DNA of 64,000 nucleotides, taken from Altererythrobacter sp. H2. Lineage in GTDB: Bacteria; Pseudomonadota; Alphaproteobacteria; Sphingomonadales; Sphingomonadaceae. The DNA is taken from contig NZ_CP141285.1 of the NCBI RefSeq assembly GCF_035319885.1, forward strand, positions 682,001-746,000, written 5' to 3'. A model generated the notes under the pieces. That model searched no databases, was not told where the DNA came from, and saw only the letters and a program-made list of their open reading frames with translations. How positions within the stretch are numbered: position 1 is the first letter of the stretch; every line of letters starts with the position of its first letter. Shown piece by piece: positions 1 to 64,000 of the stretch. A program made the position numbers and the translations under genes.

Positions 1-1444
1 CCAGGTGCCGCCCGCACAGTTCGTCCATCCCGTGGCCGCCCCCGATGCCCTCCTGCCCGCGCCCGGCATCGAGCGCGAAGCTGATGATCATGGTGTCATC
101 GATCGGATGGACGGCAACGCCGTACCGGGCGAGCACGTTGAGATCGTACTTGCCGTTCTGGAACACCTTGAGCACCGCGTCGCTGGCGAGCAGCGGCTGC
201 AACGCGGCGAGCGCTTCGGCCCGGTCGATCTGCACCGGCTTTTCGCTGAACATGTCGCTGCCGTAATGGCCGAGCGGGATGTAGCAGGCCTCGCCCGGTC
301 CGGTGGACAGGCTGATCCCGACCAGTTCTGCCTGCATCGCATCGAGGCTGGTGGTCTCGGTATCGACCGCCACTGCCCGCGCGGCAAAGGCACGGGCAAT
401 CCACCGGTCCAGTGCCTCGCGGGTCTGGACGCATTCATAGCGGGTGAGGTCGATAGCAGGCCATTCCGGCAGGGGCTGGCGGCTGCCTTCGGGCGCGGCC
501 ATGGCACCGGCGTTCACCGCCCTGGCCGGATTGAGGTCGGTCGTGCGCGAGGGGCTGCCCGAGCCGCTGTCCAGCCGCCGCAGCAGGCTGGTGAACCCGT
601 GTTTGCCGAGGAAGGCGGCGAGCGGTTCCGGCGGAACCCCGTCCAGCTTCATGTCGTCGAGCGGCACCGGCAGGTCGCAATCCTCTTTCAGGGTTACGAG
701 GATCCGGCTCAGTTCGGCATCCTTGCGGTGCTCGATCAGGCGTTCGCGCAGCTTGGACGGCTTCATCGCTTCTGCCGCATCGAGCGCGGCGGTGAGCGAG
801 CCATGATCCTGGATCAGCTTGGTCGCGGTCTTGGGGCCGATCCCGAAGATGCCGGGAATGTTGTCCACCGAATCGCCCATCAGGGCCAGGACGTCACCCA
901 CCAGTTCCGGCCCGACGCCGAACTTTTCCGCCACTTCGTCGAGGAAGATGCGCTGGTTCTTCATCGTGTCGAGCATGTCGACGCGGGCTCCGCCGCTCTC
1001 GCCGATCAGCTGCATCAGGTCCTTGTCGGACGACACGATGGTGACGTTCCACCCCTGCGCCTGCGCGACGCGGGCATAGCTGGCGATCAGGTCGTCCGCT
1101 TCGAAACCGGCAACTTCGATGCAGGGCAGGCTGAAAGCGCGGGTCGCATCGCGGATCAGCGGGAATTGCGGCACCAGGTCTTCCGGCGGGGGAGGGCGGT
1201 TGGCCTTGTACAGATCATAGATGTCGTTGCGGAAAGACGTGCTGCCGGCATCGAGGATGACCGCCAGATGCGTCGGCCCTTCCGCCTTGTCGAGGTCTTC
1301 GGCCAGCTTCCACAGCATGGTGGTATAGCCATAGACCGCGCCGACCGGGGTGCCTTCCGGATCGGTCAGGGGGGGCAGGCGGTGGTAGGCGCGGAAGATG
1401 TACGACGAACCGTCGACCAGGTAGAGATGGTTGCTGTCAGCCAT
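1..1444 (-). CDS. polA: DNA polymerase I, N-terminal part (cut by window edge)
   Basis: DNA polymerase I acts in Okazaki-fragment maturation and excision repair. The 481 residues visible run from the ATG at 1444 to the window edge with no stop. The N-terminus reads VDGSSYIFRAYH (residues 10-21), the hallmark of the 5'-nuclease domain, which extends to about residue 290. A 3'-5' exonuclease domain starts near residue 340 and keeps the acidic DTET motif near 360, so proofreading looks intact. The polymerase domain lies outside the window; family members are about 930 residues. The gene diverges from the small lipoprotein gene at 1696 across a 251-bp gap that should hold both promoters. Identification is secure; only completeness is unknown. 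Confidence 0.95.
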   Translation of the reverse strand, partial: MADSNHLYLVDGSSYIFRAYHRLPPLTDPEGTPVGAVYGYTTMLWKLAEDLDKAEGPTHLAVILDAGSTSFRNDIYDLYKANRPPPPEDLVPQFPLIRDATRAFSLPCIEVAGFEADDLIASYARVAQAQGWNVTIVSSDKDLMQLIGESGGARVDMLDTMKNQRIFLDEVAEKFGVGPELVGDVLALMGDSVDNIPGIFGIGPKTATKLIQDHGSLTAALDAAEAMKPSKLRERLIEHRKDAELSRILVTLKEDCDLPVPLDDMKLDGVPPEPLAAFLGKHGFTSLLRRLDSGSGSPSRTTDLNPARAVNAGAMAAPEGSRQPLPEWPAIDLTRYECVQTREALDRWIARAFAARAVAVDTETTSLDAMQAELVGISLSTGPGEACYIPLGHYGSDMFSEKPVQIDRAEALAALQPLLASDAVLKVFQNGKYDLNVLARYGVAVHPIDDTMIISFALDAGRGQEGIGGGHGMDELCGRHL

Positions 1445-1695
1445 GGCGTGTGGTTAGCAGCGGCGCGGGCAAAGACCAGACCGGATTTGCCGCCTGCTGC
1501 CGTGCTGCAGCGGGAATGGCGGAATTCCGCCAATTCGGGCAAAATCGTGGCAGATAATGCGGCTCCCGACGTAAATCCGCTTGCTTTGACACAATCCCGC
1601 CATTATTTACCCCCTCGAAGCCAGCCGCTTGGCCGGTTTCGCGCCAGGGTTCGCAAGACCCGGCGACCACACTCGCTGTTTAAGGATATTACACT

Positions 1696-1968
1696 ATGCG
1701 TAAGATCATTCTTGCTGCCGCCGCTGCCGGCGCCGCCCTGAGCCTCGCTGCTTGCTCGGAAGCCACCGAAGAAGCCGCCACCGAAACCGCTGATTCGGCT
1801 GCTGCCGACATGGAAGCCAACACCGACGCGATGGCCGAAGGCGCCACCGACGCTGCTGCTGCCGGTGCTGAAGCTGCCGCTGAAGGCGCTGAAGCTGCTG
1901 CTGAAGGCGCTGAAGCTGCTGCCGAAGGCGCTGCTGAAGCTGCAACTGAAGAAGCTGCTGCTGAATAA
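1696..1968 (+). CDS. Small Ala/Glu-rich lipoprotein with heptad repeats
   Basis: A 90-residue predicted lipoprotein of unknown function. The signal peptide ends in a lipobox, LAAC, with the lipidated cysteine at residue 20. The mature part is almost entirely Ala, Glu, Gly, Thr and Asp. Its C-terminal half repeats AEGAEAA with a seven-residue period, so it is likely an acidic helical rod anchored in the outer or inner membrane. The start is supported by AAGGA at 1682-1686, nine bases before ATG. A strong intrinsic terminator follows, so the gene is monocistronic. The low-complexity composition prevents a functional call; Ala/Glu-rich lipoproteins of this sort are common in sphingomonads. Confidence 0.85.
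   Translation: MRKIILAAAAAGAALSLAACSEATEEAATETADSAAADMEANTDAMAEGATDAAAAGAEAAAEGAEAAAEGAEAAAEGAAEAATEEAAAE
1858..1941 (+). repeat. 21-bp coding tandem repeat (AEGAEAA units)
   Basis: About four units of a 21-bp repeat inside the lipoprotein gene, encoding residues 55-82. The middle two units are AEGAEAA exactly; the outer two are degenerate. Near-identical tandem units of this kind can change copy number by slippage. Confidence 0.8.
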
Positions 1969-1992
1969 TCCTTTCGCTTCTAGCGAATCAGG

Positions 1993-2023
1993 AAAGGGCG
2001 GCGCCGCAAGGCGCCGCCCTTTT
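1993..2023 (+). terminator. Intrinsic terminator after the lipoprotein gene
   Basis: A perfect 10-bp GC stem (1996-2005 with 2010-2019) around the tetraloop GCAA is followed by TTTT at 2020-2023. It lies 25 bp after the stop codon at 1968. Confidence 0.9.
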
Positions 2024-2089
2024 CGTTTGTCCTGCCTTTTCGCTTGTCCTGGGTGAACCGTGTTCCTCAGGCAGGGGAACGGCGGGTGC

Positions 2090-3121
2090 TTATCGGCCGG
2101 TGTAGTTTGCCCCGGCCCAGCTGCGCCCATCGCTATCCGCGCTGTACCCGTCATAGATGGCGCGGGCGATCTGGGCGATGCGGGCTTCGCGGGCCGCACG
2201 CGAACCTTGCCCGGTCACATAGATCGCCAGGGCAATGGCGCGGCCATCCGGGGTGCGGATGAAGCCGATATCGCTGGAGGTGTTGTTGAGCGACCCGGTC
2301 TTGTTGCCGACAGTCAGGCTGGCGGGGAGCATCGCGCGGATCCGGCGCTTGCCGGTGACCGTGCGCTCCATCGCGCCAAGGATGACCTGGCGGTGGGCGG
2401 CGTTGAGCCAGCGCCCTTCGTGCAGGCCGACCATCAGCTCCAGCATGGCCTTGGGCGTGGCGCTGTCTCGCCGATCGACAATCGATGCGGGGTCGAATTC
2501 ACCGTCGTCGCGGACCAGTGTGGCGATGTCGCGCGTCAGCTCGAACTCGCGGATTCCGGCGCGGCGCATCCAGTCGTTGACCGCCTGCGGCCCGCCCACG
2601 ACTTGGAGCAGGGCGTCGGTCGCCGGGTTGGAACTGCGCGTGATCATCAGCTCGATCAGCTCGATTGCCGGCAGGTAATTGCCTTTGCGCACTGGCGCGC
2701 GGGCAGTGGAGAAGCGGGCTGAGCGTTCGGGGATCAGCAGCGGAAATTCGCTGCTCAGGCTCCAGCGGCCCTGTTCCACCCCTTCGAGGTAAGTCGCAGC
2801 GATCGCGATCTTGCTGGTGCTGGCCATCGGAAAGCGCTGGTCGCCCAGCACTGAAACCGTCTTGCCGCTGGCCAGATCGATCGCGGCCACTCCGATCCGG
2901 CCCTGTTCGCCGCTGGCAACCCGGGCAATCGCGGCGTCGAAGCCGCTTTCGTAAACGGCATTGAAGGTCTGAGGCGCGCGGGTCTGGGTGCCAAGCGTGT
3001 TGTCGAACGCGGCCTCCAGATCGGAAGATCCGCCCTGGGCACCCTGGGCCTGGGCGGCTCCGCTGAAGGTCATGGCAACGGCTGCCAGTGCGGGAGCGAG
3101 ATAACGCGCGAATACGGACAT
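2090..3121 (-). CDS. Class A beta-lactamase-like serine hydrolase
   Basis: A 343-residue exported protein of the penicillin-recognising serine hydrolase fold. It has a Sec signal peptide (cleavage near AQAQ, residue 26), the active-site STSK at 101-104, SSN at 163-165 in place of the class A SDN, RDSATP at 218-223 and KTG at 274-276. The order and spacing match class A beta-lactamases. The omega loop before RDSATP, however, has no recognisable ExxLN, so the general base Glu166 is either shifted or absent. It may be a divergent beta-lactamase with weak activity or a related peptidase/esterase. It diverges from the kinase gene at 3323. Family confidence is high; resistance activity is uncertain. 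Confidence 0.8.
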   Translation of the reverse strand: MSVFARYLAPALAAVAMTFSGAAQAQGAQGGSSDLEAAFDNTLGTQTRAPQTFNAVYESGFDAAIARVASGEQGRIGVAAIDLASGKTVSVLGDQRFPMASTSKIAIAATYLEGVEQGRWSLSSEFPLLIPERSARFSTARAPVRKGNYLPAIELIELMITRSSNPATDALLQVVGGPQAVNDWMRRAGIREFELTRDIATLVRDDGEFDPASIVDRRDSATPKAMLELMVGLHEGRWLNAAHRQVILGAMERTVTGKRRIRAMLPASLTVGNKTGSLNNTSSDIGFIRTPDGRAIALAIYVTGQGSRAAREARIAQIARAIYDGYSADSDGRSWAGANYTGR

Positions 3122-3322
3122 GTACTGACCCCTACACCCAATCTGGTTTGCACAGGCTTAACGGCAGCAGTTTTGCGGGAACAACCCGCTGCGCGACAGA
3201 AAGTGTCGCTGGCACGACCAAATCCTTTTCTACGTAATAATCCCGAGCCTCTCAAATTGCCGCCTTGTGTCGATGGCAGCCGGGCGGCAACATGCCGGGC
3301 AAACAGGTCAACGGGGAGAGGC

Positions 3323-4651
3323 ATGGACGATCTTGAGCGGGGGCTGGCGCGTGCCATGACGCGCGTCGGAACGGGCGAGCCGGCCGGTCTGCAGCGCCTG
3401 ACCGGCGGGGCAACCATGGAAAGCTGGCGCTTCGAGCAGGCCGGTGAAAGCTATGTCCTGCGCCGGGCGCCGAGTCTGGCCTTCATGGAAGGCCGCCCGT
3501 TCGGCCATGCCACCGAAGCAGCCATCATCCGCGCCGCCCGCGCCGCCGGGGTGACCGCCCCTGAAGTCATCACCGTCCTGGAAGCAGGCGATGGCATCGG
3601 CAGCGGGTTCATCATGCGCGCGCTGCCGGGCACGGCTGACCCGCGCAGCATCCAGGCCATGGCCGACCCAGCCACCGTCATGCGCGAGGCGGCGCGCGAT
3701 CTCGCCCGCATCCACTCGCTGCGCCGCGCCGACCTGCCGGGCGACGTGCCGGTGCTGGATTATGCCGAAGGGGTGGTGGGCCTGCGCCAGCAGTTCGACG
3801 AGGCGGGCGGCGACCGGCCGATTATCGCGGCTGGCCTGCGCTGGCTCACCGACAACCTGCCCGAACCGGCTGAGCCGGTGCTCAACCATGGCGATTACCG
3901 GCTCGGCAACCTCTTGTGCGAGGACAGCCACCTGACCGGCGTGCTCGACTGGGAGCTGGCGCATTTCGGCGATCCGCACGAAGATCTGGCCTTTGGCTGC
4001 ATGGCGGTGTGGCGTTTTGCCAATTACGACCGGCCTGCGCTGGGTCTGGGCAGCCTTGAGGATTATTTCGCGGCCTACGAGGCGGAAAGTGGGCGCACAG
4101 TCGATCCGGCGCGGTTCCGGTTCTGGTCAATCTATCGCACGGTGTGGTGGGCCCTGGGCTGCTTGCGCTGCGCGAAGTACTGGCGCGATGGTTCTGACCG
4201 GATGCTGGAGCGGGTGGTGATCTCGCGCCGCACGAGCGAGAACGAGCTCGACCTGCTGCTGTTGCTGGAGGAAGACGCACCGGCGGCGGAGCGCGCCCGG
4301 CTTCCGGCTGCCGCCGCCCCGCCGCCGCCTGAACAAGGCGAGGCAACCGCCGGCGAGATGGCCACGGCAATCAGCGAATGGCTGGCCACGATCAAGGATC
4401 GCCTGGAGGGGCACGACCGCTTCCAGATCGCAGTCGCCCGCAATGCGCTGGGCATGATCGCGCGCAGCGAGGGACAAGGCGACGTGCGGGACCGGGCTCT
4501 GTCCGAGGCGCTTCTGGCAGGCGAAAAGGGGCTCGCGACGCCCCGGCTGCTGGCTGACCTCAAGAGCCGGGCGCTGGCCAAGCTTGAAGCCGACATTCCC
4601 AGATACCCGGCGCTCGCCGTGGCGCGCCAAAAATGGACAGGAGAGAACTGA
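3323..4651 (+). CDS. APH-family phosphotransferase fused to a DUF6285-like C-terminal domain
   Basis: A 442-residue soluble kinase of the aminoglycoside/choline phosphotransferase fold. The ATG at 3323 follows GGGGAG at 3313-3318. The catalytic loop is HGDYRLGN (189-196) and the metal-binding motif is LDWE (208-211). After a Pro/Ala-rich linker, residues 346-442 form a separate helical domain resembling DUF6285, normally a small stand-alone protein beside such kinases. The TGA overlaps the next gene's ATG (TGATG), so the acyl-CoA dehydrogenase is co-translated. Kinase-ACAD pairs of this kind (ACAD10/11 in animals, LvaA/LvaC in Pseudomonas) phosphorylate 4-hydroxyacyl-CoA so it can be isomerised or eliminated. 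That role is inferred here; aminoglycoside resistance is unlikely. Confidence 0.85.
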   Translation: MDDLERGLARAMTRVGTGEPAGLQRLTGGATMESWRFEQAGESYVLRRAPSLAFMEGRPFGHATEAAIIRAARAAGVTAPEVITVLEAGDGIGSGFIMRALPGTADPRSIQAMADPATVMREAARDLARIHSLRRADLPGDVPVLDYAEGVVGLRQQFDEAGGDRPIIAAGLRWLTDNLPEPAEPVLNHGDYRLGNLLCEDSHLTGVLDWELAHFGDPHEDLAFGCMAVWRFANYDRPALGLGSLEDYFAAYEAESGRTVDPARFRFWSIYRTVWWALGCLRCAKYWRDGSDRMLERVVISRRTSENELDLLLLLEEDAPAAERARLPAAAAPPPPEQGEATAGEMATAISEWLATIKDRLEGHDRFQIAVARNALGMIARSEGQGDVRDRALSEALLAGEKGLATPRLLADLKSRALAKLEADIPRYPALAVARQKWTGEN

Positions 4652-5937
4652 TGGATTTTGCCGTCCCGCAGGAACTGGAAGACTACTACGCCGAGCTGAC
4701 TCGCTTCATCGAGGACACGATCATCCCGCTCGAGCAGCAGGACGACAACATCCGCTTTTTCGACCACCGGCGCGAATACGCGCGGACCGATTTCGAGAAC
4801 GGCGGCCTGCCGCGCCACGAATGGGAAGATCTGCTGCGCCAGTCGCGCAAGCTGGCTGACGAGGCGGGCCACTGGCGTTTCTCCGCGCCCAAGAAATACG
4901 GCGGCAAGGATGGCTCCAACCTGTGGATGGCGGTGATCCGTGATCGCTTCGCCCAGCGCGGGCTGGGCCTGCACAATGACCTGCAGAACGAGCACAGCAT
5001 CGTCGGCAATTTCCCCTTCGTCGCGATGTTCGAGCATTTCGGCACCGAGGAGCAGAAACAGGAATTCATCCTCGGCGGGTTTGAAGGCACCCGCCGGGTC
5101 GCCTTCGGCCTGACCGAGCCGCACCACGGCTCTGATGCGACCCACATGGAAACCGTCGCCGTGCGCGAGACCCGCGACGGGGTCGATGGCTGGCGGATCG
5201 ACGGGGAGAAGATGTGGATCACCGGGATGCACGTTGCCACCCACTGCGCGATGTTCGCGCGGACCGGCGGCAAGGCCGGCGATGCCAGCGGGATCACCTG
5301 CTTCCTCGTCCCCAACCCCACCGAGGGCCTCCAGATCGAGGAGTGGATGTGGACCTTCAACATGCCCACCGACCACCCGCGTCTGTCGGTAACCAACGTC
5401 TGGGTGCCGGACAGCGCGATCCTCGGGGTCGAAGGGCGCGGGTTGGCGCTGGCGCAGAGTTTCGTCCACCAGAACCGCATCCGCCAGGCCGCAAGCAGCC
5501 TTGGCGCGGCGACCTTCTGCGTTGAGGAAAGCGTGCGCTATGCGCGCGAGCGCAAGCCCTTCGGTGAGGAGCTGGCCCGCAACCAGGCGATCCAGTTCCC
5601 GCTGGTGGAACTGGCCACCCAGTGCGAGATGCTGCGCCTGCTGATCTACAAGACCGCGTGGGACATGGACAACATGCCCCACGAGATGATCGAGAAGACG
5701 ATCTCCGACAAGGTCTCCATGTGCAACTACTGGGCCAACCGGCTGGTGTGCCAGGCGGCGGACCGCGCGATGCAGGTCCATGGCGGCATCGGCTATTCGC
5801 GGCACAAGCCGTTCGAGCACATCTACCGCCACCACCGCCGCTACCGCATCACCGAAGGGGCGGAGGAAATCCAGATGCGCAAGGTTGGGGCCTACCTGTT
5901 CGGGTACCTGGGGCCGAAGCGGGGGATGTACGGATGA
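4651..5937 (+). CDS. Acyl-CoA dehydrogenase (ACAD10/11-like)
   Basis: A 428-residue FAD-dependent acyl-CoA dehydrogenase. Recognisable elements are TEPHHGSD (155-162), DGWRIDGEKMWITG, QVHGGIGYS and the C-terminal ITEGAEEIQ, whose Glu (about residue 402) is at the catalytic-base position. I chose ATG 4651, which overlaps the upstream stop as TGATG and is preceded by AGGAGAG at 4639-4645. An in-frame ATG at 4633 would add six residues. Coupling to the fused kinase upstream suggests the two act in sequence on hydroxyacyl-CoA intermediates, as in ACAD11 or the levulinate pathway. The exact chain length is not deducible. Confidence 0.9.
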   Translation: MDFAVPQELEDYYAELTRFIEDTIIPLEQQDDNIRFFDHRREYARTDFENGGLPRHEWEDLLRQSRKLADEAGHWRFSAPKKYGGKDGSNLWMAVIRDRFAQRGLGLHNDLQNEHSIVGNFPFVAMFEHFGTEEQKQEFILGGFEGTRRVAFGLTEPHHGSDATHMETVAVRETRDGVDGWRIDGEKMWITGMHVATHCAMFARTGGKAGDASGITCFLVPNPTEGLQIEEWMWTFNMPTDHPRLSVTNVWVPDSAILGVEGRGLALAQSFVHQNRIRQAASSLGAATFCVEESVRYARERKPFGEELARNQAIQFPLVELATQCEMLRLLIYKTAWDMDNMPHEMIEKTISDKVSMCNYWANRLVCQAADRAMQVHGGIGYSRHKPFEHIYRHHRRYRITEGAEEIQMRKVGAYLFGYLGPKRGMYG

Positions 5938-5982
5938 CGGGAAAAGGCTAGGCACTCCCGCGTCAAACGCTAGAAACGCCCC

Positions 5983-6846
5983 ATGACCACCTGGACCATC
6001 GGCATCATCGGGGGCAGCGGCCTCTACCAGATCGACGCATTGGAAGACGCGCAGTGGATCCGCGTCAACTCCCCGTTCGGCGAAGCGTCGGACGAGATCC
6101 TGTGCGGGCGGATCGGTCCGGTTCGGGTGCGCTTCCTCCCCCGCCACGGGCGCGGCCACCGCGTTGCCCCGTCGGAACTCAACGTCCGCGCCAATATTGA
6201 CGCGCTCAAGCGCGCCGGGTGCACCGACATTCTCGCCATCGGCGCGGTCGGCTCCCTGCGCGAGGAACTGCCGCCGGGCCGCTTCGTGGCGGTCGACCAG
6301 TTCATCGACCGCACCAAAGGTCGCCCATCCAGTTTCTTCGGCACCGGCATGGTCGCCCATGTCAGCATGGCCGAGCCGGTCTGCCCGCGCCTCAGCGCGA
6401 TGGCGGCGGACGCGGTCGAGGCGGCGGGCGGCACGGTCGTGCGCGGTGGCACCTATCTCGCGATGGAAGGGCCGCAGTTTTCCACCCGCGCAGAAAGCCA
6501 CCTCTACCGCCAGTGGGGTGCGGACGTGATCGGGATGACCGCCATGCCGGAAGCGAAACTGTGCCGCGAGGCGGAGATGCCTTACGCCCTGCTCGGCATG
6601 GTGACCGATTACGACTGCTGGCGCGAGGATGCCGCCTTTGTCGAAGTCAGCCAGGTGCTGGAACAGATGCACGCCAATGGCGCGATTGCGCGGCAGGCGG
6701 TGGAGCGGTTCATCGCCGCCCTGCCCGAAGTGCGTGAACCCACACCGCTTGACACCGTGCTCGACCACGCCCTGATCACCGCGCCCGATGCGCGCGATCC
6801 GGCCGTGCTGGCGAAGCTGGATGCGGTGGCGGGACGGGTGCTCTAG
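5983..6846 (+). CDS. mtnP: S-methyl-5'-thioadenosine phosphorylase
   Basis: A 287-residue purine nucleoside phosphorylase of the MTAP type. It cleaves methylthioadenosine with phosphate into adenine and methylthioribose-1-phosphate in methionine salvage. Motifs are the phosphate-binding GGSGLY (10-15), RHGRGH (54-59), TYLAMEGPQFSTRAES and GMTAMPEAKLCREAE, typical of the family along its full length. It begins 45 bp after the dehydrogenase gene and may be read through from it. Its stop overlaps the stop of the convergent radical SAM gene by 4 bp. No other mtn genes are seen nearby. Other 5'-deoxyadenosine derivatives could be substrates given the neighbour. Confidence 0.93.
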   Translation: MTTWTIGIIGGSGLYQIDALEDAQWIRVNSPFGEASDEILCGRIGPVRVRFLPRHGRGHRVAPSELNVRANIDALKRAGCTDILAIGAVGSLREELPPGRFVAVDQFIDRTKGRPSSFFGTGMVAHVSMAEPVCPRLSAMAADAVEAAGGTVVRGGTYLAMEGPQFSTRAESHLYRQWGADVIGMTAMPEAKLCREAEMPYALLGMVTDYDCWREDAAFVEVSQVLEQMHANGAIARQAVERFIAALPEVREPTPLDTVLDHALITAPDARDPAVLAKLDAVAGRVL

Positions 6847-7832
6847 GCGGAACAGCTCGCCCCGCCGAGCACGCAGAAGCGGGCGCAGTGGGGGTGGTTG
6901 AGGGCGATTTCGCCCGAGGCTTCGGCCAGCGTCGCGCCCATGTCGAACTGCGGGTCGTAAGGGATCAGCGTGCAGGCGGCGACGCGCGGGGCGGGCTCGC
7001 CCTTGCGGTGGACGACCATCCGGCTGGTCGCGCACATGATTTGCGCCGGTGACTTGCCGAGGATGCCCCAGCAATCGACCGTGATTTCGGCAATGTCGCG
7101 GGTCGCGTCCATTTCCGGGAACAGCACCAGCCGGGCCGGATCGTGCGCGTCGATCCCCACGCCCTCGGCGGCGAACAGCCGGGCGTAGCCATCGCGCGCT
7201 TCGCCCATGCTTTCGCCCGGCAGCAGGCGGCCTGCGACCGCGATGGAGAAATGGTTGTCTGACAGCCATTTCAGGCCGTCCAGCCCCGGCGCCCAGCTGT
7301 TCGGACCGCGCTCGCCTTCGTGGCCTGCTTGCGTGTGGTGGTCGAGGCTCACGCGGATCGTCAGCCTGTCCCCGAACCGCGCGCGCAGGGCGAGCAATGC
7401 CGCCTCGTGGCGTCGCATCGGCTTCATCGCATTGCTCAGCACCAGAGCGTCGAACCCGCGTTCGAGCGCATCGGTGAGCATGGCGAGGAACTGCGGGTTC
7501 ATGAACGGCTCGCCGCCGGTAAAGCCGATCTCGCGGGTGCCCATCCCCTGCGCCTCGTCGAGGAAACGCGCCGCGTCGCTGGCGGCAAGATAGACCAGCG
7601 CATCGTTGGTCGGGCTGCTTTCGATGTAGCAGGTGGCGCAGGCGAGGTTGCACAGCGTCCCGGTGTTGAGCCACAGCGTTTCGAGCCGGGTTAGTGGCAC
7701 TGATGCCCGGCGCTCGCCCTTGGCGGTCCATTCGGGATCGGCGAACTTCTCCCGCGGCAGCAGTGCCCCGTCGACCCGGAACGGCGAGGGGCCTGTGGGC
7801 GCGTTGCGCGAGCGGGTGCGGGCCTCGCTCAT
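6843..7832 (-). CDS. Radical SAM protein with extra C-terminal cysteines
   Basis: A 329-residue radical SAM enzyme. The cluster-binding CxxxCxxC is CNLACATC at residues 61-68, followed by the GFTGGEPFMNP motif (glycine-rich, SAM contact). Three cysteines at the extreme C-terminus (316, 320, 327) could bind a second cluster. The C-terminus is unlike MoaA SPASM domains, and the substrate is unknown. The ATG at 7832 overlaps the upstream gene's TGA as ATGA, so the protein is co-translated with the MerA-like flavoprotein. With the TIGR04282/04283-type glycosyltransferases further upstream, a role in making an unusual sugar or adenosyl-derived metabolite is possible but inferred. It is not ArsS by motif and not HpnH by context. 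Confidence 0.85.
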   Translation of the reverse strand: MSEARTRSRNAPTGPSPFRVDGALLPREKFADPEWTAKGERRASVPLTRLETLWLNTGTLCNLACATCYIESSPTNDALVYLAASDAARFLDEAQGMGTREIGFTGGEPFMNPQFLAMLTDALERGFDALVLSNAMKPMRRHEAALLALRARFGDRLTIRVSLDHHTQAGHEGERGPNSWAPGLDGLKWLSDNHFSIAVAGRLLPGESMGEARDGYARLFAAEGVGIDAHDPARLVLFPEMDATRDIAEITVDCWGILGKSPAQIMCATSRMVVHRKGEPAPRVAACTLIPYDPQFDMGATLAEASGEIALNHPHCARFCVLGGASCSA

Positions 7833-9259
7833 GCAAACGTCCGGCGCAGCTTCGCCACCAGCGCCGCGTATTTCTTCGGCACCTTGCCGAACACGGTCGG
7901 TTCCCACGCGCTGAAGGCGGCGGCCTTGGCGATCTCGCTGCGGGTGGGGTAGCTGATTACTGCGCTGCCCATGGCAAAGGTGCTGCTCTTGCCGGTGATG
8001 CTCTGGCTGAACGGCAGCAGCAACTCGCCCGCGTTCTTCCCGACAATGCTGGCGCCGAGCACTTTCTTGCCCTTGAGCACCAGCTTGAGGTGGCCCCGGG
8101 TGTCGCCCTCGGCAATGGCGCGTTCGTTGTCGTCGAAGCCTTCCTTGACCACGATGACTGCATCGCCGTGCTGCGCGCGCGCTTCGGCCTCGGTCAGCCC
8201 CACCTGCGCCACTTCGGGCTCGGTATAGGTGCACCAGGGCAGGGCGCGGTAATCGACCTTGGTCGGGATTCCGGTGACGATCTCCAGCGCCACGTTGGAG
8301 CCCTCGTAGCCCGAGGCATGGGTCAGGCGCGGTCCGTCGCGGCAATCGCCGATGGCGTAGATCGACCTGACCGAGGTGCGGCGCCGGGCATCGGTGACAA
8401 TCCCGTTCGGGCCAATTTCCACGCCCACTTCCTCCAGCCCGAAGCCGCGGCAATTGGCCTTGCGACCGACCGCGACCAGCAGGTGTGAGCCATCGACCGC
8501 CTCGCTGCCGCCATCCGACAGGCTGATTTCCACGCGCAGCGCACCTGCGCGGCCCTCGGCCCTGCACACCGTGCCGTCGATGAAGCGGACGCCCTCCTCC
8601 TCCATCACGGCGCGCACCACGGCGACGGATTCCGGATCGTCCCGCCCCATCAGCGGGCCGGGGTTGACCACGGTGACCGCGCTGCCGAGGCGGCGGAAGG
8701 CTTGTGCCATCTCCATCCCGATCACCCCGCCACCGATGATGACGAGGTGCTCTGGCTGCTCGGCCAGATCGAACAGGTTTTCGTTGGTGAGGTAGGGTAC
8801 GCTGTCCAGGCCTTCGATCGGCGGCACCATCGGCTTCGAGCCGGTGGCGATCACGATCCGAGGGGCGGTGAGCGTGCGGCCATCGACCTCGACCGAATGC
8901 GCGCCGGTGACCCGGGCCCAGCCCGGGATGACTTCGACGCCCATGCCTTCGAACGTCTCGACCGAATCATGGGGCTCGATCTCGGCAATCGCCTGGCGGA
9001 CGTGCGCCATGACCCCGGCCCAGTCGACCTGCGGCGGGGCGAGCGTCACGCCGTGGCGGGTCGCTACCCGCGCCTCGGCCGCGCGCTTGGCGGCAGTGAT
9101 CAGCGCCTTCGACGGTACGCAGCCGTTGTTGAGGCATTCGCCGCCCATCTTGTGGCCTTCGACCAGCACGGCCTTCAGCCCGAACAGGGCCACGCCGCCT
9201 GCTGCGGTGAGGCCTGCGGCGCCCGCGCCGATCACGATTGCATCATGGGTAAATTTCAT
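7829..9259 (-). CDS. MerA/lipoamide-dehydrogenase-like FAD oxidoreductase
   Basis: A 476-residue class I pyridine nucleotide-disulfide oxidoreductase. It has the FAD motif GAGAAGL (11-17), redox-active ECLNNGC with cysteines 42 and 47, an NAD(P)H motif GGGVIGMEMA and the second FAD motif AIGDC. Near residue 447 the dimer-interface motif reads YPTRSE, so the catalytic His of lipoamide and glutathione reductases is replaced by Tyr, as in MerA-like proteins. It lacks the N-terminal HMA domain and the C-terminal Cys pair of true mercuric reductase. I chose ATG 9259 because the protein then begins just before the Rossmann strand. It is co-translated with the radical SAM gene (ATGA overlap) and may be its electron donor. 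Confidence 0.87.
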   Translation of the reverse strand: MKFTHDAIVIGAGAAGLTAAGGVALFGLKAVLVEGHKMGGECLNNGCVPSKALITAAKRAAEARVATRHGVTLAPPQVDWAGVMAHVRQAIAEIEPHDSVETFEGMGVEVIPGWARVTGAHSVEVDGRTLTAPRIVIATGSKPMVPPIEGLDSVPYLTNENLFDLAEQPEHLVIIGGGVIGMEMAQAFRRLGSAVTVVNPGPLMGRDDPESVAVVRAVMEEEGVRFIDGTVCRAEGRAGALRVEISLSDGGSEAVDGSHLLVAVGRKANCRGFGLEEVGVEIGPNGIVTDARRRTSVRSIYAIGDCRDGPRLTHASGYEGSNVALEIVTGIPTKVDYRALPWCTYTEPEVAQVGLTEAEARAQHGDAVIVVKEGFDDNERAIAEGDTRGHLKLVLKGKKVLGASIVGKNAGELLLPFSQSITGKSSTFAMGSAVISYPTRSEIAKAAAFSAWEPTVFGKVPKKYAALVAKLRRTFA

Positions 9260-9376
9260 TGTGCGCCCCGCGTAACCCGTTATGCCTCGCCCGCGAAGCA
9301 TGTTCTGCATTCCCGTTCGCGCAATTGAGGCACCACGTTACATGAACTCGGTTCCGGCCAGCCCGGCGGCCTGCTG

Positions 9377-10456
9377 TTGAGGGTATTCGTTACCGGGGCC
9401 GCCGGCTTGCTCGGCGGGGAGGTCTGCGCCCGGCTCGCAGCAGCCGGGCACAGCGTGACCGCGCTGGTCCATCGCAACCCGCAGGTGTGCGACAACCGGG
9501 GCCGCCCGGTCGCCGTGGCCGGGGCGGTGCAGGGGGATGTCTCGCTGCCGCAATTCGGCTGGGATCAAGACGCATGGGACGCGGCGGCCGCTGGCCATGA
9601 CCTGCTGGTCCATTGCGCCGCGACCGTCCGGTTCGACCTCGACGAGGCGGACTATGCCGCCGTCAACGTGGGCGGCACGGCCGAGGCGCTCAGGCTGGCC
9701 GGTGCAGGCGGGATGGCCTTTCTCCATGTCAGCACTGCCTATGTCTGCGGAGTGCGCGACGGCCTTATCAAGGAGAGTGACCCGCTGCCCGAAACCGGTT
9801 TCGCCAACGGCTATGAAGCAAGCAAGGCGGCCGGCGAGCGGCTGGTGCGCGCCAGCGGTCTTACCTGGGCCATCGCGCGCCCCTCGATCGTGGTCGGGGA
9901 GCATGGCGATGGCACCATCCGCCAGTTCGACACCACATATGCCGCGTTCAAGCTGATTGCCGAAGGCCGCGTGCGCCATATGCCAGCCCGCGCCGGGGCG
10001 ACGCTCGACTTCGTGCCGGTCGATCATGTCGCGGCAGGCATCGCCCTGCTTGGCGAAAGGATGGAGCAGGCGGCGGGGGGTACCTTCCACCTTGTTTCCG
10101 GCCAGCCCTTGCCGGTCGGGCGGTTCACCGCCGCGATCGGGGCCTACCCGCACTTTCACGAGCCGGAACTGGTTGCGCCAGAGGCGTTCGATCCCTCCAT
10201 GCTGCCTGCCCTGGAGCGCCGCCTGTTCCGCCGGGTGGCCGGGCTCTATGCCAGCTATTTCCAGCGCAACCCCCACTTCGACGATTCGGCCTTCCGCGCG
10301 ATTGCCGGGGCCGGCTGCCCGGAAACGGGCGAGGCCTACATTCGCCGCCTGATCGACCACTGTATCGCGGTCGGGTTTCTGGCCGCTAGCGCACGTGCGG
10401 ATAGTGCCGTGCCAGCCTGGCGCGCGCGCCCACAGCCCAGAGAATGCCGACCTTGA
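9377..10456 (+). CDS. Extended SDR / NAD-dependent epimerase-dehydratase
   Basis: A 359-residue extended short-chain dehydrogenase. The nucleotide-binding motif TGAAGLLGG is at residues 6-14, a catalytic Ser lies in HVSTAY (117-122), and YEASK supplies Tyr146 and Lys150. The central part resembles the male-sterility/thioester-reductase type NAD-binding domain, so sugar nucleotides or thioester-bound lipids are both possible substrates. No in-frame ATG is available, and a TTG at 9377 places the Rossmann fold at residue 1. The coding end runs 71 bp into the 3' end of the convergent glycosyltransferase gene. It diverges from the flavoprotein gene. Confidence 0.82.
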   Translation: MRVFVTGAAGLLGGEVCARLAAAGHSVTALVHRNPQVCDNRGRPVAVAGAVQGDVSLPQFGWDQDAWDAAAAGHDLLVHCAATVRFDLDEADYAAVNVGGTAEALRLAGAGGMAFLHVSTAYVCGVRDGLIKESDPLPETGFANGYEASKAAGERLVRASGLTWAIARPSIVVGEHGDGTIRQFDTTYAAFKLIAEGRVRHMPARAGATLDFVPVDHVAAGIALLGERMEQAAGGTFHLVSGQPLPVGRFTAAIGAYPHFHEPELVAPEAFDPSMLPALERRLFRRVAGLYASYFQRNPHFDDSAFRAIAGAGCPETGEAYIRRLIDHCIAVGFLAASARADSAVPAWRARPQPRECRP

Positions 10457-11114
10457 AATAGATCCAGTTGGCCTTGAGCGGCCCCCAGGCGGCGATCCGC
10501 CGGTCCGAGGTGACGATCCAGCGCGGGACCATGCGGATCTTGCCGAGTGCTGCGAATTTCACGCACAGGTCGGCCTCCTCCATCACCGCGTCCCCCGGGG
10601 TGCAGCCGCCGATGGTGAGGAACTGCGCGCGGCGGAAGAACATCCCGTGGTCGCCGAACAGCAGCCGCACCCCGCGCAGGAACAGATGCGGGCGGGTAAT
10701 CAGCGGCGCGTACCAGGTCTTCAGCCAGTTGTGGACAGTGGTGCCCCAGCGGGTCTTGTCACCCCGGATCAGCGGGGTGAAGCTGGCGAGCGCGATTCTT
10801 GGTTCGGCCAGCGTTTCGCGGATGACCTGCACCATATCGCGCGGGGGTACGCTGTCGGCATGGAGCACGCAGACCAGCGGCGCGGTGGCGGCGGCGACAC
10901 CGGCATTTATCTGCCAGCCGCGACCCGCCTCGGTCTCTACCAGGGTCCAGCCAGCGGCGCGGGCGATCTCCGGGCTCCGGTCTGAGCTGCCGCCATCGAC
11001 CACCACGATCTCGGCCGGTTGCGGGTCAAGCTGGCGCAGCACCTCGACCAGCGCGGGCAGGGCCTTTTCCTCGTCCAGCACCGGGATGACGAGTGCGACG
11101 GGCGAAGGGTTCAT
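10386..11114 (-). CDS. Family 2 glycosyltransferase, TIGR04283 type
   Basis: A 242-residue GT-A fold glycosyltransferase. The N-terminus ALVIPVLDEEKALP and VVDGGSSDRS are nucleotide-sugar contacts, and LHADS is the DxD-like metal site. The compact length and the ending match the TIGR04283 family, which databases label an arsenosugar biosynthesis glycosyltransferase, a name based mainly on gene neighbourhood. The ATG at 11114 overlaps the TGA of the upstream TIGR04282-type gene (ATGA), so the two are co-translated. Its 3' end overlaps the convergent SDR gene by 71 bp. Donor and acceptor are unknown. Confidence 0.87.
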   Translation of the reverse strand: MNPSPVALVIPVLDEEKALPALVEVLRQLDPQPAEIVVVDGGSSDRSPEIARAAGWTLVETEAGRGWQINAGVAAATAPLVCVLHADSVPPRDMVQVIRETLAEPRIALASFTPLIRGDKTRWGTTVHNWLKTWYAPLITRPHLFLRGVRLLFGDHGMFFRRAQFLTIGGCTPGDAVMEEADLCVKFAALGKIRMVPRWIVTSDRRIAAWGPLKANWIYFKVGILWAVGARARLARHYPHVR

Positions 11115-11689
11115 GGCAGGAACTCCGGCCAGCGGGCGAGGTCTTCGGGCGTATCGACGTCGCTGAGTTCCGGCAGCACTGCCGGACGAATGCCGCGCTG
11201 CGCGAACCGGCGCAGGGTTTCCTCGAACACCGCAGGCGTGCTCCATGGCATGTCTGAAAAGGCAAAGGCCGCGTCCGCGTTGTAGCCGAGCAGGTAGTAC
11301 CCACCATCGCTGGCCGGGCCGATCACCATGGGGTCGGTTGTGAGAGCGTCTGCCGCGGCTTGCAGGACGGCAGGCGTCAGGCCGGGGCAGTCGCTGCCGA
11401 TCACGATTGCCGGTGCGGGTACGGCCGATAGACGGGCAGTGAGATCGCCCTCGCCCTGCGATGTCACGGTGAGGTCAGGCCCGAAGGCTGCGCGGAACAG
11501 CTCCGGCGCGCCGCCGGTCACGCGCAATTCGAACGGCACGTCGCTGGCGCGTGCCACCGCAATCGTGTGCGCCAGCAGGCGGGTGTAGATCGTTGCCGCG
11601 CCCTCTGCGCCGAAGTGCGGGATCAGCCGGGTCTTGACCTCGCCGGGGCGCGGCCAGCGGGCGAAGATCGAAAGCAGGGGCGGGGCCAT
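11111..11689 (-). CDS. DUF2064/TIGR04282-type glycosyltransferase
   Basis: A 192-residue protein of the DUF2064 nucleotidyl/glycosyl-transferase-like family. FARWPRPGEVKTRL near the N-terminus, IGSDCPGLT in the middle and GPASDGGYYLLG are its conserved blocks; the last resembles the CofC/MobA-type nucleotide-binding fold. The family is annotated as an arsenosugar biosynthesis glycosyltransferase (TIGR04282) and nearly always accompanies a TIGR04283 gene, as here with a 4-bp ATGA overlap. No arsenic-resistance gene (arsM, arsB, arsR) is visible, so the arsenic role is unproven. It diverges from the hydroxylase gene at 11743. Confidence 0.87.
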   Translation of the reverse strand: MAPPLLSIFARWPRPGEVKTRLIPHFGAEGAATIYTRLLAHTIAVARASDVPFELRVTGGAPELFRAAFGPDLTVTSQGEGDLTARLSAVPAPAIVIGSDCPGLTPAVLQAAADALTTDPMVIGPASDGGYYLLGYNADAAFAFSDMPWSTPAVFEETLRRFAQRGIRPAVLPELSDVDTPEDLARWPEFLP

Positions 11690-11742
11690 GGTGACCCACT
11701 AGCCGCTCGACGCAGCCAGCGCCATGGGGCAGGGTTGCCGCA

Positions 11743-12549
11743 ATGAACCGCGCCCGCCTCCTTGTTGCTCTGGCCGCAGCCACCGGTGTCGCCGCCCTGC
11801 TGGTGGCCGAGCGCAAGCGGCCCTTGCGGCAGCAGACCTTGCCCGATGTGCCGCGCAACCTGCGCAATGCTGCGCTCGGGGCCGGGTGTGCGGTCATCGT
11901 CGCCGCGGTAGAGGAGCCGCTGACCCGGGCGATTGCGCGCGGCAACCTGGCCAAGGAGCGCGGCCTTGCCCAGCGCTTGCCACGCCCTCTGCGCCTGCTC
12001 GGCGGGATCGCGGCGATGGATTACGGGTTCTACTGGTGGCACGTGGCGACGCACCGGGTGCCGTTCCTGTGGCGTTTCCACCGCGTCCACCACGTCGATC
12101 CCGACATGGACGCCAGCACGGCGGTGCGGTTTCACCCGCTCGATATGCTGGTCTCGCTGCCGTGGCGGCTGGTGCAGGTGCGGCTGGCGGGCGTCAGCCC
12201 CAAGACCCTGCGCTGGTGGCGGCGGTTCTTCAACGCCTCGATCCTGTTCCACCATGCGAACCTGCGCTTGCCGGAGGGGTGGGACCAGCGGCTGCGCACG
12301 GTGCTGACCACGCCGGAGATGCACGGCCTGCACCATTCGCGGGTGCCCGAGCAGCAGGATAGCAACTTCACCAGCGGGCTCAGCCTGTGGGACCGGCTGC
12401 ACGGGACCTTCCGCGCAGACCCCCCTCCCGGCACCTTCATCATCGGGGTGGATGATCCGCAGGCGCTGGCCGACGTGGCCATCGATCACGCGCTGGCAGC
12501 GCCGTTCGCCCGACGAACGGCTGACTTCAATCGACCAGCGTTGGATTGA
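11743..12549 (+). CDS. Sterol desaturase / fatty acid hydroxylase family membrane protein
   Basis: A 268-residue integral membrane di-iron enzyme of the fatty acid hydroxylase superfamily. Histidine clusters typical of the family are present: HVATH, HRVHH, HHANL and HGLHH. An N-terminal hydrophobic segment (residues 5-22) and another around 45-60 anchor the protein. Such enzymes hydroxylate carotenoids, hopanoids, ornithine lipids or fatty acyl chains using O2. The substrate here is not evident, and no carotenoid genes lie in the window. The start codon lies 54 bp from the divergent glycosyltransferase start, so the two may share a control region. Confidence 0.88.
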   Translation: MNRARLLVALAAATGVAALLVAERKRPLRQQTLPDVPRNLRNAALGAGCAVIVAAVEEPLTRAIARGNLAKERGLAQRLPRPLRLLGGIAAMDYGFYWWHVATHRVPFLWRFHRVHHVDPDMDASTAVRFHPLDMLVSLPWRLVQVRLAGVSPKTLRWWRRFFNASILFHHANLRLPEGWDQRLRTVLTTPEMHGLHHSRVPEQQDSNFTSGLSLWDRLHGTFRADPPPGTFIIGVDDPQALADVAIDHALAAPFARRTADFNRPALD

Positions 12550-12608
12550 CTTGGGCGGCCCGAGCAGGCCCATAGGGGGCAAGAGTTTTGCACCAAGGGG
12601 CCTTTCGC

Positions 12609-14927
12609 ATGTTCGCTCGTCACAGCCGCCAGTTTACCCGTCTTTCGCTCGCCGCAAGCCTGCTCGCCTCGGCCAGTGCCGTGGCTGCGCAGGAAGCTCC
12701 GATCATCCAGCCCGGCGCGCCGGGGGAAGCACCCAGGGTGATCGGTGCCGATGAAGCGACCCGTCTCGCTGCACTGACCTGGACCCCGGCCGACATCGCC
12801 TTCATGCAGGGCATGATCGTCCACCACCAGCAGGCGGTGGAAATGGCGGCGCTGGTCAAGGGGCGGACCAGTCGCGAGGAAATCGTGGCCGTGGCCGGGC
12901 GGATTGACGCCAGCCAGGCAGACGAGATCGCCTTCATGCGCGGCTGGCTGGAAGAGCGCAGCGAACCGGTCGCGATGGCCGGCATGGGCCATGCCCACCA
13001 CACGATGAAGGGCATGGCCAGCCCCGAAGACATGGCGCGGCTGGCCACGCTCGATGGCGTCGCGTTCGAGCGCTTGTTCCTCCAGCTGATGATTGCCCAC
13101 CACCGGGGCGCGCTGGACATGGTGGAAGACCTGCTGCGCGTGCCCGGCACCGCCTTCGACCCGGGTCAGCAGCGCTTCGTCAACGATGTCGAGACCGATC
13201 AGAAGGCCGAGATCGAGCGGATGAACGCGCTCTACGCCACGCTCTCGGAAGATCCGCGCGCCACGCTGGCGGCAGGCTTTGCCGATGCGGGGGAAGCCAT
13301 TCTCAACTTGCGCAAGGTGGTGAGCCTGGCCAAGCCGGCCGGCTTCGTCGATCCGGCCAACCCGGCGGGCCTCCAGCCGGTCATGCCCAAGAAGGAAGAC
13401 AAGAAGGACGGGACGGCTGAAGCGCCCAAGGCGGAGACTGCCGCCGACCCGCACGCCGGGCACCGGATAGCGGCTGCACCTGCCGCCACCGCCGCCCCAC
13501 CCGCCGCCCCGCCCGCCGCCGGAACCCCGCCACCTGCAGGCGAAGAGGCGGATGCCAAGCCGCAATTCGGCAAGCGCGGATCGCCGTTCGACTTTGCCAA
13601 TACCGACATGGCCTTTTCCGGCGATCTGATGGTGGCCGGCAACTACCACGGCTGGAACGCCTATCGCCTCGGCGAAGACGGTGTGCCCACGCTGGTCAGT
13701 TCGGTCGTCTGCCCGGGTGGGCAGGGGGACGTCTCGGTGGTCGGCAACCTGCTGATCATGTCGGTCGAACAGACCACCGGGCGGGTCGATTGCGGGCTGC
13801 AGGGCGTGCCCGAGCGGATCAGCGCCGAGCGGTTCCGCGGCCTGCGGATCTTCGACATTTCCGACGTGACCCGCCCGCGCCAGGTCGGCCAGGTGCAGAC
13901 CTGCCGTGGCAGCCACACCCATTCGATCGTCAGCGCCGATGCGGAACGGCTGGTGGTCTACAACTCCGGCACCTCGGGCGTGCGCGACGAGAAGGAGCTG
14001 GCCGGCTGCATCGGGGATGACACCGGCGATACCCGCACCGCGCTGTTCAGCATCGACGTGATCGAGATCCCGGTGGCCGACCCGTCGAAGGCGCGGATCG
14101 TTGACAGCCCGCGCGTGTTTGCGGCGGAAGGCCAGATTGCCGGGCTGTGGCGCGGCGGTGACCATGGCGACGGGACGCAGGACACCTACCGGACCGACCA
14201 GTGCCATGACATCACCGTGTTTCCGGCCAGGAAGCTCGCTGCCGGGGCCTGCTCGGGCAACGGCATCGTGTTCGACATTTCCGATCCGATGAAGCCGAAG
14301 CGGATCGACGCGGTGACCGACAAGGGCTTTGCCTACTGGCACTCGGCCACCTTCAACAACGACGGGTCGACCGTGATCTTCACCGACGAATGGGGCGGCG
14401 GGGGCCGGCCGCGCTGCCAGGCGGGCGATCCGAAGAACTGGGGCGCCAACGCCTTCTACGGCGTCGAGAATGGCAAGCTGGTCTATCGCGGCACCTACAA
14501 GCTGCCCGCCCCGCAGGGGGACAAGGAGAACTGCGTCGCCCACAACGGCTCGATCATCCCGGTTCCGGGGCGCGACCTGTTCGTCCAGGCCTGGTACCAG
14601 GGCGGCATTTCGGTGATCGACTTCACCGATGCGGCCAACCCGCAGGAGATCGCCTATTTTGACCGCGGCCCGGTCGACAAGGACCAGCTGGTGGTGGGCG
14701 GATACTGGTCGGCCTACTGGTATCGCGGCCGCATCTACGCGACCGAGATCACCCGCGGGCTGGACGTGTTCGCGCTGGAGCCGAGCCAGTTCCTCACTGC
14801 CGAAGAGATCGCCGCCGCCGAAGCTGCGATCTACCCCGGCGACGTGTTCAACCCGCAGACGCAGACCCAGGTGACCTGGCCGGCGGACGTGGCGGCCGCA
14901 GCCGAGGCAAGCCGCAAGGGCGGTTAA
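12609..14927 (+). CDS. Secreted DUF305 - LVIVD-repeat fusion protein
   Basis: A 772-residue exported protein joining two families. Residues 1-28 are a Sec signal peptide. DUF305 follows (about 55-210) with paired histidines in IVHHQQAVEMA (HH72-73) and IAHHRGALDM (HH164-165), thought to bind metal. A Pro/Ala/Lys-rich linker (about 255-310) leads to a beta-propeller of LVIVD-type repeats, seen in phrases such as RGLRIFDISDVTRPRQVG and GIVFDISDPMKPKRI. ATG 12609 has AAGGGG at 12595-12600; a TTG 21 bp upstream is a worse start. A periplasmic or surface metal-binding role is inferred. It stands alone after the hydroxylase gene. Confidence 0.87.
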   Translation: MFARHSRQFTRLSLAASLLASASAVAAQEAPIIQPGAPGEAPRVIGADEATRLAALTWTPADIAFMQGMIVHHQQAVEMAALVKGRTSREEIVAVAGRIDASQADEIAFMRGWLEERSEPVAMAGMGHAHHTMKGMASPEDMARLATLDGVAFERLFLQLMIAHHRGALDMVEDLLRVPGTAFDPGQQRFVNDVETDQKAEIERMNALYATLSEDPRATLAAGFADAGEAILNLRKVVSLAKPAGFVDPANPAGLQPVMPKKEDKKDGTAEAPKAETAADPHAGHRIAAAPAATAAPPAAPPAAGTPPPAGEEADAKPQFGKRGSPFDFANTDMAFSGDLMVAGNYHGWNAYRLGEDGVPTLVSSVVCPGGQGDVSVVGNLLIMSVEQTTGRVDCGLQGVPERISAERFRGLRIFDISDVTRPRQVGQVQTCRGSHTHSIVSADAERLVVYNSGTSGVRDEKELAGCIGDDTGDTRTALFSIDVIEIPVADPSKARIVDSPRVFAAEGQIAGLWRGGDHGDGTQDTYRTDQCHDITVFPARKLAAGACSGNGIVFDISDPMKPKRIDAVTDKGFAYWHSATFNNDGSTVIFTDEWGGGGRPRCQAGDPKNWGANAFYGVENGKLVYRGTYKLPAPQGDKENCVAHNGSIIPVPGRDLFVQAWYQGGISVIDFTDAANPQEIAYFDRGPVDKDQLVVGGYWSAYWYRGRIYATEITRGLDVFALEPSQFLTAEEIAAAEAAIYPGDVFNPQTQTQVTWPADVAAAAEASRKGG

Positions 14928-15381
14928 GGGGCCGCCGGGCTGCGCCCCGGGTGTGGGGCACCGAACCCGGGGCGGCAGGCAGGGTGACAAAGGTGACACC
15001 GCGTCACCCACTGCTGCTGTGGGTAACCTGTTGTATTAATATGGTTTGGGCCACCCTCTCCGGGCCGGACGGACAAGCGCGCAGCGCGCAAAAACGCCCG
15101 CACGCCGCCAACCGCAAGGGCAAGGGTTAACCGGAAGAAGTCAAAGAGCGGGGCGAGACTAGTCCGCCACGCCGCATGCTAGCGGAACAGTGCGGTGTAG
15201 GAAACGTGGCTGTGATGAGTCCGCCCCAGCTTCCCCGGCCTCCGAGCCGGGGTCACGCTGTCCTTCGTCGCATGGCTCCGCGCTTCGAGGAATTCGGGGC
15301 CTCAATGCCGCATCACCTGTGCGGGGATAAAGGAGCGCGGATGATCTGGCCGAAAGCCGCTGGTGGCATGAGCAACGCCTG
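14928..15381. other. 454-bp stretch without a confident gene
   Basis: The interval between two convergent genes holds several repeats. One is a GC hairpin at about 14943-14970 (GCCCCGGGT paired with ACCCGGGGC) without a T tract. Others are the direct and inverted motif GGTGAC/GTCACC around 14983-15008 and a perfect 7-bp stem CCCCGGC/GCCGGGG at 15233-15252. The last resembles a dispersed extragenic palindrome. A 103-codon reading frame from 15176 overlaps the lipase gene and has no family features. I see no tRNA or known ncRNA. Confidence 0.5.
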
Positions 15382-16521
15382 TTATCGCCTCGTCACCGGG
15401 GGTTGCGAGAAAGTGCGTTTTTCACACTTGCCGGCATCGCCCTCTGGCTCATCGGCACCAAACGCCTTGAGCACATCTTCGCAATAGCCGCCGGAACCGT
15501 GCGCCTGAATCAGCGACAATGCATTGGCACTGTTGAAACGAGAGTAGAAGATTTTATTGGCACGAGCTTCACTTGGCTCAAGCCGGAATTGATGCCCAAG
15601 CTGGGCACCCAGTCCTAACGAAAGCAGAGGAACAATATCCCTTTCGTTCAGGAAGATAAGGGATTTTTCCGCGACCTTCGCGCGCCCGTAAACATCCCAC
15701 TGGTCGGGCTTGCCAGCCAAATCGAGACCCGCCTCATCGTCCGTGCGCGTGTAGACCGATATCGGCATGGCAAACCCTACCAGCGCGTCAAGGCGGAGCG
15801 GCCAATGGCCCTGCACAGCCACGGCTTGGCCTGGCGTTTCGGACGGGACCACCATCTCGTAGCCGGACAAGGCGGGAGCCAGAAGCTGGGCAATCGCGGC
15901 GCCACGGCTATGCCCTGCCAGCACGATGCCAATCTTGCCGTCCGGCCCAGGGCGCAGTTCCGCCCGGCAGAGGAAGCGGGAAAGTTCGCTGCGCGCTGTC
16001 GGAAAAGCCAGAGGAGCCTGGTCAAATTCATTAGCCACCAGCAGTTTCCGGATGACATTCAGGGCTCCACTGCGGAATCCGGCATGACCGGGCGGAGTGT
16101 AATAATACCCGTCGCGCCACTTGCTTGTGTACGCTTTTGCCTTCGCATTTTCGATCCAGTCGCGGCCGGATTCGGTCCCGGTGATGACGAGGTAGACGCG
16201 ATTGCCGCCACGCTCGGCGATCAGGAAGGCGTCGGTCAGATCGCCGAACAGACCGGACCGTGCGGGATAGTACTGCGCGACATAGCCAAGTTCCGACAGG
16301 CGCCTTTCCCCGTCAGTTGCTTTTCTTGGTTCGTAGGTCGGAGCAAGAAATGTCGCTGCCGCAACCGCAATCGTGCAGGCATCCGGAACCTCGGGGATCA
16401 ACTTGCATGCGTCGGTGAAAAGGGTGTTGGCCGGTATCGAAGGCTTGGCGCTATCCTCCGCAGCGACGATGCCGGAAGAAAGCAGGAAACTGAACACTGC
16501 TGCCAGAATAGCAATTCGCAT
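15382..16521 (-). CDS. Secreted class-3 lipase-like hydrolase
   Basis: A 379-residue exported alpha/beta hydrolase. A signal peptide (residues 1-21) precedes the mature protein. The nucleophile elbow GHSRG carries Ser205, ITGTES at about 113-118 matches the oxyanion region, NERDIVP gives Asp295, and LGHQF gives His310. The order and spacing agree with Lipase_3 family enzymes such as Rhizomucor lipase. Six cysteines may form disulfides in the periplasm. The substrate (lipid, polyester or phospholipid) cannot be told. The stop codon faces the gene-free stretch, and 82 bp separate the start from the groEL terminator. Confidence 0.82.
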   Translation of the reverse strand: MRIAILAAVFSFLLSSGIVAAEDSAKPSIPANTLFTDACKLIPEVPDACTIAVAAATFLAPTYEPRKATDGERRLSELGYVAQYYPARSGLFGDLTDAFLIAERGGNRVYLVITGTESGRDWIENAKAKAYTSKWRDGYYYTPPGHAGFRSGALNVIRKLLVANEFDQAPLAFPTARSELSRFLCRAELRPGPDGKIGIVLAGHSRGAAIAQLLAPALSGYEMVVPSETPGQAVAVQGHWPLRLDALVGFAMPISVYTRTDDEAGLDLAGKPDQWDVYGRAKVAEKSLIFLNERDIVPLLSLGLGAQLGHQFRLEPSEARANKIFYSRFNSANALSLIQAHGSGGYCEDVLKAFGADEPEGDAGKCEKRTFSQPPVTRR

Positions 16522-16602
16522 GACAGTTGATCCTCACCGCTTGCGGAAGGGTACAATGCATGTCGAACCTTGGCCAGAGTGGGAAATCACCACCCGTTCA
16601 CC

Positions 16603-16635
16603 AAAAAACCCCGGCGGATCGCTCCGCCGGGGTTT
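16603..16635 (-). terminator. Intrinsic terminator of groESL
   Basis: A perfect 13-bp stem (16606-16618 with 16623-16635) around loop 16619-16622 is followed, reading the minus strand, by a T run corresponding to the A tract at 16603-16608. It lies about 30 bp beyond the groEL stop. Confidence 0.9.
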
Positions 16636-16667
16636 CCTGTTTCAGCCGATGGGCTGGGTGGAGGGGC

Positions 16668-18365
<1,698 letters not shown>

Positions 18366-18373
18366 TCAGCCGG

Positions 18374-18661
18374 TCAGGCGATCACGCCCATGATGTCGCT
18401 TTCCTTCATGATCAGCAGGTCTTCCCCGTCGACCTTGACTTCGGTGCCCGACCACTTGCCGAACAGAACGCGGTCGCCGACCTTGACGTCGAGCGGGATG
18501 CGGTCGCCGTCTTCGTCGCGGTTGCCTTCACCGACGGCGAGCACTTCGCCTTCGCTGGGCTTTTCCTTGGCGTTGTCGGGGATGATGATGCCGCCAGCGG
18601 TCTTTTCTTCGGCTTCGATGCGCCGGACCAGCACGCGGTCGTGCAGTGGACGAAATGCCAT
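18374..18661 (-). CDS. groES: Co-chaperonin GroES
   Basis: A 95-residue Hsp10 that caps the GroEL chamber. It begins [13 protein letters not shown], includes the mobile loop [11 protein letters not shown] and the beta-barrel [14 protein letters not shown], and is full length. It is the first gene of the groESL operon, with an AGGAAAGG ribosome site upstream of ATG 18661. A CIRCE inverted repeat and a promoter-like pair lie immediately upstream, so heat-inducible, HrcA-repressed expression is expected. Confidence 0.99.
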
Positions 18662-18695
18662 TGTAATGACCTTTCCTGTTGAATGTGAATGTGCC

Positions 18696-18722
18696 TTGGC
18701 ACTCTCCCTGCGAGAGTGCCAG
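18696..18722 (-). promoter_or_regulatory. CIRCE operator for HrcA
   Basis: A 27-bp inverted repeat, TTGGCACTC, nine bases, GAGTGCCAG. The CIRCE consensus is TTAGCACTC-N9-GAGTGCTAA, so the spacer length is exact and each half has two changes that keep the symmetry. It lies 35 bp upstream of the groES start, where HrcA would block transcription. Confidence 0.93.
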
Positions 18723-18729
18723 CGAGCCG

Positions 18730-18758
18730 CATGTGGGGGCGGGGCCGGTGCGAGTCAA
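18730..18758 (-). promoter_or_regulatory. Probable groES promoter
   Basis: On the minus strand TTGACT (plus positions 18753-18758) is followed after 17 bp by CACATG (18730-18735), just upstream of CIRCE. The C-rich stretch before the -10 could also fit an RpoH-type promoter. The assignment rests only on spacing. Confidence 0.4.
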
Positions 18759-18797
18759 CAGCGGCAGGCAGGAAAAAATTTCGCGGCCGGGCAGGGC

Positions 18798-20213
18798 TCA
18801 GCCGCGCGCCGTCGGATCGGGCCATTGACCCACCAGGCCCAGCCTGTAGCGCAGCAGCCAGCGCCCGAGCATCAGCACCGCCACGATCCCCAGCCCGGCG
18901 GCAAGCCCGGTCCAGATCCCGACCCCGCCCCAGCCCTGCTCGAACGCCAGCCACGCGCCAAGGCCGATGCCGATCACCCAGTAGCCCAGCAGCGCGAACA
19001 GCATCGGCACGAAAGTATCGTGCAGCCCGCGCAGCATGCCCGCGCCCACCACCTGTGCCCCGTCGACCACCTGGAACAGGGCGGCGACCAGCAGGAAGCT
19101 GACCGCCAGGGTTGCGACTTCGGCGTTGGCGGGGTTGGTCCGGTCGATGAACAGGCCGGTCAGCGTTTCCGGCATGGCGATCATTGCCAGCGCCATCATC
19201 GCCATGAACCCGGTCCCCAGCAGGTAGCTGGTCCACCCCGCGCGGCGGATATGCTCGCGGTCGCGCCGGCCATGGCCGATGCCGACCCGCACGGTGGCGG
19301 CCTGGGCCAGGCCCATCGGCACCATGAAGGTCAGGCTGGCAAGCTGCAGCGCCACCGCGTGGGCGGCCACGGCAGCGGTGGAAATCCAGCCCATCAGGAT
19401 CACGGCGGCGGTGAACACCCCGGCCTCGAACGCGTGGCTGACGCCGATCGGCAGGCCCAGCCGCACCATCTGGCACAGGCGCGGCCAGTCGCTGCGCCAC
19501 CAGCGCCCGAGGAGGTGGTAGCGCCGGAAGCGGCGGTCATGCGTGATGACCAGGACAATCAGGGCCAGCATCAGCGCATTGGTCAGCACGCTGGCGACCC
19601 CGGCCCCGACCAGGCCGAGCGCCGGCAGGCCGAAGTTGCCGAAGATCAGGCCGTAGTTGAACAGCACGTTGGCCAGCACCCCGGCCACGCCGGTAACCAG
19701 CGACCAGATCGGCCGCTCCACCGCAGCCAGGAAATTGCGCAGGCACAGCGTGAACAGGAACAGCGGGATCGACCACATGTAGGCGCGGACATAGGCCTGC
19801 GCCGCGTCCGCCAGCGCTGCCTCCTGCCCCATCGCCCGCAGGATCGGGCCGGTGTGCCACAGGGTGAACAGGATGAACGGTGTCAGGAATGCCACCAGCC
19901 AGAGTGACTGGCGCACACTGCGGCGCACGTCGCGGACCGAATGGGGCATGCGCCCGATCTCGCTCGCCATCAGCGGCGAGGCCCCGGTGACCAGGCCCAT
20001 GCCGAAGATCGCCAGCAGCATCGACAGGTTGAACCCGAGCGAGGCGGCCGCCAGTTCGGCCGGGCCCAGCCAGCCGACCATCAGCACGTCGGCCGCGCCG
20101 ATCGAGGCCATGGTCAGGTTGGTCAGCACCAGCGGCCAGGCCAGCTGCACGGTTGCAGCCAGTTCCTGACGCCAGGGGGACCGGATCCCGTTCGAGATGT
20201 GCGCGCGGTTCAT
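18798..20213 (-). CDS. MATE-family multidrug/sodium antiporter
   Basis: A 471-residue polytopic inner-membrane exporter with about 12 hydrophobic segments in two homologous halves. Family features include TNLTMASIGAADVLMVGWLG near the N-terminus and the pseudo-repeat with LPIGVSHAFEAG at mid-protein. Such proteins export cationic compounds, driven by Na+ or H+. ATG 20213 was chosen because the family begins just before the first helix; upstream codons in frame have no hydrophobic or conserved content. It diverges from the cytochrome gene, and the groES promoter region lies downstream. NorM-like is the nearest description; the substrate is unknown. Confidence 0.92.
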   Translation of the reverse strand: MNRAHISNGIRSPWRQELAATVQLAWPLVLTNLTMASIGAADVLMVGWLGPAELAAASLGFNLSMLLAIFGMGLVTGASPLMASEIGRMPHSVRDVRRSVRQSLWLVAFLTPFILFTLWHTGPILRAMGQEAALADAAQAYVRAYMWSIPLFLFTLCLRNFLAAVERPIWSLVTGVAGVLANVLFNYGLIFGNFGLPALGLVGAGVASVLTNALMLALIVLVITHDRRFRRYHLLGRWWRSDWPRLCQMVRLGLPIGVSHAFEAGVFTAAVILMGWISTAAVAAHAVALQLASLTFMVPMGLAQAATVRVGIGHGRRDREHIRRAGWTSYLLGTGFMAMMALAMIAMPETLTGLFIDRTNPANAEVATLAVSFLLVAALFQVVDGAQVVGAGMLRGLHDTFVPMLFALLGYWVIGIGLGAWLAFEQGWGGVGIWTGLAAGLGIVAVLMLGRWLLRYRLGLVGQWPDPTARG

Positions 20214-20363
20214 GCAGCCGGCCCGGATAGCCGCGCCGTGCGACAGGTCAAAGTCCGGCTGGCGATCGCAGTGCGAGTTTTCCGCGTGGCGCGGCCAATC
20301 CGTCACAGCTTGCCATGGCGGGGGCGTGTGGCCACATGCGGCCCGAACCTGCCGGAGAATAAC

Positions 20364-20777
20364 ATGAGACGCCTCGTTGTCGCCGCACTGCCACTGGCTT
20401 TTGCCCTTGCGGGGTGCGGGAGCGAGCCCGACGCGCCGCCGCCCGGTGCCTCCGCTCCCTCCGGTGATGCCACGCCCGCGCAGGTGGCTGTCCGCCCTGC
20501 CGCCTTCGCGCAGTGTGCATCCTGTCACGCCGTCGTGCCGGGCAAGAACGGGATCGGTCCCAGTCTGGCAGGCGTGGTGGGGGCCAAGTCCGGGCAGGAA
20601 CCGTCGTTCGCCTACAGCACCGCGATGCGGCAGAGCGGTCTTGTCTGGGACGAAGCGACGCTTGACGCCTATCTGAAAGACCCGCGCGCGGTCGTGCCCG
20701 GCACCAAGATGGCCTACGCCGGGCTGACGGACGATGCCGCGCGGGCGGAACTGATTGCCTGGCTCGGGACAATCTGA
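20364..20777 (+). CDS. Small class I c-type cytochrome lipoprotein
   Basis: A 137-residue periplasmic cytochrome anchored as a lipoprotein. The lipobox LAGC has its cysteine at residue 18, followed by a Pro/Ala-rich linker. The haem-binding CASCH is at residues 51-55 and the distal ligand is Met116 in GTKMAY. The size and the GIGPSL and VPGTKM signatures fit a mitochondrial-type cytochrome c (c2/c552-like), a soluble-domain electron carrier. ATG 20364 follows GGAGA at 20354. It is a single gene between the divergent MATE gene and the convergent rplL terminator. Confidence 0.92.
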   Translation: MRRLVVAALPLAFALAGCGSEPDAPPPGASAPSGDATPAQVAVRPAAFAQCASCHAVVPGKNGIGPSLAGVVGAKSGQEPSFAYSTAMRQSGLVWDEATLDAYLKDPRAVVPGTKMAYAGLTDDAARAELIAWLGTI

Positions 20778-20810
20778 GCAGCAGCCGGGTTCTCACCGTG
20801 CTGATGGCGC

Positions 20811-20848
20811 CCAAACGAAAGGGGCGGCACCTTGCGGTACCGCCCCTT
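20811..20848 (-). terminator. Intrinsic terminator after rplL
   Basis: On the minus strand a 13-bp stem with one mismatch (20819-20831 with 20836-20848) around a 4-base loop is followed by TTTCGTTT. It lies about 30 bp beyond the rplL stop. Confidence 0.85.
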
Positions 20849-20875
20849 CCTGATCTCGCGTGAAGCGAAAGACGC

Positions 20876-21247
20876 TTACTTGAGTTCGACCGTGCCGCCA
20901 GCGGCTTCGATCTTGCCCTTGATGTCTTCGGCTTCGGCCTTGTTGACGCCTTCCTTGATCGCCTTCGGGGCGCTCTCGACCAGCGTCTTGGCTTCGGTCA
21001 GGCCCAGGCCGGTGATGGCGCGGACTTCCTTAATGACCTGGATCTTCTTGCCACCGTCGCCGGTGAGGATCACGTCGAACTCGGTCTGCTCTTCAACGGC
21101 TTCGGCAGCAGCGGCGGGGCCGGCTGCAACCGCGACAGCAGCAGCGGCGGAAACGCCCCATGCTTCTTCGAGGGCCTTGGCAAGGTCAGCCGCCTCGAGG
21201 ACGGTCAGCTTCGAAAGTTCTTCAACAAGCTTGGCAATATCAGCCAT
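20876..21247 (-). CDS. rplL: 50S ribosomal protein L7/L12
   Basis: A 123-residue acidic stalk protein that recruits translation factors. The N-terminal dimerisation region and Ala-rich hinge are followed by the C-terminal globular domain with [17 protein letters not shown] and [12 protein letters not shown]. It is full length. It follows rplJ after 81 bp on the minus strand and is closed by an intrinsic terminator. L7/L12 is needed in several copies per ribosome, and the strong terminator fits a separate two-gene transcript instead of read-through into rpoB. Confidence 0.98.
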
Positions 21248-21328
21248 GATGGTTCACTCCAAATTGTGGCGGGGCAGGACACCGTGTCCGAAACCCCGAG
21301 ATTGTGTCGTCTGACGAAAAAGCGTCTC

Positions 21329-21841
21329 TTAGGCTGCCTTGTCCGCGTAAGCGGCAAACACGCGGGCGACCTTCGCTGCCGGTGCGGTAACGACCTGGGC
21401 GATTTTCGTCGCCGGGGCATTGACCAGACCGATAAGCTTGGCGCGCAGCTCGTCGAGGCTCGGCATCGAGGCAAGCGCCCGGATCCCTGCTTCATCGAGC
21501 ACCACGGTACCCATCGAACCACCGATGATTTCGAGCTTGTCGTTCGTCTTGGCGAATTCGACAGCGGCCTTGGCGGCCGCGACCGGGTCAGTCGACCAGG
21601 CCAGCCCGACCGGACCGGTGAGCAAGTCATCCAGCCCGACATAGTCGGTGTTTTCAAGGGCGAGCCTGGCGAGGCGGTTCTTCGCAACCTTGTAGGTCGC
21701 ACCAGCAGCGCGCATCTTCCCGCGCAGATCGGTGGACTGAGCCACCGTCATGCCGAGGTTGCGGGTGACGACCACCACGGCAACTTCGTTGAAGACTGCG
21801 TTGAGCTGGGCAACCGCGTCGGCTTTCTGCGAACGATCCAT
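21329..21841 (-). CDS. rplJ: 50S ribosomal protein L10
   Basis: A 170-residue protein forming the base of the ribosomal stalk and binding L7/L12 dimers through its C-terminal helix. The N-terminus [10 protein letters not shown], then [13 protein letters not shown], are characteristic. ATG 21841 has AAGGAG just upstream; an earlier in-frame start adds 29 uncharacteristic residues. A long leader with a stable hairpin precedes it, consistent with L10-mediated autoregulation. rplK and rplA, often directly upstream, are not in the window. Unusually, rpoBC is divergent from this pair. Confidence 0.98.
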
Positions 21842-22222
21842 GCCATACTCCTTCACAAATGATCGTGCGGGATGGCTCCCGCATGATCGGCTACGTTTGT
21901 CCATGCCAGGGGCCGAAGCTCCGGGCACGGGCGAGTCCGTCGAAAGGGAAGGAGGGTGTGTGCCGTCATCATGGCGGACACGCGGGCGATTGCTTGCGCA
22001 AGATCGCCGGAAATCTCGTTTCCCCGTCTAGGCTGGACATTAAGCAGGCCTGATTGCCTGCACCAACTGTCTCGGACGGTTGCCCGCTGGACCCGTCGGC
22101 CCAGCGAACGAGGGGGCCACTAGCGGGTTCGGTCCCAGAGTCAACAAGAATGGCCCGCCCAACCGGGGCGAGCCATTCCCGAAGCGGTGGCGCCACTGGC
22201 GCTGCACCTGCCGGGCGGGAGG
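21842..22222 (-). promoter_or_regulatory. rplJ leader, 381-bp stretch without a gene
   Basis: This stretch precedes rplJ on the minus strand. It contains a strong hairpin at 21861-21888, GATC plus TGCGGGA paired with TCCCGCA and GATC around a 4-base loop, 20 bp before the start. This fits a ribosomal-protein L10 leader, in which L10-L7/L12 binds its own mRNA. The exact leader boundaries and promoter were not determined. The region nearest 22222 has no recognisable feature. Confidence 0.55.
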
Positions 22223-22468
22223 CTATTCCTGCGGGGTCTGATAGCCCAGCAGGTCCCCCGGCTGGCAGTCCAGTTCGCGGCAGATCGCTTCCAGGGTGGA
22301 GAAACGGATTGCCTTGGCCTTGCCGGTCTTGAGGATCGAGAGATTGGCCAGGGTCAGGCCGATCCGTTCGCTCAGCTCGGTCAGGGTCATGCGGCGGGCG
22401 TGGAGCAGATCGTCGAGCTTGACCATGATCCGGGTTCCTTCTTCGCTGTTTTCGGGGCGGGGCGGCAT
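22223..22468 (-). CDS. XRE-family (HTH_26/YozG-like) transcriptional regulator
   Basis: An 81-residue small regulator made of one helix-turn-helix domain. VKLDDLLHARRMTLTELSERIG, then NLSILKTGKA and RFSTLEAICRELDCQPGDLL, are strongly typical of the small Cro/CI-like regulators that pair with DUF2975. The start may be ATG 22468, overlapping the upstream stop as TGATG with GGAAGGGA before it, or ATG 22426, which gives 67 residues and also has AAGGA upstream. It is the last gene of a three-gene operon. It probably autoregulates the repeat-bearing promoter upstream (inference). Confidence 0.9.
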   Translation of the reverse strand: MPPRPENSEEGTRIMVKLDDLLHARRMTLTELSERIGLTLANLSILKTGKAKAIRFSTLEAICRELDCQPGDLLGYQTPQE

Positions 22469-23010
22469 CACACGGTCCCTTCCAGTTCGTCGCGCATTTC
22501 AGCGCCTTTGCGGAAGACACGGGCGAGGATGAAGAGGATCAGCACCAGCAGCAGGCCTTCACCGCTTACGCCGAGGTCGGTGTCGATGTGGACATCCTCC
22601 ACGTCGCCGACCAGTTCGTCGATCCACAGGACCACGGCGGCGAGCGGGATTGTCGCCAGCTGGCTGGCAAGGGCAATCCAGCCCATGCGTGACAGTCGCT
22701 CGGCATTGATGGCGATGAAGGGATCACCCTCTTTCACGCTGCCCACGATCCTGAGCAGGAGCATCAGGAAGTAGACCGCGAGGCCAAGGAAGACGAACAC
22801 GGCGACCATGACCAGCAGCACGGCGCCGACCAGTTCAGGCCCGGCAGTGATGCCCTTGGCGGCGGCTTCGGCAATGATGCGGTCCTGGAAAATGGCAGCG
22901 GCGGGGAGGCCGATGCCGACCATGATCAGGGCGAAGCACAGCGCGCCGATGAAAAACCACAGCAGCCCCTGTGCTGCGAGCAGCAGCGGATCTCTTCCGG
23001 TCTGGGTCAT
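22468..23010 (-). CDS. DUF2975 family membrane protein
   Basis: A 180-residue inner-membrane protein with four hydrophobic segments (about 10-38, 60-88, 110-128 and 150-165). The loop GSVKEGDPFIAINAERLSRMG between helices 2 and 3 is the DUF2975 signature. The function is unknown, but these proteins are consistently encoded next to a YozG-like regulator, suggesting a membrane sensor or partner that controls it. Its TGA overlaps the regulator's ATG. A small exported peptide gene lies 24 bp upstream on the same strand. Confidence 0.9.
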   Translation of the reverse strand: MTQTGRDPLLLAAQGLLWFFIGALCFALIMVGIGLPAAAIFQDRIIAEAAAKGITAGPELVGAVLLVMVAVFVFLGLAVYFLMLLLRIVGSVKEGDPFIAINAERLSRMGWIALASQLATIPLAAVVLWIDELVGDVEDVHIDTDLGVSGEGLLLVLILFILARVFRKGAEMRDELEGTV

Positions 23011-23034
23011 GACGAATTCTCCCGTTTCTCTGGA

Positions 23035-23163
23035 TCAGGCAATGGCGGGGGTGATGATGACCGATGCCTGGGCGGGCGGCACGGTGACCACCTGCGCCAT
23101 GCTGGTGGCGACGATCAGGACAGCGGCGAAGGCTGCGGCGACATTCCGGGAAAGATTGGTCAT
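23035..23163 (-). CDS. 42-residue hydrophobic/exported peptide
   Basis: A short gene supported by position and signals. ATG 23163 has AAGGAG eight bases upstream, the frame closes at 23035 with TGA, and it lies just after a near-consensus promoter. The product starts MTNLSRNVAAAF, has a hydrophobic core to about residue 25, then VTVPPAQAS, which looks like a signal-peptidase site, leaving a tail of about nine residues. It could be a leader-like exported peptide or a single-span membrane peptide. Operon membership with DUF2975 and the XRE gene suggests a regulatory or stress-related role, but I do not recognise a family. Confidence 0.75.
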   Translation of the reverse strand: MTNLSRNVAAAFAAVLIVATSMAQVVTVPPAQASVIITPAIA

Positions 23164-23192
23164 TTATCGAACTCCTTGATGGTTGGTATCGA

Positions 23193-23231
23193 CAATCAAT
23201 AAGAGCGAGTCGCCATATTGTCAATCAATAA
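23193..23231 (-). repeat. Direct repeat flanking the promoter, possible operator
   Basis: CAATCAATAA occurs at 23193-23202 and again at 23222-23231, covering the -10 and -35 elements and set 29 bp apart, close to three helical turns. An ATATTG/CAATAT inverted pair (23215-23220, 23242-23247) overlaps it. This is the natural place for the XRE regulator to bind. Confidence 0.55.
23196..23224 (-). promoter_or_regulatory. Near-consensus promoter of the peptide-DUF2975-XRE operon
   Basis: On the minus strand TTGACA (plus 23219-23224) is separated by exactly 17 bp from TATTGA (23196-23201). The -35 is a perfect sigma-70 consensus, which is rare in this GC-rich sequence. Transcription would start about 25 bp before the ribosome site of the 42-residue peptide. 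Confidence 0.75.
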
Positions 23232-23247
23232 TATCGTAAAACAATAT

Positions 23248-23568
23248 CACCGAGGTTGTTGCGCGATAAGCCTGTCTGGGCCTGCTGCACCTCAGCAGCC
23301 CTTGGCGCCGTTGACACGCGCTGCCGCCCACCCTACATGCGCAGCCTACCGCCCGCTTCGAGCAAGGCCGGTCCATACGCGGGGACCAGTCCTACGGAAG
23401 GAAGCGCGGCGATCCAGTTTCGCGACGTGCAAAGCTGCTTGCGGCGCCTCATGGGCGATTCGCAATGCGGCTCGTTCGCGTCCCGGTATCTGGGTTTTCC
23501 TGCGTTGTGACAGGTTTCCAGACGAGCCGGGCACTGCCCCGGCCCAATCAAGAGGCAGGCTACCCTCC
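23248..23568 (+). promoter_or_regulatory. rpoB upstream region, 321 bp without a gene
   Basis: This AT-poor stretch lies before rpoB and should hold its promoter and leader. I found no convincing -35/-10 pair, tRNA or small gene. Reading frame continues upstream of the rpoB start into this region but shows no conserved protein. Confidence 0.4.
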
Positions 23569-27774
<4,206 letters not shown>

Positions 27775-27835
27775 GGGCTCCGGCCTCGCTCACCCCTCCT
27801 TACGCTAGCCAATCACCCGCCAGGGAAAGACAGTC

Positions 27836-32170
<4,335 letters not shown>

Positions 32171-32203
32171 GCCTCCTCTCCCTCGTCTGACGGGACCAGC
32201 AAG

Positions 32204-32238
32204 ACCCCGCCTGCGCCACACCGGCGCGGGCGGGGTTT
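32204..32238 (+). terminator. Intrinsic terminator of rpoBC
   Basis: A continuous 14-bp stem (32204-32217 with 32223-32236, one G-U pair) encloses a 5-base loop and ends in TTT. It lies 33 bp beyond the rpoC stop. Confidence 0.85.
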
Positions 32239-32293
32239 CTTGCATCCGCACACCGTGCCGCTATCCTGCGCCTGACCCGCCAAAGGAACCGCC

Positions 32294-32818
32294 ATGCGCC
32301 TGATCGCCGCTCTCCCGCCTCTCCTCGCCAGCCTGGCCCTGGCGGCCTGCCAGCCGGCCGGGGGGGCGCAGGAAATTGAGCCAACACCATCGCCATCGCC
32401 AGCGGCTGCGAGTGGGGCAGCCCCAAAGCCATCCGGCGATGCGCCGGATCTGGCGCTGGCTTCGCTGGCCGGTGAATACCGGGTGGCGGGCATCGACGGG
32501 ACCGAGGTCGGCGGCGGCATCGGCCTCGCCCTGACCATCACCGATACGCTGATCTGGTTCGAGCCGCGCTGCGCCGGCTTCAGCTGGACCTATAGCTATT
32601 CCGGTGGCGACCTGGCCACTGATCGCCCGCAAAAGCCGCGCCCGCCCGGTGGGGCGCTGGTGGCCGGTCCGATGGGCGCGACCTGCCGCATCGCGGTTCA
32701 TCCGGAGCAGCAGCGGCTTGCTGCCGCGCTGGATGCGGTGAATGCGGCACGGCGCACCCCGTCCAATGCGATTGAGCTGACCGGCGGCGGACACAGCGTC
32801 ACGCTCTACTCGCAATAG
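32294..32818 (+). CDS. Hypothetical lipoprotein
   Basis: A 174-residue predicted lipoprotein. The signal peptide ends LALAAC with the lipidated Cys19, followed by a Pro/Ser/Ala-rich linker to about residue 50. The C-terminal domain begins LAGEYRVAGIDGTEV, which resembles META/HslJ-like beta-barrel domains, but the match is loose. Two cysteines in the domain could form a disulfide. It stands between the rpoBC terminator and gltX, in the same direction, 27 bp before gltX. The function is unknown. Confidence 0.8.
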   Translation: MRLIAALPPLLASLALAACQPAGGAQEIEPTPSPSPAAASGAAPKPSGDAPDLALASLAGEYRVAGIDGTEVGGGIGLALTITDTLIWFEPRCAGFSWTYSYSGGDLATDRPQKPRPPGGALVAGPMGATCRIAVHPEQQRLAAALDAVNAARRTPSNAIELTGGGHSVTLYSQ

Positions 32819-32845
32819 GCACGCGGCTCGGCTAACGGGCTGGGC

Positions 32846-34201
32846 ATGACCGTGATCACCCGCTTCGCCCCGTCGCCCACCGGCCGCCTGCACGTCGGCA
32901 ACATCCGCACTGCGCTGCACAACTGGATGCTGGCGAAAAGGCATGGCGGGCGCTTCCTGCTGCGGATTGACGATACCGACGCCGAACGTTCCAGGGAGGA
33001 ATATGTCGAGGCGATCCGGGCCGATCTCGCCTGGCTGGGGCTGGTACCCGACGCCGAAGAGCGCCAGTCGGCCCGGCTCGAGGTCTATGCCCGCGCGTTC
33101 GAAGCCTTGCGTGCCGCCGGGCGGGTCTATCCCTGTTACGAGACCGCGCAGGAGCTCGACCTGAAGCGCAAGGTCGCTCTGGGGCGCGGGCTGCCGCCGG
33201 TTTACGACCGCGCCGCGCTCGCGCTGACCGAAGCAGACCATGCGGCGAGTGCGGCCGAGGGGGTGGCCCCGCACTGGCGCTTCCTGCTCGACCATGACAA
33301 ACCGATCACCTGGCATGACGGCGTGCGGGGGCCGCAGAAATTCGACCCGGCGCAACTGGGTGACCCGGTGATCCGCCGCGCCGACGGGTCATGGCTCTAC
33401 ATGCTGCCGAGCGCCATTGACGACATCGACATGGGCGTAACCCACGTGCTGCGCGGCGAAGACCATGTGTCCAACACAGCCGTGCAAATCCAGATGTTTA
33501 CCGCACTTCATGCTGCGGGTTTTGGTGCAGCAAAAGCCGTGCCGCAATTTGCGCACGAGGCCCTCCTGGTGGGCAGCGAAGGGAAGCTCTCCAAGCGGCT
33601 CGGGGCACTGGGATGCGATTCTTTCCGCGAGCGGGGCATCGAGCCTGAGGCACTGGTGGCCCTGCTGGCACGGCTGGGCACCTCGCTGCCGGTGGAGCCG
33701 ATTGCAGACCGGCAGGAGCTGGTCGACAGCTTCGAGCTGGCTACGTTCGGTCGTGCACCCGCGCGGTTCGACGATGCCGAGCTGGAGCGCATCAACACCG
33801 CGCTGGTGCACCAGATGGACTATTCGAAGGTGGCTGACCGCCTGCCATCGGGGATGGACGAAGCCGGCTGGCACGCCATCCGTCCCAACCTGGCGACAGT
33901 GGCGGACGCAGGCGAATGGTGGCGGCTGGTAACCGGGCCCATCGCACAGCCGGAGTTTGCAGAAGAGGACCGCGCCTATCTCGCCGAAGCCGCGCAAGCC
34001 CTGACCTGGGGCGAAGACCCCTGGCAGGCGTTAACTTCTGCACTGAAGGAGCGGACCGGCCGCAAGGGCAAGGCGCTGTTCCTGCCCCTGCGCCAGGCGC
34101 TCACCGGGATGGACCACGGTCCCGACATGGGCGAACTGCTACCGCTGATCGGCGAAGGCGAGGCGCGGGCGCGGCTTACTGCGGCCTCCGGGCAGGCCTA
34201 G
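32846..34201 (+). CDS. gltX: Glutamyl-tRNA synthetase
   Basis: A 451-residue class I synthetase that charges tRNA-Glu. The ATP-binding HIGH-type motif is HVGN at residues 16-19 (PTGRLHVGN), and the KMSKS-type loop is KLSKR at 247-251. The bacterial GluRS length and the RIDDTDAERS block agree. Alphaproteobacteria commonly have two GluRS paralogues, so this may be the GltX2 type with a preference for tRNA-Gln. Only this one is in the window. The stop codon overlaps the stop of a convergent 57-residue gene. Confidence 0.93.
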   Translation: MTVITRFAPSPTGRLHVGNIRTALHNWMLAKRHGGRFLLRIDDTDAERSREEYVEAIRADLAWLGLVPDAEERQSARLEVYARAFEALRAAGRVYPCYETAQELDLKRKVALGRGLPPVYDRAALALTEADHAASAAEGVAPHWRFLLDHDKPITWHDGVRGPQKFDPAQLGDPVIRRADGSWLYMLPSAIDDIDMGVTHVLRGEDHVSNTAVQIQMFTALHAAGFGAAKAVPQFAHEALLVGSEGKLSKRLGALGCDSFRERGIEPEALVALLARLGTSLPVEPIADRQELVDSFELATFGRAPARFDDAELERINTALVHQMDYSKVADRLPSGMDEAGWHAIRPNLATVADAGEWWRLVTGPIAQPEFAEEDRAYLAEAAQALTWGEDPWQALTSALKERTGRKGKALFLPLRQALTGMDHGPDMGELLPLIGEGEARARLTAASGQA

Positions 34202-34371
34202 CCCGTCCGGATCATCTCCGCGACTTCCTCGATCGTGCCGGTGACCAGCAGCGGGCTGCCGCCGACCATGCCGACATTGGTCTGGCCGTTCTCGCCTGTC
34301 CTGAGCCATGCGATGTTCGCGGCAACGACGAGATAGTCACCGCCGCGCGACTTGAGAGAGATGAATTTCAT
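34198..34371 (-). CDS. 57-residue FlbD-like small protein
   Basis: A short gene on the minus strand, ATG 34371 to TAG 34198, overlapping the gltX stop by 4 bp. AGGAAA lies upstream of the start. The protein starts MKFISLKSRGGDYLVVAANI and ends GTIEEVAEMIRTG. This resembles FlbD-like small proteins, in which a beta-rich body ends in a TVEEV helix. There are no flagellar genes here, so a flagellar link is unlikely. It is probably a conserved cytosolic protein of unknown role. Confidence 0.7.
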   Translation of the reverse strand: MKFISLKSRGGDYLVVAANIAWLRTGENGQTNVGMVGGSPLLVTGTIEEVAEMIRTG

Positions 34372-34503
34372 GGTGCTGGTTTCCTGTCAGGGGCACTATG
34401 GGCCCGAAACCATCCGTTTATATTAACGCGGCCTTGTAGGCTTACCAATGGTGCTGCGAACCCTGCCGTTCCGGCCTGACTTTGAAGTGCGGCGCAGCGT
34501 TTT

Positions 34504-35163
34504 TCATCCGTGCCCGCCTTCAAGATGATCATCCAGGAACTTGAAGGAATTGACCTTGCCGATCGTCTTTCCCCCGGCAACCCGGGCCTCGTCAAATACG
34601 GAGTACACCGCCCAGCCGATCACGTCGTGGAACCGCCGGATCGCGCGCGGTTCAAACGGGATGCGCTTGAAGATCACCACGTTGCCGGCGCTGTCCATAC
34701 GCGAGCTTTCCGAATAGCGGGTGTCGTCAATCGCCCAGGCGAACCCCGGCGGGTCGTTGGTGGCGCAGGTACCGCAATAGATACCAATGTCGTGGACGAA
34801 CGAGAACACGCGCCCGTCACGTCCTGCGCGGGTCCGGGTGCGCCAGCCCCGGGCACACAGTGCTTCGATCCCCCTGACCTTGGACAGCGTGCTCCGGGTA
34901 AAGTCATGCAGCTTGCGCGAAACATCGGACCCGGCACTGGCCGCCTCCGGTGGTGGTAGCTCTACGCCAAGCTCAAGCATCGTCAGCTGTAGCAGTTGGA
35001 TGCGCGATGGCAGCAGATCGAGAAAGCTTGCCAGGTTCTCCCGCCGCTGGGCGGGCAACAGAAGGTAACCCTCGCCTTGATGGGGCGCAGCGAACACCGG
35101 ATAGTCGGACACGGCCTGCTCGAAGCGCTTGGCACTGCCGAACAACCGACTGAAAATCGCCAC
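34504..35163 (-). CDS. Hypothetical protein downstream of pyk
   Basis: A 219-residue protein I do not recognise. There is no signal peptide or membrane helix. It has a helical N-terminal half (LASFLDLLPSRIQLLQLTML, about 45-65) and a C-terminal half with a Cys pair (YCGTC) and several aromatic residues. It starts with GTG only 5 bp after the pyk stop, so it is co-transcribed and perhaps co-translated with pyruvate kinase. GTG is the start that best fits the pyk stop. Its function cannot be inferred; a link to carbon metabolism rests on operon position alone. Confidence 0.75.
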   Translation of the reverse strand: MAIFSRLFGSAKRFEQAVSDYPVFAAPHQGEGYLLLPAQRRENLASFLDLLPSRIQLLQLTMLELGVELPPPEAASAGSDVSRKLHDFTRSTLSKVRGIEALCARGWRTRTRAGRDGRVFSFVHDIGIYCGTCATNDPPGFAWAIDDTRYSESSRMDSAGNVVIFKRIPFEPRAIRRFHDVIGWAVYSVFDEARVAGGKTIGKVNSFKFLDDHLEGGHG

Positions 35164-35168
35164 CCGGA

Positions 35169-36653
35169 CTACCCCCCGTGCTTGTCCAGTTCATCCCCGC
35201 TCAGCGTCACCACGTGGAGCAGGTTGGTGCTGCCCGGCGTACCGAACGGCACGCCCGCCAGCGCGATCAGCTTGCTGCCCGCGGTGCCGAAGCCGTGCCG
35301 CAGGGCCATGCGCTTGCCCTTGGCGATCATTTCCTCGAAGCTGCCGATGTCCTTGGTCACCACCGCGTGCGCGCCCCATAGCAGGGCCATGCGCCGCGCG
35401 GTACGGGTCGAGGGGGTCAGTACCAGCATCGGCACTCCGGGCCGTTCCCGCGCCACGCGCCGCGCGGTCGATCCCGATCCGGTGAACACGGTAATTGCGC
35501 TGATTGGCACGGTATCCGCAATTGTCATGCAGGCATGGCTCAAGGCATCCGCCGTGGTTGGCTCGGCCGGGGTTTCGAGGAACCGCACCCGGCCGATATA
35601 GGCCTCGTCCTCCTCCACCTGCTTGGCGATCCGGTGCATGATGGTCACCGCTTCCTCCGGCCATTCGCCTGCGGCCGTTTCCGCGCTCAGCATGACCGCA
35701 TCGGCCCCGTCATAGACCGCGTTGGCCACGTCGCTGACTTCGGCGCGGGTGGGGGCCGGGTTCTCGATCATCGATTCCAGCATCTGGGTCGCCACGATCA
35801 CCGGCTTGCCGGCGGTGCGCGCCTTGTTGACGATCATCTTCTGCAGCGGCGGAACTTCCTGCGGTTCCAGCTCGACCCCCAGGTCACCGCGCGCGACCAT
35901 GATGCCGTCAGCCAGTTCGATGATCTCGTCCAGCCGGCGCACCGCCATCGGTTTTTCGATCTTGGCGCAGAGCGCGCCGCGCCGCTCGCCATTGGGCCCA
36001 GCCATCAGCTTGCGCGCTTCGGCAATGTCTTCCGGGCGCTGGACGAAGCTGAGGCCGATCCAGTCCGCCCCCTGTTCCATCGCGAAGGTCAGGTCGCGCC
36101 GGTCTTTTTCGGTCAGCGCCGGGATCGGCACTTCGGCATCGGGCACATTCACGCCCTTGCGATCCGAGATGACTCCGCCAACCTCGGCCGAGCAGAGGAT
36201 CTCGTTTTCGTCGGCCCTAATCACCCGAAGCCGGATCTTGCCGTCGTTGATCAGCAGCCGCTGGCCCTTGTCGAGCAGGCCGAACAGTTCCGGATGGGGC
36301 AGGTAGCAGCGGGTTTCGTCGCCCGGTTCGGGGTTGCGGTCCAGCGTGAAGTGGCCGGAATGGCGGATCACTGCCTTGCCATCCTTGAACGTGCCCACGC
36401 GCAGCTTGGGGCCCTGCAGATCACAGAAAATGGCGATCGGGCGGGCGAATTCCTTCTCCAGCGCGCGGATCGCCTTGATCGTGTCGGCGTGCGTCGCATG
36501 ATCGCCATGGCTCATGTTGACCCGGAAGGCGTCCACCCCGGCGCGGAACAGCCGCCGCAGCATGTCCGGGTCGCGCGTGGCGGGGCCGGTGGTGGCGAGG
36601 ATCTTGACCTTGCGGCCGCGGGGGCCGACCTTGCGCGTGTCGCTCTTTTGCAT
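35169..36653 (-). CDS. pyk: Pyruvate kinase
   Basis: A 494-residue glycolytic enzyme making pyruvate and ATP from phosphoenolpyruvate. The N-terminus includes KILATTGPATRD and FRVNMSHGDH; the central barrel has ARGDLGVELEPQEVP and TQMLESMIENPAPTRAEVSDVAN, where the catalytic Lys/Mg-binding elements lie. ADAVMLSAETA is also conserved. It is full length. ATG 36653 was taken as the start; it is not far from the divergent DUF1244 gene. It forms a two-gene unit with the unknown gene at 34504-35163. Confidence 0.97.
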   Translation of the reverse strand: MQKSDTRKVGPRGRKVKILATTGPATRDPDMLRRLFRAGVDAFRVNMSHGDHATHADTIKAIRALEKEFARPIAIFCDLQGPKLRVGTFKDGKAVIRHSGHFTLDRNPEPGDETRCYLPHPELFGLLDKGQRLLINDGKIRLRVIRADENEILCSAEVGGVISDRKGVNVPDAEVPIPALTEKDRRDLTFAMEQGADWIGLSFVQRPEDIAEARKLMAGPNGERRGALCAKIEKPMAVRRLDEIIELADGIMVARGDLGVELEPQEVPPLQKMIVNKARTAGKPVIVATQMLESMIENPAPTRAEVSDVANAVYDGADAVMLSAETAAGEWPEEAVTIMHRIAKQVEEDEAYIGRVRFLETPAEPTTADALSHACMTIADTVPISAITVFTGSGSTARRVARERPGVPMLVLTPSTRTARRMALLWGAHAVVTKDIGSFEEMIAKGKRMALRHGFGTAGSKLIALAGVPFGTPGSTNLLHVVTLSGDELDKHGG

Positions 36654-36701
36654 AGGAACACGCTATGGCATGAGCGCGCGGCAACTCAAGGACAGGTTTC
36701 C

Positions 36702-37028
36702 ATGGATACGAATGCGTTTGCCAATCGGGGCGACCAACTCGACCAGCTCGACGATGCTGCTGCGGCCGCGGCGTTCCGCCGGCTGGTGCGCCACCTGCGC
36801 CACCGGCACGATGCGCAGAACATCGATCTGATGGGGCTGGCCGGGTTCTGCCGCAACTGCCTGGCCGACTGGATTCGGGAGGCCGGGTTCGATGGCGACA
36901 AGGAGCCGGCCCGCGCCCTGATCCACGGCATGGCGACGGCGGAATGGAAAGAACGCTACCAGAGCGAGGCAACACCGGAGCAGATCGCGGCGATGGAAGC
37001 CAGTGTGGCGAAGAACGCACAGGATTAA
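36702..37028 (+). CDS. DUF1244 domain protein
   Basis: A 108-residue soluble helical protein of the DUF1244 family, common in Alphaproteobacteria. Its conserved block is GFCRNCLADWIREA with a Cys pair, followed by GMATAEWKERYQ. Structures of the family show a small dimeric helical fold, but its function is unknown. ATG 36702 follows AAGGACAGG. It is encoded directly upstream of gapR with an 81-bp gap and may be co-transcribed. It diverges from pyk. Confidence 0.92.
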   Translation: MDTNAFANRGDQLDQLDDAAAAAAFRRLVRHLRHRHDAQNIDLMGLAGFCRNCLADWIREAGFDGDKEPARALIHGMATAEWKERYQSEATPEQIAAMEASVAKNAQD

Positions 37029-37109
37029 TTTGCGCCAGCGGTTCAAGTCCGCAGCGCGGCTGGCTATCGGATCGCCAACCGATTCACCCCTGATTCTCTG
37101 GAGACACCC

Positions 37110-37367
37110 ATGGCCGACAACGCCGCACGCGAAGCGCAACCCACCGATGACCGCCTGCGCCTGCTGATCGAACGGATCGAGCGCCTCGAGGAAGAGAAGA
37201 AGGGCATCGCTGACGATATCCGCGATGTCTATGCCGAAGCCAAGGCGGTGGGCTACGACGCCAAGATCATGCGCCAGATCGTCCGCCTGCGGAAGATGAA
37301 GCCGGATGACCGTTCGGAAATGGAAATGCTGCTCGATACCTACAAGGCGGCTTTGGGCCTCGGCTGA
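37110..37367 (+). CDS. gapR: GapR-type nucleoid-associated protein (DUF2312)
   Basis: An 85-residue coiled-coil protein of the DUF2312 family. The core [20 protein letters not shown] and [15 protein letters not shown] are conserved. GapR in Caulobacter encircles overtwisted AT-rich DNA ahead of replication forks and stimulates topoisomerases; the length fits. ATG 37110 follows GGAGACACCC. It lies between the DUF1244 and YbjQ-like genes on the same strand, in an arrangement typical of sphingomonads. The family call is secure; the detailed role is carried over from Caulobacter. Confidence 0.94.
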
Positions 37368-37408
37368 TTGCCGCTATCCTGTCCACTGATTGGACAGGAG
37401 AATCACCC

Positions 37409-37756
37409 ATGGGCAGCCCCTGGCAGAACACCGCCGGCATGATCGTATCCACCACCGCAACGCTCGAAGGGCGGCCGGTGCAGCAATATCTCGGCATCGT
37501 CACCGGTGAGGTGATCGTCGGGGCGAACCTGTTCCGTGACCTGTTCGCCTCGATCACCGATATCGTCGGCGGTCGTTCGGGCAAGTACGAGGACGTGCTG
37601 GCCCGCGCGCGCAAGGAAGCCCTCGCCGAAATGGAGGAAGCCGCGCGCCAGCTCGGCGGCAACGCGGTAATCGGGGTCGACATCGATTATGAGGTGCTGG
37701 GCCAGAACGGCTCCATGCTGATGGTCAGCGCCAGCGGCACCGCCGTGCGGGTCTGA
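37409..37756 (+). CDS. YbjQ/DUF74 family protein
   Basis: A 115-residue YbjQ-family protein forming a homopentameric beta/alpha ring. [17 protein letters not shown], the central [12 protein letters not shown] and the [14 protein letters not shown] block are characteristic. The function is unknown; some members bind metals or are induced by stress. ATG 37409 has AGGAGAA upstream; a later ATG at 37442 starts at the conserved core. It follows gapR by 41 bp on the same strand. Confidence 0.9.
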
Positions 37757-37832
37757 CCCACTTTTGGCAGGTTGCCCCGGTTCCGCCCGGCCGCTAGCGC
37801 CACACTAGGGCGACAGTGAGAGGGGCAGGGCA

Positions 37833-38693
37833 CTGGCAACGCAGCTTGAATTCGAAACACGGCAATTCCGCACGGCTGACGGGCTGACGCTGGAAGCTGA
37901 CGTCGGCGGGCCGGAGGGTGCGCCGATGGTCGTGCTGCTGCACGGCGGCGGGCAGACCCGGCACAGCTGGGCGGGCGCGATGCGGGCGCTGGTCAGTGCC
38001 GGGTACCGGGTGCTCAACCTTGACGCGCGCGGGCACGGGATGAGCCAGTGGTCGCCCGCCCGCGCATACGGGTTGCCGGACCGGATCCAGGATATCCACG
38101 CGGTGGTCGAAGGCTGCGCGGTGCCGTTCGCACTGGTCGGCGCTTCGATGGGCGGGCTGACGGCGATCCATGCCATCGGCGAGGGGCTGCGCCCCGCCGC
38201 GCTGGTTCTGGTCGACATCGTGCCGCAGATGGAGCCGGCCGGGGTGGACCGGATCGTCGGCTTCATGAACGCCAACCATGGCGGGTTTGCCAGCCTGGAG
38301 GAAGCCGCCGATGCGGTCGCCGCCTATTACCCCGAGCGGCCCCGGCCGAAGGACCCGACCGGCCTGATGAAGAACCTGCGTCTGAACGAGGACGGGCGGC
38401 TCTACTGGCACTGGGACCCCTCGATGTTCAATGTCGAGGACCCGTCAAACTTCCACGATCCGCTGGCGCGCTCGACCATCAGGCTGGGCCAGCGGCCCGA
38501 GGTGGCGGTGCTGGTGGTGCGCGGGCGGCTGAGCGACATGGTCTCCGATGCCAGCATTGCGGCATTCCACGCTCAGGTCCCCGATGCGGAGGTGCACGAC
38601 ATCGTTGGCGCCGGGCACATGATCGCGGGCGATCGCAACGATGCCTTCAATGCAGCCGTGATCGATTTCCTGGGGAAGAGGCTTCCCGTTTAG
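37833..38693 (+). CDS. Alpha/beta hydrolase, probably starting at CTG
   Basis: A 286-residue hydrolase. The conserved core is HGGGQTRHSW (oxyanion region), NLDARGHGMSQW, the nucleophile GASMGG (Ser105 with this start) and GAGHMIAGDRND supplying His. Upstream of the first in-frame ATG (37926) are 31 codons that read a normal hydrolase N-terminus (FRTADGLTLEADV). An in-frame TAG sits at 37806-37808, and between them there is no ATG, GTG or TTG. The CTG at 37833 preceded by AGGGG at 37821-37825 is the best start. The next gene is yebC. Peroxidase or esterase activity cannot be distinguished. Confidence 0.85.
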   Translation: MATQLEFETRQFRTADGLTLEADVGGPEGAPMVVLLHGGGQTRHSWAGAMRALVSAGYRVLNLDARGHGMSQWSPARAYGLPDRIQDIHAVVEGCAVPFALVGASMGGLTAIHAIGEGLRPAALVLVDIVPQMEPAGVDRIVGFMNANHGGFASLEEAADAVAAYYPERPRPKDPTGLMKNLRLNEDGRLYWHWDPSMFNVEDPSNFHDPLARSTIRLGQRPEVAVLVVRGRLSDMVSDASIAAFHAQVPDAEVHDIVGAGHMIAGDRNDAFNAAVIDFLGKRLPV

Positions 38694-38798
38694 GGGGGCT
38701 GCTTAGGGCAGGGCTGCCTAGGGGCGTTGCCCGCTGCGCCCCCTTTCGCTAGGGGCCAAGGCAATCCAACTCCACACAGGTATGCAAAGCAGGCACCC

Positions 38799-39542
38799 AT
38801 GGCAGGCCATTCCAAATTCAAGAACATCATGCATCGCAAGGGCGCGCAGGACAAAAAGCGCTCGGCGATGTTCTCCAAGCTCAGCCGCGAGATCACCGTG
38901 GCGGCCAAGATGGGCCTGCCCGACCCGGAAATGAACCCGCGCCTGCGGCTGGCGGTCAACGCGGCCAAGGCGCAGTCGATGCCGAAGGACAATATCCAGC
39001 GCGCCATCGACAAGGCCAGCATGGCGGGCGGCGAGGATTACGAGGAAATCCGTTATGAGGGCTATGGCCCGGGCGGGGTGGCGCTGATCGTCGAGGCACT
39101 GACCGACAACCGCAACCGCACCGCCACCAACGTCCGCACCGCGTTCAGCAAGAACGGCGGCAACCTCGGCGCCAGCGGCGCGGTCAGCCACGGGTTCGAG
39201 CGGCTGGGCCTGATCGAATACCCGGCCGGGGCGGGTGACGAGGAGAAGGTGCTCGAAGCCGCCATCGAGGCCGGCGCGGACGATGTCGAAAGCTCCGCGG
39301 ATGGACACACGATCTGGACCGGGATGGACGGCTTGCACGAAGTCGCCAAGGCGCTGGAAGGCGTGCTGGGCGAGGCCGAAAGCGTGAAACTCGCCTGGCG
39401 GCCCAACCTGACCGTCAATGTCAGCGAAGGCGATGCCGCCACTCTGATCAAGCTGATCGACGTGCTGGACGATGATGACGACGTCCAGACCGTGTGGGGC
39501 AACTACGAGATCAGCGACGAGATCATGGAGAAGCTGGGCTGA
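38799..39542 (+). CDS. yebC: YebC/PmpR family regulatory protein
   Basis: A 247-residue protein of the YebC family. It begins [17 protein letters not shown] and contains [22 protein letters not shown] and [21 protein letters not shown], all highly conserved. Members act as transcriptional regulators (PmpR) or as translation factors that relieve ribosome stalling at proline stretches. ATG 38799 is preceded by ACAGG. It stands 10 bp upstream of ruvC, and such yebC-ruvC pairing is widespread, with ruvAB usually following elsewhere. ruvA and ruvB are not in the window. Confidence 0.96.
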
Positions 39543-39552
39543 TCGTGCGCCG

Positions 39553-40023
39553 ATGATCATCCTCGGCCTTGATCCCTCGCTCAGTTGCACCGGCTGGGGC
39601 GTGATCCGGGCCGAGGGATCGCGGCTCAGCCACATCGCCAACGGACAGATTGCCACCGATGCGCGCGCGCCGATGGAGCAGCGGCTCGCCCACCTTCACG
39701 CCGGGGTGACGGCAGTGATCGAGGCCCACCGGCCCGATCGCGGGGCGGTGGAGGAAGTGTTCGTCAACAAGAACCCGCAGTCGACGCTCAAGCTGGCCCA
39801 GGCGCGCGGCAGCGTGCTGGCGGCCTGCGGCGGGTGCCGCCTGCCGGTGCGCGAACATTCCGCGCGGCTGGTCAAGAAGGCGCTGGTCGGCACCGGGGCG
39901 GCGGAAAAGGCCCAGGTCCAGGCCATGTTGCGGGTACTGCTGCCTGGTGTGGTGATTGCCGGCAGTGATGCTGCCGATGCTCTGGCAGTGGCGATTACCG
40001 AGGCAAACCTCGGCCCGCGCTAG
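39553..40023 (+). CDS. ruvC: Holliday junction resolvase RuvC
   Basis: A 156-residue endonuclease cutting Holliday junctions made in recombination. The acidic catalytic residues are visible: Asp7 in IILGLDPSL, Glu in [12 protein letters not shown] and two Asp in [12 protein letters not shown] near the C-terminus. The length is slightly short but complete. The ATG starts 10 bp after the yebC stop, indicating one transcript. The stop is at the 3' end of the convergent membrane protein gene. Confidence 0.97.
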
Positions 40024-40431
40024 CTATTCTGCAGTGCGCGCTGCGCCCGCATCCAGCCGGCGCAGCGCCTGGGCCCCGCGAATGCCTTGTGCCACTGTCA
40101 GCAGCAGGACACCGATCACGATGTATTCGTAGCTCTCCGGCTTGATCGAGAACATGCCCACGGCCAGAATTACCCCGAACACCAGAACGGCCACGGCCCA
40201 ATAGAGGCCCCTGCCGTGCCAGAGGCGGTATGCGGCAACCAGGCACATCACCACGAGCAGGCCGATCAGCGCCAATCCCACCGTGGCCACATCGCTGGAG
40301 AACAGGATATCGGAAGACAGGACCCCTGCGGCAATGGTCAGTCCGCCCAGCAGGAGGCAGCCAAGAGTGCCTTGCTGCGCAGCGCTGAGCGCGCCTGTGC
40401 GGGTTCCGAGATCGGCGTTACGGAACGGCAT
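40024..40431 (-). CDS. Four-helix membrane protein, unknown
   Basis: A 135-residue protein with four hydrophobic segments (about 20-37, 47-70, 80-100 and 105-122) and a basic C-terminus. It lacks recognisable family motifs. ATG 40431 has AAGGGA upstream; an earlier in-frame start adds 17 residues. The stop lies one base after the ruvC stop. Function unknown. Confidence 0.8.
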   Translation of the reverse strand: MPFRNADLGTRTGALSAAQQGTLGCLLLGGLTIAAGVLSSDILFSSDVATVGLALIGLLVVMCLVAAYRLWHGRGLYWAVAVLVFGVILAVGMFSIKPESYEYIVIGVLLLTVAQGIRGAQALRRLDAGAARTAE

Positions 40432-40540
40432 ATACAATTTCCCTTGCGGCGTGCCATCTCTGCTTTCACGAAGGCGAAACACGGGTCAAGCACGCGATAC
40501 GTCAGCGTCCCTTCATAGCACGGATGGCACCAGCTCAGGC

Positions 40541-40888
40541 ATGACAATCGAACTCTACGGTATTCCGAATTGCGACACGGTCAAGAAGGCACGCAAGTGG
40601 CTGGATTTGCACGGCCTTGATCATGTCTTTCATGACTACAAGAAGGAAGGGATCGACCCTGAAAGGCTCGCCGGCTGGTGCGATGCACAAAGTTGGGACG
40701 TCCTGCTGAACCGCCGCGGCACTACCTTTCGCGCATTGCCCGATGCCGACAAGCAGGGAATCGACCGCGCCAAGGCGCTTACGCTGATGGCCGCACACAC
40801 CAGCCTGATCAAGCGCCCGGTGGTCGAGCATCCGGGCGGGCTGCTGGTCGGGTTTGACGCCCCTGCGTGGGAGGCCGCCCTGTGCTGA
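40541..40888 (+). CDS. ArsC/Spx-family (YffB-like) protein
   Basis: A 115-residue thioredoxin-fold protein of the arsenate-reductase-like family. GIPNCDTVKKARKWL at residues 7-21 contains the single active-site Cys11; the later part, GLDHVFHDYKKEGID and LIKRPVVEHPGG, is typical of YffB. Single-cysteine members are glutathione-dependent thiol enzymes of unknown substrate, not confirmed arsenate reductases. ATG 40541 was chosen on the motif; no strong ribosome site. Its stop overlaps the next gene's start region (GTG 40882), suggesting coupling with the phosphodiesterase. Confidence 0.9.
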   Translation: MTIELYGIPNCDTVKKARKWLDLHGLDHVFHDYKKEGIDPERLAGWCDAQSWDVLLNRRGTTFRALPDADKQGIDRAKALTLMAAHTSLIKRPVVEHPGGLLVGFDAPAWEAALC

Positions 40889-41913
40889 GGATATTGCTGA
40901 TGGTTGCACTCACTATGGCTTCCGTTCCGGTTTCTGCTCAGGTGCTGGTGATCGCGCATCGCGGCGCCAGCGGCGAGCGGCCCGAGCACACGCTGGCCGC
41001 CTACGAGCGCGGTATTGACCAGGGCGCGGACTATATCGAGCCCGATCTGGTGGTGACGAAAGACGGCGTCCTGGTTGCCCGGCACGAGAACGAGATTTCG
41101 GAAACGACGGACGTCGCCAGCCGGACCGAATTTGCCGATCGCCAGCGCTCCAAGACCATCGATGGCGTGCTGGTGACCGGCTGGTTCGCGGAGGATTTCA
41201 CCCTGGCCGAACTGCGCACCCTTCGCGCGCGGGAGCGCCTGCCCGGCCTGCGCCCGCAGAACGTGCCGTTTGACGGGCTGTGGCAGGTGCCGACGCTGGA
41301 AGAGGTGGTCAGGCTGGTCCGCGCCAAGGAAGCGGAAACCGGGCGCCGGATCGGGATCTATCCGGAACTCAAGCACCCGGAATTCCTGCTCCAGTCCGAA
41401 GGGATCGATACGGTTGATCTGCTGCTGCTGGAACTGAAGCGGCTGGGGGTGACGGCGGACGATCCGGTCTTCATCCAGAGTTTCGAAATCGCGCCCCTGC
41501 GGCGGCTGAAGCAGCGCAGCGGGTTCAGGCTGGTGCAACTGGTCTCGGTCGACGGCGGTCCCGCCGATGAGCCGGGCATGACCTATGCCGAGATGATCAG
41601 CCCGACCGGGCTCGCCGCTGTGGCCGGATATGCCGATGCGGTCGGCGCGGACATGCGGCTGGTGATCGGCAGTGACGGCAGGCCGACTGCGCTGGTGGCC
41701 GATGCCCGCGCCGCGGGGCTGGACGTCCACGCCTGGACCCTGCGCAAGGAAAACGCCTTCCTCCCGCCAAGCCTGCAGGGTGCAGGCGGGGAGGGCGCAC
41801 GCGGGTGCATGGAAACGCTGTTTTCCATGCTCGCCCAGACGGGAGTCACGGGTGTCTTTACCGATGATCCCGCCCTGGCTGTGGCGGCGCGCGGCGGGAA
41901 AGGCTGCCGCTAA
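40882..41913 (+). CDS. glpQ: Periplasmic glycerophosphodiester phosphodiesterase
   Basis: A 343-residue exported GDPD enzyme that hydrolyses deacylated phospholipids to glycerol-3-phosphate and an alcohol. The GTG start at 40882 follows GGGAGG and gives a signal peptide ending SVPVSAQ (about residue 19). The TIM-barrel signature is HRGASGERPEHTLAAYERG, then IEPDLVVTKDG and IYPELKHPE, matching the metal and catalytic His/Glu/Asp residues. It overlaps the ArsC-like gene by seven bases. A REP-like palindrome lies between its stop and the convergent ubiG. The GlpQ name reflects the periplasmic form; the exact substrate is unknown. Confidence 0.9.
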   Translation: MLRILLMVALTMASVPVSAQVLVIAHRGASGERPEHTLAAYERGIDQGADYIEPDLVVTKDGVLVARHENEISETTDVASRTEFADRQRSKTIDGVLVTGWFAEDFTLAELRTLRARERLPGLRPQNVPFDGLWQVPTLEEVVRLVRAKEAETGRRIGIYPELKHPEFLLQSEGIDTVDLLLLELKRLGVTADDPVFIQSFEIAPLRRLKQRSGFRLVQLVSVDGGPADEPGMTYAEMISPTGLAAVAGYADAVGADMRLVIGSDGRPTALVADARAAGLDVHAWTLRKENAFLPPSLQGAGGEGARGCMETLFSMLAQTGVTGVFTDDPALAVAARGGKGCR

Positions 41914-41926
41914 TCGTTTCTTCCTC

Positions 41927-42016
41927 GTCATTGCGAGGCCGCAGGCCGCGGCAATCCAGATTCATCGTGCTCCGACGCCCTGGATTGCCGCGTCGGCTTC
42001 GCCTCCTCGCAATGAC
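41927..42016. repeat. REP-like palindromic element
   Basis: A nested inverted repeat between two convergent genes. GTCATTGCGAGG (41927-41938) pairs with CCTCGCAATGAC (42005-42016), and inside it GCGGCAATCCAG (41948-41959) pairs with CTGGATTGCCGC (41980-41991). The outer and inner arms are perfect. Elements with TCATTGCGAG and GGCAATCCAG are dispersed in many alphaproteobacterial genomes. It may also act as a bidirectional terminator here. Confidence 0.85.
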
Positions 42017-42027
42017 GGAAACCGGAA

Positions 42028-42789
42028 TTAATCGGCTCGGGTTGCCGACAGGATGTAGTTGAGCGACAGGTCGGCTGAGAGGTGCAGCCCGCGCGCGGGC
42101 GAGAAGGCGATGCCCTGCATTGCGCCGACGGCAAAACCGGCTTCCCCCAGCATGTCGGCCAGTTCCTCGGGCGTGATGAAGTCTTCCCAGTGGTGTGTTC
42201 CGCGCGGGATCAGGCCCAGCGTCTCGGCCCCGCCCACCATCAGCAGGCGGCTCTTCGCGGTCCGGTTGGGGGTGGAGAGGACCAGCAATCCGCCGGGAGC
42301 CAGCCGTGCCGCCAGCGCGGCGATGAACGCGCGCTTGTCAGCAACGTGTTCGATCACCTCCATCGCGGTGACGAGGTCGAACTGGCCAATGTCGAGCGCA
42401 CCGACCTCGCCTGCCATGTAGCGCACATCGAGCCCGGAACCTTCGGCATGGGCAGCGGCGGCGGCGACATTTTCCGGCGCGGCGTCAACCCCGGTCACAC
42501 TCGCACCGAGCCGGGCCAGCGGCTCGCACAGCAATCCTGCGCCGCAGCCGACATCGAGCGCGCTCTTGCCAGCGAGCGGCTTGCCGGAGGCGGGGGACAG
42601 GGCCCAGTGCCAGTCGATCGCGTCGCGCAGGAAGCCCAGCCGCACCGGGTTCAGGCGGTGGAGCATGGCCGAGGAACCCTTCGGATCCCACCATTCGCGC
42701 GCCAGCTGGCCGAAATGGGCGGCCTCTTCCGGGCGGATGGTTGTGGCGCCTGTAGAATTGCTACGCGTGTGCGTGGTTGCATCGGTCAT
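42028..42789 (-). CDS. ubiG: Ubiquinone biosynthesis O-methyltransferase UbiG
   Basis: A 253-residue SAM-dependent methyltransferase that methylates 2-polyprenyl-6-hydroxyphenol and demethylubiquinol. The N-terminus AREWWDPKGSSAMLHRLNPVR and the SAM motif ALDVGCGAGLLCEPLARLG are diagnostic, and IPRGTHHWEDFITP follows. It is full length. It diverges from lysC across 51 bp. The stop is next to the REP-like element. Confidence 0.96.
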   Translation of the reverse strand: MTDATTHTRSNSTGATTIRPEEAAHFGQLAREWWDPKGSSAMLHRLNPVRLGFLRDAIDWHWALSPASGKPLAGKSALDVGCGAGLLCEPLARLGASVTGVDAAPENVAAAAAHAEGSGLDVRYMAGEVGALDIGQFDLVTAMEVIEHVADKRAFIAALAARLAPGGLLVLSTPNRTAKSRLLMVGGAETLGLIPRGTHHWEDFITPEELADMLGEAGFAVGAMQGIAFSPARGLHLSADLSLNYILSATRAD

Positions 42790-42840
42790 GCCTGATGGCT
42801 AGCAGCACCCACGCACAGCATCCAGCACGGAGACGCCCGC

Positions 42841-44121
42841 TTGGCCCGTATCGTGATGAAATTTGGCGGCACATCGATGGCCGGGACCGAGCGCATTCGG
42901 CGCGTGGCCCAGATCGTGCGCCGCCAGCAGGCCGCCGGACACGAGGTCGCGGTGGTCGTTTCGGCCATGGCAGGCGAGACCGACCGGCTGGTGAACTTCT
43001 GCCGCGAGGCCAACCCGCTCTATGATCCGGCTGAGTATGACGTGGTGGTGGCGAGCGGCGAGCAGGTCACCTCCGGCCTGCTCGCGCTCACCCTGCAAGC
43101 CCTGGGGTGCAAGGCGCGGAGCTGGCTCGGCTGGCAATTGCCGATCCGCACGATCGAGGCCCATGCCAAGGCCCGGGTGGACGAAATCGATGCCGAAGCG
43201 CTGATCGCCTCGATGCAGGCAGGCGAGATCGCGGTCATCCCCGGATTCCAGGGCGTATCTGCCGCAGGCCGGGTGACGACGCTGGGGCGCGGCGGGTCGG
43301 ATACAAGCGCGGTCGCCGTGGCCGCTGCCATCAAGGCTGACCGGTGCGACATCTACACCGATGTCGACGGGGTCTATACCACCGATCCGCGCATCGTCGC
43401 CAAGGCGAAGAAGCAGAAGGCGGTGACGTACGAGGAAATGCTCGAACTGGCTTCGGTAGGGGCCAAGGTGCTCCAGACCCGCTCGGTCAGCCTGGCGATG
43501 AAGGAAGGGGTGCGCGTGCAGGTGCTCTCCAGCTTCCTGGGCGACGATGCCGTGCCTGCCGACGAACTGCCCGGCACGATGATCGTGTCGGAAGAGGAAA
43601 TGGACCAATTGGTGGAGAAGGGCGACATGGAACGCCAGCTTGTGACCGGGATCGCGCACGACAAGAACGAGGCCAAGGTCATCCTCACCCGGGTGCCCGA
43701 CCGGCCCGGCGCGGTCGCCAACATCTTCGAACCGCTCGCCGCCGCGAGCATCAATGTCGACATGATCATCCAGAACGTCGGCCGCGACAAGGGCGAGACC
43801 GACGTGACCTTCACTGTGCCGCAGGCGGATCTTGCCCGCGCGCAGGCGCTGCTGGAGGACAAGCGCGACGTGATCGGGTTCAACCGGATCATCACCGACA
43901 GCAAGATCGCCAAGATCAGCGTGGTCGGCGTCGGCATGAAAAGCCATGCGGGCGTCGCCAGCACCATGTTCCGCGCGCTGTCCGACCGGGGCATCAACAT
44001 CCAGGCCATCTCCACCAGCGAGATCAAGGTCAGCGTGATGATCGACGAGGACGAAACCGAACTCGCCGTCCGCGTGCTGCACACCGCCTATGGCCTCGAT
44101 GCTGCGGATGAGGCGGCCTGA
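42841..44121 (+). CDS. lysC: Aspartate kinase
   Basis: A 426-residue enzyme that phosphorylates aspartate at the head of the lysine, threonine and methionine pathways. The N-terminal ARIVMKFGGTSMAGTE and the GRGGSDTSAVA kinase motifs are intact. Two ACT domains follow (about 270-420), the usual site of feedback inhibition by lysine and threonine. TTG 42841 preceded by GGAGA is the start that gives the family's normal N-terminus. purT begins 2 bp beyond the stop, so the two are co-transcribed. Confidence 0.97.
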   Translation: MARIVMKFGGTSMAGTERIRRVAQIVRRQQAAGHEVAVVVSAMAGETDRLVNFCREANPLYDPAEYDVVVASGEQVTSGLLALTLQALGCKARSWLGWQLPIRTIEAHAKARVDEIDAEALIASMQAGEIAVIPGFQGVSAAGRVTTLGRGGSDTSAVAVAAAIKADRCDIYTDVDGVYTTDPRIVAKAKKQKAVTYEEMLELASVGAKVLQTRSVSLAMKEGVRVQVLSSFLGDDAVPADELPGTMIVSEEEMDQLVEKGDMERQLVTGIAHDKNEAKVILTRVPDRPGAVANIFEPLAAASINVDMIIQNVGRDKGETDVTFTVPQADLARAQALLEDKRDVIGFNRIITDSKIAKISVVGVGMKSHAGVASTMFRALSDRGINIQAISTSEIKVSVMIDEDETELAVRVLHTAYGLDAADEAA

Positions 44122-44123
44122 GC

Positions 44124-45311
44124 TTGGCGCACACCGCCACCATCCTCCTGCTCGGCTCGGGTGAGCTGGGGCGCGAGTTTGTCATTTCGGCCAAGCGGCT
44201 GGGTGCGCGGGTGATTGCCTGCGACGCCTATGACAATGCGCCCGCAATGCAGCTGGCGGATGGCCGCGAGGTGTTCTCCATGCTCGATGGCGCGGCGCTG
44301 CGCGCAGTCGCCGAGAAGCACCGGCCCGACTATATCGTGCCGGAGATCGAGGCGATCCGCACCGAGGTGCTGGCTGAGCTGGAAGCGGAGGGCTTCAACG
44401 TCGTCCCGTCTGCCCGCGCGACCCAGCTGACTATGAATCGCGATGCGATCCGCGACCTGGCGGCGGGCGAGCTGGGTCTGGCCACCTCGCGCTATCGTTA
44501 TGCCGAAAGCCTGGCCGAAGTGAGCGAGGCGGCGGCCTTCACCGGCTTCCCGTGCGTGATCAAGCCGGTCATGTCCTCCAGCGGCAAGGGCCAGAGCAAG
44601 GTCGACGGGCCGGACGGTCTTGCGGGCGCGTGGGATTATGCCGTGGCGGGAATGCGCGGCGACCGGGCGCGGGTGATCGTCGAGCAGTTCGTCGATTTCG
44701 ACTACGAGATCACCCTGCTGACCGTGCGCCATGCAGGCAAGGACGGTGCGGGCGGGATCACCTTCTGCCCGCCGATCGGCCACCGGCAGGAACGCGGCGA
44801 TTATCAGGAAAGCTGGCAGCCGACCCCGATGAGCGACAGTGCTGTGGCGCAGGCACAGGACATGGCGGCGAAGGTGGTCGAGGCACTGCAAGGCGGGGGC
44901 AAGGGCTGGGGCCTGTTCGGGGTCGAGTTCTTCGTGAAGGGCGATGATGTCATCTTCTCCGAGCTTTCCCCGCGCCCGCACGATACCGGCATGGTCACGC
45001 TGGCGAGCCAGAACCTGACCGAGTTCGACCTTCACGCCCGCGCCATTCTCGGCCTGCCTGTGCCCGCCGAAATCCGCGCGCGCCCTGCCGCCAGCGCGGT
45101 GATCCTGGCGGACCGGGACAGCGAGGCCGTGTCCTACTCCGGGCTGGGTGAGGCGATGGAGGGCGGGGCCGATGTGCGGATCTTCTCCAAGCCGACCAGC
45201 CGCCCTTATCGCCGCATGGGCGTGGCGCTGGCCACCGCCGGGGACACCGACACTGCCCGCCGCATCGCACGCGATGCAGCGGGGCGGGTCACCATCCAGT
45301 ACGGCGATTAG
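44124..45311 (+). CDS. purT: Formate-dependent GAR transformylase (PurT)
   Basis: A 395-residue ATP-grasp enzyme that makes formylglycinamide ribonucleotide from GAR with formate and ATP in purine synthesis. ILLLGSGELGREFVISAKRLG and PEIEAIRTEVLAELE mark the N-terminal domain; VIKPVMSSSGKGQS is the ATP-grasp loop. TTG 44124 is the apparent start, two bases after the lysC stop. Formate could come from PurU (encoded at 52910-53764). Its stop overlaps the convergent DUF2306 stop by 4 bp. Confidence 0.96.
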   Translation: MAHTATILLLGSGELGREFVISAKRLGARVIACDAYDNAPAMQLADGREVFSMLDGAALRAVAEKHRPDYIVPEIEAIRTEVLAELEAEGFNVVPSARATQLTMNRDAIRDLAAGELGLATSRYRYAESLAEVSEAAAFTGFPCVIKPVMSSSGKGQSKVDGPDGLAGAWDYAVAGMRGDRARVIVEQFVDFDYEITLLTVRHAGKDGAGGITFCPPIGHRQERGDYQESWQPTPMSDSAVAQAQDMAAKVVEALQGGGKGWGLFGVEFFVKGDDVIFSELSPRPHDTGMVTLASQNLTEFDLHARAILGLPVPAEIRARPAASAVILADRDSEAVSYSGLGEAMEGGADVRIFSKPTSRPYRRMGVALATAGDTDTARRIARDAAGRVTIQYGD

Positions 45312-45877
45312 CCGAACAGCATCACGTTCATCAGGCGGCCCGGGATCAGGAAGGCGGCCACACCGGGCAGCATCAGCGCGGTGAGGTAGGTCGTCACCAG
45401 GTGGCGCTTGTGCGCGGCGATATCGCCCTTGCGTGCGGTGGCCACGACTTTCCACGCAGCATGGAAGGTCAGCGGCACGAACAGGTGAATCCAGCTGAAG
45501 CTGCCGCTCGACTGGATGAAGATGGCAGACGTGGCCGTGACCAGCATCAGCACCAGCCAGACCTTCCCCAGCAGCTTGTGGCGCGGCGTGCCCTTCGCCG
45601 CCAGCAACAGGTAACCGCCGAGCGGAACCGTGGGAATGACGGTCGCGACGTGGATGATGATCGGCAGCTTGGCGTAATGGTGCAGGTTGGGCACCATGCC
45701 GAGCGCCGCCTTGCCCAGCGCCAGCACCATGACAAAGGTCATGGTGAAGCAGGCCAGGCTGACGGCCGTGCGGGCCACCGGGCCGATATCGAACCCGGCG
45801 GCCGGGCGGCGTGCTGTGTTGGCGGCGGGGGCGGGGGCGGGGGTAGGGGCAGGGGCGGAAAGCGAAAGAGCGGTCAT
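45308..45877 (-). CDS. DUF2306 family membrane protein
   Basis: A 189-residue membrane protein with about five hydrophobic segments and a Pro/Ala-rich N-terminus (residues 6-24). Segments such as KLPIIIHVATVIPTVPLGGYLLL and KGTPRHKLLGKVWLVLMLVT fit DUF2306, and its histidines may bind haem b or iron. ATG 45877 has GGAGACC upstream. It diverges from the LytTR regulator gene; this pairing recurs in sphingomonads and suggests the regulator controls it. Function unknown. Confidence 0.88.
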   Translation of the reverse strand: MTALSLSAPAPTPAPAPAANTARRPAAGFDIGPVARTAVSLACFTMTFVMVLALGKAALGMVPNLHHYAKLPIIIHVATVIPTVPLGGYLLLAAKGTPRHKLLGKVWLVLMLVTATSAIFIQSSGSFSWIHLFVPLTFHAAWKVVATARKGDIAAHKRHLVTTYLTALMLPGVAAFLIPGRLMNVMLFG

Positions 45878-46042
45878 GGCTGGTCTCCTCTGGGGCATTC
45901 GTGGTTTGCCTGCCCAGAATGTCGCCGCACTGTTCGCGGGCAATCGCCCCTGCGCCAGCCGCACGGTCTGTACGTGAAATGAGGCGCTGGTGCGCGGGTT
46001 TGCCACTTTACGAAGCGCGAACGGGCGCTAGGCTGCCGGTCC

Positions 46043-46873
46043 ATGCCAGACACCGCCACCACCCCCACAAGCCAGTCGCACCGGTTCTGGCGCAAGCTCG
46101 TGCTCGACTTGGCGGTCATGGTGGGGATCGGCGTGGTGCTGGCGGTGATCGGCCCGTTCGGGACGTTTGAGACCAGCCTGCCGGTCAGGCTCGCTTACTG
46201 GACCAGTCTCGCAGTGGCCGGATACGCCTTCTACCGTCCGATTGGCTGGCTGATCGAACATCATGGCCGGAAACTCGACCTGCCGACCTGGCTGCTGTGG
46301 ACCGGCGCTTGCCTGATTGCGACGGTGCCGATGTCGCTGGCGGTGGCGGCAGTCGACCGCCTGCCATACGGGCAGCCGTTCCCGCCGTTCGAGGTGCTGG
46401 CGGTCAATTATGGCTACGTGCTGGTGATTGGCGCCATCGTGACCTTGCTGTTCTTCCTGTTTGACCCTGACCGGGCCGCGGCTGCGCAGGCCAAGGCGCT
46501 GCGGTTGCCCGAACCGGTTTCCGATTCTGTTCCGGCGCCGGTTTCGGAACCCGCGCCTGCGGTCGGGCGCTTCCTCGAGCGACTTCCGCCGCACCTCGGC
46601 ACAGACCTGATCGCGCTGGAGATGGAGGACCACTATGTCCGCGCGCATACGGCGCTCGGCAGCGAGCTGATCCTGATGCGGCTGCGCGATGCCATCGCCG
46701 AACTGGACGGGATCGAGGGTCTGCAGGTCCACCGCAGCTGGTGGGTCGCGCGCCATGCGGTGGAGGATGTGCGCCGTGACGGGCGCAACCTGCGGCTGGT
46801 CCTGCCCGGCGGTCTGGAAGCCCCGGTCGCCCGTGCCAATGTGGCCGTGCTCAAGGAGCAGGGCTGGATCTGA
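46043..46873 (+). CDS. Membrane-anchored LytTR transcriptional regulator
   Basis: A 276-residue protein with four N-terminal hydrophobic segments (about 20-42, 48-65, 80-105, 118-140) and a C-terminal LytTR DNA-binding domain from about residue 185. ALEMEDHYVRAH and LQVHRSWWVARHAVEDVRRDG are typical of LytTR. It lacks a receiver domain, so the membrane part may sense the signal. It diverges from DUF2306 across 165 bp, the probable operator region. Such regulators usually act on an adjacent membrane protein gene; that is an inference here. Confidence 0.9.
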   Translation: MPDTATTPTSQSHRFWRKLVLDLAVMVGIGVVLAVIGPFGTFETSLPVRLAYWTSLAVAGYAFYRPIGWLIEHHGRKLDLPTWLLWTGACLIATVPMSLAVAAVDRLPYGQPFPPFEVLAVNYGYVLVIGAIVTLLFFLFDPDRAAAAQAKALRLPEPVSDSVPAPVSEPAPAVGRFLERLPPHLGTDLIALEMEDHYVRAHTALGSELILMRLRDAIAELDGIEGLQVHRSWWVARHAVEDVRRDGRNLRLVLPGGLEAPVARANVAVLKEQGWI

Positions 46874-47015
46874 GACCTCTCGCGGGGCTGCCGACCACGC
46901 TGCCCCATCGAATATGACCGTTCCGACACCCTGATATCACCGCACTGTCGCAGTCAGGTCGCGGTCGTTTCACACTTGATCGGTAGCCGCCCTGCAACCT
47001 TTCAGGGAGCACCCG

Positions 47016-49397
47016 ATGTCCAGATTCATGTCCGTCCACGACGCCTTGCTCTGTTCGACAGTTTTGCTGCCGACTGCCGCATTCGCTCAAACTGCTGCGC
47101 CAGAGGCTGTTGTGGCCGACGATACCACCATCGTTGTCACCGCGCAGAAGATCGAGCAAAGGGCGGTCGATGTTCCGATCACCATTTCGGCCGTCAGCGG
47201 CGAGCGGATCAAGGATCTGGGGGTCAGCGATCTCGACGAACTGTCGAGCTATATCCCCGGCCTCAACATCCAGGAACAGAGCGCCAACAATCCCGGCATC
47301 GTGATCCGCGGGATCACCTCGGACAGCGGCTCGTCGCAGCAGGGCCCGCGCGTGACGCTCTATTATAACGGGGTCGATATCTCGCGCTCGCGGGGGTCCT
47401 ATCAGGCAATCTACGATCTTGAACGGGTGGAGGTCATCAAAGGCCCGCAGGCAACCCTGTTCGGCACGGCTTCTGCCGTTGGCGCGATCAGCCTAGTGTC
47501 GGCCAGGCCGCGTCCGGGCCTGGCGGGTGAACTGACCGGCGGATACGGCAATTTCGACCAGACCCTGGTTGGCGGCTATCTCAACGCGGGATCGGACGTG
47601 GTGGCCGGGCGGATTGCTTTCGAAGGGCGGACACGTGACGGCTACGTCGAAAACCTGGCGGCATCGCAGGAGGAGGAACTCTACGCGCAGGATCAGCTGG
47701 GCGTTCGCGCCTCGTTGCGCTTCACGCCCACTGATGCACTGACGATAGACCTGGTCGGCACTTATGATCGCCAGCGCAACGGTGGCACACCCTTCATTTC
47801 GGGCACCCTGCCGACTGAAGCAGGCCCAGCCGATCCGTTCGGCGCGGCCAATCTGGGTGGTTCGCCCTTTTCCGCGCAGGCCCTGGGCAACAGCCAGCTG
47901 GGTCTCGACCGAGACGTCTATGACGCCAACTTCACGCTGGCTTACGGTTTTGCCGATGGCTGGACCTTTACCACGGTCAACGGATACCGCGAATTCGACA
48001 GTGCCGAAGTGTTCGACGCCGATGGCAGCGCCGCGCCTTATCTCGAGTTCGCCGAGATCGCCGATGGCTGGCAAATGAGCCACGAGGCGCGCTTCAGCTA
48101 CGCTGATCCGTCATGGCGGGCATCATTCGGGTGGAACTATTTTACCGAGAAAGGGCGCCAAAACGTGCCCTTTTCGACTGAGGAAGGCGTGTTCATCCAG
48201 TGCCTGACCGGGGCATTCAGCGGACTAGGCGTCGCGTGCGTCAATCCCGCCGGTGCAGTGACTGCGCTCAATATCACCCCTGCTCTTTCCGGTGGCACCA
48301 TCGCCGCGCTGCCATACAGTTCCGTATTCGAAAACCAGGGCGACAATCAGAGCTATTCGGTCTTTGCCGATGCCACCTGGATCGCTGCGGAGGCGCTTGA
48401 ACTTACTGCCGGGGTGCGGTTGCTGATCGAAGAACGCAAGTCGGGCTTCATCTCCAGCGTGCCCGTGCCGGTGCTGCCGCAACTGCTGCCTGAGCCCAAC
48501 CGGACTGGCCTGCTGCGAGCAGTGCCGTTCCTCAACTTTTCGCTCATCCCGGGCCAGATCGACACCGGTGGGCAGACGTTCGAGGCGGATCGCAGCTTCT
48601 CGGCCGTCTTGCCCCGGTTCAATGTCCTTTACCGCCTTTCCGATCAGGTCAACGTGTTCGCCACCGTATCCAAGGGCCGCCGGTCGCCGGTCGTCCAGTT
48701 GTCGGCGGCGCGGTCCGGTGGCTTTGCTGTGCCCAACCTGCAAGTGGTGCCACAGGAAACGGTCTGGAACTACGAGGTGGGTTTGAAGGGCGCGGCGGGC
48801 ATCCTGTCGGGGTCACTTGGTATCTATTACCAGAAATATGACGGTTTCCAGGTCAGCGTGACGCAGTCCGATGGGAGCACACGCACGGAAAGCGCCGGCA
48901 AGGCGAGCAACCTGGGAGTCGAAGCCGAGGTGCAGCTGCGCCCTGCCAGCTGGCTCAGCCTGTTTGCCAACGCCGGCTATATCGACGGCGGAATCGACGA
49001 GAACAACGATTTCGCCCCAGCCTTTTCCGGTGCCCGTTTCCGGCTCCAGCCCGAGTGGCAGGCCGCTGCCGGTTTCACGATCGATGCGCCGGTCAGCACC
49101 GGCACCCGTTTCTTCGCCACGCCCAGTGTCACCCACCGCAGCCGGATCTTCTTTGAACTGCCCAACAGCCCGGTGACCTCGCAAGAGGCAGTCACCCTGC
49201 TCAATGCGCGCGCTGGGTTCACCTTTGCCGACGAGGCGTTAGAAGTCGCGGGCTTCATCCGCAATGCGACCAACGAACGGTACCTGCTGGATGCCGGCAA
49301 CACCGGCGGGGCATTCGGCATTCCCACCTTCATCCCGGCGGAGCCCCGGTTCTATGGCGTGCAGGTGACCGCCCGCTTCAGGAACGCCGGGCTCTGA
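47016..49397 (+). CDS. TonB-dependent outer-membrane receptor
   Basis: A 793-residue TonB-dependent receptor. A signal peptide (1-25, AAFAQ) precedes the plug (about 40-150), recognised by VTAQKIEQRAVDVPI, LNIQEQSANNPGIVIRG and VEVIKGPQATLFG. The remaining 22-strand barrel ends in an aromatic residue-rich strand with a terminal LTR-like FRNAGL. It is typical of the large sphingomonad receptor family for oligosaccharides, siderophores or vitamin-like compounds; no ligand can be read. ATG 47016 follows GGGAGC. It faces katG and shares its terminator. Confidence 0.9.
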   Translation: MSRFMSVHDALLCSTVLLPTAAFAQTAAPEAVVADDTTIVVTAQKIEQRAVDVPITISAVSGERIKDLGVSDLDELSSYIPGLNIQEQSANNPGIVIRGITSDSGSSQQGPRVTLYYNGVDISRSRGSYQAIYDLERVEVIKGPQATLFGTASAVGAISLVSARPRPGLAGELTGGYGNFDQTLVGGYLNAGSDVVAGRIAFEGRTRDGYVENLAASQEEELYAQDQLGVRASLRFTPTDALTIDLVGTYDRQRNGGTPFISGTLPTEAGPADPFGAANLGGSPFSAQALGNSQLGLDRDVYDANFTLAYGFADGWTFTTVNGYREFDSAEVFDADGSAAPYLEFAEIADGWQMSHEARFSYADPSWRASFGWNYFTEKGRQNVPFSTEEGVFIQCLTGAFSGLGVACVNPAGAVTALNITPALSGGTIAALPYSSVFENQGDNQSYSVFADATWIAAEALELTAGVRLLIEERKSGFISSVPVPVLPQLLPEPNRTGLLRAVPFLNFSLIPGQIDTGGQTFEADRSFSAVLPRFNVLYRLSDQVNVFATVSKGRRSPVVQLSAARSGGFAVPNLQVVPQETVWNYEVGLKGAAGILSGSLGIYYQKYDGFQVSVTQSDGSTRTESAGKASNLGVEAEVQLRPASWLSLFANAGYIDGGIDENNDFAPAFSGARFRLQPEWQAAAGFTIDAPVSTGTRFFATPSVTHRSRIFFELPNSPVTSQEAVTLLNARAGFTFADEALEVAGFIRNATNERYLLDAGNTGGAFGIPTFIPAEPRFYGVQVTARFRNAGL

Positions 49398-49404
49398 CCC
49401 CAAC

Positions 49405-49440
49405 AAAAACCTCCCCGAGCCGGGTGGCTCGGGGAGGTTT
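49405..49440. terminator. Bidirectional intrinsic terminator
   Basis: A perfect 14-bp stem (49408-49421 with 49426-49439) around a 4-base loop GGGT. A tract (49405-49409) and T tract on the two sides give both strands a T run. It closes the TonB receptor gene on plus and katG on minus. Confidence 0.88.
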
Positions 49441-49491
49441 CTGCAACCCGAAGGGCTCTGGCGGCTCTTCGGTTAGATTGAGCCTTGCGGC

Positions 49492-51777
<2,286 letters not shown>

Positions 51778-51879
51778 TTAATTGCCAGATAGTAATCGCT
51801 TCTGCCGGTTTTAGCAGCGCGCATCCGCCAGCCGTGCGGGGCTTGCGGCAAATGCTGCCGGGCCCTAAGCGCCGCGGCC

Positions 51880-52905
51880 ATGACAGACTATCCCAAGACC
51901 GCCCGCCTGATGGCCCGGGGCACCGCCTTCCTCGGCTGCGAAACCGCGATCATGTGCGGGGCGATGAGCTGGGTTTCGGAACGCAATCTCGTCTCCGCGA
52001 TCAGCAATGCGGGCGGCTTCGGCGTGATCGCCTGCGGGGCGATGACGCCGGAACTGCTTGATGCGGAAATCGCCGCCACGCGGGCGCTGACCGACAAGCC
52101 GTTCGGGGTGAACCTGATTACCATGCACCCGGCCTTGTTCGATCTGATTGCGGTCTGCGGCAAGCACGGCGTCGGCCATGTCGTGCTGGCCGGGGGCATC
52201 CCGCCCAAGGGCAGTGTCGAGGCGATCAAGGCGAGCCAGGGAACTGCTGGCGGCGCCAAGGTGATCTGCTTCGCCCCGACGCTGGCGCTGGGCAAGAAGC
52301 TGCTGCGGTCAGGCGCCGATGCGCTGGTGATCGAAGGGATGGAAGCGGGCGGGCATATCGGCCCGGTCTCCACCAGCGTCCTGGCCCAGGAAATCCTGCC
52401 TGAACTGGCGGAGGAGCACCTGATCTTCGTTGCCGGGGGCATCGGCAAGGGGCAGGCGATTGCGGGATATCTGGAAATGGGCGCGGCCGGGGTGCAGCTC
52501 GGCACCCGGTTCGCCTGCGCCAGCGAAAGCATCGCGCACCCCGATTTCAAGAAGGCCTTCTTCCGGGCTTCCGCACGCGAGGCGATTGCCAGCGTGCAGG
52601 TCGATCCGCGCTTGCCGGTGATCCCCGTTCGGGCGCTGAAGAACAAGGGCACCGAGGCATTCACCGCCAAGCAGATCGAGGTGGCCGGAATGCTCGACCG
52701 GGGCGAAGTCGACATGGAAGCGGCGCAGTTGCAGATCGAACATTACTGGGCCGGTGCCCTGCGCCGGGCGGTGATCGACGGCGATATCGAGGGCGGCAGC
52801 CTGATGGCGGGCCAGAGCGTCGGCATGGTCAAGGCCGAAGAACCGGTGGCGGACATCATCGCCCAGCTCATGGCCGAATGCGAAGCCGCACTGGACCGGC
52901 GCTGA
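51880..52905 (+). CDS. Nitronate monooxygenase family flavoprotein
   Basis: A 341-residue FMN-dependent enzyme of the nitronate monooxygenase/enoyl-ACP-reductase-II-like family. [10 protein letters not shown] is near the N-terminus, and [33 protein letters not shown] and [27 protein letters not shown] are characteristic. It oxidises nitroalkanes or propionate-3-nitronate. purU begins 4 bp after its stop and may be co-translated. It diverges from katG across 180 bp. Confidence 0.92.
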
Positions 52906-52909
52906 GATC

Positions 52910-53764
52910 GTGGCAGCGCCGTTTGTCCTGACGCTGTCGTGCCCGGACCGGCCCGGCATTACCGCCCGGGTCGCCTCGTTCCTGTTCGAGCGTGGCGGCA
53001 ATGTGCTGGAGGCGCAGCAGTTCAACGATGCCGCCAGCGGGCGGTTTTTCATGCGGGTCGAGTTCGCGCCCGGCCGCGCCTGGGGCGATGCCTTGCGGGC
53101 TGATTTCACTGCCCTTGCGGGCGAATATGCGATGGACTGGAAGCTGGTTCAGCGCGACCGCCCGCGGCGGGTCATGCTGATGGTCAGCAAGTTCGACCAT
53201 TGCCTGGCCGATCTGCTCTATCGCTGGCGGATCGGCGAGCTGGTGATGGAGCCGGTGGCGGTGGTGTGCAACCACCCCCGCGAGGCGCTGACCCATACCA
53301 ATATCGGTGAGGTTCCCTTCCACCACCTGCCCGTGACCGCCGATACCAAAGCCGAGCAGGAAGCGCAGGTGCGCGCGCTGGCCGAGGAGACCGGGGCCGA
53401 ACTGGTGGTGCTCGCGCGCTATATGCAGATTCTGTCCGACCAGCAGGCGGCGCATTTTGCCGGGCGCTGCATCAATATCCACCACAGTTTCCTGCCAGGC
53501 TTCAAGGGGGCCAAGCCCTATCACCAGGCCCATGCGCGCGGGGTCAAGATGATCGGTGCGAGCGCGCATTACGTGACCAGCGATCTCGATGAGGGGCCGA
53601 TCATCCACCAGGATGTGGAGGCGATTACCCATGCCGACACACCCGATGAACTGGTCCGCAAGGGCCGCGATATCGAACGCCGGGTCCTGTCGGAAGCGGT
53701 GCGGCTCCATCTGGAAGAGCGGGTCCTGCTCAACGGCGGGCGCACAGTGGTATTCCGGGGCTAG
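52910..53764 (+). CDS. purU: Formyltetrahydrofolate deformylase PurU
   Basis: A 284-residue enzyme that hydrolyses 10-formyl-THF to THF and formate. An N-terminal ACT domain ([20 protein letters not shown]) precedes the formyltransferase-fold domain with [29 protein letters not shown] and [18 protein letters not shown], matching the catalytic Asn-His-Asp type. GTG 52910 is the start, 4 bp after the upstream stop. The formate can feed PurT (44124-45311). ACT suggests control by glycine or methionine. Confidence 0.96.
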
Positions 53765-53796
53765 CCCTGTTTTTCCTGCAGGAGTAAGCGCCGCCG

Positions 53797-54198
53797 ATGG
53801 TCGCCTTGCGTACCCTGCTGTTGCGGCATCGTGCTGCCTGGATTGTGCTGGCCGTGCTGGCGCTCGGCCTGCGCGCGCTGGTTCCGCAGGGCATGATGGC
53901 CAGGCAGGGCGACAATCTTGAACTGACCCTGTCGATCTGCCGCGACGCCGGCCTCGGCCCGGCGACCGTGACGCTGGCTATTCCACGCGAGATGCCTGCG
54001 CCCGACCATGCCGCCGAGCAAGGCGAGCAGTGCGCATTCAGTGCGCTGGGGCAGGCAGCCACCTTGCCGCCGCTCGACCTGCTGCTGGCCGCGCTTGCCT
54101 GTGTCATGGCGCTGGCACTGCTGCCTGCGCCCCGGATCGTGCTGCACCGGTTGGCACGCCTGCGCCCGCCGCTGAGAGGCCCGCCGATCGTTTCCTGA
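53797..54198 (+). CDS. DUF2946-like membrane protein
   Basis: A 133-residue protein with an N-terminal hydrophobic segment (about 12-30) and a second near residues 90-113. A region of conserved Cys (residues about 48 and 77) lies between. DUF2946 proteins are often encoded beside copper-related TonB receptors, as here: the next gene, 55 bp downstream, is such a receptor. The family match is partial. AGGAG lies farther upstream than usual from ATG 53797. A role in copper homeostasis is inferred from context. Confidence 0.7.
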   Translation: MVALRTLLLRHRAAWIVLAVLALGLRALVPQGMMARQGDNLELTLSICRDAGLGPATVTLAIPREMPAPDHAAEQGEQCAFSALGQAATLPPLDLLLAALACVMALALLPAPRIVLHRLARLRPPLRGPPIVS

Positions 54199-54253
54199 AC
54201 CATCCCCTCAGGCTGCGCGTGCGGCCCGATTTTCACCTGTTCAGGAATATCTC

Positions 54254-56374
54254 ATGACTGATTTCTCCCGCCGCCTGCGCGGCCTTTTGCTGTGTGCGCC
54301 TGCCCTGCTGGCCGCTGTTCCCCTTCATGCCGAGCACGCCGGCGAGCCCCCGCGCGATCCCGTGCTGACCGACGTGATCGTGGTCACCGCTGCACGAGAC
54401 AATGCCGCCGCCACCGATGCCCTCGAACCGCCCGCGACCATCGCCCTGCCGGCCGATGCGGCCGCCCTTGCCGCCCGCACGGCCGGGGGCGCGCTGGTCG
54501 GCAACGGGGCGCTGTCCGGGCAATTGTCCTATCGCGGGCTGTCGGGCGAGCGCTTGGTGGGCCGGGTCAACGGCCAGCGCTTTGCCACCGGCGGCCCCAA
54601 CGCGATGGACCCGCCGCTGCACTATGCCCCTGCCGTGTTGCTGGAGCGGATCGAGATTGCACGCGGGGTCGCGCCGGTCTCGCAAGGTCCGGGCCTGGCC
54701 GGGGCGGTCAATGCCGTGCTGCTCCAGCCAGCGTTCGGCAGCGGCCCGGTGCTGGAGCCGGCCGGGACGGTGCGGGCACACTATCGCGGTGTGGACGACA
54801 GCCTTGCCGTGGGCGGCATGGCGGGGCTTGCCAGTGACCGCTGGCGACTAGGTCTGATCGCCAGCCGCGAAGAAGGCGAAGATTACCGCATCCCCGGAGG
54901 GGTGGCCCGGGGCACGTCCTACGAGCGCAATCTCTACGGGGCCGTGGCGGGATTCCGGTCCGGGGCGGGCGAACTGTTCGTCGAATACCGCCGCAGCGAA
55001 ACCGACCCCAGCGGCAACCCGCCGTTCGCGCTCGATATTGTCTACTTCGATACCGATTTCGTGCAGGGCGGTTTCGCCGGCGAGATTGCGGGCGATGTCA
55101 CGCTCGACCTGCGGCTGGGCCATGTCGCGGTGCGGCACCTGATGGACAACCAGACGGTCCGCCGCCCGGCTGCGCCCGCCGCAATGGCACGGGCGACCTT
55201 CGCCGATGCCGATACGATGACAGCGGAAGGCTCGGTCCGGTTCGGGAGCGAGCGGCGGCATGTCTCGGTGGGTGTGGGCGCGGAGCTGAGCGACAAGTTT
55301 GTCCGCATCACCAACCCTGCCAATGCCGCGTTCTTCATCGACGCTCAGCCGCAGCTCGCATCGGAACGGCTCGGTGCGTTTGCCGAATGGCGCGGCGCGC
55401 TGGGGGCGCTCGAACTGGAGGCCGGGGCGCGGGTCGACCGGACCAGCCAGAGCGCGGGTTTGCCACAGCTTGGCGCAGGAGTGCCCGCGGGGCCGCGCAC
55501 GCTGGCAGCGCAGTTCATCGCCAGCGACCGGGCGCGGCGCGACACCACGGTCGATGCGGTCATCCGGGCCTGGCTGACGGGGGACAGGCTCACCCCGCGC
55601 CTCGCACTGGCACGCAAGACCCGGGTGCCGGGCTTGCTTGAACGTTTCGCCTGGCTCCCGACCGAGGCCAGTTATGGCCTCGCCGACGGCAACATCTACG
55701 TCGGCAACCGCACGCTCGCACCGGAAGTGGCGTGGATCGCCGAGGCCGGGATCGACCTTGCCACCGGCGCGCTGACCCTGCGCCCGACGCTGTTCTACCG
55801 CCGGGTGGATGACTACATCCAGGGGACGCCGTTCGATGCCACGCCGGGGGTGATCAACAGCCCGGTCGAGCTGGTCGCCAGCATGAGCGGGGATGCCACG
55901 CCGCTGATGTTCCGCAATGTCGATGCCGAGCTGTTCGGTGTCGATGTCGATTTCGACAGTCGAATTGGCAAGACCGTGCGGATGGAGGGAACATTGAGCT
56001 GGGTCCGGGCCAGGCGGCGCGATGTGATCGGCAACCTCTACCGGGTCGCCCCCGCCAACGGGCGGCTCGCCGTGCTGTGGCAGCCGGGCCAGTTCACCCT
56101 CGGCGCCGAGATGGTCGGTGCTGCAAAGCAGGGCAAGGTTTCAGCCACCAACAGCGAACTGCCGAGCAAGGGCTATGCCGTGCTCAGCCTGTTCGGCGAG
56201 GCACGGCTGATGCGGGGAATGACCCTTGCGGCAGGGGTCGAGAATCTGTTCGACACGCTCTATCGCCCGCATCTCTCCGGCCTCAACCGGGTCGGCGCAT
56301 CGGACGTACCGATTGGCTCCAGGCTGCCCGGGGCCGGGCGCGGAGCATGGGTGCGGCTCGGGTTCGACTTCTGA
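54254..56374 (+). CDS. TonB-dependent copper-type receptor (OprC/NosA-like)
   Basis: A 706-residue TonB-dependent receptor. A signal peptide (about 1-26) precedes a plug with GQLSYRGLSGERLVG and the block GGPNAMDPPLHYAP, close to the GGxPNxMDPP signature of OprC/NosA receptors that import copper. The C-terminus ends in a typical aromatic Phe (GFDF). It follows the DUF2946-like gene, supporting a copper role; substrate assignment is inferred. It ends 51 bp before the acyltransferase start. Confidence 0.85.
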   Translation: MTDFSRRLRGLLLCAPALLAAVPLHAEHAGEPPRDPVLTDVIVVTAARDNAAATDALEPPATIALPADAAALAARTAGGALVGNGALSGQLSYRGLSGERLVGRVNGQRFATGGPNAMDPPLHYAPAVLLERIEIARGVAPVSQGPGLAGAVNAVLLQPAFGSGPVLEPAGTVRAHYRGVDDSLAVGGMAGLASDRWRLGLIASREEGEDYRIPGGVARGTSYERNLYGAVAGFRSGAGELFVEYRRSETDPSGNPPFALDIVYFDTDFVQGGFAGEIAGDVTLDLRLGHVAVRHLMDNQTVRRPAAPAAMARATFADADTMTAEGSVRFGSERRHVSVGVGAELSDKFVRITNPANAAFFIDAQPQLASERLGAFAEWRGALGALELEAGARVDRTSQSAGLPQLGAGVPAGPRTLAAQFIASDRARRDTTVDAVIRAWLTGDRLTPRLALARKTRVPGLLERFAWLPTEASYGLADGNIYVGNRTLAPEVAWIAEAGIDLATGALTLRPTLFYRRVDDYIQGTPFDATPGVINSPVELVASMSGDATPLMFRNVDAELFGVDVDFDSRIGKTVRMEGTLSWVRARRRDVIGNLYRVAPANGRLAVLWQPGQFTLGAEMVGAAKQGKVSATNSELPSKGYAVLSLFGEARLMRGMTLAAGVENLFDTLYRPHLSGLNRVGASDVPIGSRLPGAGRGAWVRLGFDF

Positions 56375-56425
56375 TTGCAATCGCCTGTTACGTGGCCCAT
56401 TTTCCGCCCGACGGAAGGGGGCCGC

Positions 56426-57790
56426 GTGACAGAGCGAACAAGAAAGACAATCTGGAGCCGGGCGCGGGAGATGGCGGCCCAGGCCCCGCCGGAGCGCAAC
56501 CGCTACGTCGATTTCCTGCGCGCGCTCTCCATCCTCGCAGTGGTGATCGGGCACTGGCTGGTCGCCGCGCCCTACGTTGACGGCAGCGGCGCGGTGCAGG
56601 GCGGGCACCTGCTCGGCATCCTGCCGTGGACCCAGTGGCTGACCTGGGGCTTCCAGGTCATGCCGCTGTTCTTCCTGGTCGGCGGGTTCTCGAACGGGGT
56701 CAGCTGGTCGGCCAACCGGCGGCAGGGGGCGAGCTTTTCGCACTGGTTCTCCAGCCGCTTCCGCCGCCTGATCTATCCGGTCCTGCCGCTGTTCGCGATC
56801 TGGACCGGGATTGCCATGTTCGGCACGGTCCTGGGGATCGAGCGCCCGATCGTCGCGATGGCGGCGCAACTGGCGCTGATCCCGGTGTGGTTCCTGTCGG
56901 TCTATATCATGGTCACGGCGGTGGTGCCGCTGACCCACGCGGCATGGCGGCGCTGGGGGCTGGCGTCTTTTGTGGCGCTGGTCGCAGGCGCCGTCGCGGT
57001 TGACGTGCTGACGCTGCAGTTCGGGGTGCCGCACATCAAGTTCGCCAACTTCGCCTTTGTCTGGCTGGCGGTGCACCAGCTCGGCTATGCCTGGGGCGAG
57101 GGGCACTTTGCCAAACCCGCCAAGGCACTGGTGTGGGGCATCAGCGGACTTGCAGCCCTGTTGCTGCTGGTGTTTGCCGGCCCCTATCCGGTGGCGATGA
57201 TCGGCGTGCCGGGGAGCGAGATCTCGAACTCGATGCCGCCTACCATAGCGCTGCTGGCGCTGGGAATTGCGCAGACCGGCTTCGCGCTGGCGCTGGAGCC
57301 GCAGGCGCGGCGGATGCTCGATAACCTGCGGCTGTGGACCGGCGTGGTGCTGATCAACGGCATGATCATGAGCATCTACCTGTGGCACCTGACCGCGTTC
57401 GTGCTGGTGCTGGTCGGGGCCTGGCTGCTGGGCGGGCCGGGGCTGGCAGTCGAGCCGGGCAGCGGCGCATGGTGGTTTGCGCGCCCGATCTGGTTTGCGC
57501 TCTATATCGCGCTGACCCTGCCGCTGGTCATGCTGTTTGCCCGCTATGAGCAGGCCCCGGCGCACCCCAAGGCAGCGGGCAAGGGCGATGTGCCCGAATG
57601 GCGGCTGTTTCTGGGGCTGATTCTCGCCTGCGTCGGCCTCGGCGCCACTGCCGTGCTCAGCATTGCCAGCCCGGAAGGGGTGACCGGGGTGCGGCTGTGG
57701 ATCGTGGTCCTGCCTTTTATCGGAGGTGCGCTGGTCCGCTTCGGCAAGCTCTATGACATCACCGCCAGTCGCCCGAAAACCAACCAGTGA
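56426..57790 (+). CDS. Membrane acyltransferase-3 family protein
   Basis: A 454-residue polytopic protein with about ten hydrophobic segments. The N-terminal RYVDFLRALSILAVVIGHWLV contains the conserved acyltransferase-3 Arg/His motif. It likely O-acylates a polysaccharide or lipid headgroup in the envelope. The GTG at 56426 follows GGAAGGGG; an in-frame TTG at 56375 has no such site. The next gene starts 9 bp after the stop, giving an acyltransferase-SDR-VOC operon. Confidence 0.88.
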   Translation: MTERTRKTIWSRAREMAAQAPPERNRYVDFLRALSILAVVIGHWLVAAPYVDGSGAVQGGHLLGILPWTQWLTWGFQVMPLFFLVGGFSNGVSWSANRRQGASFSHWFSSRFRRLIYPVLPLFAIWTGIAMFGTVLGIERPIVAMAAQLALIPVWFLSVYIMVTAVVPLTHAAWRRWGLASFVALVAGAVAVDVLTLQFGVPHIKFANFAFVWLAVHQLGYAWGEGHFAKPAKALVWGISGLAALLLLVFAGPYPVAMIGVPGSEISNSMPPTIALLALGIAQTGFALALEPQARRMLDNLRLWTGVVLINGMIMSIYLWHLTAFVLVLVGAWLLGGPGLAVEPGSGAWWFARPIWFALYIALTLPLVMLFARYEQAPAHPKAAGKGDVPEWRLFLGLILACVGLGATAVLSIASPEGVTGVRLWIVVLPFIGGALVRFGKLYDITASRPKTNQ

Positions 57791-57799
57791 GGCCAGCCT

Positions 57800-58606
57800 G
57801 TGAACAATGAACTGAACGCGTTTCCCCTGCCCAATGCTTCAACTGACCTGACCGGCCGGGTGGCGCTCGTCACCGGCGCCTCGTCCGGCTTTGGCGAGCG
57901 GTTCGCCCGCGTGCTGGCGAGCCAGGGCGCCGCAGTGGCGATTGCCGCGCGCCGCATTGACCGGCTCGAGGCGCTGGCGAAGGAGATCGAGGCCGCCGGG
58001 GGGCGGGCCCTGCCGGTCCAGATGGACGCGACCGATGCCGATGCCCTGGTCGCTGCGGTGGCTGCGGCGGAAGCGGCGTTCGGCACGGTCGACATCCTGG
58101 TCAACAATGCCGGCATTCCCGACGCCATGCGCGCGCACAAGATGCCGCTCGATCTGGTGGACCGGGTGCTGGGCGTGAACCTGCGCGCGCCCTGGATCCT
58201 CGCCTGCGAGGTGGCCCGGCGGCTGATCGATGCGAAGAAGCCGGGCAACATCGTCAACATCGCCTCGACCGCGCATTATAGCTACAATGGCGGCGGCGCG
58301 GCGCTCTATGCCGTCACCAAGACGGCTGTGGTGCGGATGACCGAAGCGCTCAGCGTCGAGTGGGCCTATGCCGGGATCAACGTCAACGCGATAGCCCCGG
58401 GGATGTTCGTGACCGAAATGACCGATGGCATGTTCGCCCGGATCGGCGACCCGACCGACATGGTCGCGCGCCGCCGTGTGCCGGTGCCCGCCCAGCTCGA
58501 TTCGACGCTGCTCTACCTCGTGAGCCCGGCGAGTGAATGCGTCACCGGTGCGACCATCCGGGTCGATGACGGGCAGAGCGCGCAGATGGGAATGCGGAAA
58601 GGCTAG
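57800..58606 (+). CDS. Classical short-chain dehydrogenase/reductase
   Basis: A 268-residue NAD(P)-dependent oxidoreductase. The glycine motif TGASSGFGE lies near residue 25, NNAG near 97, a Ser in NIASTAHYS and YAVTK supplies the Tyr/Lys pair. The C-terminus GATIRVDDGQSAQMG resembles ketoacyl reductases and gluconate-type SDRs. GTG 57800 starts 9 bp after the acyltransferase stop. The VOC gene starts 4 bp after it ends. Substrate unknown. Confidence 0.92.
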   Translation: MNNELNAFPLPNASTDLTGRVALVTGASSGFGERFARVLASQGAAVAIAARRIDRLEALAKEIEAAGGRALPVQMDATDADALVAAVAAAEAAFGTVDILVNNAGIPDAMRAHKMPLDLVDRVLGVNLRAPWILACEVARRLIDAKKPGNIVNIASTAHYSYNGGGAALYAVTKTAVVRMTEALSVEWAYAGINVNAIAPGMFVTEMTDGMFARIGDPTDMVARRRVPVPAQLDSTLLYLVSPASECVTGATIRVDDGQSAQMGMRKG

Positions 58607-58610
58607 GCGG

Positions 58611-59018
58611 ATGATCGTCGAACGGCTCGACCATGTGAACATCATTACGGACCGGCTGGCGGAGACCGCCCGGTTCTATGCCGAACTGCTCGATCTGGAG
58701 GAGCGCGACGGTCCGCCGCCGCTCAGGCCGGAGCAGGTGCGCTGGATGTACGATGGTTCGGGTATCGCGATCCTGCATCTCAATTCGGTCGATTGCCCGC
58801 GTGCGTTTGATCGGGCGGTGCAGCCGGGAGCGGAAACCGGCGCGATCCACCACGTCGCGCTGCGGTGTGGCAATTTCGACGAGGTCAAGGCGCGGCTCGA
58901 TGCGCGCGGGGCGGACTACCGGGTGAACGATTTGTCCTCGATCGGCCTCAGGCAAATCTTCACTGCCGATCCGAACAATGTGCTGCTGGAGCTGAATTTC
59001 TTCGCGCCCGCTAGCTAG
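58611..59018 (+). CDS. VOC/glyoxalase superfamily protein
   Basis: A 135-residue vicinal oxygen chelate protein. VERLDHVNIITDRLAETARFYAELLDLEE at the N-terminus has the first metal His, and IHHVALRCGNFDE and the terminal NVLLELNFF the others; the fold is one VOC module. It could be a metal-dependent lyase, dioxygenase or binding protein. It follows the SDR gene by 4 bp. It overlaps the convergent phosphatase-like gene stop. Confidence 0.9.
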   Translation: MIVERLDHVNIITDRLAETARFYAELLDLEERDGPPPLRPEQVRWMYDGSGIAILHLNSVDCPRAFDRAVQPGAETGAIHHVALRCGNFDEVKARLDARGADYRVNDLSSIGLRQIFTADPNNVLLELNFFAPAS

Positions 59019-59476
59019 GCCAGCTGCTCCAGCAAGGCTCGCCACGGCGCGGCACGCGGGTTGTCTGAGCCGAGCGGGTCCCACTGCTGTGCCATCAGCG
59101 CATGGGCCTCGGTCTCAGGCATGCCCTGCTCGCGGTGCTGCAGGTAGAAGAAGGCTGACACCCGCCAGTTCATGATGCAGTGGACGTGGACCGGCTCGTC
59201 ACCTGCCAGCGCGGCCTTGAACGCGGCGTAATGCCCTGGCTCGGGCGCATCGAACGGCACCGGGATATGGGTATAGGCCAGACCCGCCGCCGCCATCCGC
59301 TCCGCTTCGTCCGGCAGGGCCTCGGGATGGTCGGCCAGCGCGAGGTTGACCACCCGGCGAATGCCCAGTGCAGCCAGCCGTGCCGGGTCATCGGGATCGA
59401 GCTTGCCCGATGTGGTGATCCGGGCCGACAGCCGCTGCCAGGCGCGGATGTCGGCCGGATCTCCTGTTCCCATCAC
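59015..59476 (-). CDS. Protein tyrosine phosphatase-like protein
   Basis: A 153-residue protein of the cysteine-phosphatase fold. The signature loop is VHCIMNWRVSAFFY, with the Cys followed by Arg after four residues, as in DUF442-type families. LGIRRVVNLALADHPEALPDEAE is typical of the N-terminal part. Substrate unknown. Two ATG codons (59476, 59473) are possible. It overlaps the VOC stop by 4 bp and follows the PQQ dehydrogenase on the same strand after 29 bp. Confidence 0.87.
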   Translation of the reverse strand: MMGTGDPADIRAWQRLSARITTSGKLDPDDPARLAALGIRRVVNLALADHPEALPDEAERMAAAGLAYTHIPVPFDAPEPGHYAAFKAALAGDEPVHVHCIMNWRVSAFFYLQHREQGMPETEAHALMAQQWDPLGSDNPRAAPWRALLEQLA

Positions 59477-59505
59477 TTCATGCCCCGGTCACTTCACGCC
59501 CCCGG

Positions 59506-61638
59506 TCACTTCACCCCGGCGTCCTTGTCCTGGTTGGCACGGAAGATCACGTATTGGCGGATTGCGTCCATCTGTTCCGGGGTCAGCGACCCGGCGAAGC
59601 TCGCCATGCCATTGTCCTTGAGCAGGCCGTCATTGACCACCGCCAGCCAGGCGCTCTTCTCCGCCAGGGTGGCACTGCGGCGCAGGTCCGGCAGCACGGA
59701 AGAACCCACCGCAGCGGGTGCATGGCAGACCGCGCAGTAGCGGGCGTAGTGCTTCGCCCCGTCGGCGATGACGTCCGCACTGGCCCGGCTGGCAGGCGGA
59801 TCAAGCGGCAGTTTGGCCAGCGCCGGCATCTCCGGCAGCTTGGCGGTACCGCCCAGCTTGAACACCAGCAGGCGGCTGAGGTTCTGCACCGGCTTCAATC
59901 GGTCGATCAGCTCGCCGTCGACCGACAGGGCATAGGCACCGCCCCAGCCGGCCAGCACTGCGACATACTGTTCGCCGTTGACCGTGTAGGTGATCGGCGG
60001 GGCCACCACGCCGGTCTGCGCGGGGAAGCTCCACAACTTCTTGCCGTCCCTGGCGCTGTAGGCGTTGAACTCGCTCCCGGCGGTGCCCTGGAACACCAGT
60101 CCGCCTCCGGTTGCCAGCAGGCCGCCGTTCCAGGGGCCGGGGTGCGGCACGGTCCAGCGGGCCTTCTGTGCCACCGGGTCCCATGCCACCAGCATGCCCT
60201 TCAATGTGCCCGCGACCTCCTTGCGAATGCCGAGATCGGGCGGCAGGTCGCCGGCGCCGAGATCGAACCCGACATTGAAGCCGCGGTTGCGGTCAGGCTT
60301 CCAGTTCGCTTCCGGGGCATAGGCCATCGCGGCCTCGAACGCCGGGATGTAGACCAGGTTCTCGCCCGGGTGATAGGCCATCGGGTGCCAGTTGTGCCCG
60401 CCCAGCGCGCCGGGGGTGACGATTGCAGGCTTGCCGGTCTTGTCCACCCGCGTTTCCGGGTTTTCGGTCGGGCGGCCCGTCTTGGGGTCGATCCCGCTGG
60501 CCCAGTTGACCGTGACATAGGGCTGGGCGCTGATGAACGCGCCCGTCTCGCGGTCGATCACGTAGAAGAACCCGTTCTTCGGCGCCTGCATCAGCACCTT
60601 GCGCGGTTTTCCGCCGATTTCCATGTCGGCCAGCATGATGTGCTGGGTCGCGGTATAGTCCCAGGTTTCGCCCGGCGTGGTCTGGTAATGCCACACATAT
60701 TCGCCGGTCCCCGGCCGGATGGCGACGATGCTGGAGAGGTAGAGGTTGTCGCCTTCGCCGGTGCCGTCCGCACCTGGGCTGCGATAGGCGCGGTTCCACG
60801 GGCTTCCGTTGCCGACCCCGATATAGAGCAGGTCCAGCTCCGGATCGTAGGCCATCGAATCCCACACCGTGCCGCCGCCGCCGATGTTCCAGTATTCGCC
60901 GCTCCATGTTTCAGCGGCTTTCTTGAGGTATTCCGGATCATCGTCAGACGGCTGGTCGGGCACGGTGTAGAACCGCCACAGCTCCTCGCCGTCGGCCACA
61001 TCATAGGCGGCGACATAGCCGCGCACGCCGAACTCCGCCCCGCCATTGCCGATGATGACCTTGCCGTCGATCACGCGCGGCGCGCCGGTGATTGTGTAGC
61101 TCTGCGACTGGTCGACAGTGACCTTTTCCCACTCGACTGCGCCGGTTTCGCGATTCAGCGCGATCAGCCGCCCGTCGAGCGTGCCGAGGAAGAGCCGGTC
61201 TCCCCAGGTGGCGAGGCCCCGGTTGACCACGTCGCAGCAGGCCTTGACCGCGGTTTCGCCCGGCACCTTGGGATCGTATTCCCACAACAGCTTGCCGGTG
61301 GCGGCATCGAACGCCTTCACCTTGCTCCATGCGGTGGTGAGATAGAGCTTGCCGTCGAGCACCAGCGGGGTCGCTTCCTGCCCGCGCGCGGTGTCCATGT
61401 CGGCCGACCAGGCGAGGCCGAGCTCGCCGACGTTGTCCATGTTCACGGCATCGAGCGGAGAATAGCGCTGCTCGGAATAGGTCCGCCCGTGGGTGATCCA
61501 GTTGGCGGTATCGGCATCGGCGGCCAGCAGGCGGGCCATGTCGATCCCGCCCTCGGGCATGGCGGTATCCTTGCAGCTACCCAGAACCACCGTTGATGTG
61601 ATCAGCGTAAGCGCTGCCGCGATTGCGAACCTTTTCAT
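59506..61638 (-). CDS. PQQ- and haem-dependent alcohol dehydrogenase (quinohemoprotein)
   Basis: A 710-residue periplasmic enzyme. The N-terminal signal VVLGSC resembles a lipobox with Cys22. The eight-bladed propeller contains the vicinal Cys134-Cys135 typical of PQQ alcohol dehydrogenases, plus the active-site NWASGID block. The C-terminal cytochrome domain has CAVCH (635-639) and Met in KDNGMASF. It oxidises alcohols or aldehydes and passes electrons to the chain. ATG 61638 follows GGAGAGGACGGG. PQQ synthesis genes are absent here. Confidence 0.92.
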   Translation of the reverse strand: MKRFAIAAALTLITSTVVLGSCKDTAMPEGGIDMARLLAADADTANWITHGRTYSEQRYSPLDAVNMDNVGELGLAWSADMDTARGQEATPLVLDGKLYLTTAWSKVKAFDAATGKLLWEYDPKVPGETAVKACCDVVNRGLATWGDRLFLGTLDGRLIALNRETGAVEWEKVTVDQSQSYTITGAPRVIDGKVIIGNGGAEFGVRGYVAAYDVADGEELWRFYTVPDQPSDDDPEYLKKAAETWSGEYWNIGGGGTVWDSMAYDPELDLLYIGVGNGSPWNRAYRSPGADGTGEGDNLYLSSIVAIRPGTGEYVWHYQTTPGETWDYTATQHIMLADMEIGGKPRKVLMQAPKNGFFYVIDRETGAFISAQPYVTVNWASGIDPKTGRPTENPETRVDKTGKPAIVTPGALGGHNWHPMAYHPGENLVYIPAFEAAMAYAPEANWKPDRNRGFNVGFDLGAGDLPPDLGIRKEVAGTLKGMLVAWDPVAQKARWTVPHPGPWNGGLLATGGGLVFQGTAGSEFNAYSARDGKKLWSFPAQTGVVAPPITYTVNGEQYVAVLAGWGGAYALSVDGELIDRLKPVQNLSRLLVFKLGGTAKLPEMPALAKLPLDPPASRASADVIADGAKHYARYCAVCHAPAAVGSSVLPDLRRSATLAEKSAWLAVVNDGLLKDNGMASFAGSLTPEQMDAIRQYVIFRANQDKDAGVK

Positions 61639-61786
61639 CCCGTCCTCTCCCCTTCTGGCGACTCTACCGGTCGCGCTTTGAAACCTTTCTTGCCCGCTCG
61701 CACAGCGCTTGTCCATTGCTCCAAAATGATGGAACAGTGACAAGCGGCCTGCGTTCAGGCGGGAAGACAACACGGGAGCGGCGACG

Positions 61787-62665
61787 ATGTGCAATGAGGA
61801 ACAGCTGACACGGTGGGCCCGCGAAGGCCTGAGCCGGCGCCAGTTCGGCGCGCTGGGCGTGATGGCGGTCGCAGGAGCAGCCTGCGCGCCGGTCGCAGGG
61901 GATGACAGCGCGATAACCCTGCCAGCCATGGCCGAGCGCGATGTCGCATTCACGACCGCCAGCGGCACGATGGACGGCTGGTTCGTCCATCCGATGACCA
62001 GGCCTGCGCCCGCGGTCATCCTGTGGCCCGATATTGCCGGGTTGCGCGAAAGTAAGAAAGACATTGCCCGGCGGCTGGCCGGTCGCGGCTATGCCACGCT
62101 GGTGCTCAACCAGTACTACCGCGATACCAGGGCGCCGATCTGGACCGACTTTGCCGACTTCGCCGGAAACGGCGGATGGGACCGGGCGCGTGCCATGCGC
62201 GGCAAGCTGACCGCAGAAGCGATCATGTCCGATGCCCGCGCGGCAGTGGCCTGGCTCGACGCGCAGGAGGAAGTCGACACCGCGCGCGGGATCGGATCCC
62301 AGGGATACTGCATGGGCGGCCCCTTCGCGGTGTGGACAGCGGCGGCCGTGCCGGACCGGGTCAGGGCGGCGGCCAGCTTCCATGGCGGCGGACTGGTGCG
62401 GGCTGGTGAGCGATTGAGCCCGCACGCCCAGATGCCGGGTACAAAGGCAGGTTTCCTGATCGCTGTGGCCCGCGATGACCACGCCAAGGCACCTGCGGAC
62501 ACCGAAGTTTTGCAGGCGTTTGCCGAGAAGATCGGGCGCGGCTCAACCACGCAGGTATACGATGGCGACCACGGCTGGACCGTGCCGGACAGCCCGGCTT
62601 ACGCGCCTGCAGCCGAAGCCGCATCCTGGGATGATCTGATGCGGCTCTACGCTGCCAACCTGTAG
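61787..62665 (+). CDS. Tat-exported dienelactone hydrolase family protein
   Basis: A 292-residue exported alpha/beta hydrolase. The N-terminus has SRRQFGALGVMAVAGAAC: a twin-arginine motif followed by a hydrophobic segment and a Cys33 that could be lipidated, although the lipobox is weak. The nucleophile is Cys175 in GYCMGG, as in dienelactone hydrolases, with Asp in VARDDH and His in DGDHGW. It faces away from the PQQ dehydrogenase across 148 bp, so both may respond to the same substrate. Its stop is 2 bp from a convergent gene. Confidence 0.9.
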   Translation: MCNEEQLTRWAREGLSRRQFGALGVMAVAGAACAPVAGDDSAITLPAMAERDVAFTTASGTMDGWFVHPMTRPAPAVILWPDIAGLRESKKDIARRLAGRGYATLVLNQYYRDTRAPIWTDFADFAGNGGWDRARAMRGKLTAEAIMSDARAAVAWLDAQEEVDTARGIGSQGYCMGGPFAVWTAAAVPDRVRAAASFHGGGLVRAGERLSPHAQMPGTKAGFLIAVARDDHAKAPADTEVLQAFAEKIGRGSTTQVYDGDHGWTVPDSPAYAPAAEAASWDDLMRLYAANL

Positions 62666-62667
62666 CG

Positions 62668-63192
62668 TCAGATAAAGCCGAGCGCGCTGAGCTTGGCCGA
62701 AAGGCCTGCCTCGTCGAACGGCTTGACGATCCAGTCATCTGCGCCCGCGCCAATCCCGCGGTGAATGTCCTGCGCCCCTGATTTGGAGGTGCAGAAGATC
62801 ACCCGGGTGTTCTCGGCGCCGGGCAGGGCGCGTAGCGCGGCCACGAATTCCGGGCCGGTCATGACCGGCATGTCCCAATCGGTCAGGACCAGGTCGGGCA
62901 TGGCAGCACGGCAGCGGGCAATCGCTTCCTCGCCGTTTTCCGCCTCTGCGACCACGAAGCCGTGCTGTTCCGCCATGCGCCGGGCGACCTTGCGGATCAT
63001 CCGCGAATCGTCCACCACCAGGCAGGTGAGCGCCGCCGCTGCAACCGGGGCGCTGCCGGAGGCCGCCGCGCGGGCAGCCGCAACTGCCGCAGCTACGGCA
63101 TCGGCCTGGCTCTGGGCGGGCACAGGCTGGTCTGTTACCGGCGGAGCGGCGGGCTCGACCAGGCTCAGATTGCGCTTGATCAGGTTCTCCAC
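62668..63192 (-). CDS. CheY-like response regulator with N-terminal extension
   Basis: A 174-residue protein with one receiver domain (about 55-174). Acidic VVDDSR, phospho-acceptor Asp in LTDWDMP, and Lys in IVKPF are present. The N-terminal 50 residues are rich in Ala and Pro without a domain. No output domain exists, so it should work through protein partners. GTG 63192 follows AGGAGA and overlaps the next gene by 13 bp, giving translational coupling. Its stop is 2 bp from the hydrolase stop. Confidence 0.9.
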   Translation of the reverse strand: MENLIKRNLSLVEPAAPPVTDQPVPAQSQADAVAAAVAAARAAASGSAPVAAAALTCLVVDDSRMIRKVARRMAEQHGFVVAEAENGEEAIARCRAAMPDLVLTDWDMPVMTGPEFVAALRALPGAENTRVIFCTSKSGAQDIHRGIGAGADDWIVKPFDEAGLSAKLSALGFI

Positions 63193-63500
63193 GGGGCGAT
63201 CTCCTGACGGGGGGACAGGCTGGCGAAAGCAGCCGGTGCCTGCTGGCGCAAAGGTGGAACAGGTACCGCAACCTCGGGTGCAAGGCGGGCCGCTTCGCTC
63301 TCGGTCATGCAGACATGAAGGAAAGGGACCCAGACATCGCCGAACTCGGCCTTCTGGTACCACACGTCGAGCACGTCGTAGCTGGCCCAGCAGCCGTCAG
63401 GCTCGCGCAGGCGCAGGCCCTCGCCGATGCGCGGCACGGTGGCAAAGCGCAGCCGCTCCTGCGTCTGGTGCGTTTCGTTCTGGACTTCGATTTCGATCAC
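63180..63500 (-). CDS. Hypothetical protein coupled to the response regulator
   Basis: A 106-residue soluble protein of unknown family. It begins with a beta-rich stretch ([22 protein letters not shown]), continues [25 protein letters not shown] and ends with a Pro/Ala-rich tail. GTG 63500 is the likely start. Its 3' end overlaps the response regulator start by 13 bp, so it may be its partner or effector. Confidence 0.7.
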
Positions 63501-63612
63501 AGCGTCGCCCCGATTGCCTGACCATGCAGGGCTAGCGGCAATTCCTTGCCGAATTGCAAACCGCGCGCGCCGCGTTACAAAAGATCTACTTACCTTTGCG
63601 AGGATATCAGCC

Positions 63613-64000
63613 ATGCTCGAACTGCTCGTCGCCATCGTTTTTCTGACGGTGGTCTTCATGATCATGGGCGTGCGCGTGGTGCGCCAGGGCTATGTCTATA
63701 CGATCGAGCGGCTCGGCAAGTTCACGCTCGCCGCCCAGCCGGGTCTCCATGTGATCATCCCCTTCGTCGACCGGGTCGGGCAGAAGGTGAACGTGATGGA
63801 GCAGGTGCTCGACATTCCGGGGCAGGAGATCATCACCGCCGACAATGCCATGGTCGGGGTTGATGCGGTGGTTTTCTTCCAGGTGCTGGACGCCGGCAAG
63901 GCGGCCTACGAAGTATCCAATCTGTACCAGGCGATCATGGCGCTCACGACCACCAACCTGCGCACCGTGATGGGCAGCATGGATCTGGATGAAACCCTCT
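63613..64000 (+). CDS. SPFH/band 7 domain protein, N-terminal part
   Basis: The first 129 residues of a stomatin-like protein; the gene runs past the window edge. An N-terminal hydrophobic anchor (about 3-20) is followed by [31 protein letters not shown], typical of the SPFH domain (QmcA/stomatin). Such proteins form membrane microdomain scaffolds, often next to an NfeD gene. ATG 63613 follows AGGATATC. Confidence 0.93.

Follow-up and report, generated by a model that had tools for sequence, protein, structure and literature searches.

The locus examined here raises the question of what a group of six genes in Altererythrobacter sp. H2, a relative of marine Erythrobacter, produces together and whether arsenic is part of that product. 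We analysed these genes within a DNA stretch of 64,000 nucleotides, referred to below as the window. All six cluster genes were found at 6843-12549 with mtnP, encoding MTAP, adjoining, and their placement agrees with the original prediction, as do the two pairs of minus-strand genes coupled by ATGA overlaps, radical SAM with flavoprotein and TIGR04283-like with TIGR04282 (Table 1). In addition, mtnP (+) and the radical SAM gene (-) converge with 4 bases common to both, and the TTG start of the SDR gene overlaps the stop of an arsM remnant.

Table 1. Features of the cluster and its neighbour, in window positions.
Feature	Position	Strand	Basis
MTAP (mtnP), 5'-methylthioadenosine phosphorylase	5983..6846	+	TIGR01694 over cut-off
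Radical SAM enzyme (329 aa), proposed counterpart of ArsS	6843..7832	-	PF04055, CxxxCxxC
FAD-dependent disulfide oxidoreductase (flavoprotein), CLNNGC redox pair	7829..9259	-	PF07992/PF02852
ECF-type promoter sequence GTAACC-N16-CGAA, facing arsM remnant and SDR gene	9272..9297	+	Sequence match
ECF-type promoter sequence GTAACG-N16-CGAA, facing flavoprotein and radical SAM genes	9316..9341	-	One letter off
In-frame arsM remnant, 12 codons and stop (MNSVPASPAACC)	9342..9380	+	Comparison with L062 ArsM
SDR, NAD_binding_4 / thioester-reductase kind, TTG start	9377..10456	+	PF07993
TIGR04283-like GT2 glycosyltransferase	10386..11114	-	162.9 bits, cut-off 182
TIGR04282 protein, CofC-like, nucleotidyltransferase-type	11111..11689	-	180.1 bits, cut-off 134
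Fatty-acid hydroxylase-family protein	11743..12549	+	PF04116

We searched for the cluster genes in 199 genomes of Sphingomonadaceae, the family to which the window belongs. The radical SAM gene was present in 55 genomes, a TIGR04283-like gene scoring at least 147 bits in exactly the same 55, and TIGR04282 over its cut-off in 56, including all 55. An arsM of the cluster type was found in 35/55 radical SAM genomes versus 0/144 others. The Fisher p values for association with the radical SAM gene, not corrected for kinship, were 1e-48 for TIGR04282, 2e-50 for the TIGR04283-like gene and 4e-25 for arsM. Linkage alone does not explain this pattern, since the TIGR04282 gene lies more than 8 kb from the radical SAM gene or on another contig in 11 of the 55 genomes (one of them, G022, a 420-contig draft). 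A point against the arsenosugar reading given below is that parts of the cluster are at three separate places in Blastomonas (G593) and in genus g2. The arsM gene is no more than 8 kb from the radical SAM gene in 32/35 genomes and lies away from it in 3/35. Locus counts refer to 38 loci with a called radical SAM gene, a Marinobacter plasmid locus (L068, 35% identity) being set aside; genes in these fetched loci were called by codon score, with some starts misplaced and some genes missed. The flavoprotein was absent from the stretches fetched for G072, G153 and G005, and the SDR also from the last two. The genes predicted to belong together thus do co-occur in other genomes, and the co-occurrence of the radical SAM, TIGR04282 and TIGR04283-like genes strongly supports the claim that the cluster is a real, dedicated set serving a dedicated pathway.

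The link to arsenic had been considered one of family names only, with no arsM in sight. In relatives, arsM is located between the flavoprotein and SDR genes and adjoins or overlaps the latter, and ArsM was found in 14 of the 38 radical SAM loci. The best NCBIfam match of this protein is NF008823 (154.6 of 263 bits). At E 1e-10 the only proteins of known structure related to it are five ArsM sequences (best 5evj, 1.2e-116), and C25, C53, C148 and C198 are invariant in 11 sequences. Comparison with the intact 350-aa ArsM of L062 shows that the window's arsM was lost through an in-frame deletion, leaving a 12-residue remnant that preserves that protein's first two residues and its final ones. 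The remnant letters are identical in the single other assembly of the species (L031, same contig as L184). Neither of the two arsM types searched turned up in the window or in the rest of its genome, so the earlier statement was right as far as the gene goes but missed its scar. Ten further arsM-less genomes have the same gap and retain the remaining cluster genes. Altogether, 19 of the 55 radical SAM genomes, three of them drafts less than 90% complete, carry no arsM of either type searched, and arsenic methylation is therefore not needed for retention of the core. The search for the other ArsM type covered the 20 radical SAM genomes without cluster arsM, one of which (G099) has it over cut-off. 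A link by name is nevertheless too weak a description, because arsM stood in the cluster, was deleted in this lineage, and in its presence is nested within that of the radical SAM gene across the family.

The radical SAM enzyme belongs to the radical SAM superfamily by PF04055 and its CxxxCxxC motif, and reaches no NCBIfam equivalog cut-off. It scores 51.7 bits against the ArsS model TIGR04167 (cut-off 300), and its best match, the Rv1681 family NF049973, gives 85.7 bits over residues 52-206 (cut-off 380). The cysteines of CxxxCxxC (61/65/68) and C254, C267, C287, C316 and C320 are invariant in 34 sequences. Instead of the C-terminal ArsS motif HC-x2-C-T-A-G-x-G-S-S-C, the enzyme has HC-x3-C-V-L-G-G-A-S-C, which is similar in kind. 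A profile-profile alignment with ArsS spans 221 columns at probability 98.9. In a tree, one branch (support 100/98) splits the 34 radical SAM sequences from 16 ArsS sequences, with long branches, so that they are not one clade; three outgroup rows sit on branches 6 to 10 changes per column long, and their placement is untrustworthy. Given this distance from ArsS, the two enzymes need not catalyse the same reaction. The predicted structure is similar to those of radical SAM enzymes whose C-termini are of the SPASM/twitch type, and a search with the model returned BlsE, SkfB, SuiB, MoaA, viperin and others, a common fold that does not indicate the substrate; the lack of ArsS among the matches listed excludes nothing. 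A profile search against solved sequences gave distant enzymes only (best E 3e-7), none revealing the reaction. The single annotated plasmid copy with high identity is named simply "radical SAM protein", and no publication on the enzyme was among the matches listed in the arsenosugar, TIGR04282/TIGR04283 or Rv1681 literature, the broadest part of which is too large for exclusion. Because arsM stood in the cluster and ArsS clusters hold the same partners, it is most likely by analogy that this enzyme fills the ArsS slot and forms a carbon-arsenic bond.

The partner genes vary in how well their first names hold. TIGR04282 stands, TIGR04283 falls just short of its cut-off (a score that 5 of the 199 Sphingomonadaceae genomes reach), and the MerA-like label applies to the flavoprotein at the superfamily level only (TIGR02053, 327 versus a cut-off of 454). 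The word "arsenosugar" in the names of TIGR04282 and TIGR04283 presumably rests on association. The TIGR04282 protein gives 42.5 of 105 bits against CofC (TIGR03552) over residues 17-186, and its only solved relative is 3cgx, a putative nucleotide-diphospho-sugar transferase. MTAP was found in 55/55 radical SAM genomes versus 88/144 genomes without the enzyme, its gene lying less than 3 kb from the radical SAM gene in 23/55. The suggestion that it cleaves a deoxyadenosyl product is plausible, and we consider it a candidate remover of adenine from 5'-deoxy-5'-arsenoadenosine, but as the genome's sole TIGR01694 match (282 bits, cut-off 274.85) it must also serve ordinary salvage. The fatty-acid hydroxylase is near the cluster in only part of the loci and its membership in the pathway is uncertain; the proposed novel adenosyl-derived lipid had nothing behind it except this neighbour.

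Judging from motif matches, transcription of the cluster is probably driven by two divergent promoters that depend on an ECF sigma factor of the heavy-metal sigma-F type. An excerpt of PMC3511200 gives the promoter sequence of Caulobacter sigma-F, a heavy-metal ECF sigma, as GTAACC-N16-CGAA, which the window matches exactly at one site and with one letter off at the other. In the regions counted, 29 matches were seen versus 0.045 expected, which is no clean test since the motif was spotted by eye in the same regions and L052 and L180 are one genome twice. Among shuffles of the window, 17/100 had two or more matches, place disregarded.

On balance, we think it reasonably likely that these genes serve biosynthesis of the arsenosugar type, with another radical SAM family standing in for ArsS and with arsM deleted from the cluster. 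The original interpretation thus keeps its dedicated pathway and gains a firmer arsenic link, but its lipid goes unsupported. In the proposed route, the flavoprotein would maintain methylated arsenic as a trivalent species, and the radical SAM enzyme, as its position, partners and distant homology suggest, would link the 5'-deoxyadenosyl group of SAM to trivalent arsenic as ArsS does. MTAP could then remove adenine to give 5-arseno-5-deoxyribose 1-phosphate, the CofC-like TIGR04282 protein may activate this sugar phosphate with a nucleotide, and the TIGR04283 protein may move the sugar to an acceptor; the SDR perhaps works on the acceptor or product. ArsM would supply the methylated arsenic in arsM-bearing relatives. 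With arsM gone, methylated arsenic would have to be external if the pathway still uses it, and the substrate in the window's species is probably methylated arsenic from outside.

It is possible, though we think it unlikely, that the core of radical SAM, TIGR04282 and TIGR04283 genes makes an arsenic-free metabolite derived from 5'-deoxyadenosyl or sugar, and that arsM joined in some Sphingomonadaceae for another purpose and was lost where unneeded. The arsM-less genomes that retain the core fit such a history, as does the low dN/dS in the pairs tested (0.05-0.24 for the radical SAM, flavoprotein, SDR and both glycosyltransferase genes in eight genome pairs with dS >0.4, one or both genomes lacking arsM), a constraint that counts for the arsenosugar reading as well. 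The Rhodobacteraceae (169 genomes) fit it too: TIGR04282 is kept in 78/82 genomes with the radical SAM enzyme, unlinked and adjoining other genes, the radical SAM gene is by zwf and pgl in 7/8 loci and by pgi in 6/8, no TIGR04283 was called in these eight stretches, and cluster-type arsM was found in 1/8 genomes tested. In a gammaproteobacterium (L061), VTT, the flavoprotein and the radical SAM enzyme are present, but TIGR04282 and cluster-type arsM are both missing. However, the restriction of cluster-type arsM to radical SAM genomes in Sphingomonadaceae, its usual proximity to the enzyme despite three exceptions, and the partners common to ArsS clusters argue for arsenic. We find it improbable that the window's cluster is a decaying remnant in which arsM was the first gene to go. 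The deletion scar is consistent with decay, and G026, which has TIGR04282, a partial TIGR04283 and hydroxylase fragments but no radical SAM gene, would be a later stage. However, all other reading frames in the window's cluster are intact, and in the scarred pair G000/G116 the radical SAM gene has dN/dS 0.10 at dS 0.14, the other genes being too alike to tell. Pairs in which both genomes are arsM-less, such as G002/G096, G054/G186 and G080/G148 (dS 0.7 to 1.6) show dN/dS of 0.05-0.17, though part of the divergence may predate the losses. Direct action of the enzyme on inorganic arsenite, as ArsL acts in arsinothricin synthesis, would add a 3-amino-3-carboxypropyl or adenosyl group, with ArsM methylating the product later so that arsM loss alters only the end product. 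This would account for repeated loss of arsM alone and has a precedent in the ArsL-then-ArsM order described for arsinothricin in an excerpt of PMC8552651, but is very doubtful, as a nucleoside phosphorylase and sugar-handling partners are more in keeping with an adenosyl product than with an amino-acid one and ArsL itself differs in build (below).

Returning to the arsenosugar reading, we tentatively extend it, with more doubt than confidence: the radical SAM enzymes spread across Sphingomonadaceae and Rhodobacteraceae would be a second family, so far unrecognised, that forms arsenic-carbon bonds. Many of these lineages would have lost arsM by separate precise deletions and would now scavenge dimethylarsenic, methylated by others, for conversion to sugars, so that members of a community divide organoarsenical synthesis between them. 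If the enzyme forms the carbon-arsenic bond, these two alphaproteobacterial families join the possible bacterial arsenosugar producers, and the origin of environmental arsenosugars would become testable in cultured strains. Surveys based on ArsS miss this family because no NCBIfam equivalog covers it and the annotated plasmid copy bears a generic name: ArsS is over cut-off in 0/199 Sphingomonadaceae genomes, whereas 55 carry the radical SAM enzyme with the same partners. The window's bacterium may complete synthesis on methylated arsenic produced by other organisms, and a repeated, selective loss of arsM would clearly exemplify a pathway divided among species.

Among known systems, the ArsS clusters (Synechocystis ArsM and ArsS) are alike in sharing, in part of the loci, the partner families ArsM (present in the window's relatives), TIGR04282, TIGR04283, FAD oxidoreductase and MTAP. 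In 20 ArsS loci hand-picked from 116 genomes with an ArsS match, we found a flavoprotein-type partner in 10/20, which may tell less because that family is broad, TIGR04282 in 7/20, TIGR04283 in 6/20, MTAP in 3/20 and ArsM of the same clade in 2/20; one locus (L140) has all five. Both enzymes combine CxxxCxxC with a C-terminal cysteine cluster, HC-x3-C-x6-C in the window and HC-x2-C-x7-C in ArsS. The window differs in the separate clade of its radical SAM enzyme, the added SDR and a flavoprotein without the VTT domain that is fused to it in L126 and L140; of the arsenosugar-type gene content, TIGR04282 scores over cut-off, TIGR04283 does not, and ArsM is present as a remnant only. As for the Rv1681 family, the neighbours of a mycobacterial relative (L069) include an acyl-CoA dehydrogenase and also a PhnD-like protein, not TIGR04282/04283. 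The arsinothricin cluster arsQML likewise pairs a radical SAM enzyme (ArsL) with ArsM for an organoarsenical, but has three genes including a permease and no glycosyltransferase or phosphorylase, and ArsL, as described in the same excerpt of PMC8552651, is set apart by its 428 aa and motif at 194-201 from the window's enzyme, with 329 aa and the motif at 61-68.

We identified the gene set as a real pathway cluster, a variant of the arsenosugar kind in which the radical SAM enzyme is replaced and arsM deleted; the evidence linking it to arsenic is good but indirect. The original prediction had proposed a dedicated pathway, and its six cluster genes were confirmed by translation and a family scan, as were both ATGA overlaps in the translated window genes. 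The host genome is one contig of 3.24 Mb, in which the window spans 682001-746000, and the closest named relative is the MAG Erythrobacter sp. 34-65-8 (L031), whose radical SAM protein is 96% identical. This protein is an ordinary superfamily member that reached no NCBIfam equivalog cut-off among the best 25 matches listed, and its confident predicted model (mean pLDDT 84.5) has a fold similar to enzymes with twitch/SPASM-type ends. Adjoining the cluster is a possibly metal-related protein, one part of which is DUF305/CopM-like and which also matches choice-of-anchor-B weakly.

Positions of the features discussed, in the window and in three loci of other taxa
Feature	Sequence	Position	Strand
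MTAP (mtnP)	window	5983-6846	+
Radical SAM	window	6843-7832	-
Flavoprotein	window	7829-9259	-
Flavoprotein-SDR gap	window	9260-9376	
arsM remnant	window	9342-9380	+
SDR	window	9377-10456	+
TIGR04283-like	window	10386-11114	-
TIGR04282	window	11111-11689	-
Fatty-acid hydroxylase	window	11743-12549	+
DUF305/CopM-like protein	window	12588-14927	
Three-gene locus	L061	7354-10933	
Plasmid gene run	L067	7043-14003	
Plasmid gene row	L069	7803-10762	

Each gene family was searched in one set of 199 genomes of the window's family. Radical SAM was found in 55 (E 1e-20), the match in genome G037 being a fragment at a contig end. TIGR04282 was above cut-off in 56, namely all 55 and G026, and TIGR04283 matches of at least 147 bits occurred in exactly these 55 of the 199 (next best 92 bits), while weak matches appear in 198 because the GT2 family is broad. 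Fisher p values for co-occurrence, with kinship ignored, were 1e-48 and lower, and six genera (g15, g41, g68, g72, g78 and g89) have both set-bearing and set-free members. TIGR04282 lies more than 8 kb from the radical SAM gene or on another contig in 11/55. G026, with TIGR04282, partial TIGR04283, hydroxylase fragments and no radical SAM gene, looks like a state of decay. MTAP was present in 55/55 radical SAM genomes compared with 88/144 others. ArsS was above cut-off in none of the 199.

We also gene-called and clustered 38 loci (36 from a GTDB contig scan and two annotated plasmid loci), all containing the radical SAM gene by construction; because some of these loci come from contigs of the searched genomes (L031 from G116, L062 from G033), locus and genome counts are not independent. 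Homologues of TIGR04282 and of TIGR04283 were each found in 25 loci, MTAP in 20, SDR in 15, c6 (a gene of 351 aa) in 14, and flavoprotein-type proteins in 14, those in L048 and L051 being a distant copy apart from the radical SAM gene. In six loci (L039, L041, L042, L045, L047 and L066) TIGR04282, TIGR04283 and radical SAM are co-directional with nothing intervening, and GT-GT-radical SAM is therefore taken to be the core, with flavoprotein, c6 and SDR an added block.

Several loci have other arrangements. Genus g2 (L146-L148) and a Blastomonas MAG (L064 with L208-L209) carry the pathway genes at three places: a lone radical SAM, the GT pair, and flavoprotein-arsM-SDR. In nine sphingomonad loci (L038, L043, L046, L048-L051, L065, L066) a DUF547 protein and a GT2-containing protein of ~660 aa adjoin the cluster, followed in four by a phosphate-permease-type gene. 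A Roseomonas plasmid (L067) has a single run of TIGR04282, DUF547, a second (TrsS-like) radical SAM, the cluster-type radical SAM, a PhnD/PhnE/ABC transporter and a metallophosphoesterase; import of an oxyanion or a phosphonate-like compound may be part of this set. Acyl-CoA dehydrogenase, PhnD-like protein and radical SAM are consecutive on a Mycolicibacterium plasmid (L069), a row reminiscent, by family name, of the Rv1679-Rv1681 region.

A second family was sampled with 169 genomes around the Pseudooceanicola genome that contains L058. The radical SAM profile matched in 82 and TIGR04282 in 86 at E 1e-10 (66 above cut-off); both genes occurred in 78, radical SAM alone in 4, TIGR04282 alone in 8 and neither in 79, uncorrected for kinship. 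The two genes are unlinked in the loci examined, where the TIGR04282 neighbours, judged by eye from first residues, are presumably dapE- and RNase R-like. In Rhodobacteraceae (L053-L058, L060) the odd partner zwf-pgl-pgi, glucose 6-phosphate genes, is divergent from the radical SAM gene; pgi was not seen in L057, a short contig. Of the 13 genomes or records from which named loci came, 3 had cluster-type ArsM and 12 had TIGR04282 (10 above cut-off). The exception, a gammaproteobacterial MAG (L061, 1.9 Mb), has only VTT, flavoprotein and radical SAM at the locus; neither TIGR04282 nor ArsM was found in its genome.

The c6 gene is ArsM. Its top model is NF008823 (154.6 bits against a cut-off of 263), followed by arsinothricin and arsenosugar ArsM models, and every solved relative at E 1e-10 is an ArsM. 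All 11 sequences compared have the same four cysteines at intervals of 28, 95 and 50, close to the algal ArsM pattern (44, 72, 174, 224). Cluster-type arsM was found in 35/199 genomes, every one among the 55; a 36th match (G099) is another ArsM type. The original prediction had seen no arsM, and none was found in the window's whole genome. In L062, a MAG of the window's genus, an intact arsM lies between flavoprotein and SDR; aligned with it, the window lacks ~1,014 bases net, keeping ATGAAC and the final arsM codons. The remnant reads MNSVPASPAACC-stop, the intact ending being GSVPSTPAACC, and its letters are identical in the species' one other assembly. The arsM stop and the start codon of SDR overlap, and in arsM-bearing relatives the two genes, by our calls, overlap or lie close together.

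Cluster-type arsM is missing from 20/55 radical SAM genomes, and we inspected the flavoprotein-SDR gap in 13 of these: G116 (the window's species), G078, where the two gene calls overlap, and eleven with gaps of 44-185 bases (G002, G010, G054, G064, G080, G096, G100, G108, G131, G148, G186). In ten of the eleven, the radical SAM, flavoprotein and SDR genes and the two GT genes are retained in their usual order, G186 having its GT pair 14 kb away; the eleventh, G010, is rearranged. The other seven are G000 (the window), G022, G099, G161, and G072, G153 and G005, whose fetched stretches contain no flavoprotein. The scars are unlike each other (eight N-terminal residues, MNIENSRD, remain in G096, and only a start region in G186 and G054), and genera g1, g3, g7, g24, g54 and g59 have both arsM-bearing and arsM-less members; we therefore read arsM as lost several separate times. 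The remaining genes have low pairwise dN/dS (0.05-0.24 where dS exceeds 0.4), although this divergence may partly predate the losses. Between G000 and G116, which have a common scar, radical SAM, the sole gene differing enough, gave 0.10.

TTCG-N17-GTTWC has only two matches in the 64 kb, both entirely inside the 117-base flavoprotein-SDR gap, and would, by its geometry, place one putative promoter into each operon. From the opposite strand it reads GTAAC-N17-CGAA; the Caulobacter sigma-F-binding sequence is given as GTAACC-N16-CGAA (PMC3511200). The window gap and 19 orthologous gaps (one genome counted twice) hold 29 matches. These divergent ECF-type (sigma-F type) promoter sequences are conserved in orthologous gaps, and the -35 variants GTAAC and GAAAC apparently switch jointly on both sides in some genomes.

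ArsS is reported to adenosylate arsenic in arsenosugar synthesis (PMC12159101) and, in Synechocystis, to partner ArsM (PMC8552651). By analogy of position and partners, the window's radical SAM enzyme should act like ArsS, with an ArsS-like reaction expected. The TIGR04282 protein is CofC-like and its only solved relative is named a nucleotide-diphospho-sugar transferase, for which reason we propose that it would act in sugar activation, not transfer.

Among 398 genomes from the phylum, with family f38 heavily represented, 116 had an ArsS match (114 above cut-off). Twenty ArsS loci, chosen by hand for spread, were scanned with our profiles, and flavoprotein-type proteins occurred in 10. TIGR04282 was present in 7 and TIGR04283 in 6, with one more locus for each at 43 and 44 bits, respectively. 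Three loci had MTAP and two had ArsM of the cluster-type clade, two further ArsM scoring 127 and 132 bits. The window-type radical SAM and ArsS families align with 98.9% probability over 221 columns at 21% identity and have a C-terminal cysteine cluster in common, but form separate clades. One ArsS locus, L140, holds ArsM, TIGR04282, TIGR04283, a VTT-fused flavoprotein, ArsS and MTAP in a single stretch, whereas the remaining loci have fewer common partners or none. Given the partners in common with loci such as L140, the window's radical SAM gene thus occupies the ArsS place of such clusters.
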